Source: Bacteroidales bacterium
Lineage (GTDB): Bacteria > Bacteroidota > Bacteroidia > Bacteroidales > VadinHA17
Reading direction: 5' to 3'
Length of the DNA stretch: 64,000 nucleotides
Assembly: GCA_003141895.1 (NCBI GenBank)
Contig: PLNT01000011.1
Span: 109,112-173,111, forward strand
The notes beneath the pieces were generated by a model. It was not told where the DNA came from, made no database searches, and worked only from the letters and a program-made list of their open reading frames with translations. Position 1 is the stretch's first letter. Every line of letters starts with the position of its first letter. Positions 1-64,000 of this stretch are shown one piece after another. The position numbers and the translations under genes were made by a program.

Positions 1-96
1 ATCCATCTTTATATAATTGAAATATTAATAAATTAATAGCCGTTTTTACCCCCCTTTAGGGTGGAAGGGGGGCAAAGCACAATGGGGGTTAAAATT

Positions 97-1458
97 ATGG
101 CCAAGTCCAAAACAATATTTGTATGCCAGAACTGCGGAGTTGAATCTGCAAAGTGGATCGGACGATGTCCTTCATGTAAAGAATGGAATACCTATCATGA
201 AGAAATAATTGCTCCTGCATCTTCGAGGGAATCGTCATTCATTATGAACCAGGAAAAAAGGAAGCCTGAACTCCTCGATAGTATCAAGGCTGATGAGTAC
301 GGCCGTCAAAAGACAGGCATATCGGAACTCGACCGTATCCTTGGCGGGGGCATTGTTGGTGGTTCGCTTATTCTTCTTGGGGGAGAACCAGGTGTAGGCA
401 AATCAACCCTGGCTCTCCAACTGGCCCTGGCACTGAAAGGGAAAAATATACTGTATGTGTCAGGAGAAGAAAGTGAAGAACAAATAAGTCTCAGGGCACG
501 AAGGATGAAAAACACAAATCCATTATGTTATATTCTCAGTGAAACTGATCTTGAAAGTATTCTCACGCATGCTGAAAATATAAAACCGGGATTAATAATA
601 ATTGACTCAATCCAGACTATAAACAATTCACTGTTGGAATCTTCTGCCGGTTCAGTAACACAGGTCAGAGAATGCGCTGCCCAGCTTCTGAAATACTCAA
701 AGATTACAGGGATACCTGTTTTCCTGATCGGTCATATTACAAAGGATGGAACACTTGCAGGTCCAAAAGTTCTTGAGCACATAGTAGATGTGGTTCTCTA
801 CTTTGAAGGTGATAACAATTATGTCTACAGGATTCTCCGTTCAGTAAAAAACAGGTTCGGATCAACATCTGAGCTGGGTATTTTTGAAATGGTCGAAACC
901 GGATTGAGAGAGGTTGATAATCCTTCTGAAATGTTTATCAATCAGCACGATGAAGCTCTGAGTGGAATCTCGATTGCTGCAACTGTCGATGGACTGAGGC
1001 CCTTTCTTATAGAGACCCAGGCTTTAGTCAGCAGCGCCGTTTATGGAACGCCGCAAAGAAGCTCAACCGGGTTTGATATAAGAAGACTTAATATGTTGCT
1101 TGCGGTTCTTGAAAAAAGAGCTGGTTTTAAATTAGGTGTTAAAGATGTATTCCTGAATATAGCAGGAGGCATCAAGGTAAATGATCCGGCGATAGATATG
1201 GCGATAATGAGTTCTGTGCTTTCGTCAAATCTTGATATACCGATAGGACGTGAAACCTGTTTTGCAGGAGAAGCTGGACTTTCGGGAGAAATAAGACCTG
1301 TCTCCCGGATTGAACAAAGAATAAGGGAAGCTTCAAAAATGGGTTTCAACAAAATATATATATCCAAATATCACAGGAATATCTCCCTCAAGGATCTTAG
1401 CATAGAAGTTATACAGGTAGGGAAGATAGAGAATCTGATAAGGGGGCTGTTTAGCTAG
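97..1458 (+). CDS. radA: DNA repair protein RadA (Sms); ORF track starts at 61, but the conserved N-terminus MAKSKTIFVCQNCG starts at 97
   Basis: Zinc finger CQNCG...CPSC, Walker A GGEPGVGKSTL, RadA C-terminal Lon-like domain. Confidence 0.95.
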   Translation: MAKSKTIFVCQNCGVESAKWIGRCPSCKEWNTYHEEIIAPASSRESSFIMNQEKRKPELLDSIKADEYGRQKTGISELDRILGGGIVGGSLILLGGEPGVGKSTLALQLALALKGKNILYVSGEESEEQISLRARRMKNTNPLCYILSETDLESILTHAENIKPGLIIIDSIQTINNSLLESSAGSVTQVRECAAQLLKYSKITGIPVFLIGHITKDGTLAGPKVLEHIVDVVLYFEGDNNYVYRILRSVKNRFGSTSELGIFEMVETGLREVDNPSEMFINQHDEALSGISIAATVDGLRPFLIETQALVSSAVYGTPQRSSTGFDIRRLNMLLAVLEKRAGFKLGVKDVFLNIAGGIKVNDPAIDMAIMSSVLSSNLDIPIGRETCFAGEAGLSGEIRPVSRIEQRIREASKMGFNKIYISKYHRNISLKDLSIEVIQVGKIENLIRGLFS

Positions 1459-1502
1459 TATGTTTATGGGATTATAAGATTGCTTCGTCGCGTTGCTCCT
1501 CG

Positions 1503-1698
1503 CAATGACCCGTCGTTCTATAATGTTCCTGTCTTGATACCAAAACAAATTTAAATAGTTTGGTCCGTCATTGCGAGAAACGAAGTGACGAAGCAATCCC
1601 CCAATGACCCGTTGTTTTATAATGTACTGTCCTGATCCCAAAGTAAATTTAAATGGTTTGGTCCGTCATTGCAGGAACGAAGTGACGAAGCAATCCCC
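1503..1698. repeat. Two tandem ~98-bp repeats containing the GTCATTGCGAG...CGAAG(C/T)GACGAAGCAATC palindrome-type repeat
   Basis: Unit 1 (1503-1601) and unit 2 (1602-1698) both read CAATGACCCGT-GTT-TATAATGT...AAATTTAAAT-GTTTGGTCCGTCATTGC...GAAGTGACGAAGCAATCCCC; an inverted half copy lies at 1478-1509. Confidence 0.85.
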
Positions 1699-1732
1699 GT
1701 TGCACCTTTACGTCATTATACCTTTACGCCTT

Positions 1733-4081
1733 TTAGTATCTTGTTCTTCTCGAATTATCGCTCCGTGAACTATTCTTCTTAACCTTATTACAGTCGAGTT
1801 CCATGTTAAAATTCGACGGGACTTCAAATTCATCGGTTTGCATGCTGCTGAATTGTGGATCAGCATATACTTTTGTGAGAAAGTGGCCCATTATCGGAAG
1901 TGCCATATTTGCTCCCGATCCTTCTCCCAATGCTTCAAAATGAATAGCCTGATCTTCCCAACCGCTCCAGACTCCGCCCACAAGGTGAGGAGTTACAGCC
2001 ATAAACCATCCGTTGGAATGATTCTGGGTAGTCCCGGTTTTTCCGCCAATCTGATTCATAAGATTAAAATCCCTTCTTAGCTTGTTCCCGGTTCCGTGAA
2101 GTACTACTCCCTGCAGAAGATTAATCATGAGATAAGCCTGGTTTTCACTTAACACCTCTTCTATTTTGGGAGTAAATTTCGATATCGTATTCCCATTTTT
2201 GTCCTCAATACGGGTGACATACATTGGCCTGGTATAAACACCTTTATTGGCAAATGTTCCATAAGCACCAACCATTTCTTCAAGTTTTATATCTGATGTA
2301 CCAAGAAATATTGACGGTACCGGATCAATAAAACTTCTGACTCCCATCTTGTGCATAAGATCGGTTACTGCAGTTGGTTTAAACTGCTTCATTAACCATG
2401 CAGAAACATAATTTTCAGATTCAGCCAGTCCCCATGCCAGAGTAACCATTCTCCCATGGAAATTCTTTGGTCCGGTACTCCTTGGTGACCAGGCAACAGA
2501 ATCACCGGGAATATCAAAATACTGCGGAATATCAGGAACCTCCAGACATGGTGAATATCCGTTTTGCATCGCAACAGTATAAAGAAAAGGTTTAATTGTA
2601 CTTCCGATCTGTTTCCTCTGCTGTGTTACTGCATCATACTTAAAATACCTGAAATCGGGGCCTCCGACATAAGCTTTAACATATCCATTAACAGGTTCTT
2701 CGACCATAAATGCCGAGCGAATGAAATATTTAAAATATCTGATGGAATCAAGAGGCGTCATTATAGTATCCCTGTCTCCCTTCCATGAAAAGACTCTCAT
2801 ATTGACTTTTGTATTAAATGCCTGCATGATTGAGTCGTCGGAATAGCCTCTTGCCCTCATAATATAATATCTGTCACTCTGATGGAGAGACGCCATGATG
2901 AGATCATCAGTTTCCTTTTTGTTCAGATCATCAGAAAAGGGAGGGTTCTTGAATCCTTTTGCGCGATGGTTGAATTCCGGTTGAACCACTTTTGAAAGAT
3001 GTTCAGCCAATGACTCTTCCGCATATTTTTGCATACGCGAATTAATAGTAGTATATATTTTCAGGCCGTCACGGTAAATATCATAATTTGTGCCATCAGG
3101 TTTTTTATTTTTGTTACACCAACCATAGAGTGGATCATTATTCCATTCCCATAATGCATCTTCATAAGAATCAGGATTAGCATATTTTGACCTGTCAGGT
3201 TCTGGCTTTCTCATCCTGGTTGTCAGATACTGCCTGAGATAGGTGGCCATACCAGTGTTATGATCTTCCAGCTTGAAGTCGACCACAATCGGCAGTTTCA
3301 TTACAGAATCTGCAACTGCGGAACTAATATATCCATAATGTGCCATCTGGGATATTACCACATTTCTCCTCTGCAGCATCATATTATAATTTCTTACAGG
3401 GTTATACTTTGTTGATGCTTTTAGCATTCCAACCAGGACAGCTGCCTGCTGTAGATTCAATGAATCGGGAGTAGTATTGAAATAAACCTTTGCTGCCGAC
3501 CTTATTCCGATAGCATTATAGCTAAAGTCGAATTTATTGAGATACATAGTAATTATCTCTTCCTTGGTGTAACTCCTCTCCAGTTTTACAGCGGTTTGCC
3601 ACTCCTTAAATTTGGAAACACCCAGCTTAATTTTTCTCATGAGATTGGAATTTCTTGCAGTATCTCTCGGATAAAGCTGCTTTGCAAGCTGTTGTGTGAT
3701 AGTACTGCCGCCCCCTGTTCCCTGACCAAGAAGTATCGTTTTGACAACTGCCCGTCCAAGACCGCGTATATCAATACCCGAATGCCTGTAATACCTGCTA
3801 TCTTCTGTCGATATGAGTGCAGCTGTAAGATATGGCGACAAATCTTTATATACGGTCCAGGTCCGGTTCTCAATGCTTATTTTACCTAGGAGTACTCCGT
3901 CTTCAGAGATAACCTGCGCGGCAAGATAATATTCCGGATTTTCGAGTTCATCGAAAGTTGGCATCCTGCCAAGCTTCTCTTTTGATATTAGTATAAATAA
4001 TAAAATGACAAATACGAATGGAAAAGTGAACAAAGCCCAGAACCAGATAAGGTATTTTTTGTTGTTTGAATTGCCTTTCAT
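1733..4081 (-). CDS. Penicillin-binding protein 1A family (transglycosylase/transpeptidase)
   Basis: GT51 motifs EDSRYYRHSGID and GGSTITQQLAKQ; transpeptidase motifs and KTGTTQN. Confidence 0.93.
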   Translation of the reverse strand: MKGNSNNKKYLIWFWALFTFPFVFVILLFILISKEKLGRMPTFDELENPEYYLAAQVISEDGVLLGKISIENRTWTVYKDLSPYLTAALISTEDSRYYRHSGIDIRGLGRAVVKTILLGQGTGGGSTITQQLAKQLYPRDTARNSNLMRKIKLGVSKFKEWQTAVKLERSYTKEEIITMYLNKFDFSYNAIGIRSAAKVYFNTTPDSLNLQQAAVLVGMLKASTKYNPVRNYNMMLQRRNVVISQMAHYGYISSAVADSVMKLPIVVDFKLEDHNTGMATYLRQYLTTRMRKPEPDRSKYANPDSYEDALWEWNNDPLYGWCNKNKKPDGTNYDIYRDGLKIYTTINSRMQKYAEESLAEHLSKVVQPEFNHRAKGFKNPPFSDDLNKKETDDLIMASLHQSDRYYIMRARGYSDDSIMQAFNTKVNMRVFSWKGDRDTIMTPLDSIRYFKYFIRSAFMVEEPVNGYVKAYVGGPDFRYFKYDAVTQQRKQIGSTIKPFLYTVAMQNGYSPCLEVPDIPQYFDIPGDSVAWSPRSTGPKNFHGRMVTLAWGLAESENYVSAWLMKQFKPTAVTDLMHKMGVRSFIDPVPSIFLGTSDIKLEEMVGAYGTFANKGVYTRPMYVTRIEDKNGNTISKFTPKIEEVLSENQAYLMINLLQGVVLHGTGNKLRRDFNLMNQIGGKTGTTQNHSNGWFMAVTPHLVGGVWSGWEDQAIHFEALGEGSGANMALPIMGHFLTKVYADPQFSSMQTDEFEVPSNFNMELDCNKVKKNSSRSDNSRRTRY

Positions 4082-4201
4082 TTACTCAGAGTGTTTGGTC
4101 CAAAAATAGTAAATAATAAAGAATCTTAACGGTTTATTTTGAAGTTTGGTACCTAATTGACTTACTTTGTCGTCTGATAAAAAGAATAAATATCTGCTGT
4201 A

Positions 4202-6502
4202 ATGATCGAAAATCTTGTAATTGTTGAGTCGCCTGCAAAAGCGAAGACCATTGAGAAGTTCCTGGGAAAAGATTTCCGTGTAATGTCAAGTTTCGGACAC
4301 ATAAGGGACCTGGCTAAAAAGAATCTTGGTATTGATATTAAAAACAACTTCACTCCTGATTATGAGATTCCAAAGGAAAAAGCCAAAGTTGTAAGCGAAT
4401 TACGCAAAGCGGCCTCGGATTCGAAGAATATCTGGATAGCCTCCGACGAGGACCGGGAAGGTGAAGCAATTGCATGGCACCTTGCCAGTGTTTTGAAACT
4501 TGATCTTCTAACTACAAAAAGAATTGTATTTCATGAAATAACAAAAGAAGCTATTTCAAATGCAATTGAAAATCCACGGAAGGTTGATATGAATCTTGTC
4601 AATTCTCAGCAGGCACGACGTATTCTCGACCGGCTTGTGGGATTTGAAATATCACCGGTACTCTGGAAGAAGGTACAGCCTTCGCTCTCTGCAGGAAGAG
4701 TTCAGTCAGTAGCCGTTCGTTTAATTGTTGAAAGAGAAAGAGAGATAATCTCCTTTGAGTCAGAATCTTCTTTCAGGGTAACCGCTGTTTTCAGAATTAG
4801 TAGCGAAGAGAATGCTATTCTCAGGGCAGAAGCTTCCAAAAGATTCCATGATGAAAAAGAAGCTCTTGCATTTCTTGAGCAGTGCAATATTTCAAAATAT
4901 ACTATTGGCAATATCAGTATTAAACCGGGCACCCGTTCACCGGCTCCGCCTTTTACAACTTCAACACTCCAGCAGGAAGCTTACAGAAAATTGGGTTTTT
5001 CTGTAGCCCAGACAATGGCTGTTGCACAAAAGCTCTATGAGGCCGGTAAGATAACCTATATGAGAACAGACTCCACAAATCTTTCAAACCTGGCCCTGGT
5101 CAAGGCACGTGAAATGATTACTTCGGAGTTCGGCGAAAATTACTCCAAGACCCGTCAGTTTAAAACTAAATCAAAAGGGGCCCAGGAGGCACACGAGGCC
5201 ATTCGTCCTGCATATCTCGATAATCCAACAACAGCAGGCAGCCAGAATGAAAAAAGACTTTATGAACTTATCTGGAAGCGAACCGTCGCTTCACAGATGG
5301 CAGATGCCAGAATAGAAAAAACATCTATTTCAATAAATATGAATAATTCTCCGGTCACATTCCAGGCAAACGGAGAAGTTATTAAGTTTGACGGGTTCCT
5401 AAGGGTTTATTCCGAATCATCAGACCAGGAAAACACCGACGAAGACAGGTATGTTATCCCGCCAGTGACACAAGGAATGCCACTTTCATACGATAACATT
5501 ACAGCAACTCAGAAATATACAACTCCTCCTCCAAGGTATACCGAGGCGAGCCTTGTCAAAAAACTTGAGGAACTGGGAATTGGCAGACCTTCCACCTATG
5601 CTCCAACTATTTCAACTATTCAGAATCGGGGTTATGTTTCCCGCGAAGACAGGCCAGGAGAAAAAAGGGAACTAAAAATTATTACACTTCTTGACGGTAA
5701 ATTTGCAAATTCAACTAAAACCGAAGTTACAGGTAAAGAAAAATCTAAACTTTTTCCCCAGGATATAGGAATGATTGTTAATGATTTTCTTCTTGAGAAT
5801 TTTTCTGAAATAGTCGATTATCATTTCACTGCAGAAGTCGAGGAGCAATTCGATGAGATCGCTCTTGGCAATCTTAAATGGACCGGTATGATAGAACAAT
5901 TCTATTCCCCGTTTCATAAAACAGTTACAAATACTCTTGAGAAGAAAGAAAGAAAAACCGGGACAAGACTGCTAGGGAATCACCCTGAAACGGGTGAACC
6001 CATCACAGTCAGAATGGGGCGCTTTGGTCCGGTTGCGCAGATCGGTGATTCAGGAAATGAAGAAAAGCCAAGATTTGCAAGTCTCTCAAAGAACCAGCTG
6101 CTTGAAACGATCACACTTGAAGAAGCGCTCAACCTGTTCCGCCTTCCTCGTTCCCTCGGAGAGTATGATGGAGGTGAAATGGTGGTAGGAATCGGTAAAT
6201 TCGGTCCTTATATAAGATTCAAAAGCAAATTTTTCTCCTTAAAAAAAGGGGTGGATGATCCCTATACTGTGACATATGACAGAGCCATTGAAATAATACT
6301 TGAAAAGACAGAAAGCGATAAAAAGAAAGTTCTGAAGGATTTTGGAGATATTATGCTCCTGAACGGCAGATATGGACCCTATCTTGTAAAAGACAAGCAG
6401 AATTACCGGTTACCCAAAGGTACCGATGTTGAAAAACTTACTAAAGAGGATTGCGAAAAAATTATTGGCAGCAGTGATAAACCAAAAAGAGCTTCTAAAT
6501 AA
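4202..6502 (+). CDS. topA: DNA topoisomerase I
   Basis: TOPRIM LVIVESPAKAKTIEKFLG, DEDREGEAIAWHL, active-site region ITYMRTDSTNLS. Confidence 0.96.
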   Translation: MIENLVIVESPAKAKTIEKFLGKDFRVMSSFGHIRDLAKKNLGIDIKNNFTPDYEIPKEKAKVVSELRKAASDSKNIWIASDEDREGEAIAWHLASVLKLDLLTTKRIVFHEITKEAISNAIENPRKVDMNLVNSQQARRILDRLVGFEISPVLWKKVQPSLSAGRVQSVAVRLIVEREREIISFESESSFRVTAVFRISSEENAILRAEASKRFHDEKEALAFLEQCNISKYTIGNISIKPGTRSPAPPFTTSTLQQEAYRKLGFSVAQTMAVAQKLYEAGKITYMRTDSTNLSNLALVKAREMITSEFGENYSKTRQFKTKSKGAQEAHEAIRPAYLDNPTTAGSQNEKRLYELIWKRTVASQMADARIEKTSISINMNNSPVTFQANGEVIKFDGFLRVYSESSDQENTDEDRYVIPPVTQGMPLSYDNITATQKYTTPPPRYTEASLVKKLEELGIGRPSTYAPTISTIQNRGYVSREDRPGEKRELKIITLLDGKFANSTKTEVTGKEKSKLFPQDIGMIVNDFLLENFSEIVDYHFTAEVEEQFDEIALGNLKWTGMIEQFYSPFHKTVTNTLEKKERKTGTRLLGNHPETGEPITVRMGRFGPVAQIGDSGNEEKPRFASLSKNQLLETITLEEALNLFRLPRSLGEYDGGEMVVGIGKFGPYIRFKSKFFSLKKGVDDPYTVTYDRAIEIILEKTESDKKKVLKDFGDIMLLNGRYGPYLVKDKQNYRLPKGTDVEKLTKEDCEKIIGSSDKPKRASK

Positions 6503-6505
6503 ACT

Positions 6506-7672
6506 ATGGTAGACCTGAATGATTATTTTAATCCTGTAAGCATCGAAGGACCTGATTTCAAGTATTTGACAGGACAGGCGGGCTTTCCCCACAATATTTC
6601 TATACATACCGAGAACCATCCTCTTAAGGATATCAGTAAATTTAAAATTGCGCTGTTTGGTGTTCCGGAAGGAAGAAACTCTCCTAATGCAGGTTCATTG
6701 AAAGGTCCGGATATGATCAGGGAACAATTATACTGCCTTGCCAAAATCCCTGGCAAATCTAAAATAATCGATCTCGGCAATATGAAGCAGGGCAGCACAT
6801 TTAACGATACCATTGCAGGATTAACGGATATTTTATCCATTTTAATAACAGAGAACCTGTTTCCTGTAATTATCGGAGGAACCAGTGCCCTTATCCCTGC
6901 TGTTGACAGAGCACTTTCTCAATTTATCAAAAGATATACTTTAATTGCTGTGGACCCGCGGATAGATTTCAGTAGCGAAAGGAAAGAACCTGATTCTTTC
7001 AATTATTTAAATGCTATCCTCAGCAATCACAAGAGTACCTTTTCACATTATATTAATATAGGTTATCAGACTTATCTTAATGATCAGCAAATAATAAACA
7101 GGTTTCTCAAACGACAGTCGGAGCTAATCAGGATCGGTGATGTCAGGCAGGCTATTTACCTTACAGAACCTCTTTTCAGGGATTCTGACGTGGCAATATT
7201 TGATATTTCCGCGGTCAGACAATCTGATGCCCCCGGAACTATCAGTACTTCCCCGAATGGTTTTTATGGAGAGGAGATCTGTCTTCTCGCCAGGTACGCG
7301 GGGATATCTGATAAACTGAAAGTATTTGGATTGTTTGATGTTAATCCGGAATATGATATCCGCAATCAGACTACCGGGTTGGCTGCCCAGATCCTCTGGT
7401 TCTTCCTTGAAGGTTTTTCTCAGAAGCAATACGAGACTCCCGTATTAAATATCAGTAATTCAGGACGATTCATTAAATATCATGTAAGGATCACCGATCT
7501 GGAAGATGATCTTATATTTGTAAAAAGTAACCTTACCGACAGATGGTGGATCGAACTTCCAGCTGAGAAAGATCAGAATCTCTATGTGGCATGTTCGCAT
7601 GAAGATTACCTCAAGGCTAACCGCAACGAAGTCCCCGAAAGGTGGGTTCAGGCTGTGGAAAGACTGAAATAA
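6506..7672 (+). CDS. Ureohydrolase (arginase/formimidoylglutamase)-fold protein, metal motifs apparently degenerate
   Basis: Overall arginase-family layout (GVPEG...GxxxGPDMIRE..., IIGGTSALIPA, AVDPRIDF, FDISAVRQSDAPG) with substitutions at canonical ligand positions. Confidence 0.75.
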   Translation: MVDLNDYFNPVSIEGPDFKYLTGQAGFPHNISIHTENHPLKDISKFKIALFGVPEGRNSPNAGSLKGPDMIREQLYCLAKIPGKSKIIDLGNMKQGSTFNDTIAGLTDILSILITENLFPVIIGGTSALIPAVDRALSQFIKRYTLIAVDPRIDFSSERKEPDSFNYLNAILSNHKSTFSHYINIGYQTYLNDQQIINRFLKRQSELIRIGDVRQAIYLTEPLFRDSDVAIFDISAVRQSDAPGTISTSPNGFYGEEICLLARYAGISDKLKVFGLFDVNPEYDIRNQTTGLAAQILWFFLEGFSQKQYETPVLNISNSGRFIKYHVRITDLEDDLIFVKSNLTDRWWIELPAEKDQNLYVACSHEDYLKANRNEVPERWVQAVERLK

Positions 7673-7673
7673 G

Positions 7674-7706
7674 CAGATTGCTTCGTCGCAAGCTCCTCGC
7701 AATGAC
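7674..7706. repeat. Single copy of the GATTGCTTCGTCG...CTCGCAATGAC repeat
   Basis: agattgcttcgtcgcaagctcctcgcaatgacc; same family as 1478-1698. Confidence 0.75.
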
Positions 7707-7880
7707 CTTCATATTTAGATGGCATTATTTAGTAAAACTTTTCGGAAACAAATTCCTAAACCTTTCGTTTAACTGTGGTAAACCTAAAACTTAAATAAAT
7801 ACCGGTAAATTTGTAAAGCAATCAGATTTTTATTTATTTTACTTGTTCAATCAATGGACATCGCATCTTTAAATAAAGAG

Positions 7881-8825
7881 ATGAAAAAACTAATTACTGC
7901 ATTTCTCTTTTTAGTATTGTTAGTACACCCGGTTTTTTCTCAGCAAGATCCTTTGTCGAGTCAATACATGTTCAACATTCTGACCTATAATCCCGGCGTG
8001 GCGGGAACCTCAGGAATGATCTGTGCCACAGCTCTTAATCGTCAGCAATGGGTAGGATTTAAAGGTGCTCCTTCAACTACCCTTTTCAATATCAGTGCTC
8101 CTGTTTCTCTCTTCGGCATAAAAAGCGGAGTTGGATTGGTTGTTGAAAGTGATAACATAGGTTTTGATAAAAATATAAACCTCACGGGAGCTTACTCTTA
8201 CATAATGGATCTTGCATCAGGGAAACTTGGAATCGGATTAAATCTTGGAATGTTTAGTATGGCACTTTCTCCTGACTGGCAAATACCATCCGGCGATGCG
8301 CATACTCCGGTTTCAGGAGATCCGTTAATTCCTGAAAGCAAAGAGAGTCATGTCACTTTTGATGCCGGACTAGGTTTCTTCTACAAGACGGACAAATATT
8401 ATGGTTCCCTTTCAGTTACTCATATAAATCAACCGAAACTAAACTTCAGCAAAGGCTCTCCATATATCAGCAGGCATTATTATCTAACAGGCGGATATAC
8501 ATTGCAATTACCTAATCCGTCGCTTGAATTAATGCCGTCTGCTTTTGTGTACAGCGATGGAAAGGCTTTCCAGTATGCAATAACTTCTTTGATCAGATAC
8601 AATAAAAAAGTATGGGGGGGCGTTTCTTACAGAGCCGGCGATGCCTTTATCGGAATTGTAGGGCTACAGCTATTTAATGGAATCAGGCTTGGTTATTCGT
8701 ATGATTTTACAATTTCCGATGTACGAACGAACAGCAGTGGCTCGTATGAATTTGTGGTTAATTATTGCTTCGACCTGAACCTGGGCAAAAGCCCGATGAA
8801 ATATAAAAGTATCAGATTTTTATGA
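7881..8825 (+). CDS. PorP/SprF family type IX secretion system membrane protein
   Basis: Signal peptide then QQDPLSSQYMFNILTYNPGVAGTSG, typical of PorP/SprF; followed directly by gldKLMN. Confidence 0.92.
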   Translation: MKKLITAFLFLVLLVHPVFSQQDPLSSQYMFNILTYNPGVAGTSGMICATALNRQQWVGFKGAPSTTLFNISAPVSLFGIKSGVGLVVESDNIGFDKNINLTGAYSYIMDLASGKLGIGLNLGMFSMALSPDWQIPSGDAHTPVSGDPLIPESKESHVTFDAGLGFFYKTDKYYGSLSVTHINQPKLNFSKGSPYISRHYYLTGGYTLQLPNPSLELMPSAFVYSDGKAFQYAITSLIRYNKKVWGGVSYRAGDAFIGIVGLQLFNGIRLGYSYDFTISDVRTNSSGSYEFVVNYCFDLNLGKSPMKYKSIRFL

Positions 8826-8872
8826 TTATTAAAAAAAATTAACTTACTTGCAATACAAAATTCTATAGTATT

Positions 8873-10216
8873 ATGAAAAAGGTAACCCTATCTGCTCTAA
8901 TATTGATAGTCCTGTTAACTGGTTGTCACTCTTCAAATAACGGAGAATTAACTGGCGTTCAAGGGCGGAAAAAGTTCTTTGAGCCGGAACCCTTTGAAAT
9001 GGCCTTTATTCCTGCCGGGAATTTTATGATGGGACCAAGTGATCAGGATGCCGTATGGGCAATGAACAGCATCTCCAAGTCCGTTACTGTTGATGCTTTC
9101 TGGATGGATCAGACCGAAATAACAAATAATAAATATCGTCAATTTGTATACTATGTACGTGATTCTATTCTAAGAACAAAATTAGGAAATGCCAGTATCA
9201 CTGACAGACAGTATTTTATGGTAGATAAGGATGGTAATGCCATTGAACCAAACGTTATTAACTGGGAAGAAAAAATAGATCCTGAAGAAGAAACTACCAA
9301 AGCCACAATCGAAGAAATGTATTACCCTCCTGAAGAGAGATTCAACGGGAAAAAACAGGTCGATGTAAGAAAACTTAATTATTCATATTTCTGGGTTGAT
9401 TTACAGCAGGCTGCAAAGTCGACTTACAAATATGACTATGCAAATAGTACGGGTAAATATGAAGGTAAGGTTACAAATAATGATGGTACCCGGACAGATG
9501 TTAAAGATCGTTCTTCGTTCATTAAACACAATATCATAAACGTATATCCTGACACTCTTTGCTGGATCCGTGATTTTACCTATTCATTCAACGACCCTCA
9601 GGCATCACTCTATTTCTGGCATCCTTCATTCGACGATTATCCTGTTGTCGGAGTATCCTGGGTCCAGGCTACTGCATTCAGTATCTGGAGAACAAACAAT
9701 ATGAATACCGCTCTGAGAAAAGACGGTGTTGCAGATGTTCATGAATACAGGCTTCCACTCGAAACCGAATGGGAATATGCCGCAAGAGGAGGTCTCGATC
9801 TTTCAATGTACCCATGGGGCGGGCCATACACACGTAATTATAAAGGATGCTTCCTTGCTAACTTCAAACCACTTCGTGGTAACTATATCGATGATGGAAA
9901 CGTATATGCAGGTAAAGTTGGCTCATATGAACCAAATGAATATGGACTATATGATATGGCAGGAAACGTTGCTGAATGGACCTGCTGTGCATACTCACCT
10001 TCAGCCTACATATTCCAGCATGATCTTCAGCCAAACTATGAATATAATGCTACTCCGCAGGATCCGCCTATTATGAAAAGAAAGGTTATCCGTGGCGGAT
10101 CATGGAAGGATATAGCCTATTTCCTGCAAACCAGTGCAAGAGATTATGAATATCAGGACTCTACTAAATCATATGTCGGTTTCCGTAATGTAAGATCTTA
10201 TATTGGTGTAAATTAA
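8873..10216 (+). CDS. gldK: Gliding motility / T9SS lipoprotein GldK (PorK), SUMF1-like fold
   Basis: Lipobox LLTGCHSS; FGE-sulfatase-like motifs (PLETEWEYAARGG, GLYDMAGNVAEWT, VIRGGSWKD); operon context. Confidence 0.92.
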   Translation: MKKVTLSALILIVLLTGCHSSNNGELTGVQGRKKFFEPEPFEMAFIPAGNFMMGPSDQDAVWAMNSISKSVTVDAFWMDQTEITNNKYRQFVYYVRDSILRTKLGNASITDRQYFMVDKDGNAIEPNVINWEEKIDPEEETTKATIEEMYYPPEERFNGKKQVDVRKLNYSYFWVDLQQAAKSTYKYDYANSTGKYEGKVTNNDGTRTDVKDRSSFIKHNIINVYPDTLCWIRDFTYSFNDPQASLYFWHPSFDDYPVVGVSWVQATAFSIWRTNNMNTALRKDGVADVHEYRLPLETEWEYAARGGLDLSMYPWGGPYTRNYKGCFLANFKPLRGNYIDDGNVYAGKVGSYEPNEYGLYDMAGNVAEWTCCAYSPSAYIFQHDLQPNYEYNATPQDPPIMKRKVIRGGSWKDIAYFLQTSARDYEYQDSTKSYVGFRNVRSYIGVN

Positions 10217-10249
10217 ATAATTAGAACTAACCCTAAATAATCTCGTAAA

Positions 10250-11131
10250 ATGAGCCTAGCAGAATTAGTACAAAGCAGCGGGTGGAAAAACTTCATCGCC
10301 AAACTATATGGATTAGGTGCTTCCGTCGTTATTATTGGTGCACTGTTTAAAATACAGCACTGGCCATTGGCTGGAACCATGCTTACCATTGGTCTTCTGA
10401 CAGAAGCCATTATCTTTTTCTTTTCAGCATTTGAACCGCTGCATGAAGAAGTAGACTGGTCTCTGGTTTATCCTGAACTTGCAGGTATTCCGGAAGATGA
10501 AACACCGGAACTTGCGTCTCATGGTGGAAAATACCATGGCGGAGGAGTATCAGGCGGTATCGGCGGAGGAGCAGGATCAGTAGCTCTCGCTAAATTTGAT
10601 GAAATGCTTGAAAAAGCAGAAATCACTCCTGATCTGTTCCAAAAACTTGGAGTAGGAATGAAAAAACTCAGCGAAACAACTGCTAACATGAATTCAATGG
10701 GTGATGTTACTGCAGCTTCGTCTAAATATGTTAGTACGATTAACACTGCTAATGATTCACTCGGAAAACTTTCAGATTCCTACCAGTCAACCGCCAAATT
10801 AGTTAATGATTCAGGTTCTGTCTATAAAACAATGGCTGATCAATTATCAGTAATTGAAGTTGGCGGAAAATCATACCAGCAACAATTGGAATCGCTTAAC
10901 AAAAATCTTTCCGCTCTGAATACAGTATATGAACTACAGCGTAAAGGTGCAGATGACCATCTGAAAGAATCTGATACACTTTACAAAGGAATACAAGGGT
11001 TAATGAAAGACCTTACAGAGTCAGCCGGTGATACTAAAAAGTACCGCGAACAGATAACAAAGCTCAACGATAATCTTTCGGCATTGAACAATGTCTATGG
11101 AAATATGCTGGCAGCTATGAACGTTAAATAA
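10250..11131 (+). CDS. gldL: Gliding motility / T9SS inner membrane protein GldL (PorL)
   Basis: Two N-terminal TM helices, KLYGLGASVVIIGALFKIQHWPLAGTMLTIGL; operon context. Confidence 0.92.
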   Translation: MSLAELVQSSGWKNFIAKLYGLGASVVIIGALFKIQHWPLAGTMLTIGLLTEAIIFFFSAFEPLHEEVDWSLVYPELAGIPEDETPELASHGGKYHGGGVSGGIGGGAGSVALAKFDEMLEKAEITPDLFQKLGVGMKKLSETTANMNSMGDVTAASSKYVSTINTANDSLGKLSDSYQSTAKLVNDSGSVYKTMADQLSVIEVGGKSYQQQLESLNKNLSALNTVYELQRKGADDHLKESDTLYKGIQGLMKDLTESAGDTKKYREQITKLNDNLSALNNVYGNMLAAMNVK

Positions 11132-11166
11132 CGTGGCTTTTTTTTCTAACTAAACCTACTAACCCA

Positions 11167-12765
11167 ATGGCTCACGAAAAGCTATCTCCACGGCAAAAGA
11201 TGATCGGTATGATGTACCTGGTACTTACCGCCATGCTTGCACTCAACGTATCAAAGGAGGCTGTGGAAGCATTCAAAAAAGTTGATAAGGGTCTTACTCA
11301 GACTATCGCAAACTACACCATTAAAAACGATGTCATTTATAAAGAATTCGACAGGGCCGCTGCAGAAAATGCTGCTAAGGCTGGAAAATATAAAACAGCC
11401 GCTTACCAGGTAAAAGAACGTGCTGATGAAGCATTTAACTTTATCCAGGGACTAAAGATCGAGATAATCAAGAAAGCTGAAAAAGACCCTGAAACTCCTG
11501 CAGTTAAAGGAAATGAAGTCATAATTGAAGAAGTAAAAAGGATTGATGACACCAATGTCCCATCTGAAATTCTTATCGGAGCAAACGAAAATGGAAAAGC
11601 TAATGACCTTAAAGCTCTGTTGAGCGAATATCGTCAGTTCCTTATTGGTCTTCTTGATGGTAAAAACCCGACTACTGAAGCAAACCTGAAATCCAGTCTT
11701 AATACTGATGACCAGAAAAATGCGGATGGTGAGAAAGAACGGTGGGAGAATTTTAACTTCCAGACATTACCACTTGTAGCAGTTATCTGTATTATGTCTG
11801 AAATGCAGTTGAATGTCAGAAATGCTGAAACAGAAGTACTTAATTACCTGTATTCTCAGATTGATGCATCATCTTTCAAATTCAATAAACTTAAAGCTAT
11901 CGTTATTCCAACTTCAAATTACGTAACTTTAGGAAGTGATTATGAGGCAAAAGTTTTTATTTCAGCTACCGATACAACTCAGATACCTCAGATAAACGTT
12001 GGTGGCTCATTGCTTCCGCTTGATGAGACGGGAAAAGGGATATATAAAGTCCATGCTTCTTCACTGGGTACTAAAAAATGGGGAGGTATCATCGCCCTGA
12101 AAGCACCTGATGGAACAGTTAAAAACTACGACTTTGATGAGCAATATGTTGTTGGCGAACCAAATGTTATTGTGTCACCAACTGCTATGAATGTTATGTA
12201 TATGGGTATTCCTAACCCTATCGACGTATCTGTACCTAGTGTAAGTCCTGATAAAATTCATATTAAAGTTGTAAATGGAACTTTTACTACAGAAAAAGTT
12301 AAAAACTCCAAACAGGAGTATTTTAAAGGAGCCTGGGCTGTTAAACCAAATGCTGTCGGACAGGATGTGCAGGTTATTGTTTCTGCAGATATAAATGGCA
12401 AACCTGTTCAATTTGCTCCTTATCCATTCAGGGTTAAATCTATACCTCCGCCTGTTGCAATTTTTGCAAATAAAAGCACCGGGAGCGTTCCAAGAGCTAC
12501 TGCTGCTGCACAACAGGGAGTCTTTGCAATTTTACCCGATTTCGATTTTGATCTTCAGTACCTGGTTACAGGTTTCACAGTTCTCTATTCTGATAAAGGA
12601 TCAGATTTTGAAGAAACAAGTACAAATAGTAATCTCACAACTAAACAGAAAGATCTTATCGGAAGGCTTACAAGAGGTAAAAATTTAATTATAAAAGATA
12701 TTAAAGCGTTAGGACCTGATGGCAAAACAAAAGAACTTCAGCCAATAATTTTAAAGATTGATTAA
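11167..12765 (+). CDS. gldM: Gliding motility / T9SS protein GldM (PorM)
   Basis: MAHEKLSPRQKMIGMMYLVLTAMLALNVSKEAVEAF N-terminus; operon context. Confidence 0.94.
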   Translation: MAHEKLSPRQKMIGMMYLVLTAMLALNVSKEAVEAFKKVDKGLTQTIANYTIKNDVIYKEFDRAAAENAAKAGKYKTAAYQVKERADEAFNFIQGLKIEIIKKAEKDPETPAVKGNEVIIEEVKRIDDTNVPSEILIGANENGKANDLKALLSEYRQFLIGLLDGKNPTTEANLKSSLNTDDQKNADGEKERWENFNFQTLPLVAVICIMSEMQLNVRNAETEVLNYLYSQIDASSFKFNKLKAIVIPTSNYVTLGSDYEAKVFISATDTTQIPQINVGGSLLPLDETGKGIYKVHASSLGTKKWGGIIALKAPDGTVKNYDFDEQYVVGEPNVIVSPTAMNVMYMGIPNPIDVSVPSVSPDKIHIKVVNGTFTTEKVKNSKQEYFKGAWAVKPNAVGQDVQVIVSADINGKPVQFAPYPFRVKSIPPPVAIFANKSTGSVPRATAAAQQGVFAILPDFDFDLQYLVTGFTVLYSDKGSDFEETSTNSNLTTKQKDLIGRLTRGKNLIIKDIKALGPDGKTKELQPIILKID

Positions 12766-12786
12766 TATCAAAAATATATAACCGTC

Positions 12787-13611
12787 ATGATTAGAAAAAT
12801 CCTTTTTGGAATTATAGCCCTATCCCTTTCCGGTATAATAAATGCCCAGAGTTTCGGGGATATATACCAGAAATCTATAAAGGATGCAAAAAAGATAGAA
12901 TACCCCTATCTGCGCGAAGCCGATGTTGTATGGGCAAAATACTATTATCGTATGGTAGATTTAAGGGAAAAAGTCAATCAGCCTTTATATTATCCAACTG
13001 AGGCTACATTCGACGGCAGGAAGAGTTTCATAAATATCCTGCTTGAGGAGATCAAAGCAGGCAGACTTACAGCTTATGATCCTCTTCGAACTACTGTTGC
13101 TACTACCTACAGCGATATAGAAGTCAAGATGGGAGCTATCACCAAAACCGAATCAATAACAATTAATGCCGCAGGTGGAACAAGAGATACTACAATAAAG
13201 CAGGATGCAAAACCTGAAGAGGTTAAACAACTTCTTTTATATGAAGAGTGGTATTTTGATAAGAAACTTTCTGCACTTGAAGTGAGAATAATCGCTATTG
13301 AACCTTATTACATGGCATTTGATGAACAGGCCGGAAGAGTATTGAAAAAGCCTCTATTCTGGATTAAATATGATGATGTTAGAGATGTACTGGCAAAACA
13401 GGAAGTTTATATGACTAATAATGATGCTCAGAGAATTTCATTTGATGATCTGTTTATGCAGCGAAGATTTAATGGTGTAATTTACGGAGAATCCAACGTA
13501 TATAATGACAGGACGATCAACCAGTATGAAATAGGAAAAGCTACTCTCTTTGAAGCCGAACGTATTAAAACCGAGTTATTCGACTTTGAACACGACCTTT
13601 GGGAGTATTAA
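12787..13611 (+). CDS. gldN: Gliding motility / T9SS protein GldN (PorN)
   Basis: Signal peptide; [28 protein letters not shown]; operon context. Confidence 0.92.
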
Positions 13612-13630
13612 AATATATTCAGGTAATAAA

Positions 13631-13663
13631 GAGGCTGTCAGAATCTGGCAGCCTCTTTTTATT
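13631..13663 (+). terminator. Rho-independent terminator after gldN
   Basis: GAGGCTGTCAG-AAT-CTGGCAGCCTC stem followed by TTTTTATTT. Confidence 0.85.
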
Positions 13664-13699
13664 TGGGGATCCCTCGCTGACAAAGGGGAGGACGCGATT

Positions 13700-14785
13700 C
13701 TATAGATATTTTTCTTTAGTCGAGTTTTTTACATCCTCAAGGTACTGCTTTATATTCTGCTCTTCCTCCTTTTTAACAATCAGAAGAACATTATCCGAAT
13801 CAACAACAATGTAATCCTTGAGACCCTGTATAACAGCTATTTTACCAGGTGCTATATTAAACAGGTTACCATGATTCCCATACGAAAACACATCTCCACT
13901 TATTACTGAATTCTTGTTTCTATCAACTGCAGAATGCTCGTATAGCGAACTCCATGTTCCAAGATCAGACCATCCTATATCGGTACCCATGACGTATACA
14001 TTATCTGCCTTTTCCATGATTCCATAGTCAATTGAGATATTTCTGCATTCAGCGTAGGTTTTTCCGATAAAACTCTTTTCCTGTTTGGTCCCGAATAATT
14101 CACGGCCTTCGTCAAATACATTGTACATGTCTGGCATATGCTTCTCAATTGCATTAAGTATGGCCTTAATATTCCATATAAAAATTCCGGAGTTCCAGTA
14201 AAAATCGCCGCTTTCAAGAAAGACTTTTGCCAGATCAATGTCGGGCTTCTCAGTGAAAGTTTTAACCTTCAGCAGATTATTAAACCCTTTAACTGGCTTT
14301 TTCTGATCAGCCTGTATATAGCCATACCCGGTTTCTGGTCTGTCGGGTTTAATACCGAGCGTGATCAGAGCATCATTCTTTTCAGCAAAATCGTAACAGC
14401 GTTGAATAACCTCGCTGAATACTTCTTCTTTCACAATCAGATGATCGGCAGGTGTAACAGTAATTAAAGCGTCAGGGTTCTCTTTCAGAATTCTGAACGT
14501 CCCATAAGCCAGACATGGTGCAGTATTCCTGCGGAATGGTTCAATGAGAACACGTGAGGGATCAATTTTTAATTGTTCAATCACGAGATTCTTATGATCG
14601 GCATTTGTAACTACAAAAATATTTTCTTCAGGACAACTTTTTTTAAATCGCCTGTATGTCTGCTGAATCAATGTTTCTCCTATTCCCACAATATCAAGAA
14701 ATTGTTTAGGTTTCTCACGGCGGCTCAGAGGCCAAAAACGGCTTCCAACTCCACCCGCCATTATAATAACATACCTATTATCCAT
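13700..14785 (-). CDS. manC: Mannose-1-phosphate guanylyltransferase
   Basis: IMAGGVGSRFWPLSRREKPKQFLDI nucleotidyltransferase signature; TPADHLI; ETGYGYI. Confidence 0.93.
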   Translation of the reverse strand: MDNRYVIIMAGGVGSRFWPLSRREKPKQFLDIVGIGETLIQQTYRRFKKSCPEENIFVVTNADHKNLVIEQLKIDPSRVLIEPFRRNTAPCLAYGTFRILKENPDALITVTPADHLIVKEEVFSEVIQRCYDFAEKNDALITLGIKPDRPETGYGYIQADQKKPVKGFNNLLKVKTFTEKPDIDLAKVFLESGDFYWNSGIFIWNIKAILNAIEKHMPDMYNVFDEGRELFGTKQEKSFIGKTYAECRNISIDYGIMEKADNVYVMGTDIGWSDLGTWSSLYEHSAVDRNKNSVISGDVFSYGNHGNLFNIAPGKIAVIQGLKDYIVVDSDNVLLIVKKEEEQNIKQYLEDVKNSTKEKYL

Positions 14786-14908
14786 AAGAAATATTTATTA
14801 TAGCATTTAAAATGCAAATATATAATTTATTATGCAGACAGGATTCAAAAACCTTATTAACGAAATTACAGGAAATATTAGTAATTTTGATTCGCTAAAT
14901 ATTAAATA

Positions 14909-15652
14909 ATGATCAAGTTCCTTACACAATTCGGGCGTTACTTCCTGCTCCTGAAAAAGGTATTTTCCAAACCCGAAAAACCATCCATTTACTATAAACA
15001 GACAGTCCGCGAGCTTATATTTCTGGGAGTAAATTCAATAGGGATTATCGCTATAATCTCTTTCTTTATGGGTGCGGTCATAACACTTCAGACTGCATAT
15101 AATACGGAAAATCCGATTTATCCCAAGTATCTTATCGGCCTTGGCTGCCGCGATTCAATGATCCTTGAGTTTTCGTCCACTATTGCCGCTCTCATACTCG
15201 CGGGTAAAGTCGGTTCAAGTATCGCATCTGAAATTGGAACGATGAGAGTTACAGAGCAAATAGACGCCCTTGAGATCATGGGAGTCAATTCTGCCTCATT
15301 CCTTATACTCCCTAAAATGATTGCAACACTGCTCTTTAATCCTTTTCTTACTATAATTGCTATAATCGTCGGTATTTTCGGAGGGTGGATAGCAGGAACA
15401 TTCTCAGGAGTTTTGACATCAGAGAATTTTATTTATGGAATTCAATACGAATTCATCCCCTATTATATTGTATACTCATTGATAAAAACGGTATTTTTTG
15501 CCTTTATAATAACCAGTGTCTCTTCTTTTCAGGGATATTTCGTAGAAGGTGGTTCACTTGAGGTCGGCAGGGCAAGCACAAAAGCCGTTGTCTACAGCAG
15601 TGTATTAATATTACTCTTCAATGTTATTTTGACTCAACTTCTCCTCTCATGA
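14909..15652 (+). CDS. MlaE-family ABC transporter permease
   Basis: MlaE motifs (GAVITLQTAYN, IASEIGTMRVTEQIDALEIMGVNS). Confidence 0.9.
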   Translation: MIKFLTQFGRYFLLLKKVFSKPEKPSIYYKQTVRELIFLGVNSIGIIAIISFFMGAVITLQTAYNTENPIYPKYLIGLGCRDSMILEFSSTIAALILAGKVGSSIASEIGTMRVTEQIDALEIMGVNSASFLILPKMIATLLFNPFLTIIAIIVGIFGGWIAGTFSGVLTSENFIYGIQYEFIPYYIVYSLIKTVFFAFIITSVSSFQGYFVEGGSLEVGRASTKAVVYSSVLILLFNVILTQLLLS

Positions 15653-16401
15653 TAAAAGTTGTAAACCTGTGTAAATCTTTCAATGGTAAGACTGTTCTGG
15701 ATAACATTTCGGTGACATTTGAACCAGGTAAAACAAACCTTATTATTGGCAGAAGTGGGTCGGGCAAAACAGTACTTTTAAAATCAATAGTAGGCCTTCA
15801 TGAAATCGATAGCGGAGAAGTCTGGTACGAGAACACACTATTTAACAAACTGGATTTTGCGGGAAAGAAAAAAATAAGATCAGAGATGGGCATGCTGTTT
15901 CAGGGAAGTGCTCTCTTTGATTCACTGACTGTTGAGCAGAATGTCAGATTTCCACTTGACATGTTTACAGACAACAGCTCGGAAGAGAAAATTGAACGAG
16001 TAAATTTTTGTCTCAACAGAGTCGACATTAAAAATTCTAACAATTTATTCCCCTCTGAACTATCTGGTGGAATGAAGAAAAGAGTGGCAATTGCACGTGC
16101 AATCTCCCTGAATCCGAAATATTTGTTTTGCGATGAACCAAATTCCGGACTCGATCCTATAACCGCTATTCTTATTGATGCACTGATCAAGGAGCTTACT
16201 GTAGAATATTCAATGACTACTATTGTAAATACTCACGATATGAATTCCGTTATGGAAATCGGAGAAAAAATAGTATTTATAAGTGAGGGGGTTAAATGCT
16301 GGGAAGGTAATAAAAATGATATACTCAATTCTGATTGCAATACCCTTAATGATTTTGTTTTTGCAAATTCACTTGCAAAAAAGCTCAGGGCGACTAAATA
16401 A
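15649..16401 (+). CDS. MlaF-like ABC transporter ATP-binding protein
   Basis: Walker A GRSGSGKT, signature LSGGMKKRVAIARA, Walker B FCDEPNSGLDP; 4-bp overlap with the permease. Confidence 0.9.
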   Translation: MIKVVNLCKSFNGKTVLDNISVTFEPGKTNLIIGRSGSGKTVLLKSIVGLHEIDSGEVWYENTLFNKLDFAGKKKIRSEMGMLFQGSALFDSLTVEQNVRFPLDMFTDNSSEEKIERVNFCLNRVDIKNSNNLFPSELSGGMKKRVAIARAISLNPKYLFCDEPNSGLDPITAILIDALIKELTVEYSMTTIVNTHDMNSVMEIGEKIVFISEGVKCWEGNKNDILNSDCNTLNDFVFANSLAKKLRATK

Positions 16402-16602
16402 TTACACAGATTTATCTTTTTTAATCTCCTCGTAATCAATGTACTCGCCTATTTTTTTTGAAACTTTTTTAGAGGGTACTTTATCTTTCCCCCCCTGCTG
16501 GCGTATATCTGCCGAAGGCTGATCTTCTTTGCCAAACCTTACAAAAGATCTGACAATCAGATACCCGATAATGCATATTAAAAAATATCGAATCAGAATC
16601 AT
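16402..16602 (-). CDS. Small membrane protein, DUF4834-like
   Basis: 66 aa, one N-terminal TM; resembles Bacteroidetes DUF4834 proteins. Confidence 0.6.
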   Translation of the reverse strand: MILIRYFLICIIGYLIVRSFVRFGKEDQPSADIRQQGGKDKVPSKKVSKKIGEYIDYEEIKKDKSV

Positions 16603-16615
16603 ACTGATATTTCTT

Positions 16616-16824
16616 TGTGAAATTTCGAAGTCACACTTTTAGTAACAAATTCAGCCTTTTTTTGTTATGGTTACCCCCTTTCATTTTCCCCCAAGGGGGA
16701 AAAGTTTAGCTACACCTTCCCCCTTGGGGGAAGTCCCGATGGCTATCGGGAGGGAAGGGGGTCTTAGACTGTAAAAAATCTATATCATTAAAACTAATGT
16801 AACTATAATTTTGAAGAATTTCAG
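16616..16824. mobile_element. MITE-like element, copy D (approximate bounds)
   Basis: Core TACCCCCTTTCATTTTCCCCCAAGGGGGAAAAG...CCTTCCCCCTTGGGGGAAGTCCCGAT-GCTATCGGGAGGGAAGGGGGT with degenerate terminal inverted repeats. Confidence 0.6.
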
Positions 16825-16836
16825 GAGCATGGTTGT

Positions 16837-18309
16837 CTATTCAACTAAAATCATTGGTTTGTCTTTTTTCTCTTTTAGCTTATTCCCAAATACAAGATTC
16901 ATCCCTAGTCGCATATTAAAAGTATTCCAGTTTGCAGGCAGTACAACAGTACTGTTTTTGTTTTTTAACTTATCCCACATTACCGGAATCCTGTCACTCA
17001 CAAAATAAAACTGAGCGACTCCTGCACGGAAAGCCAGAGCTGCTCCAAGATTGTCATACTGGTGATTCGCAGCTGTATATCCGATACTGGCAGACAATGC
17101 ATTGCTCAGATTTATATTCGCCGATAGTGTAATTGCTTCACGTAACTGCTTTGATATTATCCTGCTGTATGACAAAAAACCTAAGGAGAACTTGCTTGTA
17201 ATATTGTAACTTCCGCCTAATGAAATACCAAATGGCAGAAATGTTGTAAAGGCTGTCTTTGATTTGGTAAGAACGAATGCATTTTTAAGTGAATCGATCA
17301 TATTCTGACTTATCTCATCAATAGTTTTAGTTCCATTGAAGAAATCGACCAAATCCAGACCATCAAAAGTAAACTGATTATCTGTACTTAACCTTGTAAC
17401 ATCTTTTTTCCACCTTATAAATCCCAGGTCAGTGATAGCGGCCGAAAGAACTATCTTGTCAGTAAGGTCATATGTTGCACCAATGTCAAGACCAAGTCCA
17501 TTGTTCCCCTTCCCTGAAATAAAATCGCGTACTCCGCTAGATGTTTTAAAACGACTGTCATCAAAAACAACACTATCTATATTGTGTTTTGAATCCATAT
17601 AAACATTTACCGGACCGCTTACATTAATATCGAGGTTAGCGTCTAAGACATGTGAATAATCATTATTTACAATGATCCCTAAGGATGTGTTATTTATTGA
17701 AGCCGATGCTATTCCGAATAGTAATTTCCCTTTTATTCCGACTCTGAGCCTGTCAGTAATATTTCGTGAATAGCCCAGTCCGAATTCACGATAATATTTC
17801 ATATCGGTCCGTAATGAAGAAAGATCGATCTTGCTTCCTGCAAATACTTCATTACCTTTAAGTGCCAGTTTAAAAAGATCTCCGGGCAAAACAATATTCC
17901 CATCGAATCTGTCATTTATATCAAGAAACACATAACCATCTTTACCAACTGAAAAACCGATTCCCAGGAGCTGAATGGTTAATTCAGATTCCATGAAATT
18001 CCTGTTCTTTATTTTAGCCAGAAATTTATCAACGTTATAATTGGGATTAAGAAAGGATATTATGGAGTCTTTTGGCTGGCCCTTTATGAAAACATCTGAG
18101 AAGTTTACAAAATTATTATTAGTATTAAGATCGATGCCCGATAATACAGGTAAGCCAATATAAACTGAATTAGATGGCCTCAGAGCAGGATTCATCAGAT
18201 GATTCTGTGGAAGATTCATATAGTACATTAACTGGCTGTTCTGAGCCGATGCACCGGTAATATTTATTACCAGGATTAATGTGAGTATATATTTTATTTT
18301 CCCGATCAT
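16837..18309 (-). CDS. Outer-membrane beta-barrel-like protein, DUF5723-like
   Basis: Signal peptide; MYYMNLPQNHLMNPALRPSNSVYIGLPVLSGIDL typical of DUF5723 proteins; 490 aa. Confidence 0.7.
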   Translation of the reverse strand: MIGKIKYILTLILVINITGASAQNSQLMYYMNLPQNHLMNPALRPSNSVYIGLPVLSGIDLNTNNNFVNFSDVFIKGQPKDSIISFLNPNYNVDKFLAKIKNRNFMESELTIQLLGIGFSVGKDGYVFLDINDRFDGNIVLPGDLFKLALKGNEVFAGSKIDLSSLRTDMKYYREFGLGYSRNITDRLRVGIKGKLLFGIASASINNTSLGIIVNNDYSHVLDANLDINVSGPVNVYMDSKHNIDSVVFDDSRFKTSSGVRDFISGKGNNGLGLDIGATYDLTDKIVLSAAITDLGFIRWKKDVTRLSTDNQFTFDGLDLVDFFNGTKTIDEISQNMIDSLKNAFVLTKSKTAFTTFLPFGISLGGSYNITSKFSLGFLSYSRIISKQLREAITLSANINLSNALSASIGYTAANHQYDNLGAALAFRAGVAQFYFVSDRIPVMWDKLKNKNSTVVLPANWNTFNMRLGMNLVFGNKLKEKKDKPMILVE

Positions 18310-18327
18310 ATACTAATTTAAAATTTT

Positions 18328-19485
18328 TTAATTCAGTTTTATATCTGGCTTCACTACCAGGGCTGCACTGAAATCAAAAGTGTAATCCGAGTAAATCTTA
18401 ACACTCTGAGATCCATTTCCTGTAGTATTGAGAGTTAACCAGAAAATGATCTTGTCTGCTTTGGAAACTGAACCAAAGAAATCTTTAGTAAACTCTATAG
18501 TCGTAGTTGAATTTGTTGTCCCAGTTACTTTCCCATTATTGTCAACAGGTGCTGGTTTCAAAATAGCGCCCGAATTCACCGTGTCTCTTATAAGTCCTGT
18601 AGATGAATCTAAAAGGCTCATTTTGAGTGATGCTCCGACAGGAAACCCATTCTCAGCAGTTATAATAAACTGGAGTGATTGAAAATCCTCCGGTTTAATG
18701 GGATTATTACTATTTGCATCTTCTTTCAGGAAATTATCCACTGTATCGCTCAGCTGAAGATTAGTCATAGTCAACTCCATTGGTATTTCAATATCGAGAG
18801 ATCCGATGAGACGGAAAGGTGCGGTAGCATATTCAGCCTGATTGTTTTTTGCTGAGAAAGAAACTGTAGCAGTACCTGAGTAATTGACAATCTCAGGAGG
18901 AAGAGAAAGAAGCTGTGGCAAATTGGAGTTTGTTTTATCAATTATAAATGATGATGAGATCTCTTGTTGTGATGGAAGGTTAGGTTTTTCTATTAAAAAT
19001 GGCGCAAGATTCAGATTGGCACTCTCATTCTTTCCTTTGCCGACAAAATTAAAATCCAATTTGACCGAATCAGGAAAAGAGTTTGTATAGCTAAATTTGA
19101 TGCTGGGATTCAATATCTTGAAATTTCCGTTAATGTGACTTGTAATGTCACCTAAATTAAGGTCTATTTTACCTGGTGGTATTACTGCCGTTTCCTGAAT
19201 GACAATTCCCTTCACAAAATCTGACAATTTTAAATCTATCACAGAGTTTTTGGTAAAAACAAGTAAAAGAAGTTTATTCTGGTCGAATAAAATTGTATCA
19301 TTGGGTTTAACAATGTCTTTCAACGAAAAACTTCCTTTCACAGCAGAAATAGCCATATCAGGAGAAAGATGAGTTTGCTTTGATAGCATACTCATGTTGT
19401 AAGTATCTTTTATACAACCTGTAATTGAAAGAAGCATGATCATTAAGAAAAACAGGAAAGCTCTCTTTGTCATAATCATTCTCAT
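18328..19485 (-). CDS. Hypothetical lipoprotein
   Basis: Lipobox LLSITGCIKD; no recognised catalytic motif. Confidence 0.65.
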   Translation of the reverse strand: MRMIMTKRAFLFFLMIMLLSITGCIKDTYNMSMLSKQTHLSPDMAISAVKGSFSLKDIVKPNDTILFDQNKLLLLVFTKNSVIDLKLSDFVKGIVIQETAVIPPGKIDLNLGDITSHINGNFKILNPSIKFSYTNSFPDSVKLDFNFVGKGKNESANLNLAPFLIEKPNLPSQQEISSSFIIDKTNSNLPQLLSLPPEIVNYSGTATVSFSAKNNQAEYATAPFRLIGSLDIEIPMELTMTNLQLSDTVDNFLKEDANSNNPIKPEDFQSLQFIITAENGFPVGASLKMSLLDSSTGLIRDTVNSGAILKPAPVDNNGKVTGTTNSTTTIEFTKDFFGSVSKADKIIFWLTLNTTGNGSQSVKIYSDYTFDFSAALVVKPDIKLN

Positions 19486-22160
19486 TTAACTTCGGTGTCT
19501 AATTTATAATTATACAGGAATCTGTCAGTGCCTCCCACAATAAGATGCCAGCCGCTTTTATCAGACAGTTTCCCGATAGAAAACATTGATGCACCTCTTA
19601 AAGGAAATCCTGTCATGGTTTTGCCATTCTTACTGATTAAATAAATCAGGTTCTTCGTCACATCGAAAACTCCTATTTTTCTATCTGTAGATGAAAAGAT
19701 AAAACTTATAGGTCCGCCCAGGTTGTCAGAACCAAATTCTCTTTTAAAAATTTCCTCTCTGTTAATATTATAAAGATACAATATCCCCTGATCAATAAAA
19801 ATATATTCGTTTAGGCCATCTCCATCTATGTCTAAAATATCGAATGAATGGTTGCTTGAAAATTTCTTAATCGCGAATTTTGTGACACTTCCATCGAAAT
19901 GGATATATTGAATAGTTCCATCGGGAGAAGTGCATACCACGGATGGATCTGAAGAACTGGTCAGTCGCATTGCAGAACCAACAGCTTTAATGACAGGTTC
20001 TTTAAGGTTTATTCTTTTATTCCCTGCCCTGTCGAGAAAATAGATGCTGTTTTCATCAGCTGCCACAATGTAATCTTTCCCTGAAACTCTGAAATAATTA
20101 ATTTCTGTTTTTACAATGCCGGTTGTTTTGAAAGGGGTCCAGCCTTTTACAGCATTCCCCATTTTATCATAGGAATAGATTTGCCTGTCTTCGCCCGCTA
20201 CAAACAACCTGTAATTAAGATTATTATCATAATCATATATAACCATAGGGTTTGAAGCCGGAGACCTTAATCTGACCGGATATCTTTCAACATAATTACC
20301 ATTTCTGTCAACCAGATGAATATATCCCTTACCTGAAAACAATAACTGATACTTCCCGTTCCGGTAATAATCTATCATATAAATGTTACTAATGATTCTC
20401 TCATTGAGTGGCACTTTCCATAACACTCGTCCTGCAGCATTTATCAGATAGATATTATTCTTCATATCCTGGATGAAAATCTCCTTTGCTCCTGTAGTAT
20501 GATTAGTGAAAAAGAATGGTTTTATACTGGCTATGGTATCTAACAGGGTTTCCCATTCCGTGGTGGATTCCTCCCTGGCTTGTTCCTTATACTTTATTGA
20601 GAGACTATTATACAGCATCCCGTTGCTTGATGCAAATTTATATCCGGCTGCCTGAATTTTGTTAAGGGAGCTTTTATTCGACCTTAATGCATTAATGATG
20701 TCTCCATTCAGAAATCCTTCCAGGTAATCCGTAATACGCGAGGGAATACAAAAGAAATAATATCCGGCACGGCTGGGGAGAGTATTTTCAAAATCCCGGT
20801 ATGTAAGGTCATTTGCAAGAGTTTTATTTAGAAGATTATCGTATAATAACCTTGAAACGGTCGGATATGAGTTTCCTGCAATCAGAAACTTATCATAAAA
20901 TGTAAAGTAAGTTTCATTGAATCCGGGTGCGAATCCTGGAAGAAAAACTCTTATTAAACCCTTAAAAGATGTTTTATATACAGGAATCCTTACCTGTTCA
21001 TCGGGCTGAAAATAAAGAATTTCTTTTTTGGCACCCGGCTGGTCCAGAAAAAGCTGTTCAGCCTCGACACGGTTTGATAGTTCGTAAATGATCATGGTAT
21101 TGTCTTCGACAGGACTCCCCTTGATATTGATTATTGCTCTGGTTATCTCTTCACCAATAAAAGGTTTGATTTTTAAGGCGAGGTCATAAGCCTCCTGCGA
21201 CATAGAAGTATCCGAAACTGAATGAAGATTAAGCGATGGAGGGATAAGCGTTTCAAAAAGCACTGTCGCCGACGGGAGAATTTTATAAGTATGAAAATCG
21301 CGTGAAGGCAGAGATTTGTATTTGTACAGTAATTCTGAGGAATCGGTACTCTCCGTATAACCGCTGAGAACAAGCCCGTCTTCACTTATATATATATCTC
21401 CTCCAGCAGTCCCGGCGAGCTTAGCGATCTTTTCAACCAATTCTTTACTCTGCTTATTTAAAATAGGTTTGAGAACGTCAGGCAGATTAGGGAACGAAAT
21501 AAATATTTTGTCAACATTTTTCCCCGACGCCAGCAGCACGTGAGAAAACCCTGGTAATTTTCTGATATCAGTCTCTTTATTGATCTGAGTAGAAGCATTT
21601 TCAACCAATTCCTTTGAGCTGCTGCTTATCAACAAACCCGAAACAAGCGAAACATACGCAGTGTCCTTCAGATTTGCTGCATGAAAAGGTATAGCAATAA
21701 CCGGATTGCCGTTTATCCTGATTTGTGTCAGATCATTAATTCCCAGTGAGTTAAACATCTCTTTAACATGCCTTAATTTTACATCCCCCGATACTGGCAT
21801 GGAGATGACCGGAAATATTATTCCGTTCCTGTCGGTGTGAAATGATATGATCGTGGCTCCGTCAATAAACAATTCTTTAAAATTCTGTTTATTCAACAGA
21901 TCAGCGAGATATTTCAGATCGTGGTTTATTGTGCCAAGCTCATTTATTTTGCCGGCTTCGCCAAATAAACCTCTTCCTGTTGTCAGGGAATTGAGTAGGC
22001 TTTTTATATCAAGTGTCTCTATTACTATGCATGCATCGGGAGTTACTGTTTTGTAAGGATCCGTAGTCAGATTCTTACTGTCCTTCCACAGGAAATACCC
22101 CATTATCGCAAGAGCTGATATCAGGACTATTATCGAAATAATTGCAATCCTTTTTCCCAC
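19482..22160 (-). CDS. DUF3352-like membrane-anchored protein with C-terminal beta-propeller-like repeats
   Basis: N-terminal TM, DUF3352-like region, then repeats such as NIYLINAAGRVLWKVPL and YIHLVDRNGNYVERYPVRL; overlaps the downstream lipoprotein gene by 4 bp. Confidence 0.65.
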   Translation of the reverse strand: MGKRIAIISIIVLISALAIMGYFLWKDSKNLTTDPYKTVTPDACIVIETLDIKSLLNSLTTGRGLFGEAGKINELGTINHDLKYLADLLNKQNFKELFIDGATIISFHTDRNGIIFPVISMPVSGDVKLRHVKEMFNSLGINDLTQIRINGNPVIAIPFHAANLKDTAYVSLVSGLLISSSSKELVENASTQINKETDIRKLPGFSHVLLASGKNVDKIFISFPNLPDVLKPILNKQSKELVEKIAKLAGTAGGDIYISEDGLVLSGYTESTDSSELLYKYKSLPSRDFHTYKILPSATVLFETLIPPSLNLHSVSDTSMSQEAYDLALKIKPFIGEEITRAIINIKGSPVEDNTMIIYELSNRVEAEQLFLDQPGAKKEILYFQPDEQVRIPVYKTSFKGLIRVFLPGFAPGFNETYFTFYDKFLIAGNSYPTVSRLLYDNLLNKTLANDLTYRDFENTLPSRAGYYFFCIPSRITDYLEGFLNGDIINALRSNKSSLNKIQAAGYKFASSNGMLYNSLSIKYKEQAREESTTEWETLLDTIASIKPFFFTNHTTGAKEIFIQDMKNNIYLINAAGRVLWKVPLNERIISNIYMIDYYRNGKYQLLFSGKGYIHLVDRNGNYVERYPVRLRSPASNPMVIYDYDNNLNYRLFVAGEDRQIYSYDKMGNAVKGWTPFKTTGIVKTEINYFRVSGKDYIVAADENSIYFLDRAGNKRINLKEPVIKAVGSAMRLTSSSDPSVVCTSPDGTIQYIHFDGSVTKFAIKKFSSNHSFDILDIDGDGLNEYIFIDQGILYLYNINREEIFKREFGSDNLGGPISFIFSSTDRKIGVFDVTKNLIYLISKNGKTMTGFPLRGASMFSIGKLSDKSGWHLIVGGTDRFLYNYKLDTEVK

Positions 22161-22264
22161 TAAAAAGTATATAATGTACTACTCAAATTTAGCAAATAAA
22201 TGTATATGGCTGTTTTGGATCAGCAATTAACAGAATCCGGTAAAATTCCTTTGTAATCTGGTTC

Positions 22265-22363
22265 ACTTGGCACGCAATTTGAGCTATATTTATTACACAG
22301 ACAATCTCAATCATATCCCTGAGAGTTCAGGGCAGCCAGGTGAAAAGCCTGGCTTTCTTTTTT
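22265..22363 (+). ncRNA. Candidate small RNA ending in an intrinsic terminator
   Basis: Hairpin CCCTGA-GAGT-TCAGGG (22317-22332), then AGCCAGG-TGAAAAG-CCTGGCT (22334-22354) and a T-rich tract; both flanking genes are on the minus strand. Confidence 0.4.
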
Positions 22364-22366
22364 CAA

Positions 22367-23356
22367 TCAGAATGGCCGGTATCCGATTATCTCTCTCACC
22401 TCCCTCACCGTTTTTGAAGCACTTGCCCTGGCCTTTTCCGCGCCATCTGAAACAACCTTTGCCAGATATTTATTATCAGATAAAATGTCTGTGATCCTCA
22501 GCCGGATAGGTTCGGTAAATTTTATGATATCTTCTGCAAGCTGCTTTTTCATATCACCATAGCGAATGTCGCATGAAACATATTTATCAGCGAAGTATTT
22601 AACTGTTGTTTGATCCGAAACAACATTCATGATAGTAAAAAGATTCTTCACAGGTTCTGAGATTTCCTGACCAGGAGTTGTGGGACCGGTATCCGTAACC
22701 GCGCGCATTACTTTTTTCTTTATTTCCTGTGGTGTATCAGAAAGGAATACGCCGTTTCCTTCACTTTTTCCCATCTTCCCCGATCCATCGAGACCAGGTA
22801 TTTTCACAAGCTGTTGACCAAAGTTATATGCATCAGGTTCGGGAAAATAGTTAACTTCATACATTTGGTTAAATCTTCTGGCAAATCTTCTGGTCATTTC
22901 AAGATGCTGCTCCTGGTCTTTCCCAACCGGTACCTTATTTGCTTTATGAATTATGATATCTGCCGCCATGAGCACTGGATAAGTCAGCAAAGCAGCATTA
23001 ATATTGTCAGGTTGTTTTCTGATCTTTTCCTTGAAAGAGGCCGTTCTTTCCAGTTCCCCTACATAAGCATTCATATTGAGCAAAAGGTAAAGTTCTGAAA
23101 CCTCCGGAACATCACTCTGTATAAAAACCGTTGCCTTCTCCGGATCGATGCCACATGCGAGATATTCCGCCAGTACCTGCTTGATATTACCATGAAGGTC
23201 GTCAGGCTTTGGATGGGTCGTAAGTGCGTGATAATCTGCAATAAAAAAATAACAATTATTTTCCGTTTGCATTTTAAGAAAGTTCTTTATTGCACCGAAA
23301 TAATTGCCAAGATGCAGATTTCCAGTTGACCTGATGCCACTTACGACTATGTCCAT
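22367..23356 (-). CDS. trpS: Tryptophanyl-tRNA synthetase
   Basis: SGIRSTGNLHLGNYFGAI (HIGH-type) and GKMGKSEGN (KMSKS-type). Confidence 0.96.
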   Translation of the reverse strand: MDIVVSGIRSTGNLHLGNYFGAIKNFLKMQTENNCYFFIADYHALTTHPKPDDLHGNIKQVLAEYLACGIDPEKATVFIQSDVPEVSELYLLLNMNAYVGELERTASFKEKIRKQPDNINAALLTYPVLMAADIIIHKANKVPVGKDQEQHLEMTRRFARRFNQMYEVNYFPEPDAYNFGQQLVKIPGLDGSGKMGKSEGNGVFLSDTPQEIKKKVMRAVTDTGPTTPGQEISEPVKNLFTIMNVVSDQTTVKYFADKYVSCDIRYGDMKKQLAEDIIKFTEPIRLRITDILSDNKYLAKVVSDGAEKARASASKTVREVREIIGYRPF

Positions 23357-23408
23357 TATTGTATTTTAATAAGAATTCAGCGCAAATCTAGTAAAAAAGG
23401 CTCAAAGT

Positions 23409-23515
23409 CGCAATTTCGACCCCCCAACCCCCCTAAAGGGGGGCTAATTCAGTAATATTAAAAAACAAGAATAAAAACAAGATTTACCCCCCTTCAGGGG
23501 GGAAGGGGGGCAAAC
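23409..23515. repeat. Intergenic REP-doublet/MITE-like element
   Basis: GACCCCCCAACCCCCCTAAAGGGGGGCT ... TTACCCCCCTTCAGGGGGGAAGGGGGGCAAA. Confidence 0.75.
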
Positions 23516-23558
23516 TCTATAAAAAATTGTACCTTTGCAGACTAAAATAAAACTGGCC

Positions 23559-23897
23559 ATGGAATCGACTAGACAGAAAAAAGTATCACGATTAATTCAG
23601 AAAGAACTGGCCGATATCTTTCTGAAAAGGGGAAATGAATTTGCACACGGGAAACTGGTTTCAATCACCAGAGTTCGGGTCAGCCCAGACCTGTCATTTG
23701 CAAAAGTTTATATAAGTATTTTCCCTGCGACTAACCAGGACGATATCCTGAAGTCAATAGAAGAACACAGCTCAAAGATCAGATTTGATCTTGGCCGTAA
23801 AGTCAGGACCCAATTACGGATAGTTCCTGATATAGCCTTCCATATAGATGACAGCCTTGATTATATCGACAAAATTGACAAATTGCTGAAATCCTGA
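23559..23897 (+). CDS. rbfA: Ribosome-binding factor A; true start probably 23559 (ORF track 23535)
   Basis: MESTRQKKVSRLIQKELADIF...ITRVRVSPDLSFAKVYISIF. Confidence 0.93.
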   Translation: MESTRQKKVSRLIQKELADIFLKRGNEFAHGKLVSITRVRVSPDLSFAKVYISIFPATNQDDILKSIEEHSSKIRFDLGRKVRTQLRIVPDIAFHIDDSLDYIDKIDKLLKS

Positions 23898-23902
23898 TAT
23901 GT

Positions 23903-24721
23903 ATGCAGTACGAACCAATTAAGAGGACACTCGGCAGGTTTTTTGCACGATCGCCGGTATTGAGAAAAACTCTATATTTTCTTCTTGATATCCTCCTTTT
24001 AAGGACATGGCATGTTAAAAAGGCCTTACGAAAAATAGCCGCTCAATTTCCGGGTGAGGCTCTGATACTCGATGCCGGTTCGGGATTTGGACAAAATACC
24101 TGGCGTATGAGCCGTATGAACAGCCGTTGGAATATTAAGGCGTATGATATAAATAAGGAACAGGTTGACGATTGCAACATTTTCTGCGGGAAGACAGGGT
24201 TATCTAAAAGAGTTTCTTTTTACACCTGTAATCTGACTGCCCTGAATGATATAAATTGTTTTGATATCATTCTCTCAGTCGATGTCATGGAACATATTGA
24301 AGAAGATGTACTTGTTTTCCAGAATTTCTATAAATCGTTGAAAAACAATGGCATACTTCTGATATCCACGCCTTCTGATAAAGGGGGATCCGATGTTCAT
24401 AACGATCATGAACATTCTTTCATAGACGAACATGTGAGAGACGGATATAGTATCAAAAATATATCCGACAAGCTTTTCCTGGCAGGTTTCAAATCTATCG
24501 AAGCAGGATATACATATGGGAAACCTGGAAATATATCCTGGAGGTTATCTATGAAATACCCAGTTAAGATGCTGAACATCTCTTATTTCTTTTTCCTGAT
24601 CCTTCCATTTTATTACCTGGTATTTTTCCCTGTTTCTTTAGTCCTTAACCTTTGTGATCTCAGTATTTCACATAAAACCGGTACCGGATTACTGGTAACC
24701 GCAAGAAAGCTGGAAAAGTGA
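23903..24721 (+). CDS. Class I SAM-dependent methyltransferase
   Basis: Motif I ILDAGSGFGQNTW, DIILSVDVMEHIEED, C-terminal hydrophobic segment. Confidence 0.85.
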   Translation: MQYEPIKRTLGRFFARSPVLRKTLYFLLDILLLRTWHVKKALRKIAAQFPGEALILDAGSGFGQNTWRMSRMNSRWNIKAYDINKEQVDDCNIFCGKTGLSKRVSFYTCNLTALNDINCFDIILSVDVMEHIEEDVLVFQNFYKSLKNNGILLISTPSDKGGSDVHNDHEHSFIDEHVRDGYSIKNISDKLFLAGFKSIEAGYTYGKPGNISWRLSMKYPVKMLNISYFFFLILPFYYLVFFPVSLVLNLCDLSISHKTGTGLLVTARKLEK

Positions 24722-25941
24722 AGCTATCGTATTACATAGCAAAAAGATACCTTTTCGCAAAAAAATCGCGAAATGCGATTAATATTATTTCAGCCGTTTC
24801 TGTTGCCGGAGTTGCCGTTGGTACGATGGCACTGATAATTATTCTTTCAGTATTTAACGGTCTGGAAACAATGGTAAGCGGTATCTTCAATACCTTTGAT
24901 CCGGATATAAAGATATCAGCTTCTGAAGGTAAAACATTCATCCCTGATACATCACGGCTGAAACTTTTGGCAAAAGTCGATGGATTATGCTGTTACTCTC
25001 TTACCATTGAAGATAATGCCTTGTTGAAATATGGTTCCCGTGAATACATTGCTACGATTAAAGGGATCGATGATAACTACACAATGGTATCCTCCATAGA
25101 TAGCTCAATGTGGGAGGGAGAATTTAAGCTTAAAAATAATAATGGCCGTCCTTATGCTGTTCCCGGAATAGGAGTTGCTCAATATCTTGGAATTAGAGTC
25201 AATTTTATCACACCTCTTGAAATAATATTCCCCAGAAAGACAGGAAGTACAAGCCTGAGCGCCGAAAACTCATTGAATCGTAAATTTATTTTCCCCTCGG
25301 GCATTTTTGAAGTTGAAAAAGACTACGATTCAAAATATGTTTATATACCTCTCGATTTTGCCCGGGAACTTACCGAGACTGAAAAGGCTGTCTCAACAAT
25401 TGAAATCAAGTTTCAGAAAAATGCTGATCCTGATGCTGTACAAAAGGCAATAAAGAAAATTTATGGTAAGGGTTATTCAGTCCAGAACCGGAATGAACAA
25501 CAGGCTATTTTTTATAAGGTAATGCGGTCCGAAAGGCTTGCTATTTTCTTTATTCTCACGCTGATACTTATCATTGCTTCATTTAATATAATTGGCTCTC
25601 TTACAATGCTCATTATAGAGAAGGAACGTGATATTGAAATACTCAAGAGCCTCGGAGCAGATAACAATCTAATCCGCAATATTTTTATATTTGAAGGATG
25701 GCTCATTTCGATTATAGGAGCCCTGGCTGGAGTTATTCTGGGATTTGTTGTGTGTTGGTTACAGCAAACTTACGGACTTGTAAAGCTTCAAAGTCAGTCT
25801 CTTATTATGAATTCATACCCGGTTGTATTAAAGTTGATAGATTTTATTATTGTACCGGGAACTGTTCTGTTAATTGGATACTGGGCAGCCTGGTATCCGG
25901 TAAGGTTTCTGACAAAGAAATATCTGAATAAAGATACATAG
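24718..25941 (+). CDS. LolC/LolE-like FtsX-family lipoprotein transporter permease
   Basis: N-terminal YIAKRYLFAKKSRNAINIIS..., MacB-like periplasmic region, C-terminal FtsX permease; GTG start overlapping the upstream stop. Confidence 0.88.
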   Translation: MKLSYYIAKRYLFAKKSRNAINIISAVSVAGVAVGTMALIIILSVFNGLETMVSGIFNTFDPDIKISASEGKTFIPDTSRLKLLAKVDGLCCYSLTIEDNALLKYGSREYIATIKGIDDNYTMVSSIDSSMWEGEFKLKNNNGRPYAVPGIGVAQYLGIRVNFITPLEIIFPRKTGSTSLSAENSLNRKFIFPSGIFEVEKDYDSKYVYIPLDFARELTETEKAVSTIEIKFQKNADPDAVQKAIKKIYGKGYSVQNRNEQQAIFYKVMRSERLAIFFILTLILIIASFNIIGSLTMLIIEKERDIEILKSLGADNNLIRNIFIFEGWLISIIGALAGVILGFVVCWLQQTYGLVKLQSQSLIMNSYPVVLKLIDFIIVPGTVLLIGYWAAWYPVRFLTKKYLNKDT

Positions 25942-25985
25942 CATGCATCCAGGGATATATTAAAATACACTTTAAAAATCTCTTA

Positions 25986-26777
25986 ATGAAGAGAATCTTT
26001 AATAATTCAACATCGGGAATTGCTTTTGCGGGGCTATTTCTTATTTCATTATTAATTGGGTCATGCAACACCCAAAAAATTAAAATTGATAAGAAAAATC
26101 TGATCCCGGAAAAAGAACTTGTTCCATTACTTGTCGATATCTATATGGCAGATGGTCTTCTGTCCAATGCGAAGATCAACGTGCGGTTTTCTTCGCTTGA
26201 CTCGATTGCGACTTACTACCAGGTAATTGAAAAACATGGTTTTACAAAAGAGATGATGGACAAAACAATGCAATATTATTTTGTTAAGGATGCCAAGAAA
26301 CTAAACAAAATATATGATCAGGTACTCGGGATCTTAAGTGAAATGGAGGTTCGGGTTCAGAAGGATTATCGTTCAGAACAAATACATATTTCGAACCTTT
26401 GGCCCGGGAAGGATTTTTATGCCATGCCTTCAATAACCGGAAATGATTCCGCTAAGTTTGATCTTCCTGCAGCCAAGCCAGGAACCTATACCCTATCCTT
26501 TACTTCCATTTTATACCCTGATGATCAAACCGTAAATCCGCGAGCAAGTATATATTTGGTTGCACGTGATAGTTTAGAAACCGGAAAAAGGGAATATTTT
26601 AAATCGGTTGAGTACCTGAAAGATGGCAGGCCTCACACGTATAATATGGTAATGAGTGTCCCACATGATAAGACTCGTTTAAGAGGGTACCTTTTTGATT
26701 TTCATAATCTTAATGGAATGAGGAGTCATTTTAAGATAGAAAATATCGTGCTTACGTTAAGTCAGGTTGCATTATGA
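25986..26777 (+). CDS. DUF4296-like lipoprotein
   Basis: Lipobox LLIGSCNTQ; VPLLVDIYMADGLLSNAK... typical of DUF4296. Confidence 0.75.
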   Translation: MKRIFNNSTSGIAFAGLFLISLLIGSCNTQKIKIDKKNLIPEKELVPLLVDIYMADGLLSNAKINVRFSSLDSIATYYQVIEKHGFTKEMMDKTMQYYFVKDAKKLNKIYDQVLGILSEMEVRVQKDYRSEQIHISNLWPGKDFYAMPSITGNDSAKFDLPAAKPGTYTLSFTSILYPDDQTVNPRASIYLVARDSLETGKREYFKSVEYLKDGRPHTYNMVMSVPHDKTRLRGYLFDFHNLNGMRSHFKIENIVLTLSQVAL

Positions 26778-27946
26778 AACGTTTCTCGGCTCAGTACATT
26801 ATTACCAACTCAGGGCCGCTCCTTAAAAGATCTGTAGTAACTACTGAAGACGATGGAACAATAATCAGCATTGAAAATAAGCAAGGGGAACTGAGCGAAG
26901 AGCATTCAACTGAGTTTTATAATGGCATAATAATCCCCGGATTCGTCAATTGTCATTGTCATCTCGAACTTTCACACATGAAAGACTCTATTCCAAAAGG
27001 TTCGGGTCTTGGCAGGTTCATCGAACATATCAGAAATTCAGGAGACGACAAAAAAAGATTTTCTACTTCCGCAGCTTCTGCTGATAATCATATGTTTAAA
27101 GAAGGTATAGTTTTATGTGCAGATATCTGTAATACATCAGATACATTTAAACTAAAGAAAGAAAGCAGCATCTCCTATGTTAACCTTCTTGAAGTTTTTG
27201 GCCTGGATCCCGATAAAGCCGGAAGTCGGATGGATGAAGTAAGCACTCTTGCTGAAACGGCTAAATTAATGGAACTTACGTTTTCATTTGTGCCCCATTC
27301 GGCATATTCCATGTCGCTGACATTGCTCAGACTTCTTAAAAGTAAAAGTTCCATGAACAAGGTGACATCTATCCATTTTATGGAAACAGAGGGAGAAGAA
27401 ATTTTTCTTAAGCAAAATAGAGGTCCCCTGATGTCGTCATATAAAAGATCAGGTTTAGTTCCATCAAGACTGGAGACAGCTAAAAATCATGTAGATGTGA
27501 TTTTGGAAGAAATAACCAGATCAGGAAATCTCATTCTTGTCCATAATACTTTTACCGATAAAAATACGATCAGAGCAGTCCGGCAGAGAAAGAACCTGTT
27601 CTGGTGTATCTGCACCAACTCAAATATTTACATTGAAAATAAAATCCCTCCATTAAATCTGCTTATTGATGAAGACGTCGAAATTGTGATTGGGACTGAT
27701 AGCTTAGCCTCCAATACAAGTCTGAGTATACTTGAAGAACTCAAGACAATTCAGTTTAATTTTCCTCTGATCCCTATTGAGGATCTTATTTTGTGGGCTA
27801 CGATGAATGGGGCTAAAGCTCTTGGTGAAGACAACCGTTTTGGATCAATTGAACCCGGTAAAAAACCTGGACTGCTGGTCTTACAGAATGTTGATCTGCA
27901 AAACATGAAGTTGCTGCCAGAGAGCTATGTGACAAGACTGATCTAA
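26774..27946 (+). CDS. Amidohydrolase family protein
   Basis: GFVNCHCHLELSH metal motif, LVHNTFT, GTDSLASN. Confidence 0.85.
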   Translation: MKRFSAQYIITNSGPLLKRSVVTTEDDGTIISIENKQGELSEEHSTEFYNGIIIPGFVNCHCHLELSHMKDSIPKGSGLGRFIEHIRNSGDDKKRFSTSAASADNHMFKEGIVLCADICNTSDTFKLKKESSISYVNLLEVFGLDPDKAGSRMDEVSTLAETAKLMELTFSFVPHSAYSMSLTLLRLLKSKSSMNKVTSIHFMETEGEEIFLKQNRGPLMSSYKRSGLVPSRLETAKNHVDVILEEITRSGNLILVHNTFTDKNTIRAVRQRKNLFWCICTNSNIYIENKIPPLNLLIDEDVEIVIGTDSLASNTSLSILEELKTIQFNFPLIPIEDLILWATMNGAKALGEDNRFGSIEPGKKPGLLVLQNVDLQNMKLLPESYVTRLI

Positions 27947-27957
27947 GAACCAAAAAT

Positions 27958-28740
27958 ATGTCTACATTTCTTTTTGATGAAATAATATTCGGTCCGGTTA
28001 AAAGCCGCAGGTTAGGTGTTTCTCTGGGAATAAATTTATTGCCAACCAGGAAAAAGATCTGCAATTTCAATTGCATTTATTGTGAATGCGGCTGGACACA
28101 GAACATTAATAAGGCTTTAAGCCGTCTGCCTGACCGGAAGGAGGTATTTAACGCCCTTGATCTTAAACTTTCAGAATTAAAAAAGGAAGGTCAGGATCCT
28201 GATGTTATTACATATGCAGGTAATGGTGAACCAACGCTGCATCCTGAATTTCCCGGAATAATAGATGACAGTATATTTTTAAGAGACAAGTACTTTCAAA
28301 AAACGAAAATTGCGGTATTATCAAACTCAACAACAATTTCTGATCCGTTAATCAAAGAAGCTCTTTTAAAAGTTGATATGAATATCCTTAAACTTGACTC
28401 CGCCTTTGACTCCACAATAAAAAAACATAATCAGCCTCGCCTGAAAATTAAAGCTGAAGATATAATAGATAATCTTATCAGTTTCAATGGAAAAGTTATA
28501 GTTCAGACAATGTTTCTTCGAGGTACTTACAATGGGAAAAAGATTGATAACACCACTCCGGAAGAAATAAATGCCTGGCTTAACGCGATTGGCAGAATAA
28601 AACCTTCTGAAGTTATGATCTATACAATTTCGAGGGATATCCCTCAAGGTGCGAGTCTGAGAAAGGTATCTGTCCCTGAGTTAAATGAAATAGCTGAAAA
28701 GGTAGAATCAATGGGAATCAGAACGCAAGTTTCAGGCTAA
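27958..28740 (+). CDS. Radical SAM protein
   Basis: CNFNCIYCECGW cluster motif; YAGNGEPTLHPEF. Confidence 0.88.
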   Translation: MSTFLFDEIIFGPVKSRRLGVSLGINLLPTRKKICNFNCIYCECGWTQNINKALSRLPDRKEVFNALDLKLSELKKEGQDPDVITYAGNGEPTLHPEFPGIIDDSIFLRDKYFQKTKIAVLSNSTTISDPLIKEALLKVDMNILKLDSAFDSTIKKHNQPRLKIKAEDIIDNLISFNGKVIVQTMFLRGTYNGKKIDNTTPEEINAWLNAIGRIKPSEVMIYTISRDIPQGASLRKVSVPELNEIAEKVESMGIRTQVSG

Positions 28741-28742
28741 AC

Positions 28743-29870
28743 TTGAATAAAAACTATAATATACTTATCTGCCCGCTTGAATGGGGATTAGGTCATGCCG
28801 CCCGGATGATACCTATTGCAAGAAAGCTCAGGGAGATGAATTATAACGTGATAATTGCTTCCGGAGATGACCATTTAGCTCTGTTCCGGAATGAATTGAC
28901 CGGATTATCATACATTAATTTCAAGGGATTCAACCCCGGCTATTCGAGACACCTGCCGCAATATCTTTATCTTCTGTTTAAAATTCCCGGACTCATCTAT
29001 CACATAATTACGGAACATAGCAGATTAAAAAGGATTATTGCTGAATACCAAATTGATCTGGTGATCAGTGATAACCGCTTTGGATTATGGAACAAGAATA
29101 TTACATCGGTGTATGTAACACATATGCCGTTGATCCCATTGCCAAAGCCTCTGAAATTTCTGGAACCGGTTGGAGTGTATTTACATAGAAAAATTATAGA
29201 AAAATATACCTTTTGCCTTATCCCTGACATGCCCGGCGACATAAATCTGACTGGCAGGTTATCGCACGGTTTAAAACTTCCGGATAATGTCAGATATGTT
29301 GGAATTTTATCAAGATTTATCGATACGGAACAGGCATTTAGGGATCCTCTGAAACTCCGTCATAATACGGTTATTCTTTCCGGACCCGAACCCCAGAGGG
29401 AAATCCTTAAACAAAAGCTTATAAAAGCACTTAAAGACAAAGAACCAATGACTCTGATGCTCGAAGGAAAACCATCAAAACGGGGAGAGATTGAAAGAAA
29501 CGGGAACATCGCTTTTTATAATCATCTTCCTGCGTCGGAGATGAAGGAAATTATTAAAGACAGTGATTACATTATCAGCAGATCGGGATATACTACTATT
29601 ATGGAGCTTGTCAGTCTGAAGTGCACTGCTCTTATCATCCCAACGCCTGGTCAGACTGAACAGGAGTATCTTGCAGAATATCTTGCAGAAAAGGGATGGT
29701 TCACTACTATATCGCAGAATAAAATACAAGAAGGAATTTCTCTTATTCCGGGCAAAGTGATATGGGAGGATGAAATTAACAGTCAAAGCAGTTTACTGCT
29801 CGCTGAAGTATTAAGGGAATTTTTAGATAAGAATCATAAACAGGGTCAATCCAAAAAAACCGGTCAATAA
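28743..29870 (+). CDS. MurG-like glycosyltransferase
   Basis: ICPLEWGLGHAARMIPIA; SRSGYTTIMEL; IPTPGQTEQEYLAEYL; TTG start. Confidence 0.82.
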   Translation: MNKNYNILICPLEWGLGHAARMIPIARKLREMNYNVIIASGDDHLALFRNELTGLSYINFKGFNPGYSRHLPQYLYLLFKIPGLIYHIITEHSRLKRIIAEYQIDLVISDNRFGLWNKNITSVYVTHMPLIPLPKPLKFLEPVGVYLHRKIIEKYTFCLIPDMPGDINLTGRLSHGLKLPDNVRYVGILSRFIDTEQAFRDPLKLRHNTVILSGPEPQREILKQKLIKALKDKEPMTLMLEGKPSKRGEIERNGNIAFYNHLPASEMKEIIKDSDYIISRSGYTTIMELVSLKCTALIIPTPGQTEQEYLAEYLAEKGWFTTISQNKIQEGISLIPGKVIWEDEINSQSSLLLAEVLREFLDKNHKQGQSKKTGQ

Positions 29871-30455
29871 TCCGACCCAGACCTGCTGAGGATTATGCAT
29901 ATTAAGTTTCAATCTTGAAGATAATGTTAATCCGGCTGCAATAAAGGCAGCAATCAGATACCATTGAAGAGGAGTTAACATTTTAACTGACAGGATCAAC
30001 ACAAGTGCAATCAATGCCCCGGAACCCACAGAATGAAGTGATATCTTCCACCGGAAGTTGATTATAGTAACAATCAGCGAAAGAATCGCTATAGAAAAAA
30101 TAAAGGATTTCAAAAAAACAGGAATCGGGAACCTGAATATTATATATGAAGTTGTGCCATATAAGACTGTAGAGATTATCAGCGGAATATTCCTTTCTTT
30201 CCTTTCAATAATAGAGTATGAACTTATGATGTGTTGGTGGATAAAGAAAGGCAACAGAGAAATAGGAAGTAAAACATTATTTACCAGTATTATAAGAAAT
30301 AATAATTTCATTATATTAAAAGGGAGATATCCTAATAAAGTCGGTGCGGCAAAGATGATTATCATCCCATACAGAGGCATAAGTAAAGGATGAAAAATGG
30401 TCGCAATTATTTTTGCAAGCCTGTTGAAAAGGTCTTTTGGTTCATCAGATGTCAT
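29823..30455 (-). CDS. Integral membrane protein, possibly PAP2-like
   Basis: 210 aa, multiple TM segments (IIATIFHPLLMPLYGMIIIF...); 3' end overlaps the convergent glycosyltransferase by 48 bp. Confidence 0.6.
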   Translation of the reverse strand: MTSDEPKDLFNRLAKIIATIFHPLLMPLYGMIIIFAAPTLLGYLPFNIMKLLFLIILVNNVLLPISLLPFFIHQHIISSYSIIERKERNIPLIISTVLYGTTSYIIFRFPIPVFLKSFIFSIAILSLIVTIINFRWKISLHSVGSGALIALVLILSVKMLTPLQWYLIAAFIAAGLTLSSRLKLNMHNPQQVWVGLLTGFFGLTLFMILI

Positions 30456-30580
30456 TCGGTAATAATGATTTTATTGTAATAACAATTTAAACTGAAAGTA
30501 TCCTATAAAATTAATATTTAACAACAGAGTGCAATTTCCTGCAAACTCTGTGGTTAAACGAAAAGGGTCAGGTACCTTCA

Positions 30581-32038
30581 TTATATTTCTTTCCTCAGTC
30601 TGGCAACAGGAATATTCAATTGTTCCCGGTATTTTGCTACAGTCCGTCGTGCTATCTGGTATCCTTTTTCCTGAAGTATATCAGTAAGGCTCTCGTCTGT
30701 CAGTGGTCTGCGTTTTTGTTCATTTTCTATACAATCCCTCAATATCCTTTTTATCTCTCTTGTTGAGACTTCTTCTCCGCTGTCGGTCTGAAGCCCTTCG
30801 GAAAAGAAAAACTTCAATGGAAATATCCCAAAATGTGTCTGTACAAATTTACTGTTTGCTACCCTTGATACTGTTGAAATGTCAAGGCCTGTCATTTCTG
30901 CAACATCCTTCAGGATCATTGGTTTTAATTTTGTTTCATCGCCATCGATAAAATACTCCTGCTGGTATTCAAGAATAGCGTTCATGGTAAGGAGGAGGGT
31001 ATTTTGACGCTGTTTGATGGCATCAATAAACCATTTGGCTGAATCAATTTTCTGTTTTACAAAAAGAACTGCGTCTTTCATCTCCTTTTTCTGGCTTTTA
31101 TCCTTGCTGTAAGAATGCAGCATTTCGCTGTATGCAGAACTCAGTCTCAGTTCAGGAAGATTTTTCGAATTCAGATGCAGGTCAAAACCGTCTTCAGTAA
31201 GCTCAAGAATAAAGTCGGGGATAATAGGTTGAGAGGTTTTGCTGAATGGGTCGCTGTAAACACCGCCGGGTTTTGGATTAAGATGCAATATTTCTTCAAT
31301 AGCCGCTTTGAGTTCATTTTCAGTTATGCCCAGACGTAAGATTATTTTATCATAATGCCTTTTAGTGAACTCTTCAAAATGCAAGTCAAGTATTGTGTAA
31401 GCAAGCTTTAGTGCGGGCTCGGATTTGTCACGCTTTTCCAGCTGGAGTAGCAAACATTCCCTGAGTGTTCTGGCTCCTACCCCTGCTGGTTCAAGATCCT
31501 GAATTATTTTCAGTACTTCCTCAAGCTCCTCTTCTGTAGTTTCGACATTCTGAAGAAATGCAAGATCATCTACTATATTAACTAACTCTCTTCTCAGATA
31601 CCCATCCTCATCTATGTTCCCGAGGATATATTCTCCAAGAATTTTCTGTTTTTCAGTCAGATCCCTGAGGCTTAGCTGTGATTCGAGATGTTCCTGGAAT
31701 GATGCGCCTACAGAAAAAGGTATTTCATTTCTTTTATCTTCATCCTTGCTATAGTTTTTAGCCTGCAGGCGATAATCAGGTATATCATCTTCTTCTATAT
31801 AATCATCAATAGTAAATTCCTCCTGATCCTTATCTTTTTCATCTAACTGATCCTCTTCTTCTGTTTCCGAAGGAATATCTTCTTCTTCGGATCCTTCTTC
31901 GAGAGCCGGATTCTCTTCGAGTTCTTTTTTAATACGTTGTTCGATCTGCAAAGTAGGAACTTCCAGCAGCTTGATCATCTGAATCTGCTGTGGTGAAAGT
32001 TTCTGAAGCAATTTCTGCTGTAACCTTTGCTTTAACAT
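30581..32038 (-). CDS. rpoN: RNA polymerase sigma-54 factor
   Basis: LSPQQIQMIKLLEVPTLQIEQRIKKELEENPAL; C-terminal RpoN box ARRTVAKYREQLNIP. Confidence 0.96.
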   Translation of the reverse strand: MLKQRLQQKLLQKLSPQQIQMIKLLEVPTLQIEQRIKKELEENPALEEGSEEEDIPSETEEEDQLDEKDKDQEEFTIDDYIEEDDIPDYRLQAKNYSKDEDKRNEIPFSVGASFQEHLESQLSLRDLTEKQKILGEYILGNIDEDGYLRRELVNIVDDLAFLQNVETTEEELEEVLKIIQDLEPAGVGARTLRECLLLQLEKRDKSEPALKLAYTILDLHFEEFTKRHYDKIILRLGITENELKAAIEEILHLNPKPGGVYSDPFSKTSQPIIPDFILELTEDGFDLHLNSKNLPELRLSSAYSEMLHSYSKDKSQKKEMKDAVLFVKQKIDSAKWFIDAIKQRQNTLLLTMNAILEYQQEYFIDGDETKLKPMILKDVAEMTGLDISTVSRVANSKFVQTHFGIFPLKFFFSEGLQTDSGEEVSTREIKRILRDCIENEQKRRPLTDESLTDILQEKGYQIARRTVAKYREQLNIPVARLRKEI

Positions 32039-32065
32039 TGTATCATCTGAATTTTTCCGAAGTGA

Positions 32066-33457
32066 TTAAAACTCAGCATTTTTAGGCGTACGCGGAAATG
32101 GAATCACATCCCGAATATTTAACATTCCTGTTACAAATAATATTAATCTCTCAAATCCAAGACCAAAACCGCTATGTGGAGCTGTACCGAATTTTCTTGT
32201 TTCAAGGTACCACCACAGATCTTTTTCAGGTATTTTCAAATCCCTGATACGGCCAAGAAGCTTCTCATAGTTTTCTTCTCTCTGTGAACCTCCGATTATC
32301 TCACCGATACCAGGGAACAAAACATCCATCGCCCTGACAGTTTTCCCATCGCTGTTCTGTTTCATGTAAAATGCCTTAATAGACATCGGATAATCGGTAA
32401 GTATTACAGGGCGTTTAAAATGTTCTTCCACAAGATATCTTTCATGTTCTGACTGAAGATCTGTACCCCAGCTAACCGGGTAATCCCATTTTTTCCCTGA
32501 AGAAGTAAGTATCGGAACTGCTTCAGTATATGTTATTCTCACAAATTCATTTTCCAGAACAAATTTTAGTCTTTCAAGAAGAGCTTTATCGATCATATTA
32601 TTCAGAAACTCAAGATCTTCGCTGCAATTATCAAGCGCATATCTGATCAGATACTTAACAAACTCTTCAGCCAGATCCATATTATCAGCAAGATCGTAGA
32701 ATGCCATCTCCGGTTCGATCATCCAGAATTCTGCAAGATGTCGTGGTGTGTTTGAGTTTTCTGCCCTGAAAGTTGGTCCAAAGGTGTAAATATCCCCCAA
32801 AGCAAGAGCTCCCAGTTCTCCTTCGAGCTGTCCTGAAACAGTAAGATTGGTTGATTTTCCAAAAAAATCACCTGAATAATCAATTGAATTGTCAGGATTA
32901 CGCGGCACATTAGAAAGGTCCATTGTTGTTACATGGAACATTTCACCGGCTCCTTCAGCATCGCTTCCCGTGATTATTGGTGTATGAAGATAGAAGAATC
33001 CCTTATCGTTAAAATATTTATGAATGGCAAATGCCATAGCGTGACGGATCCTGAGTACAGCACTGAAAGTATTTGTCCTTGGACGCAAATAGGCAATCTC
33101 TCGCAGGAATTCCATTGAATGTCCTTTCTTTTGGAGAGGATAAGTTTCAGCATCGCTTTTGCCATATAGTTCTATAGAGGCTGCATTGATCTCAATTTGC
33201 TGGCCCTGCCCTTGTGACTCAAGCAATTTACCCATAACACCAATACATGCTCCTGTTGAAATTTCCTTCAGGAGGTTTTCATCAAATAAGGCAACCTCCA
33301 CAACTATCTGTATATTGTTTATTGTCGATCCGTCATTCAAAGCAATAAAAAGAATATTTTTATTTCCTCTCTTCGTTCTTACCCAACCTTTTACAAGTAC
33401 ATCCGATCCCAAAACAGGGTTGCCTAACAGGGTTTTTACCTTAATTCTTTTCGTCAT
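32066..33457 (-). CDS. asnS: Asparaginyl-tRNA synthetase
   Basis: OB fold plus class II core; [28 protein letters not shown]. Confidence 0.96.
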
Positions 33458-33705
33458 GAGTATTTATTTATAAAAAAAACAGAGTACAAAAATAATAAAA
33501 TGTTAAGCGCTAATGAAGAATAGACCGGCATTATTTTACTTCAATCCCCATCTCGCTCTTTTTTTGTGACTTAAAAAAGGTCAGTTTCTTGTTTTTATGG
33601 CACTATTTTTGAGCAATTAAGCCCTCTTATCTGTTAAACTGACCGGAAGAGGTAATATTTATCCCCGATTGCAGTTTTGAATAATGATGATCATGGGGAT
33701 TAAAA

Positions 33706-33773
33706 GCACAGGGCTCAGTGCTCAGGGCTCAGAGAAAACTTGACTCTGTGCACTGTGCCCCGTGCTCTGTGCT
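33706..33773. repeat. Degenerate inverted repeat GCACAGGGCTCAGTGCTCAGGGCTCAGAG...CTCTGTGCACTGTGCCCCGTGCTCTGTGC
   Basis: Low-complexity CAGGGC/CAGTGC blocks complementary across a short AT-rich centre. Confidence 0.7.
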
Positions 33774-33787
33774 AATTTTGATAAGGG

Positions 33788-33818
33788 TTTGAAATGTGGT
33801 AAAATCTCAATAACTTTG
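33788..33818 (+). promoter_or_regulatory. Bacteroidetes-type promoter for the universal stress protein gene
   Basis: TTTG-N19-TAACTTTG, an exact match to the TTTG-N19-TAnnTTTG consensus, about 30 nt before the start codon. Confidence 0.75.
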
Positions 33819-33846
33819 AATATAAAATTGTAAACACTTATGAGCT

Positions 33847-34698
33847 ATGGAAGAGGATAAAAAACTTATAGTTGTACCATGGGATTTCTCTCATGTAGCC
33901 GATCACGCCCTGGCACATGCTGTCAAAATCGGTCGAATGGTAAGCAATGATATATGCCTTCTTCATATTGTTGACAATAGCATTACCCCTAAAGCCCATC
34001 TGGAAAAAGTCAATCATTTAAAAAAACTGATTGAAGAGAATGTAAAGAAATACAATATCCCGATCTCTTATCATATCTCAAAAGGAAGCATATTTTCAGC
34101 AATTGCAGAATATGTAAATGAAGTTAATGCCAGCCTGGTTGTTATGGGTACACATGGTATGAAAGGGATGCAAAAGCTTACAGGCAGCTGGGCTCTTAAA
34201 GTAATAGTAAAATCCAAGGTTCCTTTCATCGTGGTGCAGGACCCTCCGGCCGATCAGGACAGGTATCATAATATTGTCTTCCCTGTAGATTTCAGAGGTG
34301 AAAATAAGGAGAAGATAAAAATGGCCATTTTTATGGGGAAATATTTCGATTCAAAAATTCATATGGTGGTATCTGTTAGTACGGATAAAAACATACAGAA
34401 AAAGACAAAAATCAATTTGAATTTTGCAATCAAATATCTGATACAAAATAATATTGATTATGAGATACACGATATGCCAAAAGGGAACATCTCTCAGCAG
34501 ACAATTGATTTTGCTCAAAAAATAAATGCCGACCTGATTCTGATTGTAACGACCAAGAATATTACTTTTGCCGACTATGTTGTTGGTGCATCCGAACAAT
34601 ATATTATCGCCAACAGTTCCAGGATACCAGTCTGCTGTGTAAACCCGATGACATCCTTTGCTAATGTCGGACAATTTATGGGTGGGTGGGGATCATGA
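33847..34698 (+). CDS. Universal stress protein with two Usp domains
   Basis: VVPWDFSHVADHALAHAVKIG, VVMGTHGMKGMQKLTGSWALKVI; second Usp-like half. Confidence 0.9.
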   Translation: MEEDKKLIVVPWDFSHVADHALAHAVKIGRMVSNDICLLHIVDNSITPKAHLEKVNHLKKLIEENVKKYNIPISYHISKGSIFSAIAEYVNEVNASLVVMGTHGMKGMQKLTGSWALKVIVKSKVPFIVVQDPPADQDRYHNIVFPVDFRGENKEKIKMAIFMGKYFDSKIHMVVSVSTDKNIQKKTKINLNFAIKYLIQNNIDYEIHDMPKGNISQQTIDFAQKINADLILIVTTKNITFADYVVGASEQYIIANSSRIPVCCVNPMTSFANVGQFMGGWGS

Positions 34699-34750
34699 TA
34701 AAATCACTGCACTATCTCAGCATCCGTAAATTTGAAAACAACTGAGGCTT

Positions 34751-35665
34751 ATGTCAATTGTAGTTCAGGGTGTTACAATGCTTTATGGAAGTCAGAAAGC
34801 ACTCGATAATGTCTCTTTCGAAGTCAAAACCGGTGAAATAGTCGGATTTCTCGGACCAAATGGTGCGGGTAAATCAACGATGATGAAAATAATTGCCGGT
34901 TTTATACCTGCATCATCAGGCAGAGTAGATGTGAATGGGGTCGCCGTTGATTCAGATAATAACGATGTCAAAAAACAAATTGGTTATCTGCCTGAGAACA
35001 ATCCTCTCTACCCCGAAATGTACATAAGGGAATATCTTGGATTTGTGGCTTCAATTTACAGAAGCAGCATACCCCGAAAAAAGCAAATCGATAATATAAT
35101 TGAACTAACGGGATTATCTTCTGAACAAAACAAAAAGATCAGTTCACTTTCTAAAGGTTTCAGACAGAGAGTCGGACTTGCTCAGGCTCTGATTCATAAT
35201 CCCGCAGTACTCATTCTCGACGAAGCCACAACAGGGCTTGATCCCAATCAGATTGTGGAAATCCGGAATCTTATCAAAGAAGCCGGGAAGGAGAAAACTG
35301 TAATGCTTTCAACTCATATTATGCAGGAAGTTGAAGCAATATGCGAAAGGGTAATAATAATTGATAAGGGAATAATTGTTGCTGATGAAGAGAAAAGCAA
35401 AATATATTCCATAATTAAACGCCCTAAACAGCTGATCGAAGTCGAATTCGACAAAGACACAACTGAGTTATCACTTTCCGGTATTTCAAATGTAAGTGGT
35501 GTAAAAAATATCAGGGCCAATCTATGGGCCATTGAAGCAGAAGGGGACGACGATATACGGCCTTCGATATTCAACTTTGCTGTAAAAAACAGTCTTACAG
35601 TACTGTCGCTGCAAAAACAGGAAAGTAACCTCGAAGAAGTTTTCAGACATCTGACAAATGGATAG
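34751..35665 (+). CDS. gldA: Gliding motility-associated ABC transporter ATP-binding protein GldA
   Basis: GPNGAGKSTMMKIIAG, LSKGFRQRVGLAQAL, LILDEATTGLDPNQ; GldA-like length and layout. Confidence 0.82.
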   Translation: MSIVVQGVTMLYGSQKALDNVSFEVKTGEIVGFLGPNGAGKSTMMKIIAGFIPASSGRVDVNGVAVDSDNNDVKKQIGYLPENNPLYPEMYIREYLGFVASIYRSSIPRKKQIDNIIELTGLSSEQNKKISSLSKGFRQRVGLAQALIHNPAVLILDEATTGLDPNQIVEIRNLIKEAGKEKTVMLSTHIMQEVEAICERVIIIDKGIIVADEEKSKIYSIIKRPKQLIEVEFDKDTTELSLSGISNVSGVKNIRANLWAIEAEGDDDIRPSIFNFAVKNSLTVLSLQKQESNLEEVFRHLTNG

Positions 35666-35683
35666 GATTTATCGGAAGATGAT

Positions 35684-35816
35684 GGAACCCCTCTGTCGCT
35701 TTGCGACATCTCCCCTAAAGGGGCGATAATACTCGTCAGTTTAGTAAGATTTCACTTATATCCAGAATTTTCTCCCCCTGAAAAGGGGGAGTGCCCGAAG
35801 GGCAAGGGGGTCCAAG
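35684..35816. repeat. Intergenic REP-doublet/MITE-like element
   Basis: GAACCCCTCTGTCGCTTTGCGACATCTCCCCTAAAGGGGCGA ... TCTCCCCCTGAAAAGGGGGAGTGCCCGAAGGGCAAGGGGGTCC. Confidence 0.65.
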
Positions 35817-35885
35817 CTATTAACTGATTTTTTTATCCTAAAATTTTCATATCCCCTTTTTTTTTTGTTTCTTTGCACCTTATTG

Positions 35886-35945
35886 AACAAGTGGAAAGAT
35901 TTGAGCTGATTGCAACCACAGGAAAAAAATGCTAAACCACGTACG
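35886..35945 (+). promoter_or_regulatory. SAM-II-like riboswitch aptamer upstream of metK
   Basis: GTGG-aaaGATTTgagctgATTGCAA-CCAC-aggaaaaaaat-GCTAAA: the GATTT-N6-ATTGCAA block, closing stem and N11-GCTAAA spacing match the SAM-II core as I recall it. Confidence 0.75.
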
Positions 35946-36011
35946 ATTCCGTTTTTTTCAATCAACCAATCATTCCGCATTTTTAAATTTTATAAATTAA
36001 TATTTATTAAT

Positions 36012-37355
36012 ATGGGATATCTATTTACTTCGGAATCAGTTTCAGAAGGCCACCCCGACAAGGTAGCCGATCAAATTTCAGATTCACTGCTCGACGAATT
36101 TCTTCGTTGGGACCCTGAATCAAAAGTTGCTTGCGAGACCTTTGTAACGACCGGACTGGTAGTATGCGGCGGAGAAGTTCGCACAACAGGTTGGGTTGAT
36201 CATCAGGAGAGCGCAAGAGGTGTAATCCGTAATATCGGATATACTAAAGCTGAATACCGGTTCGACTGTGACTCATGCGGTGTTATATCAACTATCCATG
36301 AACAATCGAGTGATATTAACCAGGGTGTTGTACGTGATAAACCTGAAGAACAGGGAGCAGGTGATCAGGGAATGATGTTCGGCTATGCTTGCCGTGAAAT
36401 GGATAATTATATGCCTCTGACAATTGAGCTTGCTCACAGACTACTCCGGGAGCTGGCAGCGATAAGACATGAGGGGAAACTGATGAAATATCTTCGTCCC
36501 GATTCTAAATCACAGGTTACAGTTGAATATGATGATAACAATAAACCTATAAGAATAGATACGATCGTTATAAGTACACAACATGATGAATTTGTACTTC
36601 CTAAAGATAAATCTCAAAAAGCCGAGCTTGCAGCTGAAAAAGCTATGCAACAAAAGATTGGTGAAGATCTCAAGAAAATTCTCATGCCAAGAGTTAAAAA
36701 GACTCTTCCTGCAAAGATCCAGAAATTGTTTGACAGCGATTATAAGCTTCTTGTTAACCCGACAGGAAAATTTGTAATTGGTGGTCCCCATGGAGATACC
36801 GGACTCACTGGACGTAAAATCATAGTTGATACTTACGGTGGTCATGGTGCACATGGCGGAGGCGCATTTTCAGGTAAAGACTCATCCAAGGTTGACAGAT
36901 CGGCAGCTTATGCCGCACGGCATATCGCGAAAAATCTGGTGGCTGCAGGTGTTTGCGATCAGGCATTAATCCAGGTTGCTTACGCGATTGGCGTTGCCCG
37001 GCCCGTTGGATTTTATGTTAATACATATGGCACTGCTAAGGTAAAAGATAAAAAAGGTGTTGTACTGCACGATGGAGAGATCGCACAGACAATCGAAAAG
37101 CTGTTCGATATGCGTCCATACTCTATAGTTCAGCGCTTTGGTCTAAAAAATCCTGTTTTCCTCCCTACGGCATCTTATGGCCACTTTGGACGTGACAGTT
37201 ATTCAAAAACTGTTGATGTTTATTATGAAGTTCCCGGGAGTAAGCCAAAATCGCTTAACGGGAACGGTAAGAAAGTCTACCAGAAAAAAGTTGAATTCTT
37301 TGCCTGGGAAAAGCTTGATTATGCAGATAAAATAAAGAAGGCGTTTAAGTTATAA
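36012..37355 (+). CDS. metK: S-adenosylmethionine synthetase; start at 36012, not 35910
   Basis: [59 protein letters not shown]. Confidence 0.97.
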
Positions 37356-37387
37356 GAAGGGAAATATATTCCCGTTTCATACCCTCA

Positions 37388-37520
37388 AAGATGACGACCC
37401 CCTGCCGCTACGCTCCCGATAGCTATCGGGATGTCACCCTAAAGGGGACTAATTCTGTGACCTTCTTGAAATTACTGAAAGAGAGAGATTCAGCCCCCCT
37501 TTAGGGGGGTTGGGGGGTCG
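37388..37520. repeat. Intergenic REP-doublet/MITE-like element
   Basis: GACCCCCTGCCGC...CCCGATAGCTATCGGGATGTCACCCTAAAGGGGAC ... CAGCCCCCCTTTAGGGGGGTTGGGGGGTC. Confidence 0.75.
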
Positions 37521-37542
37521 AAAACGAAGAGAATTCGGGGTC

Positions 37543-38496
37543 TCAGAATGTCGCTTTAACAATCCTGGCGATATTATCTGACCTTCCCAGCGTGTAATAA
37601 TGTATGCCCGGAGCACCCATTTTAAGTAATTCCCTTGACTGACTTACAGCCCACTCAATACCGGCCTCTCTTGCTTCACAGTCATTTTTACATTTCTTCA
37701 CTGCTGTAAACAAATCATTTGGCAGATCAATATGAAACGTCTGAGGAAGAAGCTTTATATCATTCAGGGCTGAGATTGGTTTTATTCCCGGAATTATCGG
37801 AACGGTAATTCCTATCTTTTTGCACTCATCTCTGAATCTGCAGAATTTGTTATTATCAAAAAACATCTGGGTTACAACATAACTGGCTCCGGCATCAACT
37901 TTCTTTTTCAGGTTCTCCATATCTACCTGCCTGTTAGCTGCTTCAAAGTGTTTCTCGGGATAGCCAGCCACTCCTACGCAAAAATTTGTAGGATCAGCAT
38001 TTTCAAGATTATCCTCAAGATATTTGCCTTTATTCATATCAACAATTTGCTGTACAAGCTCATATGTATGGGCATGACCATTTTGATCAGGAACAAACGA
38101 GCGGCTTCCTTTCTGTGGATCACCTCTTAATGCAAGAACATCGTCTATACCAAGAAATCTCATCTCAATAAGTACATTCTCTGTCTCTTCCTTTGAGAAA
38201 CCACCGCACAGCACATGCGGAACAACAAGTATGTTATACTTATATTTGACTGCCGCAGCCAGGGCAAATGTTCCTGGACGAAGTCGTACTACCCTTTTTT
38301 CCAGGAGACCATCGGGTCTTTCTTTTAAAATAGTTTCATTCCTGTGCGACGTAAAGTTTATATACGCAGGCTCATATTCCATAAGCCTGTCAATTGCTGC
38401 ATAAGTTCTCTCAATGCTATGTCCTTTCAGAGGAGGAAGGAGTTCAAATGTAAACAATGGTCCTTTAGCGTTGTTAATCTTGTCTATAACATTCAT
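37543..38496 (-). CDS. metF: 5,10-methylenetetrahydrofolate reductase
   Basis: FTFELLPPLKG, DDVLALRGDP, GASYVVTQMFFDN, IIPGIKPI. Confidence 0.94.
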   Translation of the reverse strand: MNVIDKINNAKGPLFTFELLPPLKGHSIERTYAAIDRLMEYEPAYINFTSHRNETILKERPDGLLEKRVVRLRPGTFALAAAVKYKYNILVVPHVLCGGFSKEETENVLIEMRFLGIDDVLALRGDPQKGSRSFVPDQNGHAHTYELVQQIVDMNKGKYLEDNLENADPTNFCVGVAGYPEKHFEAANRQVDMENLKKKVDAGASYVVTQMFFDNNKFCRFRDECKKIGITVPIIPGIKPISALNDIKLLPQTFHIDLPNDLFTAVKKCKNDCEAREAGIEWAVSQSRELLKMGAPGIHYYTLGRSDNIARIVKATF

Positions 38497-38508
38497 TTCA
38501 AAGTGATA

Positions 38509-41500
38509 TCATAAATTTGGTGAGAGCCATTTTGCAGCTTCATCTCTTGTAAAATTCTTCCTCTTTGCATAATCGTTCAACTGCCCGGAGTCTATTTTTC
38601 CTAAATTAAAATATGCAGATCCCGGGTGCGAAAAAACATACCCGCTGACAGATGCAGGAGGTATCATTGCAAAATTTTCAGTTAATGCAGCTCCTATTGC
38701 CTTCTCTGCCTCAAGTATATCAAAGATAGCTTGTTTTTCGCTATGATCCGGACAAGCAGGATAGCCTGGAGCAGGTCTTATGCCTTTATACTTTATTTTA
38801 AGAATCTCGTCAATTGTCAGCTTTTCATCTTTTGCATAACCCCAATATTCCTTTCTTATCTTCTCATGGAGCCATTCTGCAGCAGCCTCAGCTAATCGAT
38901 CGCTTAGTATTCTGATCATAATGGTAGCATAATCATCCTCTTTGTATTTGTTGAATTTCCCTTTATCAATATCTGCTGTCACTACAAAGACTCCCATCCA
39001 GTCAGATAAACCATCAGTTCCGGGAGCAACATAATCAGAAAGTGAGAGGTTGGGGACTCCCTTATCTTTTTGCTCCTGGTTCCTCAAAAATCTGAAAACG
39101 GACTTTATCTTTTTCCTGCTTTTATCTGAAAATACTTTGACATCATCTCCCTCAGAAACAGCCGGGTATAAACCAAAAACAGCCTTGGCATTCAGAAGTT
39201 TCTCATCTATTATCTTCTTAAGATACATTTGTCCATCGTCGAACAATTTTTTTGCCTCAACTCCTTTTACAGGATCGCTGAAGATAGCAGGATATTTACC
39301 TGACAATTTCCAGGCAAAGAAAAAATAAGTCCAGTCTATATATTTTGTTAATTCATTAAGATCTATTTCATTGAGAATATGAATTCCGGGTTTCTCCGGC
39401 TCATAAAGTCTGAGAGTCTGCCAGTCAGTCTGAAACTTGTTTTTCCTTGCTTCGGCTAATGATATAAGATTTCTTTCGGCCTTATGAGAACTATGCTCTT
39501 CGCGCATTTTGTTATACTTTGTTTTTATCGACGCGACGTAAGAACTGTTATCCTTCTGTAGCAGAGATGATAATACTCCGGCTGCCTTGGACGCATCTTT
39601 TACATGGATAACACTATTGGAATATGCCGGTGCTATTTTTACTGCAGCATGTATCTCCGATGTTGTTGCCCCACCAATAAGAAGAGGAAGAGAAATTTTT
39701 CTGCGTTCCATTTCTGAAGCTACATGAACCATTTCTTCGAGCGAAGGTGTTATTAAACCGCTCAAACCAATAATATCAGCTTTTTCTTTCAGGGCTGTAT
39801 CAATTATCTTTTCAGCCGGAACCATAACACCAAGATCAATAATCTCATAATTGTTGCACGACAGAACAACACCCACTATATTCTTTCCTATGTCGTGAAC
39901 ATCTCCTTTTACAGTTGCGAGCAAAACTTTACCAGCAATTTTTTTGGCTCCCCCTTCGCTTTCTTTTTCAATATACGGAGCGAGTTTCGAAACTGCCTTT
40001 TTCATCACCCTGGCACTTTTAACTACCTGGGGAAGAAACATTTTACCTGACCCAAAAAGATCTCCTACTTCATTCATCCCTCCCATTAAAGGTCCTTCTA
40101 TAAGCTCAATTGACCTTGCGAAAAGCGGTCTGGCTTCTTCAATATCCTGCTCAATAAATTCATCCAGACCTCTTATCAGAGAGTGCTTAATTCTGTCGAT
40201 AACGGGGAGCTTACGCCAGGCATCTTCCTTTTCTTCTTTCTTGCCTTCATTCTTTATGCCCTCAGCAAATTTCACGAGTCTTTCGGTGGAATCTTTTCTC
40301 CTGTTCAGCACAACATCTTCCACAAGCTGAAGGAGGTCAGGCTTTATTTCAGTATAAACCTGGAGCATACCAGGATTAACGATTCCCATATCCAATCCTG
40401 CCTTAATGGCATAAAAAAGGAACACCGAATGCATTGCTTCACGAACCTTATCCGTACCCCGGAATGAAAATGAAAGATTGCTTATTCCGCCGCTTACCCT
40501 CGAATAGGGAAGGTTTTGTTTAATCCATTCCGTTGTCTTTATATAATCAATTGCATAATTGTTATGCTCTTCAATTCCTGTCGCGATGGCAAGAACATTC
40601 GGATCAAAAATTATATCTTCCGGAGGGAAATTAATTTTATCAATAAGGAGCCGATAGCATCTTTCAGCAACACTTATTCTCTTTGCGTATGTATCAGCTT
40701 GTCCTGTTTCGTCAAACAACATTACAACAGCTGCAGCACCATATTTCCGTAACGTTCTGGCATGGTCCAGAAAAACCTCCTCACCTTCTTTCAGACTGAT
40801 TGAATTTACTATTGATTTGCCCTGTATACATTTCAGAGCTGCCTCGATAGTGTTCCACCTTGAGGAATCTATCATAAGTGGCAGTTTTGAGATGTCTGGT
40901 TCCGCCATGATCAGATTCACAAACTTCACCATTGCTTTTTCTGAATCAAGCATGGCTTCATCCATGCATATGTCAATCACCTGAGCACCACCTTCAACTT
41001 GATTTCTTGCAATAGACAATGCCTCATCATATTTTTCTTCTTTTATAAGTCGTGCAAATTTTATCGATCCGGAGACATTGGTTCGCTCTCCGATATTCAC
41101 AAAATTTGTTTCAGGAGTAATTGTCAGAACTTCAAGACCGCTGAGTCTTGTATATTTTTTTATTTCAGGTTTAATCCGTGGTTTATATTGTTTTGAAACT
41201 TCTGCTATTCTTTTTATATGCTGAGGTGTTGTGCCACAACATCCCCCGATGATATTCACCCAGCCTTCTTTCATAAAATCCTCAGCAATTGAGGCCATAT
41301 ATTCTGCTGACTGATCGTATTCGCCAAACTGATTAGGAAGACCTGCATTTGGATGAGCCGATGTATAAAAACCCGACTTCAGAGATAACTCTTCAACGTA
41401 TGGGCGTAACTGTTCAGCTCCAAGTGCACAATTCAATCCGATGCTAAAGAGAGGAAAATGTGAGACTGATACCATAAAAGCTTCAAGAGTCTGACCGGTT

Positions 41501-42159
41501 AAGGTCCTGCCGCTGGCATCGGTAATTGTTCCCGACACCATAACAGGAAGAGTTATTCCTTTCTCCCCAAACACCGAGTCAATTGCAAAAAGAGCAGCTT
41601 TGCAATTTAAGACATCGAAAACAGTCTCAACAAGCAGAATATCAACACCCCCATCAATGAGGCCGCGAGCCTGTTCAGAATAAGCATAAACAAGTTCATC
41701 AAAAGAAATTGCCCTGGCACCGGGATCGTTTACATCGGATGACATTGATGCTGTCCGGTTTGTTGGTCCAAGGGTTCCGGCGATATAATGTGATTGAGGC
41801 TCAGCTGAATTTTCATACTCAACAATTGCTCTTGATGCCAGACGGGCGGCTTGCAGGTTCAGATTATACACCTGATCCTCCATCCTGTAATCCCACATGG
41901 AGATCCTGTTGGAATTAAAAGTGTTTGTGGTAATTATATCAGCACCGGCTTCAAGGTACTGTTTATGAATATTCCTGATTATCTCTGGTTTTGTTAAGGT
42001 CAAAAGATCATTATTACCTTTTTGTGAATTTGGATGATCCTTAAATTCCTCACCACGGAAATCACTTTCAGGAAGCTTGTGTTTCTGGATCATAGTCCCC
42101 ATTGCTCCATCGAGAATGAGAATCTTTTGTTTAATAATATCTTCTAGTTTTTGTTTCAA
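38509..42159 (-). CDS. metH: Cobalamin-dependent methionine synthase, full length
   Basis: [32 protein letters not shown], cobalamin motif [14 protein letters not shown]-terminal activation domain. Confidence 0.97.
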
Positions 42160-42243
42160 TTTTCTTCGATATTAATTTAAAAAGTTACAAAGTTACTTTT
42201 TTCTGATAAACTTTTCACGTTAACGCCTTTATTTAGCCCACAA

Positions 42244-42295
42244 CCCTCCATTTGGAGGGCTTTAGAACGTAGACGTTGAATGCAACGTCTCTACT
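42244..42295. repeat. Two adjacent palindromes upstream of metH
   Basis: CCCTCC-ATTT-GGAGGG and AGACGTTG-AATG-CAACGTCT. Confidence 0.7.
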
Positions 42296-42299
42296 TTCC

Positions 42300-43517
42300 T
42301 CAGTTCTCGTTTTGAATTGATGTGAATTTTCTTCCGGTATTCACTATAAAAACATCCATCTTCCGTAGTTGTTCTCTCATCTCGTAAAGACGTTCAAGGT
42401 TCACCAAACCAATTACATATTTATATTGCCGGCCACTGAAGTACTCTGATACTTCCTCAAAACCAAATAATTCTCTGTCAGCTTCATTGTTATACCGCAG
42501 GTAAACCTCCAGTTTATGATTCCTGGTATATTTAGATACTGTTCCCTGCTGATACTTTTTGTATTCATACCTGTAACCATAAGAATTTGCAGATATATCT
42601 GAAAGGACAGCGCTTCCGGTTGCATGGCCACCCGCTCCTTTGCCGCTGAAAAATTGTTTATCGGCAAAAGCTGCTTCGGTTATTACTCCGTTATATTCAT
42701 TATCGACATTATAAAGATATTTATCGGAAGAAATAAATCGGGGGAGAACAAAGCTGGTTATTGTGTTTTCATTAGTCTTACCCACAAATGGCACCAGCTT
42801 GATCTTAAATCCCTTCTCCTTTGCGTACTGGATATCAAATTTTGAGATTGTATTGATCCCATAATGGAACACCTGCTCCGGTTCAAGGAAGAGCCCGTAA
42901 GCATGACCCGTAATAATGCAAAGCTTGTACTTTGCATCCCAACCTTCAACATCAAGAGTCGGATCTGATTCGGCAAAACCCTTTGCCTGAGCCTCTTTCA
43001 ATGCATCATCGTAGGGCAATCCTTCATTATGCATTTTTGTCAGGATATAATTCGTGGTCCCGTTAAGAATTCCTCGTAAGGAATACAGAAGCTCATTATC
43101 ATAATATTCCTCAAGATTTCTTATGATCGGAATACTGGCTCCTGCGGATGCCTCATAAAGAAGAGATACTTTGCATTCCGATTGAAGTGCAACGAGTTCC
43201 TTAAAATATTTCGCTACCATCATCTTATTGGCTGTTACAACATTTTTTCCTCCCCGCATTGCAGCAGTAACAATATTAAATGCTTCATCGGCATCGTCAA
43301 TTAACTCAACAACAAGGTTAATTGAGGAATCATTCAATATCTCATTCTTATCAAAAGTGAAATTTGACATTGGTATACGCCTCTTTTTTGACGGATCTTT
43401 TACACAAATCTTCACTATGTCGGCCTTGAAGCCTTTACTGCTGTTTAAAACATCGTGCAAGCCCTGGCCCACGCAGCCGTACCCAAATAAACCAATCCTT
43501 AATTTTTCCTGTGTCAT
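42300..43517 (-). CDS. hom: Homoserine dehydrogenase; likely start 43517 (ORF track 43625)
   Basis: LRIGLFGYGCVGQGLHDVL; GILNGTTNYILTKM; ESDPTLDVEGWDAKYKL. Confidence 0.92.
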   Translation of the reverse strand: MTQEKLRIGLFGYGCVGQGLHDVLNSSKGFKADIVKICVKDPSKKRRIPMSNFTFDKNEILNDSSINLVVELIDDADEAFNIVTAAMRGGKNVVTANKMMVAKYFKELVALQSECKVSLLYEASAGASIPIIRNLEEYYDNELLYSLRGILNGTTNYILTKMHNEGLPYDDALKEAQAKGFAESDPTLDVEGWDAKYKLCIITGHAYGLFLEPEQVFHYGINTISKFDIQYAKEKGFKIKLVPFVGKTNENTITSFVLPRFISSDKYLYNVDNEYNGVITEAAFADKQFFSGKGAGGHATGSAVLSDISANSYGYRYEYKKYQQGTVSKYTRNHKLEVYLRYNNEADRELFGFEEVSEYFSGRQYKYVIGLVNLERLYEMREQLRKMDVFIVNTGRKFTSIQNEN

Positions 43518-43601
43518 AAATAATTTATAAAATATTCTTATCTCCTTAATCTGCGAAAATCTGCGTGATCTGCGGGAATAAGATTCTAATTTTCCCGCAG
43601 A

Positions 43602-43849
43602 CTTGCCTACCGTGTAATTCTTCAAAATAAAGGTAACATATTAATTCTTGCTTCGTTAACCTTTAATTTGCATTTGTGTTTCATCAACCTACCCCCTTCC
43701 CTCCCGATAGCTATCGGGCCTTCCCCCACGGGGGAAGGAGCAAAATCATCCTTTCCCCCGTGGGGGAAATAAGAAAGGGGGTTATTTAAGTAGAAAACCA
43801 CTGGTTTCTGTTACCAAAATTCTGAAGTATTACACTACCGGCAGGCAGG
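43602..43849. mobile_element. MITE-like element, copy B
   Basis: Terminal inverted repeats GTGTAATTCTTCAAAATAAAGGTAACA / TGTTACCAAAATTCTGAAGTATTACAC around the core ACCCCCTTCCCTCCCGATAGCTATCGGG...GGGGGAAATAAGAAAGGGGGTT. Confidence 0.75.
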
Positions 43850-43872
43850 TTTCGCAGATCTGGTCAGACTTA

Positions 43873-45261
<1,389 letters not shown>

Positions 45262-45363
45262 TTACAAATCAAATTTTACCGGCACATGCACATAGGCATG
45301 AGCGGCATGATAAAGTTGTTGTGTGTTAAATGAAAAGAATTCATGTTTTTTCGTGTTAAATTT

Positions 45364-45472
45364 TTATCATCTCCCGGCTTTCCGGGATTAGGTATTGGCA
45401 CCGTTCTCCTGAATATTCAGGATTGGTTGCCAGGGTTTCTCAGAGCCTAATCTCTCCACCCTTCTTAATAAA
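45364..45472 (-). promoter_or_regulatory. SAM-I (S-box) riboswitch upstream of metY
   Basis: Reverse complement TTATTAAGAAGGGTGGAGAGATTAGGCTCTGAGAAACCCTGGCAACC...ACGGTGCCAATACCTAATCCCGG...CCGGGAGATGATAA follows the S-box consensus. Confidence 0.95.
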
Positions 45473-45611
45473 AACCAAACACCCTATAGGAAGGATTATT
45501 TGATTTGTGGGGACAAAAATAAAAAAGAATTTCTTAAACTCCAAATAATTTTGAGATTACCCCCTGTTTTTTTGGTTTATATGTCTTTTTTATTGTTTTT
45601 TGTTACAATGA

Positions 45612-45794
45612 GTCCGATAGCAATGTAATTCTTCATAATTGCTGTAACAAATCTAGCCTTTTCTAAGATATTTACCCCCTTTCAATTTCCCCCAAGGGGG
45701 AAAGGTTTTGCTATGCCTTCCCCCTTGGGGGAAGTCCCGATAGCTATCGGGAGGGAAGGGGGTAATCTGAAAAGAATTACACAGCTATAGGGAC
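45612..45794. mobile_element. MITE-like element, copy C (shorter)
   Basis: Ends GTCCGATAGCAATGTAATTCTT / AAGAATTACACAGCTATAGGGAC; core TACCCCCTTTCAATTTCCCCCAAGGGGGAAAG...CCCGATAGCTATCGGGAGGGAAGGGGGTAA. Confidence 0.7.
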
Positions 45795-45811
45795 TCTGTG
45801 TAAGTTCTTAT

Positions 45812-45842
45812 TTTTTTTAACACTCATTTTACCGTACTTTTG
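45812..45842 (+). promoter_or_regulatory. Probable Bacteroidetes-type promoter of cysS
   Basis: TTTT-N19-TACTTTTG (one mismatch in the -33 element, exact -7). Confidence 0.5.
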
Positions 45843-45862
45843 TCATACCAAAAAGTAACATA

Positions 45863-47344
45863 ATGCAGAATAATCTTTTCATCTACAACACGCTTTCAAA
45901 GAAGAAAGAACAATTTAAACCGCTTCATCCTCCATTCGTTGGAATATATGTATGCGGACCTACTGTATACAGCCATGCTCATCTCGGCCATGCCCGCCCT
46001 GCAATCACTTTTGATTTATTATTTCGTTACCTCACACATCTTGAATACAGGGTGCGGTACGTAAGAAATATAACTGATGTCGGCCATCTTGAAAATGAGA
46101 CACTTGGTGAAGGCGAGGACCGGATAGAAAAGAAAGCAAGGCAGGAGCATCTTGAACCAATGGAAGTTGTCCAGAAATATGTGAACACTTATCACAGGAA
46201 CATGGATCAGCTTAACACTCTCTCACCATCAATTGAACCAAGAGCCACCGGACACATAATTGAGCAGATTGAACTTATTAAGATTCTTATCAAAAATGGA
46301 TATGGCTATGAGTCAAATGGCTCAGTGTATTTCGATATCCTGAAATATAATGAGAAATATAAGTATGGCAAACTCTCAGGAAGAGTTCTTGAAGATCTGA
46401 TCAGCAATACCCGCGATACCGAAGGAAAAGACGAAAAACGCAATCCTTTTGACTTTGCTCTGTGGAAAAAAGCGAGTCCTGAGCATGCTATGAGATGGCC
46501 TTCACCATGGAGTGATGGTTTTCCGGGCTGGCATCTTGAATGTTCAGCCATGAGTATTAAATATCTTGGAGAAGTATTTGATATTCATGGGGGAGGAATG
46601 GATCTCCAGTTTCCTCACCATGAGTGTGAGATAGCACAATCTACCGCTGCTCTCGGAAAGGAATCAGTTCGTTACTGGATGCACAATAATATGATTACAA
46701 TTAACGGTCAGAAAATGGCCCGATCACTTGGTAATTTTATAACGCTTGACCAGCTTTTCACTGGCAATCATCCGGTTTTAGAGCAGGCTTATTCTCCCAT
46801 GACTATCAGGTTCTTTATCCTGCAGGCTCATTACCGGAGTACGGTGGATTTTTCAAATGAAGCTCTCCAGGCCGCTGAAAAAGGATTTCTGAAACTTATG
46901 AAAGGTATTGAATCCCTGAAGAAAATTAAACCTTCAGATCAGTCTACATTTGACATCAAAGGGTTTAGAGAAAAGTGCTATGCAGCTCTTGATGATGATC
47001 TTAACAGCCCGGTATTATTATCTCATCTGTTTGATGGAGTGAGATTTATTAATTCGGTACTGGATGGCAGTGAAAAAATCGATGCGTCCGGTCTTGATGC
47101 ATTAAAGGATCTTTTCAACACATTTGTCTTTGACCTTCTTGGATTAAAAGATGAAACTACAGGTGCAGCTGATGACAAGCTGATGGATGAGTTGATGAAA
47201 ATTATTATCGATCTCCGGCAGGAAGCAAAAAATCTCAAACAATTTGAAGTTTCTGATAAAATAAGAAAAGAACTTAATAATATCGGGATAACATTAAAGG
47301 ACACGAAAGATGGGGTTTCTGATTGGGAGAAAAACCCCCTATGA
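45863..47344 (+). CDS. cysS: Cysteinyl-tRNA synthetase
   Basis: [39 protein letters not shown]. Confidence 0.97.
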
Positions 47345-47419
47345 TCCCCCCAAGGGGGGATAAAATTCTGGAAATAACGAAAATTGGACTCAAGAAAGAT
47401 ATGTCCAAGATTCACTTCT

Positions 47420-47460
47420 AAGAATTCCCCTCCTACGGAGGGGTTAGGGGTGGGTTTAAG
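47420..47460. repeat. Left inverted repeat flanking the DUF559 gene
   Basis: AAGAATTCCCCTCCTACGGAGGGGTTAGGGGTGGGTT; inverted partner at 47881-47923. Confidence 0.85.
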
Positions 47461-47513
47461 TAGAACTAGAAACTTTGGAAATGAAAAGTTTTATGATTCT
47501 ATATTAATATAAA

Positions 47514-47933
47514 ATGGAAAAATCAATAAAAAGAAAAGTAATCCCGTATAATCCTGAACTAAAAGAACTTGCAAGAAGGCTTAGAAAAAATATGACTTTA
47601 TCAGAAGTTCTTCTCTGGAATGAATTAAAACAGAAACAGATGCTTGGTTATGATTTTGACAGACAGCGCCCCATAGGTAACTTTATAGTCGATTTTTATT
47701 GTAAAGAGCTCTCTCTGGCAATAGAAATTGATGGTAAGACTCACTTTTATAGATATGATTCTGACGAAGAGAGACAAAAAGCGCTAGAAAAATTAGGGGT
47801 AAAATTCCTGCGATTTGAGGATATTAAAATCAAAAAGGATATGTTAAATATTCTCAGGATTATAGAAGATTGGATTCGTAAAAACCAACCCACCCCTTCC
47901 CCCTCCGTCGGAGGGGAATGCTTAGCAGAATGA
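47514..47933 (+). CDS. DUF559 (Vsr-like, PD-(D/E)XK-type) endonuclease-domain protein
   Basis: LRKNMTLSEVLLWNELKQKQMLGYDFDRQRPIGNFIVDFYCKELSLAIEIDGKTH; C-terminal NQPTPSPSVGGECLAE is encoded by the right inverted repeat. Confidence 0.9.
   Translation: MEKSIKRKVIPYNPELKELARRLRKNMTLSEVLLWNELKQKQMLGYDFDRQRPIGNFIVDFYCKELSLAIEIDGKTHFYRYDSDEERQKALEKLGVKFLRFEDIKIKKDMLNILRIIEDWIRKNQPTPSPSVGGECLAE
47881..47923. repeat. Right inverted repeat flanking, and inside the 3' end of, the DUF559 gene
   Basis: AACCAACCCACCCCTTCCCCCTCCGTCGGAGGGGAATGCTT; reverse complement aligns to 47420-47460. Confidence 0.85.
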
Positions 47934-47950
47934 TTTATAAAACAGTTTAA

Positions 47951-49792
47951 ATGGCATTCTATACATCCTCAGTTATTAACATTGGCCCTATCCCTCTCGG
48001 TGGTGACTTTCCCATCCGTATACAGTCAATGACTAACTCCGATACACTCGATACAAAAGCATCTGTTGCCCAGTGTATACGGATTATTGAGGCAGGAGCT
48101 GATTTTGTACGACTAACCGCACAGGGTATAAGGGAGGCAGAGAATCTTGCTGTTATAAAAAAGGAACTTCGCAAATCAGGATATTATACCCCTCTGATAG
48201 CTGATATCCATTTTAATCCCGCCGCTGCAGAAATAGCTGCCCGGCTGGTTGAAAAAGTCCGGATTAATCCGGGCAATTATGCTGATAAAAGGGCATCCTT
48301 TGAAATAAAGGAGTTTACTGATAGAGAATATGAAGAGGAACTTGAGAGAATTCACACTAAACTGTTTCCCCTGATAAATATCTGCCGTGAGAATAAAACT
48401 GTTATACGAATCGGAATAAATCATGGTTCTCTCTCAGACAGGATAATGACCCGGTTTGGCAATACACCTGAGGGAATGGTTTTCTCTGCACTTGAGTTTA
48501 TCAGAGTATTCAGGTCAGAGAACTTCGAAGATCTCGTGCTTTCAATGAAATCGTCTGACACAGCCGTAATGATACAGGCTACCCGGTTACTGGTAAAGAT
48601 GATGCAGAGCGAACACCTGTCCTATCCGTTACATCTTGGTGTTACTGAAGCCGGAGAAGGTGAGGATGGAAGAATCAGATCTGCTGCCGGAATAGGGGCC
48701 CTGCTGGCTGAAGGTATTGGCGATACGATACGGGTTTCTCTTTCAGAAGATCCGGAAAAAGAAATTCCGGTTGCACAGCAGCTTGTTGATTTTTATCCGA
48801 GAGGAATTTCCGCTAAGTCCCCTCCAGAAATGGTTACATTTAAAACTCCATCGGTCAAACCTGAAATTCTAAAGAGTGTAAATGGTCCGCTGGTTATCTC
48901 TGATCTGACATCGTTTCCTGTATCCCGGACAGACATATATGAGCATGCAGGATTTATTTATGATCCGGTTTCTTTGCAACTTCGTAAAACAGACGGTTCT
49001 GCAGATCTGATATTAATTAATAACCGTCCGGATAAAATTCCTGAAAATGTTCCTCTTTTAGTTCCGGAAACAAACTGGAATGAGAAGGAGGATAACAAAA
49101 CTTATCCGGTGTTCTCTCCGGAAACTTTTTCTGAAACTGTTACAAAATCCGGAAAACTAAATATTCTGATAACCGATCCTTCAGTAAATAATGCATATCT
49201 GGAAACTCCAGATACCGATACGACACTTTTAATCTTCAGCTTTGATACTGAAAAATCGCTTTACGAAGCTGATTATTTTCTCAATTCTCTGGAAAAAAAT
49301 AACCTTAGATTTAATGTAATACTCAGTCCTCTGTTTCATGAAAACAATCTTGAAGCACTTCAGATCAAGGCTTCAGCACTTCTTGGCCGCTATGTTCTGG
49401 ATAAAAGGATTGCGGGGATTTGTATAAGAAATACAGGGCAAGTAGAATGCAAAACCGTTACTACTCTTTCATTTTCAATACTTCAGTGCACCGAAACCCG
49501 GATTACAAGAACAATGTATTTGTCCTGCCCTACATGCGGCCGTACAAAATTCAATCTGCAGGAATCGGTCAGAAAAGTAAAAGAAGCGACCGGGCATCTG
49601 AAAGGGCTCAAAATAGCAATAATGGGATGCATCGTAAATGGTCCCGGGGAAATGGCAGGTGCGGATTATGGTTATGTAGGCGCAGCTGCTGGTAAGGTTC
49701 ATATTTATAAGGGAACAATACCGGTCCTGAAGAATGTGCCTGAGGAAGTGGCTGTGAAGGAATTGTTGAAGGTGATTGAAAAGGATTATTAA
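47951..49792 (+). CDS. ispG: 4-hydroxy-3-methylbut-2-enyl diphosphate synthase (long, insert-containing form)
   Basis: IRIQSMTNSDTLDT, LGVTEAGEGEDGRIRSA, CPTCGRTKFNL, IAIMGCIVNGPGEMAGADYGYVG; 613 aa. Confidence 0.95.
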   Translation: MAFYTSSVINIGPIPLGGDFPIRIQSMTNSDTLDTKASVAQCIRIIEAGADFVRLTAQGIREAENLAVIKKELRKSGYYTPLIADIHFNPAAAEIAARLVEKVRINPGNYADKRASFEIKEFTDREYEEELERIHTKLFPLINICRENKTVIRIGINHGSLSDRIMTRFGNTPEGMVFSALEFIRVFRSENFEDLVLSMKSSDTAVMIQATRLLVKMMQSEHLSYPLHLGVTEAGEGEDGRIRSAAGIGALLAEGIGDTIRVSLSEDPEKEIPVAQQLVDFYPRGISAKSPPEMVTFKTPSVKPEILKSVNGPLVISDLTSFPVSRTDIYEHAGFIYDPVSLQLRKTDGSADLILINNRPDKIPENVPLLVPETNWNEKEDNKTYPVFSPETFSETVTKSGKLNILITDPSVNNAYLETPDTDTTLLIFSFDTEKSLYEADYFLNSLEKNNLRFNVILSPLFHENNLEALQIKASALLGRYVLDKRIAGICIRNTGQVECKTVTTLSFSILQCTETRITRTMYLSCPTCGRTKFNLQESVRKVKEATGHLKGLKIAIMGCIVNGPGEMAGADYGYVGAAAGKVHIYKGTIPVLKNVPEEVAVKELLKVIEKDY

Positions 49793-51925
49793 TTATTCAG
49801 CCAACCTGTAATCCAACTGCTTTTTCTGAAGATCTGCCTTCACAACTACAATATTAACCCGGTCGCCAAGAGTATAGACTTTCCCTGTTGATCTTCCTTT
49901 AATACAGTAGTTCTCCTCATCATATTCATAAAAATCATCAGCGAGTTCACGAATATGAATCATACCTTCACACTGATTTTCAACAATTTCCACATATATT
50001 CCCCATTCAGTTACACCCGAGATGACTCCCTCAAATACTTTTCCAGTTTTATCGCTCATATACTCCACCTGCTTGTACTTCACCGATGCTCTTTCTGCCT
50101 CAGCGGCGAGCCTTTCCATTTTAGAAGAGTGGTCACATAGTTTTTCATACTTATCCTTGTTCCCCGGATTTTCCTCTGCCAGGTAAGCAGACAACAGCCG
50201 GTGCACCATCATATCGGGATACCGGCGTATTGGCGAAGTAAAATGTGTGTAATATTTAAAAGATAACCCGTAATGCCCGATATTATCTGTCGAATAAATG
50301 GCTTTGGCCATCGATCTGAGAGCCAGGGTTTCAATAATATTCTGTTCCTTTTTCCCTACCACAGAGTGCAGCAATTTATTCATTGCCTTTGGCAGTGAAG
50401 TCTTATCATCCTCAATAAGTTTGTATCCGAACCGGGTTATAAAATGACTGAAATTACTGATCTTTTCAGGATCAGGTTTATCATGAATCCGGTAAACAAA
50501 AGTTTTTCCTCTGAGCTTCTTCCCGACATATTCTGCTACACGTTTATTGGCAAGCAACATAAACTCCTCGATGAGCTGATTTGCCGTTCCCATCTCACGG
50601 AATTTTATACCAAGCGGTTTCCCTTGTTCATCAAGATCAAATCTCACCTCGACCTTTTCAAAAGCAAAGGCCCCTGTAGCAAATCTTTTGGTTCTGAGCT
50701 GCTGTGCGAGACGATGAAGCAACAATATCTCCTTCTTCATGTCGCCTTCGCCTGTATCAATCACTTGCTGAGCTTCAGTGTATGAGAATCTTTTATCCGA
50801 ATTAATAACAGTTCTTCCAAACCATTCATTAATTACCTCCGACTTATCATTTAATTCAAATACCGCTGAATATGTAAGCTTATCTTCAGCAGGACTCAGT
50901 GAACATATTTGATTTGAGAGACGTTCGGGAAGCATCGGTACAACTCTGTCAACCAGATAAATTGATGTGGCTCTTTGTTTTGCCTCCTCTTCAACCAGAG
51001 TGTCTGTTTTTACATAGTGTGTGACATCAGCAATATGGATCCCTACTTCCCAGTTGCCATTTTCGAGCTGTTTCAGAGAGAGTGCATCATCAAAATCTTT
51101 GGCGTCAGCCGGATCAATAGTGAATGTGGGCACATGGCGGAAATCACGCCTGATTTTTAAATCATTCTCTGTTATTCCATCCGGTATCTTTTCTGCTGCA
51201 GTTTCAACTTCTTCCGTAAAATTATAGGGAAGTTCAAATTCAGCAAGTATTGCATGCATCTCTGTTTCATGAAGACCCGGATAGCCAAGAACATTAATAA
51301 TTTCTGCTACAGGGTTTTTGGATTTCGGATCCCAGTCCACAACTTTTGCCACTGCTTTCTGACCCTGCTTTGCTCCATTAAGCTTAGATGTCGGAATGAA
51401 CAGGTCAAACGGCATGTTCTTATTATCAGGAATAAGAAATGCAAAGTTTGGCATGATCTCAACGGTACCAACAAACGAGGTCCTCCATCTTTCAATTATC
51501 TCAACTACCTCGCCTTCTGGTCGCGATCCTTTTCTCTTTGCATAAAGCCACACCTTAACCTTATCGCCATGCAGGGCAGTCTTCAGGTTTTTAGCTGTTA
51601 CAAATACATCTTCCTCAAGGTCATCAGTTGAGATAAATCCATATCCCATACGGGTCATGTCAACAGTTCCGGTGATATAACCTTTTGTAACTTTTGCCTT
51701 GTATTTACCATGGTCTATTTCCTGAACACTGCCATGTTTGGTAAGCTCCTTTAATATATTTGATATAACCTGTCTGCCGGCATCATCGGTAATATTAAGC
51801 CTTCTGGCTATCTGTTTATAATTAAACCCCTGTTCGGGGCTTTTTGTTAATGTTGCAAGTATTTGTCCTTCAATAGATTCCTTCGAAATGCCGGAATCTC
51901 TTTTGCCAGTACCCTTTTTACTCAT
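49793..51925 (-). CDS. rnr: Ribonuclease R; likely start 51925 (ORF track 52090)
   Basis: DPADAKDFDDALSL, AYLVDRVVPMLPERLSN-type RNB motifs, HFTSPIRRYPDMMVHRLL, C-terminal S1 domain. Confidence 0.95.
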   Translation of the reverse strand: MSKKGTGKRDSGISKESIEGQILATLTKSPEQGFNYKQIARRLNITDDAGRQVISNILKELTKHGSVQEIDHGKYKAKVTKGYITGTVDMTRMGYGFISTDDLEEDVFVTAKNLKTALHGDKVKVWLYAKRKGSRPEGEVVEIIERWRTSFVGTVEIMPNFAFLIPDNKNMPFDLFIPTSKLNGAKQGQKAVAKVVDWDPKSKNPVAEIINVLGYPGLHETEMHAILAEFELPYNFTEEVETAAEKIPDGITENDLKIRRDFRHVPTFTIDPADAKDFDDALSLKQLENGNWEVGIHIADVTHYVKTDTLVEEEAKQRATSIYLVDRVVPMLPERLSNQICSLSPAEDKLTYSAVFELNDKSEVINEWFGRTVINSDKRFSYTEAQQVIDTGEGDMKKEILLLHRLAQQLRTKRFATGAFAFEKVEVRFDLDEQGKPLGIKFREMGTANQLIEEFMLLANKRVAEYVGKKLRGKTFVYRIHDKPDPEKISNFSHFITRFGYKLIEDDKTSLPKAMNKLLHSVVGKKEQNIIETLALRSMAKAIYSTDNIGHYGLSFKYYTHFTSPIRRYPDMMVHRLLSAYLAEENPGNKDKYEKLCDHSSKMERLAAEAERASVKYKQVEYMSDKTGKVFEGVISGVTEWGIYVEIVENQCEGMIHIRELADDFYEYDEENYCIKGRSTGKVYTLGDRVNIVVVKADLQKKQLDYRLAE

Positions 51926-51995
51926 AATTCGTTTTTGCAAAGGTACCAAAAATGAACCATTAATTTTAATACATTTGGCTGATAATCGGATTGTC

Positions 51996-52280
51996 ATGAC
52001 GGGTTTGAAAACAATAGTCTCCCATTCTGCTTCAATAGTTACCCGAAAAACCGGAAATGAGTATGTACTTGTTCCTATTACAAATAACATTGCTGATATG
52101 AACAGTGTTTATACACTTAATGAAACCGGTGCTTTTATTTGGGATCAGATTGACGGAAATAGAACTTTGCAAGAGATTATTTCTACTTTAACGGCTGAAT
52201 ATGAAATTGATTCCTCAAATGCAGAGAAAGATGTTTTTGCTTTTGTTGACAATATGAGTAAGTATCTTATTATACATTAA
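51996..52280 (+). CDS. PqqD-family peptide chaperone / RRE-like protein; likely start 51996
   Basis: YVLVPITNNIADMNSVYTLNETGAFIWDQIDGNRTLQEIISTLTAEYEID. Confidence 0.87.
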   Translation: MTGLKTIVSHSASIVTRKTGNEYVLVPITNNIADMNSVYTLNETGAFIWDQIDGNRTLQEIISTLTAEYEIDSSNAEKDVFAFVDNMSKYLIIH

Positions 52281-52316
52281 TTACGTAATTTTACGTTTGG
52301 GTTTTTGTTGCCACCA

Positions 52317-52420
52317 ATTGTGACACCTCTCCCCAACCCCTCCCCCAGGGGGGAGTGGCTTGAAACAACGGTTTTATTCCCCCTTCTCTCCTGGGAGAAG
52401 GGGGTAAGGGGGATGAGGTT
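52317..52420. repeat. REP-doublet/MITE-like element between the pqqD-like and kinase-like genes
   Basis: CACCTCTCCCCAACCCCTCCCCCAGGGGGGAGTGG ... ATTCCCCCTTCTCTCCTGGGAGAAGGGGGTAAGGGGGATGAGGT. Confidence 0.75.
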
Positions 52421-52488
52421 AAAAAACTGAAGGAAGGATTAAGTAGGTAAAGGTTTAGAGAGTTGAAGAAGAGAGAATTCTTAAGAAA

Positions 52489-53376
52489 ATGAGGAATTAT
52501 AATCTAAAAATAGCGGGGTATAATATCGGGTTTGAATCATCATCGAACGGTCCGGATCTTAAACCATCCGCCAAATTCCTCAAAAACATACACGACAATA
52601 ATGGATCGGATATTCTTATCCGTGTTCACTCTGAATCTTTCAATCTGCCAACGGGTGCAGAAAGAGTTTTTCGTGCGCCATATGTTGAAGAGATAAACGG
52701 TATAAAATTCAATAATGAGACTAACTTCTGGAGTGTCTGGAAATACAAGTCAGAGTTGTATATATGGACGATCTTCCCTCTTTCTTCCACAGAAAAAAAT
52801 GCCGTGCTGAAGTTTTCACTAACCTCAATGGAATGGGATCTCTGGATCTATAGTTCCCAGGATGAAACTGATCCATTGGAATATCCGCTTGATGGACTTA
52901 TCCTTTATTATATCACTGTGATAAACGGAGATATTATGATCCATGCCTCGGGAATTAACAATGCGGGCCACGGCTACATCTTCAGCGGAATATCCGGAAA
53001 AGGTAAATCTACAATGTCCAGACTCTGGGAAAATTCCGGAGCAAGAGTAATCCACGACGACAGGCTTATTTTAAGAAATACTGGAAATGGTTACAGGATG
53101 TACAATACACCTGTTTATAATAATGATGAACCCCGTGAATCAATCCTCAGCAAGATCTTCATTATTGAGCATGGCCCCGAAAATAAACTTATTCCTTTAA
53201 AAGGCGCTAACGCAGTTACCCAGGTGATGGCAAACTGCATTCAACATAACTGGGGACCTGATATTATTGCCAGACTGCTGGGTTCTATTTCGATAATGTG
53301 CGGGGCAATCCCTACTTACAAGCTTATTTTCAAGCCTGACAGAAGTGTAATTGACCTGATTTTAGAAAATGAGTAA
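52489..53376 (+). CDS. HPr kinase/phosphorylase-like protein (RiPP-associated type)
   Basis: Walker A FSGISGKGKSTMSRLW, IHDDRLILR. Confidence 0.82.
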   Translation: MRNYNLKIAGYNIGFESSSNGPDLKPSAKFLKNIHDNNGSDILIRVHSESFNLPTGAERVFRAPYVEEINGIKFNNETNFWSVWKYKSELYIWTIFPLSSTEKNAVLKFSLTSMEWDLWIYSSQDETDPLEYPLDGLILYYITVINGDIMIHASGINNAGHGYIFSGISGKGKSTMSRLWENSGARVIHDDRLILRNTGNGYRMYNTPVYNNDEPRESILSKIFIIEHGPENKLIPLKGANAVTQVMANCIQHNWGPDIIARLLGSISIMCGAIPTYKLIFKPDRSVIDLILENE

Positions 53377-55186
53377 GTTACTGAGCGCAAAGAACGCAAA
53401 GTTAATGAAAGAGAAAATTAACCTGTTTGGAGAATCGTTAAAGCTTGTCTGGAAAAGCGCCCCGGGATGGACATTTACAAATATTGTAATGTCTGTTTTA
53501 AGGAGCGTATTCCCATTATTGCTTATCTGGCTTCTGAAAGAGGTTGTTGATGATGTAACAAGGGCTACCACTTCTCTATCGCAGAATATTAATCTTGTCT
53601 GGCCAATAGCAGCCGTGGCAGTGATATGGTTTCTCGATGAAGCCTCGTCTGACTTTAGTGGTTATGTCAGGAAAAAACAAGCAATGAAGCTCGAGATATA
53701 TATGTATGGGCTGCTGCATTTTAAAGCTATAAGGCTCGACCTGATCAATTTTGAACGTCCCGAATATTTCGATTGTCTTACCCGTGCATCAAGAGAAGCT
53801 CCATGGCGTCCGAACAGCATCCTTAATAATCTTGTATCGATGCTCCGGGGACTGCTTTCACTGTTACTTATGGCAGGACTTATTTTTACGCTTCACTGGA
53901 CACTCGCAGTACTGTTGCTGGTCGCAAATATACCAGGAATATGGCTGCGTCTGCATTATGCTGATATCCTCTATAATTTTCAGAAGCAGCAAACGCCTGA
54001 ATCGAGAAAATCGTCTTATTTTAACTGGCTTCTTACTGGAGACAGACCTTCCAGAGAGCTGAGACTTTTCGGGCTTGGAAATTATTTTATCGACCTGTTT
54101 AAAAAATCGTTCATGAAACAAAAGCAGGAAGAGATCGATATTATTAAAAGAAGGACGTTTATCGAACTAATATCTAATCTTTTCAAAGCGTCAGCCCTGT
54201 TAATTACTCTTTTGTTTATCGCACACCTCACAATAAGCAGGAAACTAACTCTGGGTCAGATGACCATGTTTCTACTTGCATTCAGGCAGGGCATGATTTA
54301 TATTAAAGATCTGTTTGGTTCAATGGCCGGTCTTTATGAAGATAGTCTTTTCATAGATGATACCTTTGAATTTCTGAATCTTAAAGAAAATGTTACAGCT
54401 GCTGAACCGGTTATAAAGACAGGATCCTTAAAGAAAAAAATATCTGTGGAAAATCTATCTTTCACTTATCCCGGAAATAATTTCAGTGCAATCAATAATG
54501 TTTCCTTCGAAATTAAAAAGGGAGAAATCATAGCACTTGTGGGACCTAACGGTGCCGGTAAAAGTACCCTGGTAAGGTTGTTATGCAGGTTTTATGATCC
54601 GGATTCGGGAAATGTAAAATATGACGGGCAGAATATCAGGAATATCGATCCCGAAGAATACAGAAAGCAATTTTCAGTTGTTTTTCAGGATTTTATGCTT
54701 TACAATCTTTCTGCAGGAGAAAATATCCGCATGGGAAATATTGATGAAAAAAATCCTGAAGATAAGATTAGATCATCAGCTAAAACTACAGGTGTACATG
54801 ACCTTATTGACCATTTGCCTAATGGTTATGAAACAATTATCGGAAACCTGTTTGATGACAGTCGTGAACTAAGCTGGGGGGAATGGCAGAAAATCGCTCT
54901 GGCAAGGGCCCTTTTCAGGGATGCTCCGGTTTTGATTCTCGATGAGCCCTCAAGTGCATTGGATGCGGATACTGAGTATGATATTTTCAGCCGTTTCCGT
55001 GAGATTGTAAAGGGTCGTACATCTATACTTATTAGTCACAGGTTTACAAATGTCAGTCTCGCTGACAGGATAATTGTTCTCGATAAGGGATCAATTGCCG
55101 AAACAGGCACTCATGATGAGTTAATGAGAAGACATGGAATCTATTTTACAATGTTTACTAAACAAAGCAGCCGGTTCAACAAGTAG
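53369..55186 (+). CDS. ABC transporter, fused permease and ATPase (exporter)
   Basis: Six-TM domain; GPNGAGKSTLVRLL, LSWGEWQKIALARAL, LILDEPSSALDADTEYD; overlaps the kinase gene by 8 bp. Confidence 0.92.
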   Translation: MSKLLSAKNAKLMKEKINLFGESLKLVWKSAPGWTFTNIVMSVLRSVFPLLLIWLLKEVVDDVTRATTSLSQNINLVWPIAAVAVIWFLDEASSDFSGYVRKKQAMKLEIYMYGLLHFKAIRLDLINFERPEYFDCLTRASREAPWRPNSILNNLVSMLRGLLSLLLMAGLIFTLHWTLAVLLLVANIPGIWLRLHYADILYNFQKQQTPESRKSSYFNWLLTGDRPSRELRLFGLGNYFIDLFKKSFMKQKQEEIDIIKRRTFIELISNLFKASALLITLLFIAHLTISRKLTLGQMTMFLLAFRQGMIYIKDLFGSMAGLYEDSLFIDDTFEFLNLKENVTAAEPVIKTGSLKKKISVENLSFTYPGNNFSAINNVSFEIKKGEIIALVGPNGAGKSTLVRLLCRFYDPDSGNVKYDGQNIRNIDPEEYRKQFSVVFQDFMLYNLSAGENIRMGNIDEKNPEDKIRSSAKTTGVHDLIDHLPNGYETIIGNLFDDSRELSWGEWQKIALARALFRDAPVLILDEPSSALDADTEYDIFSRFREIVKGRTSILISHRFTNVSLADRIIVLDKGSIAETGTHDELMRRHGIYFTMFTKQSSRFNK

Positions 55187-55252
55187 GATTGGATTCTCTC
55201 TCTGTGCTTCTGGGTGCGTTGAAAAAGTCCTATTCTTCCACTTTTTTTCTTC

Positions 55253-55519
55253 TGAACCCTTCCCTTATCACCATAGTAATGTAATTCTTCACAATTCATG
55301 TAACAAATTAATAATATCTTCTTTAACCTATAATCTTCATATGTGTTTTATCTGGGCTACCCCCTTCCCTCCCGATAGCTATCGGGACTTCCCCCACGGG
55401 GGAAGGAGCAAAATTATCCTTTCCCCCGTGGGGGAAATAAGAAAGGGGGTTTTTAAGTATAAAAACTTGTTTTCTGTTACCATAATTCTGAAGTGATACA
55501 TAGCTATCAATAGGGGTTC
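55253..55519. mobile_element. MITE-like element, copy A (longest)
   Basis: Terminal inverted repeats GAACCC...ATAGTAATGTAATTCTTCACAATTCATGTAACA / TGTTACCATAATTCTGAAGTGATACATAGCTATCAATAGGGGTTC; core nearly identical to copy B. Confidence 0.75.
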
Positions 55520-55708
55520 AAAAAACAAAAATTTCCCTTTTGAACAATCTCTGTATAAGTTTTTTAGGATCACTTTCAGGCAGAATAGGCAAAATCTTAG
55601 AATTTCTAAATAATTCCGAAAATATTTACCAAATATTTGGAAAATTGCCTTCTTTTTGTTTAATTTTATATTGAAAGTCAGGTTCGAAGTAATATTAAAT
55701 CTAAAATA

Positions 55709-55918
55709 ATGAACAAGTTTCAGAGAGATACTCTAAAGTTGAGGTTACTCAAACTTGTGGCGTTAAAAAGCACTGGAGCTCCTGCTGAGCTGGCTTTAAG
55801 ATTTGAGATAAGTGAAAGAAGCATAAAAAGGATGGTAAAAGAGATCCGTGAAGAAGGAACCGAAATCAGGTACAGCCCGACCAGGAGGTCGTATGTGACA
55901 GATGAAGAATATGAATAA
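55709..55918 (+). CDS. Small helix-turn-helix protein
   Basis: RLLKLVALKSTGAPAELALRFEISERSIKRMVKEIREEGTEIRYSPTRRSYV. Confidence 0.75.
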   Translation: MNKFQRDTLKLRLLKLVALKSTGAPAELALRFEISERSIKRMVKEIREEGTEIRYSPTRRSYVTDEEYE

Positions 55919-55984
55919 ATATGTTGTATAACATATCAATTCTTCATTTTTCTGTCCCTGTCGTTTTTTAAACTTGCATTATAT

Positions 55985-56192
55985 AGTCATTGTCAACGGT
56001 AAATTAATGGGTTTTAATTTAGTAAATATCAGTGTTGCGATGCATGTGAATCAAGGGATTCTGAGGAGATCTGGCTATTGAGCATTATCAAGTTTATATT
56101 TGTCCTCGCTGCAGTTTTCGTGCATTAGTCTGGTCATCCTGACCGGAACCCTGTCCCCGGGAGATTGCTGACTACTTCCGGGGATTTTTTTA
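55985..56192 (+). ncRNA. Candidate structured small RNA with intrinsic terminator
   Basis: Hairpin TCTGGTCA-TCC-TGACCGGA (56129-56147), then TCCCCGG...CCGGGGA and T7 (56154-56191) in an ORF-poor intergenic region; the 5' end is not determined. Confidence 0.4.
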
Positions 56193-56278
56193 ATAGCAGG
56201 TAGCAATTGAAGAAATGTTCAATCTGGTTGAACATATGTGGAGATCTTTGAGGTCAGTGAATAAGTCCCTCCAGTTTT

Positions 56279-56462
56279 TTACCCCCAAACCCCCTAAAGG
56301 GGGCTTAAAAAAAAGTTGTCAGGGGTGAGGTAGATCAAAAAAAAAGCCCTCCTCTCAACGGGCCTTTTATATGAGCCTATGTTTATTTTGATGAAGAGCA
56401 TGTAAGAACCCTAAGCCCCCCCTGCCTACCGGCAGGCAGGCATATGGGGGGTTGGGGGGTCT
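56279..56462. repeat. REP-doublet/MITE-like pair enclosing the terminator of the giant gene
   Basis: ACCCCCAAACCCCCTAAAGGGGGCTT ... AAGCCCCCCCTGCCTACCGGCAGGCAGGCATATGGGGGGTTGGGGGGTCT. Confidence 0.7.
56336..56364 (-). terminator. Probable intrinsic terminator of the giant T9SS cargo gene
   Basis: On the minus strand AAGGCCCGTTGAGAGGAGGGCTTTTTTTTT. Confidence 0.6.
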
Positions 56463-56464
56463 AC

Positions 56465-59400
56465 TTAGTGTAATAGTGTTACATCTCCCACCTTCTTGAA
56501 TGGCATTCCATTAGCGTATTTCCCTTCAACGAACCATACATAAACTCCCTGTGCACAAAGCTTGCTGTGATAGTAACCATTCCATGGTATATTAATATCA
56601 CGGCTTTCAAAGATCAGCAGGCCCAACCTGTTGAAGATCTGAAGCTTATACTCAATTACTTTCTCCCTTATCGGCGGGAAGAAGAACTGATCTAACTCAG
56701 TGCCTCCGGTAGGCAGGTGATCAATACTTATTTCTCCGTCCTTATTCGGGGTGAAGACTGTTGAGAACCTTAATGTACCTGAAGGTTCCACTGTTACTCC
56801 CGGAGCCATTAAATACTTATCACTGCAGACAATATTCACGCCATTGACCATATTATTAAGATAAGCCCACAGAGTAACATCATATACTCCTTCTTCCATA
56901 TACTTATGATATGGTTCTTTTGTCTTTGAAGTGTCTCCGTCACCAAACTCCCAGAGATAAGAGTCTGCACCCTGGGTAAGGTTAAAGAATTTTACTTTTT
57001 CATCATTCACAAAGACAACTGCGGGTGCAAGATCGAAGTTCGCTTTTGGAGATGCATAAGCATTTACAATCTGCGATACATTTGATGTTCCTCCCGGACC
57101 GGTTACTGTCAGCTCAACTTTGAATATACCAGGGGTAAAGTAGGTATAGCCTGGATTTTTTGAAGTTGAACCGCCTCCGTCACCAAAGTCCCATAAGTAT
57201 GTCGTACCGGGTGTACTGGTATTCGCCGAAGTATTGTTGAGATCAATTGTCAGCGGTGTACAACCCGATAAAATCGGATCAAAGGCTGCCACAGGAGGCA
57301 GAGGTGTGACACTTACCTGACGCTCAATACTGTCTGAACAGGTCTCATTGCTGACATTCAGAGTTACATCGTAAGTACCAAGATCTGTATAGGTATGCGA
57401 TGGATCCTGGACGGTTGACGTGCTACCGTCTCCAAACCTCCATAACCATGTCCATGCACCTGCATTAGTTGTATTTGTAAATGCTACAGGATTACCAGAG
57501 TCTTTATAGAACTGGGATACAGGAGATGCTGTAAACTGTGCAACCGGTACCGGCATTACCGTCACATTAACAGACTTCCCTGCCGTACAATTATAGAACG
57601 ATGTCGTTGTAAGCGTAATAGTACGCGATACAGGAGCCGTTGTGGTGTTAGTATATACGTGATTAACTGTATTTGTGAAATAACCGCTAACACCGTCACC
57701 AAAATCCCAGAAGTATTTGCTTGCACCCGGCAAAGAAGTAAATATTACAGGACTGTTACTGCAGATGGTATTTTTATCCGGAGTAAATGCGGCATCAATA
57801 GCCGGATATACTGTCACAATTGAAGTGTAATGATCAGAACATCCACCAGGTGAGTGTACAGTAAGAGTAACATTGTAATAACCTATTGTGGATGGATTTG
57901 TGTTCGTAAAGGTATGACTCGGATTTGCAGCCGCTGTCTCAGCGGGAGAACCATCACCAAAGTCCCATGAGAAGCTTGCAATGCCTGTCATGTCTTTGGT
58001 AAAGGAAACCGTAAGAGGAGTACAACCATCATCAGGAGTTTTGGTGAACAAGGCCGACGGACTGTCAACAATAACTGACATATCCCCATTAGCAGTACAA
58101 CCTTTACTATCTACAACCGCATAATTGAGGCTATAAGTAGCTGCAATTCCTGAATTGAAAGTTGGCGATTGAATAGTATAGCCGCTTAAAGGACCAACTT
58201 CTCCTGTCCAGCGATGTTGTGTATATGGTGCGGTACCTCCGGTAGGATTTCCATTAAGTACTATTGAAACATTCCCGCATGCATTTACCGGAAGAGCACC
58301 GAAACTTACAACAGGGTTAGGATTAACTGTCAGTGTTGCGGCGTTAGTGTGTATTATTGCACAGCTTCCTACAAGACCGAGACGATACTGATTACCATTA
58401 AGTGTAACCGGTGCATTCGTAATTGTAAGCTGATTAGAGGCAGTTCCTGAATAGTTTGCACCATCGGTGATATCGCCCCATGCCCCTCCTGAAAATACCT
58501 GCCACTGAAGCGAAACATAGCCGGTTCCGTTTCCGATGAAGGTGGTGCTTCCATTTTCGCATATTATTTTGGCTGTGGGCTGAAGACCTACAATCGGAGC
58601 ATTAATTACCGTTAACCTTGCAAAACTGCTGTAAACAGGCACTCCGCATATTCCGGAGGCTCTTGCCCTGAATATCCAGCCATTAAAACCTGGAAGTGCG
58701 TTGGTAATTGTAAGTGTCTTTGTTGTTTCACCACTGAAGTTTGCGTCAGGTGTTACCGGTACAAAACCAGCTCCTTTATTAACATCCCATTGCCATGTAA
58801 CAGATGTACCTGCTGCGTCAGCAGACATTGTAATATTACCTCCAAGACAAGCAGAAGCATCTGCAGGATGCAAAGTAAACTCAGGCGCTGTATTAACTGT
58901 AAATATTGCATCTGCGGAGGTAACACTAGTTGAACATCCTGTGACAACAACATGATAAATATATCCATTCATTGTCCGTACAGAGCTGAATATCTGAAGC
59001 GTAGGTGTTGTGGCTCCAAAATAGTATCCGCCGTCAACAACCGGAATGAATCCTGCTCCCTGGTTAACATACCACTGGTAAGAAGGACCAGTCCCTCCGG
59101 CTGTCACGCTAAATGTTGCAGATGTAAATTCACATACTGCAGGTGACGGTGTGAAAGTTGTTACCGAAGGAGCTATGCTTACTATCACAGTTGCTGTACC
59201 ATTAAGATTACCCGAAGGATCGTTGACCTGACATCCGGTTGTTACATCCCTCACTCTTAAGAGTTTATATGTAGTTGTGGCTGCCGGACTGACCGGTATA
59301 GGTGTACCACTCACATAACCCGAAACGGTGAGGCCAGGATAATTCTCAATATCAACATCAAAAGGTCCAGGACCGACAGGCAGTGTCACAACAAGATTTG

Positions 59401-62400
59401 TAGATCCTGCAGGACAAATTGTTGCCCCACCGGTAATTATTGCAACCGGTAATGGATTAACTGTTATCTTGATTGTATTGCTTTCGGCAGTACAAACAAT
59501 TCCATTCAGAATGCTGATGATAACCCTCTTATAATACTTGTCTGATAGCGCTGCACCTGGAGCATATCCAAATGTAGTTGCGCCCGGAATAATATTAAAA
59601 GTGATATTATTATCACTCTGCTGCCACTGGTAAGTTGCCACGCCTGATGCGGTACCATCATCAGTGCTGGTAAGTGCAATAGGAACAGAGCCGTTACAGA
59701 TTGTCTGCGCCGATGCGATTATTCCGCCTGTAACCTGGTTAACAGTTACTTTGACGATATTCGATTCCTTAGTGCATTCAACAGCATTGAGCAGTGATTT
59801 GGTTATCCGCTTATACCACCTGTCTGCCGTCAGAGCTGCTGCATCATAATTAGATGCATTTGCCCCGGCGATATCGGTGAAGATTGCGCCATCGGTGCTC
59901 ACCTGCCATTGGAAGGTAACTGCACCATCACCTGTTCCGTTTGCTATACTGATAAATGTTACAGGGTCGCTTCCACTGCAGATTGTCTGATCTGAGATGA
60001 CCGTGCCACCTGTTACATTATTAACTGTCACTTTCACAATATTTGTCTCTTTTGAACAAGATACTCCGGACAAAGTGGAGGTGACCACCCTCTTATACCA
60101 CGTATCCTGTGAAAGGACTGCTGCACCATAAGTCTCCGCAGTTGCTCCCGGAATATCAGTAAAATTAAGACCATCGGTACTGCTCCTCCATTGATAGGTG
60201 ATCAGTCCGTCACCCGAAGGTGATACACTTGTAAATGCTGCCGGTGCTACTCCTTCACAAACAGTCTGATCAACTGTTATTGATCCTGCAGTAAGGTTAT
60301 TCACCGTTACCTTTATAGTGTTAGTCTCAAGCATACAAGGTACCCCCAATACTGTTGAGGTAACTTTACGTTTGTACCAGGTATCTGCAACAAGCGGCCC
60401 TGAGTTGTAGGTCTCAGATACTGCACCAGGGATATCTGCGAACAGAACACCGTTGGCACTGCTTTGCCACTGGTAAGTAAAGCTGCCGTCGCCTGTTGGT
60501 GTCACACTTGTGAAACCTGACGGAACACTGCTTTCGCATATTGTCTGATCTCCGGTGATAGATCCCGGAATGAAATTATTGACAGTTATCTTGACTATAT
60601 TAGTCTCTTTGACGCACGGAACACCTAGCACAGTCGAGGTGACAACTCGTTTATACCATGTGTCGGCTGCAAGTACTCCGGGGGAATAAGTTTCCAGGGT
60701 AGCACCACCGACATCGGAAAATGCCAAACCGTCGGGACTGCTTTGCCACTGGTAAGTGAATACTCCGTCTCCTGAAGCTGCAACACTTGTGAAAGCTGCG
60801 GGCGCTGTGCCATCGCAGATTGTCTGCGCTGAATTGATCGATCCCGGGTCAAAATTAACAATTGTCACCTTGATTATGGTGCTTGCCTTTGTACATGACA
60901 CACCGAGCGTAGTCGAGGTAACCAGACGCTTGTACCATGTGCCGGCAGTTATTATACCTGCACTATAAGTTTCCGAAGTGGCACCGGTAATGTTGGAAAA
61001 GCCTACTCCATCCAGACTGTTCTGCCACTGGTAAGTAAGTGCACCATCACCTGTCGGAGTGACGCTTGTAAATGCTGCAGGTGTTCCACCATCGCAGATG
61101 GTCTGATCTGTCAGGATTGACCCGGTGGTAAGGTTGTTAACAGTTACCTTTACAATGTTAGTAATCTTAATATAAGGAACGCCGTTAAGTGTTGATGTAA
61201 CTACCCTTCTGTACCAGGTGTCCGCAATCAGTGCAGGAGCAGTATATGTTGCTGAAGTAGCACTTCCGATATTGGTGAATATGCCGCCATCCGGACTATC
61301 CTGCCACTGGTAAGTGAATACTCCATCACCTGTCGGAGGAGCACTTGTAAATGCTGCAGGAACAGTTCCTTCACAAATTGTCTGATCGCTGAATATTGAT
61401 CCCGGATCGAAGTTTATTACTGTGACCTTTATTGTATTAGTCTCTTTTACACAATCCTTCCCGCTTAATGTAGAGGTTACTACCCGTTTATACCAGGTAT
61501 CCTGTGTTAAAGCCGGCGGAGCGTAAGTTTCAAAAGTTCCTCCTGCTATATTTGTGAATGTAAGTCCATCAGTACTCTGTTTCCACTGGTATGTATAAAT
61601 ACCTCCGTCACCTGTAGGTGTCACACTGGTAAATGCAAGAGGTACATCGCCGTCGCTGATTGTCTGATCGGTCAATATTAAGCCTGGAACAAAGTTGTTT
61701 ACTGTGACCTTTATTGCGGCAGAATTTGCTGAACAGACACTCGATCCGAGAGTAGAAATAGCTACCCTTCTGAACCACATATCGGCAATAAGGGCAGGTG
61801 ACGTGTAAATTGCTGATGCAGCACCGACAATATCATTGTAAACTATATTATTCGTACTATTCTGCCACTGGTATGAAACTGAACCACCACCGGTACCTCC
61901 TGCAATATTCGTAAATGTTGCGGGAATATCTCCTTCGCAAGTTGTCTGATCTGATCCGATGGTGCCCGGGGCAACCACGTTAATTGTTACCACTACAGTA
62001 CCATTCATAGGAGTCGTACAGGTAGTTGCGACATTTGTTGCCACCACATGATATGCTTCAGCTGTTTTGTTGGTCCATGTCAGCGCTGAGCCGGTTGTGC
62101 CCGGAAGCGATGCACCATCTGCTCCGAGTGAATTATAGAGCTGGTAGTTAACACCTGTCTGTGAATTCGATAATGTGATTGTCACACCAGGATCGCCGGC
62201 ACAATAAGCTACCGGTGCTGTAACGTTATAAACAGTCGGAAGCGGATTTACTGTAACAATAATAGGAACATGAATAGTTGTACAAAGTGCTCCTGATGTT
62301 TCAACGACAGACATCGATCCTGTGGTTGCCATGTTGAAGGTAACTGAGATCTGATTCTTTGTAGGATCAGTTGAGATAGAAGCACCTGCCGGAACGACCC

Positions 62401-64000
62401 ATGAATAGGTAGACCCAACATTATTTGGTACAGAATAAACCACACCAGCATCTCCCTGGCATACCTGCAATGGTCCTGACACAACCGATCCCGGGATTAT
62501 TGGTGAAACGGTTATCGGAAGATCAACAGGAAGTCCGGCGCATCCGGTAGTTGAAGTAAAAGTCTCAACTACGGATACTTTATCGCCCGGAGCACTCACT
62601 GTAGAAGCATCAACTATAACGAAGTACATTCCGTTTGGTGATTCAATAGTTAAGCATCCTGGTAAGGTCCATGTATAAGTTGAACCCGGTGTATTAGTTA
62701 CCTCATATACTTTATTTGTTGCACCCTGGCACAGCAAAATCGGTCCCGATATAGCTGAAGTTCCAGGAAGAGGGTTGATATTTATGGTTATCGGATTTGA
62801 ATAAGCCACTGCAACACATGAACCATCAGCTGCCTTCCTGACATACTTCGTCGGATTGACAAGAACACCGGGATTATAACTTGAAAGTGTTGCACCCGGA
62901 ATAAGGGTCCAGCTTGCATCACCCGGCACTGCTGTAAGGGTTTCGGTATAATACCAGCTGTAAGTAATTGTTCCGTCGCCGCCTGATGCAAGAACTGCAT
63001 TAGGAATATTGGGAGCATCGGAATTATAACAGATGGAAGTATTACCTGTTAAAGCACCTCCAAGAATAGGGGGACGGACGGTAATCACAACATCCACTGC
63101 GGTACCGAAACAGCTGGGAGCCAGAATTGGCTGTACAGTGTACCTTACGGTCAATGGTCCGGCAGTTGTATTTGTATATTTATCATTTATAAGCCAGTTT
63201 GCGGGAGCTGTTGCATTTGGAATTGCAGCATTTCCAATATCTGTCAATCCAGCTGCTACTACTTTGTTTGATATATTATAATAGGTAGGAACAACGCTTC
63301 CGGGAGCTTCCTTAAGAAGTAATCCTATTGTCTCATTGCTGCATGCAAATTTATTAAGGTTGTCCAAAACAGGTTCAGAACCAATGGTTACTATTACATT
63401 GACAGTTGGACCTGTACAACCAAGTCTTGTTGGAGTAACAATATAAGTTGCTGTTCCCGGCAAACCGGTCGTATTAGTGAAAACATCAGTAATATTTGCA
63501 TTTGAACCCACTCCTCTTGCAGTTCCTCCTGTTACTCCCGCACTTAGTGTCGGAGCCGGCCAGGTAAAAGTTACATTATCACCAGGATTTACGAAATTAT
63601 CCATAAGTATCTGGTAATTAATGGCTATTTCTGAACATGTTGTAGTATTCTGACCCGCAGTAATAGCAGGAAGTTGTTTGACAGTTACTGTTATTGCATT
63701 TGAGTTGATTGATCCGCAACCACTGGCCGAGGTGGTTACCCTCCTGTACATTGTTGTAACCGTAAGGGCTGCCGGTTCTGCGTAGGTCAGTGCTGTCGCT
63801 CCGCCTATCGGGTTATAGGTTGTTCCTCCATCTATGCTCTTCTGCCACTGGTAGGTGAGTCCTGTGCCTCCTGTCGGTGATGCGACATTGGTAAAGGCTG
63901 CCGGGATAGTACTGTAACATATCGACTGGTCACTTCCTATTGTTCCTCCATTGAGCTGTCCATAGACTGTGACTGTTATGTTGTTCGATGTTATATTACC
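56465..64000 (-). CDS. Giant secreted Ig-like/PKD repeat protein with a gliding motility-associated (T9SS type B) C-terminal domain; 5' end outside the window
   Basis: C-terminus LRFSTVFTPNKDGEISIDHLP...YKLQIFNRLGLLIFES...WNGYYHSKLCAQGVYVWFVEGKYANG; several PKD motifs (FDWFGDGS-like). The frame stays open from 63751 to 64000, so the listed ATG is internal. Confidence 0.92.
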   Translation of the reverse strand, partial: GNITSNNITVTVYGQLNGGTIGSDQSICYSTIPAAFTNVASPTGGTGLTYQWQKSIDGGTTYNPIGGATALTYAEPAALTVTTMYRRVTTSASGCGSINSNAITVTVKQLPAITAGQNTTTCSEIAINYQILMDNFVNPGDNVTFTWPAPTLSAGVTGGTARGVGSNANITDVFTNTTGLPGTATYIVTPTRLGCTGPTVNVIVTIGSEPVLDNLNKFACSNETIGLLLKEAPGSVVPTYYNISNKVVAAGLTDIGNAAIPNATAPANWLINDKYTNTTAGPLTVRYTVQPILAPSCFGTAVDVVITVRPPILGGALTGNTSICYNSDAPNIPNAVLASGGDGTITYSWYYTETLTAVPGDASWTLIPGATLSSYNPGVLVNPTKYVRKAADGSCVAVAYSNPITININPLPGTSAISGPILLCQGATNKVYEVTNTPGSTYTWTLPGCLTIESPNGMYFVIVDASTVSAPGDKVSVVETFTSTTGCAGLPVDLPITVSPIIPGSVVSGPLQVCQGDAGVVYSVPNNVGSTYSWVVPAGASISTDPTKNQISVTFNMATTGSMSVVETSGALCTTIHVPIIVTVNPLPTVYNVTAPVAYCAGDPGVTITLSNSQTGVNYQLYNSLGADGASLPGTTGSALTWTNKTAEAYHVVATNVATTCTTPMNGTVVVTINVVAPGTIGSDQTTCEGDIPATFTNIAGGTGGGSVSYQWQNSTNNIVYNDIVGAASAIYTSPALIADMWFRRVAISTLGSSVCSANSAAIKVTVNNFVPGLILTDQTISDGDVPLAFTSVTPTGDGGIYTYQWKQSTDGLTFTNIAGGTFETYAPPALTQDTWYKRVVTSTLSGKDCVKETNTIKVTVINFDPGSIFSDQTICEGTVPAAFTSAPPTGDGVFTYQWQDSPDGGIFTNIGSATSATYTAPALIADTWYRRVVTSTLNGVPYIKITNIVKVTVNNLTTGSILTDQTICDGGTPAAFTSVTPTGDGALTYQWQNSLDGVGFSNITGATSETYSAGIITAGTWYKRLVTSTTLGVSCTKASTIIKVTIVNFDPGSINSAQTICDGTAPAAFTSVAASGDGVFTYQWQSSPDGLAFSDVGGATLETYSPGVLAADTWYKRVVTSTVLGVPCVKETNIVKITVNNFIPGSITGDQTICESSVPSGFTSVTPTGDGSFTYQWQSSANGVLFADIPGAVSETYNSGPLVADTWYKRKVTSTVLGVPCMLETNTIKVTVNNLTAGSITVDQTVCEGVAPAAFTSVSPSGDGLITYQWRSSTDGLNFTDIPGATAETYGAAVLSQDTWYKRVVTSTLSGVSCSKETNIVKVTVNNVTGGTVISDQTICSGSDPVTFISIANGTGDGAVTFQWQVSTDGAIFTDIAGANASNYDAAALTADRWYKRITKSLLNAVECTKESNIVKVTVNQVTGGIIASAQTICNGSVPIALTSTDDGTASGVATYQWQQSDNNITFNIIPGATTFGYAPGAALSDKYYKRVIISILNGIVCTAESNTIKITVNPLPVAIITGGATICPAGSTNLVVTLPVGPGPFDVDIENYPGLTVSGYVSGTPIPVSPAATTTYKLLRVRDVTTGCQVNDPSGNLNGTATVIVSIAPSVTTFTPSPAVCEFTSATFSVTAGGTGPSYQWYVNQGAGFIPVVDGGYYFGATTPTLQIFSSVRTMNGYIYHVVVTGCSTSVTSADAIFTVNTAPEFTLHPADASACLGGNITMSADAAGTSVTWQWDVNKGAGFVPVTPDANFSGETTKTLTITNALPGFNGWIFRARASGICGVPVYSSFARLTVINAPIVGLQPTAKIICENGSTTFIGNGTGYVSLQWQVFSGGAWGDITDGANYSGTASNQLTITNAPVTLNGNQYRLGLVGSCAIIHTNAATLTVNPNPVVSFGALPVNACGNVSIVLNGNPTGGTAPYTQHRWTGEVGPLSGYTIQSPTFNSGIAATYSLNYAVVDSKGCTANGDMSVIVDSPSALFTKTPDDGCTPLTVSFTKDMTGIASFSWDFGDGSPAETAAANPSHTFTNTNPSTIGYYNVTLTVHSPGGCSDHYTSIVTVYPAIDAAFTPDKNTICSNSPVIFTSLPGASKYFWDFGDGVSGYFTNTVNHVYTNTTTAPVSRTITLTTTSFYNCTAGKSVNVTVMPVPVAQFTASPVSQFYKDSGNPVAFTNTTNAGAWTWLWRFGDGSTSTVQDPSHTYTDLGTYDVTLNVSNETCSDSIERQVSVTPLPPVAAFDPILSGCTPLTIDLNNTSANTSTPGTTYLWDFGDGGGSTSKNPGYTYFTPGIFKVELTVTGPGGTSNVSQIVNAYASPKANFDLAPAVVFVNDEKVKFFNLTQGADSYLWEFGDGDTSKTKEPYHKYMEEGVYDVTLWAYLNNMVNGVNIVCSDKYLMAPGVTVEPSGTLRFSTVFTPNKDGEISIDHLPTGGTELDQFFFPPIREKVIEYKLQIFNRLGLLIFESRDINIPWNGYYHSKLCAQGVYVWFVEGKYANGMPFKKVGDVTLLH
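59455..61976 (-). repeat. About nine tandem ~93-aa (~280-bp) coding repeats in the giant protein
   Basis: Recurring GSI-DQTICEG--PAAFTSV-PTGDG-FTYQWQSS-DG--F--I-GATSETY---L--DTWYKRVVTST--GV-C-KETN-VKVTVNN; one further unit at 63680-64000. Confidence 0.9.

Follow-up and report, generated by a model that had tools for sequence, protein, structure and literature searches.

A DUF559 nuclease gene enclosed by inverted palindromic ends: a probable mobile element that may scatter short repeats in bacterial genomes

The cysS-ispG locus and its nuclease

How did a gene for a Vsr-like nuclease come to lie between cysS and ispG, enclosed by two inverted copies of a palindrome? In the initial annotation of the window (i.e., the whole stretch of 64,000 nucleotides that was analysed) it had been claimed that inverted repeats bracket a 139-aa DUF559 open reading frame. 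The two repeats are indeed present, at 47420-47456 and 47887-47923, and the right one is an inverted copy that encodes the C-terminus of the protein, as had been stated, even though it starts at 47887 and not at 47881. The features of the locus are the following:

45863..47344, + strand: cysS, left neighbour of the DUF559 gene
47334..47365, - strand: ACCCCCTATGATCCCCCCAAGGGGGGATAAAA, a remnant, in this gap, of a second type of element; it overlaps the stop of cysS
47420..47456, + strand: left end unit, AAGAATTCCCCTCCTACGGAGGGGTTAGGGGTGGGTT, of which 47427-47453 is a perfect unit of the mirror grammar described below; its parts are an outer tail AAGAATT, the hairpin CCCCTCC-TAC-GGAGGGG (47427-47443), the spacer TTA and the third-strand arm GGGGTGG (47447-47453) plus GTT
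47514..47933, + strand: DUF559 (PF04480) PD-(D/E)XK/Vsr-like nuclease ORF, 139 aa
47887..47923, - strand: right end unit, inverted, with hairpin CCCCTCC-GAC-GGAGGGG, spacer GAA and arm GGGGTGG; the unit itself is 47890-47916
47951..49792, + strand: ispG, right neighbour of the DUF559 gene

The two ends share one layout, CCCCTCC-n3-GGAGGGG-n3-GGGGTGGGTT, in two inverted copies; in the left one the arm points toward the nuclease gene, and the DNA of the right one (NQPTPSPSVGGECLAE) codes for the nuclease C-terminus NQPTPSPSVGG. The element is about 0.5 kb long here. The pattern GGAGGGGNNNGGGGTGGGT occurs at 11 sites in the 4.0 Mb genome and its reversed control at none; since, in addition, the flanks of neighbouring genes (n = 179) never reach such inverted-repeat scores, the end pattern cannot be ascribed to chance. 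The relic sequence, ACCCCCTATGATCCCCCCAAGGGGGGATAAAA, recurs in the congener G017, where a DUF559 element has it as its left end, and there is a near match in G011.

The 139-aa ORF matches Pfam DUF559 (PF04480) with an E value of 1.3e-28 and 99.5 bits, the curated cut-off being 20.6. Residues E31, D60, E71, D73 and H77 are invariant among the 37 relatives compared, and the median dN/dS of DUF559 is 0.10 (30 pairs). A profile search of the PDB retrieved 3hrl (an endonuclease-like protein of Neisseria; 4.9e-29) and 3r3p (the homing endonuclease I-Bth0305I; 4.8e-4), the same structures that head a fold search with the predicted model (pLDDT 83), in which Vsr (1vsr) is far weaker; the catalytic domain of I-Bth0305I compares with the DUF559 fold at a TM of 0.80 by target. 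The window nuclease is thus predicted to have a PD-(D/E)XK-type fold with an acidic/histidine active site, and, judging from profile and modelled fold, the DUF559 nuclease is related to the homing endonuclease, an enzyme that dimerises on a target of nearly 60 bp (review PMC3943268). One DUF559 gene was earlier termed EDxHD-like (PMC9403480). A role in a defence system was also considered and rejected, PADLOC having given weak matches alone (E 1.8e-4 and higher).

Palindromic ends at other DUF559 genes

According to the initial annotation, the idea of an element would fail if other DUF559 genes lacked such flanks. They do have them, both in this genome (G000) and in several phyla. All six DUF559 genes of G000 lie between inverted G+C-rich palindromes whose sequence differs from pair to pair; for instance, CCCTTCCCTTAAACAATAAGGGAAGGG flanks copy L006 on both sides, and the ends of copy L001 are CCTTCCCCCACGGGGGAAGG and TTTCCCCCTTGGGGGAAA. 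For a larger survey, we scored the best local inverted repeat between the 300 bp upstream and the 300 bp downstream of the DUF559 domain, with cut-offs of 26 and, more strictly, 30, in a sample of 252 DUF559 genes that covered Bacteroidota and further phyla (two overlapping collections, so that a few loci are repeated). Matched inverted ends were found at 203 of the 252 genes (81%) vs 6 of 179 neighbouring genes (3%), and scores of at least 30 at 179 (71%) and at none, respectively. Within the same genus and order, 61/70 genes score at least 26, compared with 13/748 random positions; in the wider Bacteroidota and other phyla the figures are 76/106 and 33/1307 controls. The ends are matched in Desulfuromonadia (21/25), Gammaproteobacteria (14/15) and Patescibacteria (15/21), with controls at 2-5%, and the package of nuclease and palindromes is thus present in many bacterial phyla. 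About 19% of the DUF559 genes, many of Acinetobacter among these, are without a clear end pair.

The sequence of the ends tracks that of the nuclease, even across genera. Indeed, the comparison of ends and nuclease identity over 122 loci gave a Mantel r of 0.58 (best of 2000 permutations, 0.08), and an r of 0.44 (permutation maximum 0.10) was obtained with pairs from different genera only. As an example, the Pontibacter end AATTCCCCTCCTCGGAGGGGTTAGGGGTGGGT (L110) is nearly equal to the window end, the two proteins being 65% identical. The direction of the arm, toward the gene or outward, is inherited as well, with 19 changes on a poorly resolved tree vs 37.5 with shuffled labels (0/500 shuffles as low).

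Structure of the ends

The end classes read, on the G strand, as a pyrimidine stem, a loop, a purine stem, a spacer and a third segment (the arm). The arm repeats the purine stem in mirror order, G being retained and A either retained or changed to T. The stem and arm pairs include GGAGGGG and GGGGTGG in the window, AGAGGGG and GGGGTGT in L117, AAGGAGGGG and GGGGTGGTT in L036, GGGGGAAA and AAAGGGGG in L008, AAAGGGGGG and GGGGGGATT in L168, and GGGAGAGG and GGTGAGGG in L300. In some classes the spacer holds a further hairpin (CCCGATAGCTATCGGG in window doublets). This rule was first noticed on visual inspection, and the ends that had suggested it also served to test it; 199 of these 253 ends are perfect mirrors. 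Among the 191 informative ends, that is, those with an interior A and a non-symmetric stem, a perfect mirror was observed in 154. The corresponding counts are 25 if stem and arm are read as a direct repeat, 24 with permuted stems and 16.5 with the stems of other ends; a direct-repeat relation of stem and arm, as produced by slippage, was rejected on this count. Opposite a stem A, in a register set by G only, the arm carries A 228 times, T 256, G 32 and C 28 times (A or T in 484/544).

G.G-C, A.A-T and T.A-T are the triads of the antiparallel purine-motif triplex. Since the arm mirrors the purine stem, a single-stranded end could fold as a hairpin, the part that folding tools model, with an intrastrand (reverse-Hoogsteen) triplex, and it is possible that such a triplex forms and is what the nuclease recognises. 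The stem-arm rule predicts that a single A/T change in the stem should need a matching change in the arm. A G-quadruplex was discarded as the common rule, as most classes have, by inspection, too few G runs for a unimolecular one. In the open-access literature we found no description of this end grammar.

Insertion between and within genes

Comparison of the cysS-ispG gap among related genomes indicates that the DUF559 gene was inserted there and is not ancestral; the second condition under which, according to the initial annotation, the idea of an element would fail does not therefore apply either. The gap is empty in 14 of 18 same-genus genomes, and in these 14, as well as in two genomes of the order, cysS and ispG are adjacent, 5-113 bp apart. 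Among the genomes of the genus and order that were compared, only G000, G017 and G011 have a DUF559 gene in the gap, and the genes of the latter two belong to another subfamily, about 38% identical to the window gene and with ends of the type ACCCCCTATGATCCCCCC. Some of the 14 gaps have a single short palindrome in the start of ispG, and most of the empty ones are without a doublet. In the congener loci L186, L187, L189, L200 and L206 the single palindrome is part of the translated N-terminus of IspG (e.g. TCCTCCTCCCGGGGAGGGTC). The gap of the congener G007 (L208) holds a 23S_rRNA_IVP gene (PF05635, 8.1e-13) with the repeat TATTATCGATTATAGGCGATAGGCGATAG on one side and CATCGCCTATAATACATAATACAT, inverted, on the other; this may be a further case of a gene enclosed by inverted repeats.

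In other genomes, whole units with both palindromes translated lie in frame inside LeuRS, MetH, HsdR, HsdM and HsdS, and Pfam confirms DUF559 within all five. The LeuRS insert, studied in one genus, is present in G054, G443 and G434 and absent from 13 other genomes; at the DNA level about 11 loop codons have been replaced, and each junction lies at the outermost arm base. In the congeners without the insert this site is palindrome-free, which suggests that the whole unit reached LeuRS together. The MetH insert is present in four genomes and absent from more than 20. On these comparisons the mobility of the element is well supported.

A comparison of 153 elements with shuffled pairs revealed no excess of target-site duplications, nor did any other scar of insertion come to light, and transposition of the DDE type (insertion sequence or MITE) was rejected on this ground, with the exception of G307. 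In that genome (L296, L315, L320) the unit is wrapped in a longer terminal inverted repeat, CAAAGGTATCTACACAAGTTGGTAACAAC, and L315 has a 10-bp direct repeat, GGTGCAGATT; given this outer repeat and the duplication in one copy, another transposase may move that unit. A search of plasmids for strain pairs with and without the insert gave 38 diverged matches, none above 60% identity, and no usable pair in the four regions inspected. Many DUF559 copies abut contig ends, as is expected of repeats. Type I restriction genes repeatedly contain in-frame units, in Bacteroidota, Desulfuromonadia and Gammaproteobacteria alike, namely in HsdM (L275, L278), HsdS (L304) and R-type proteins (L081, L083, L123), which may reflect either a bias or no more than tolerance.

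Gene-less units and doublets

The window contains 13 complete units of the mirror grammar, compared with 0-1 in shuffles. Those away from the nuclease gene include the following, no strand being assigned except for the last:

16674..16761: gene-less inverted doublet whose ends match those of the G000 copy L001; an additional hairpin, CCCGATGGCTATCGGG, separates the purine stem from the arm
23419..23514: gene-less inverted doublet, CCCCCC/GGGGGG class, no good match among the six DUF559 copies
37460..37518: gene-less unit with a degenerate left partner, no good match among the six copies
43692..43781: gene-less inverted doublet, both halves matching the L001 ends (the L001 element minus its gene)
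45675..45762: gene-less inverted doublet, L001 class
52325..52417: gene-less inverted doublet, class of the DUF559 copies L003/L004
55360..55449: gene-less inverted doublet, L001 class, fitting both L001 ends
56281..56303, - strand: single unit, CCCCCT/AGGGGG class, no good match among the six copies

The doublets near 23.4k, 37.4k, 52.3k and 56.3k had been regarded as endonuclease-free relatives of the window element. They are real and have the same layout, but they carry other palindrome sequences and belong to other end classes, and hence are not deletion forms of the window DUF559 gene. Those near 16.7k, 43.7k, 45.7k and 55.4k are additional to the ones listed earlier. Genome-wide, 11 sites are of the window's own class (class A). 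They comprise the gene-bearing copy, one inverted doublet whose halves are separated by 34 bp, two units in tandem and some six solo units.

In three genomes that lack DUF559 the sampled 406 kb contained 3 units, vs 39, unevenly spread, in 813 kb of four genomes with the gene. Indeed, G020 has 12 DUF559 matches yet no doublets in the sampled 81 kb, and G011 has few despite the gene; the presence of DUF559 does not therefore predict the repeat load, and a simple dose relation between copies and load is not clear in the sampled genomes. G020 also has several copies of internally truncated DUF559 elements (L070-L074), resembling amplified deletion derivatives. In Picosynechococcus plasmids (L237, L238) a DUF559 gene lies amid several CCCC..GGGG palindromes, in arrays that differ between the two strains. 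The window further contains a SAM riboswitch (45361-45474, - strand) upstream of a sulfhydrylase-like gene (43873-45198) and a SAM-II riboswitch (35885-35945, + strand).

How the elements might move

Comparison among genomes shows the unit structure, its mobility, the co-variation of nuclease and ends, the mirror grammar and the existence of gene-less derivatives. The explanation that we consider probable is that of an autonomous mobile element, in which a DUF559 gene is carried between inverted foldable ends that its own nuclease recognises, is inserted with the help of repair and gives rise to derivatives without the gene. The end, as single-stranded DNA, would fold into a hairpin plus an intrastrand triplex; the PD-(D/E)XK nuclease would probably recognise its own class of folded end and nick or cut there, most likely in the single-stranded state; host repair might then copy or join the unit elsewhere without a target-site duplication. 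Doublets and solo units that carry no gene would be non-autonomous derivatives relying on a matching nuclease. The absence of target duplication and the replaced LeuRS codons fit a repair-mediated insertion; the action of the nuclease on the ends, the cut-and-insert chemistry and the mobilisation by the DUF559 nuclease itself are what we infer from the whole.

The main alternative is a selfish gene of the homing type, whose nuclease cuts pre-existing gene-less doublets of its class so that repair copies the gene into their spacer, the palindromes themselves spreading in some other way. The closest experimentally named relative of the enzyme is the catalytic domain of I-Bth0305I (3r3p), gene-less doublets of matching class that could serve as targets stand beside gene-bearing copies, target-site duplications are lacking, and target specificity would also produce the co-variation of ends and nuclease. 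It is the less likely of the two, all the same; against it stand the LeuRS site, which is palindrome-free in insert-free congeners and appears to have received a complete unit in place of about 11 codons, and the empty cysS-ispG gaps, most of which are without a doublet. Homing into gene-less doublets could nevertheless act alongside repair-mediated insertion.

A clearly improbable reading is that the palindromes are moved by a host or phage enzyme, for example through replication template switching at hairpins or triplexes, while the DUF559 protein rides along or protects them, as in Vsr-like repair of hairpin mismatches. The wrapping of the G307 unit by another terminal repeat is in agreement with it, as is the Vsr-like nickase activity proposed as the role of Caulobacter VsrA, a DUF559 protein (PMC12907096); it leaves unexplained, however, the subfamily-specific end sequences kept across genera and the 81% of DUF559 genes, vs 3% of others, that lie between such ends. 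The reading in which the gene is ancestral and the palindromes beside it are ordinary transcription terminators, or G+C-rich intergenic hairpins due to chance, can be given almost no credit, for, terminator-like as their position past the gene ends may be, the ends are matched inverted pairs missing at neighbouring genes, the gene is absent from most congeners, whose cysS-ispG gap is empty, and the units within LeuRS, MetH and HsdM have both of their palindromes translated in frame, in places where a terminator cannot be.

Comparison with known systems

The autonomous element that we favour recalls the REP/REPIN/RAYT (TnpA-REP) system, and the analogy that had been drawn earlier between the two holds structurally: in both, palindromic units occur singly and as inverted doublets, and a single enzyme gene stands between two units that match. 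Furthermore, in both the unit sequence co-varies with the enzyme, the units are often intergenic and no target-site duplication is found. Unlike RAYT, an HUH Y1 transposase, the DUF559 enzyme is a PD-(D/E)XK hydrolytic nuclease, and its units carry a third-strand mirror arm, no GTAG tag, and also occur in frame inside proteins. No Y1 HUH transposase was found between units, where Pfam at 1e-3 gives DUF559 and otherwise just the related MTES_1575; the GTAG/CGTC tag of REP does not occur at the window unit, whose flanks are AAGAATT and the GGGGTGGGTT arm. The best reading is that of a REP/RAYT-like logic built on an unrelated hydrolytic nuclease.

The EDxHD homing endonucleases (I-Bth0305I) share with DUF559 a related catalytic domain, by profile and fold, and a selfish pattern of spread, but the DUF559 units have no intron or intein, an additional DNA-binding domain is lacking, palindromic ends enclose the gene, and complete units appear to reach sites that are free of palindromes. 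Vsr nicks DNA at mismatches. Vsr and the DUF559 repair-type nucleases (E. coli Vsr, 1vsr; Caulobacter VsrA) have superfamily and family name in common with the window gene, which differs in having no cytosine methylase partner next to it (its neighbours being cysS and ispG) and in being multi-copy, variably present and provided with mobile-type ends. The palindromic elements of Rickettsia (RPEs), which to our knowledge carry no nuclease gene, are alike by description in that their palindromes lie in frame in host proteins. Such in-frame units have been documented inside Rickettsia protein genes (PMC10969869). In the open-access literature, the field covered by our search, no paper tying DUF559 to palindromic or triplex repeats was found.

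The package of nuclease and palindromes has the look of a selfish DNA family, little known so far, by which short palindromic repeats are spread. If this idea is correct, it would provide a function for DUF559, mostly annotated as unknown or repair, and identify the mobiliser that has been missing for a type of palindromic repeat widespread in bacteria. It would also add another enzyme type, unrelated to the first, to the REP/RAYT kind of repeat economy, and offer a biological case with an intrastrand DNA triplex as the probable recognition signal. The in-frame copies in LeuRS, MetH and type I restriction subunits show, moreover, that a mobile palindrome can end up as part of a protein.

Potential intrastrand triplex (PIT) elements have reportedly been described in E. 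coli and other bacteria, by Hoyne and Maher in J Mol Biol around 2000-2002, and we know of no mobilising gene assigned to them. They have the same grammar of a hairpin plus a third strand; in the DUF559 elements, by contrast, end class and nuclease subfamily go together. A wider proposal, which we advance tentatively, as plausible but rather less than probable, is that of a phylum-spanning class of elements in which a Vsr-like nuclease reads hairpin plus triplex ends and spreads itself and gene-less repeats without target duplication, with in-frame insertion in essential proteins, the bacterial PIT repeats being their relics. In E. coli, the 3' end of the DUF559 gene ycjD (L236) consists of one unit of the mirror grammar, the opposite end seeming to have been lost, and matching units lie at ycjD in the E. 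coli genomes that were listed (H39-H48).
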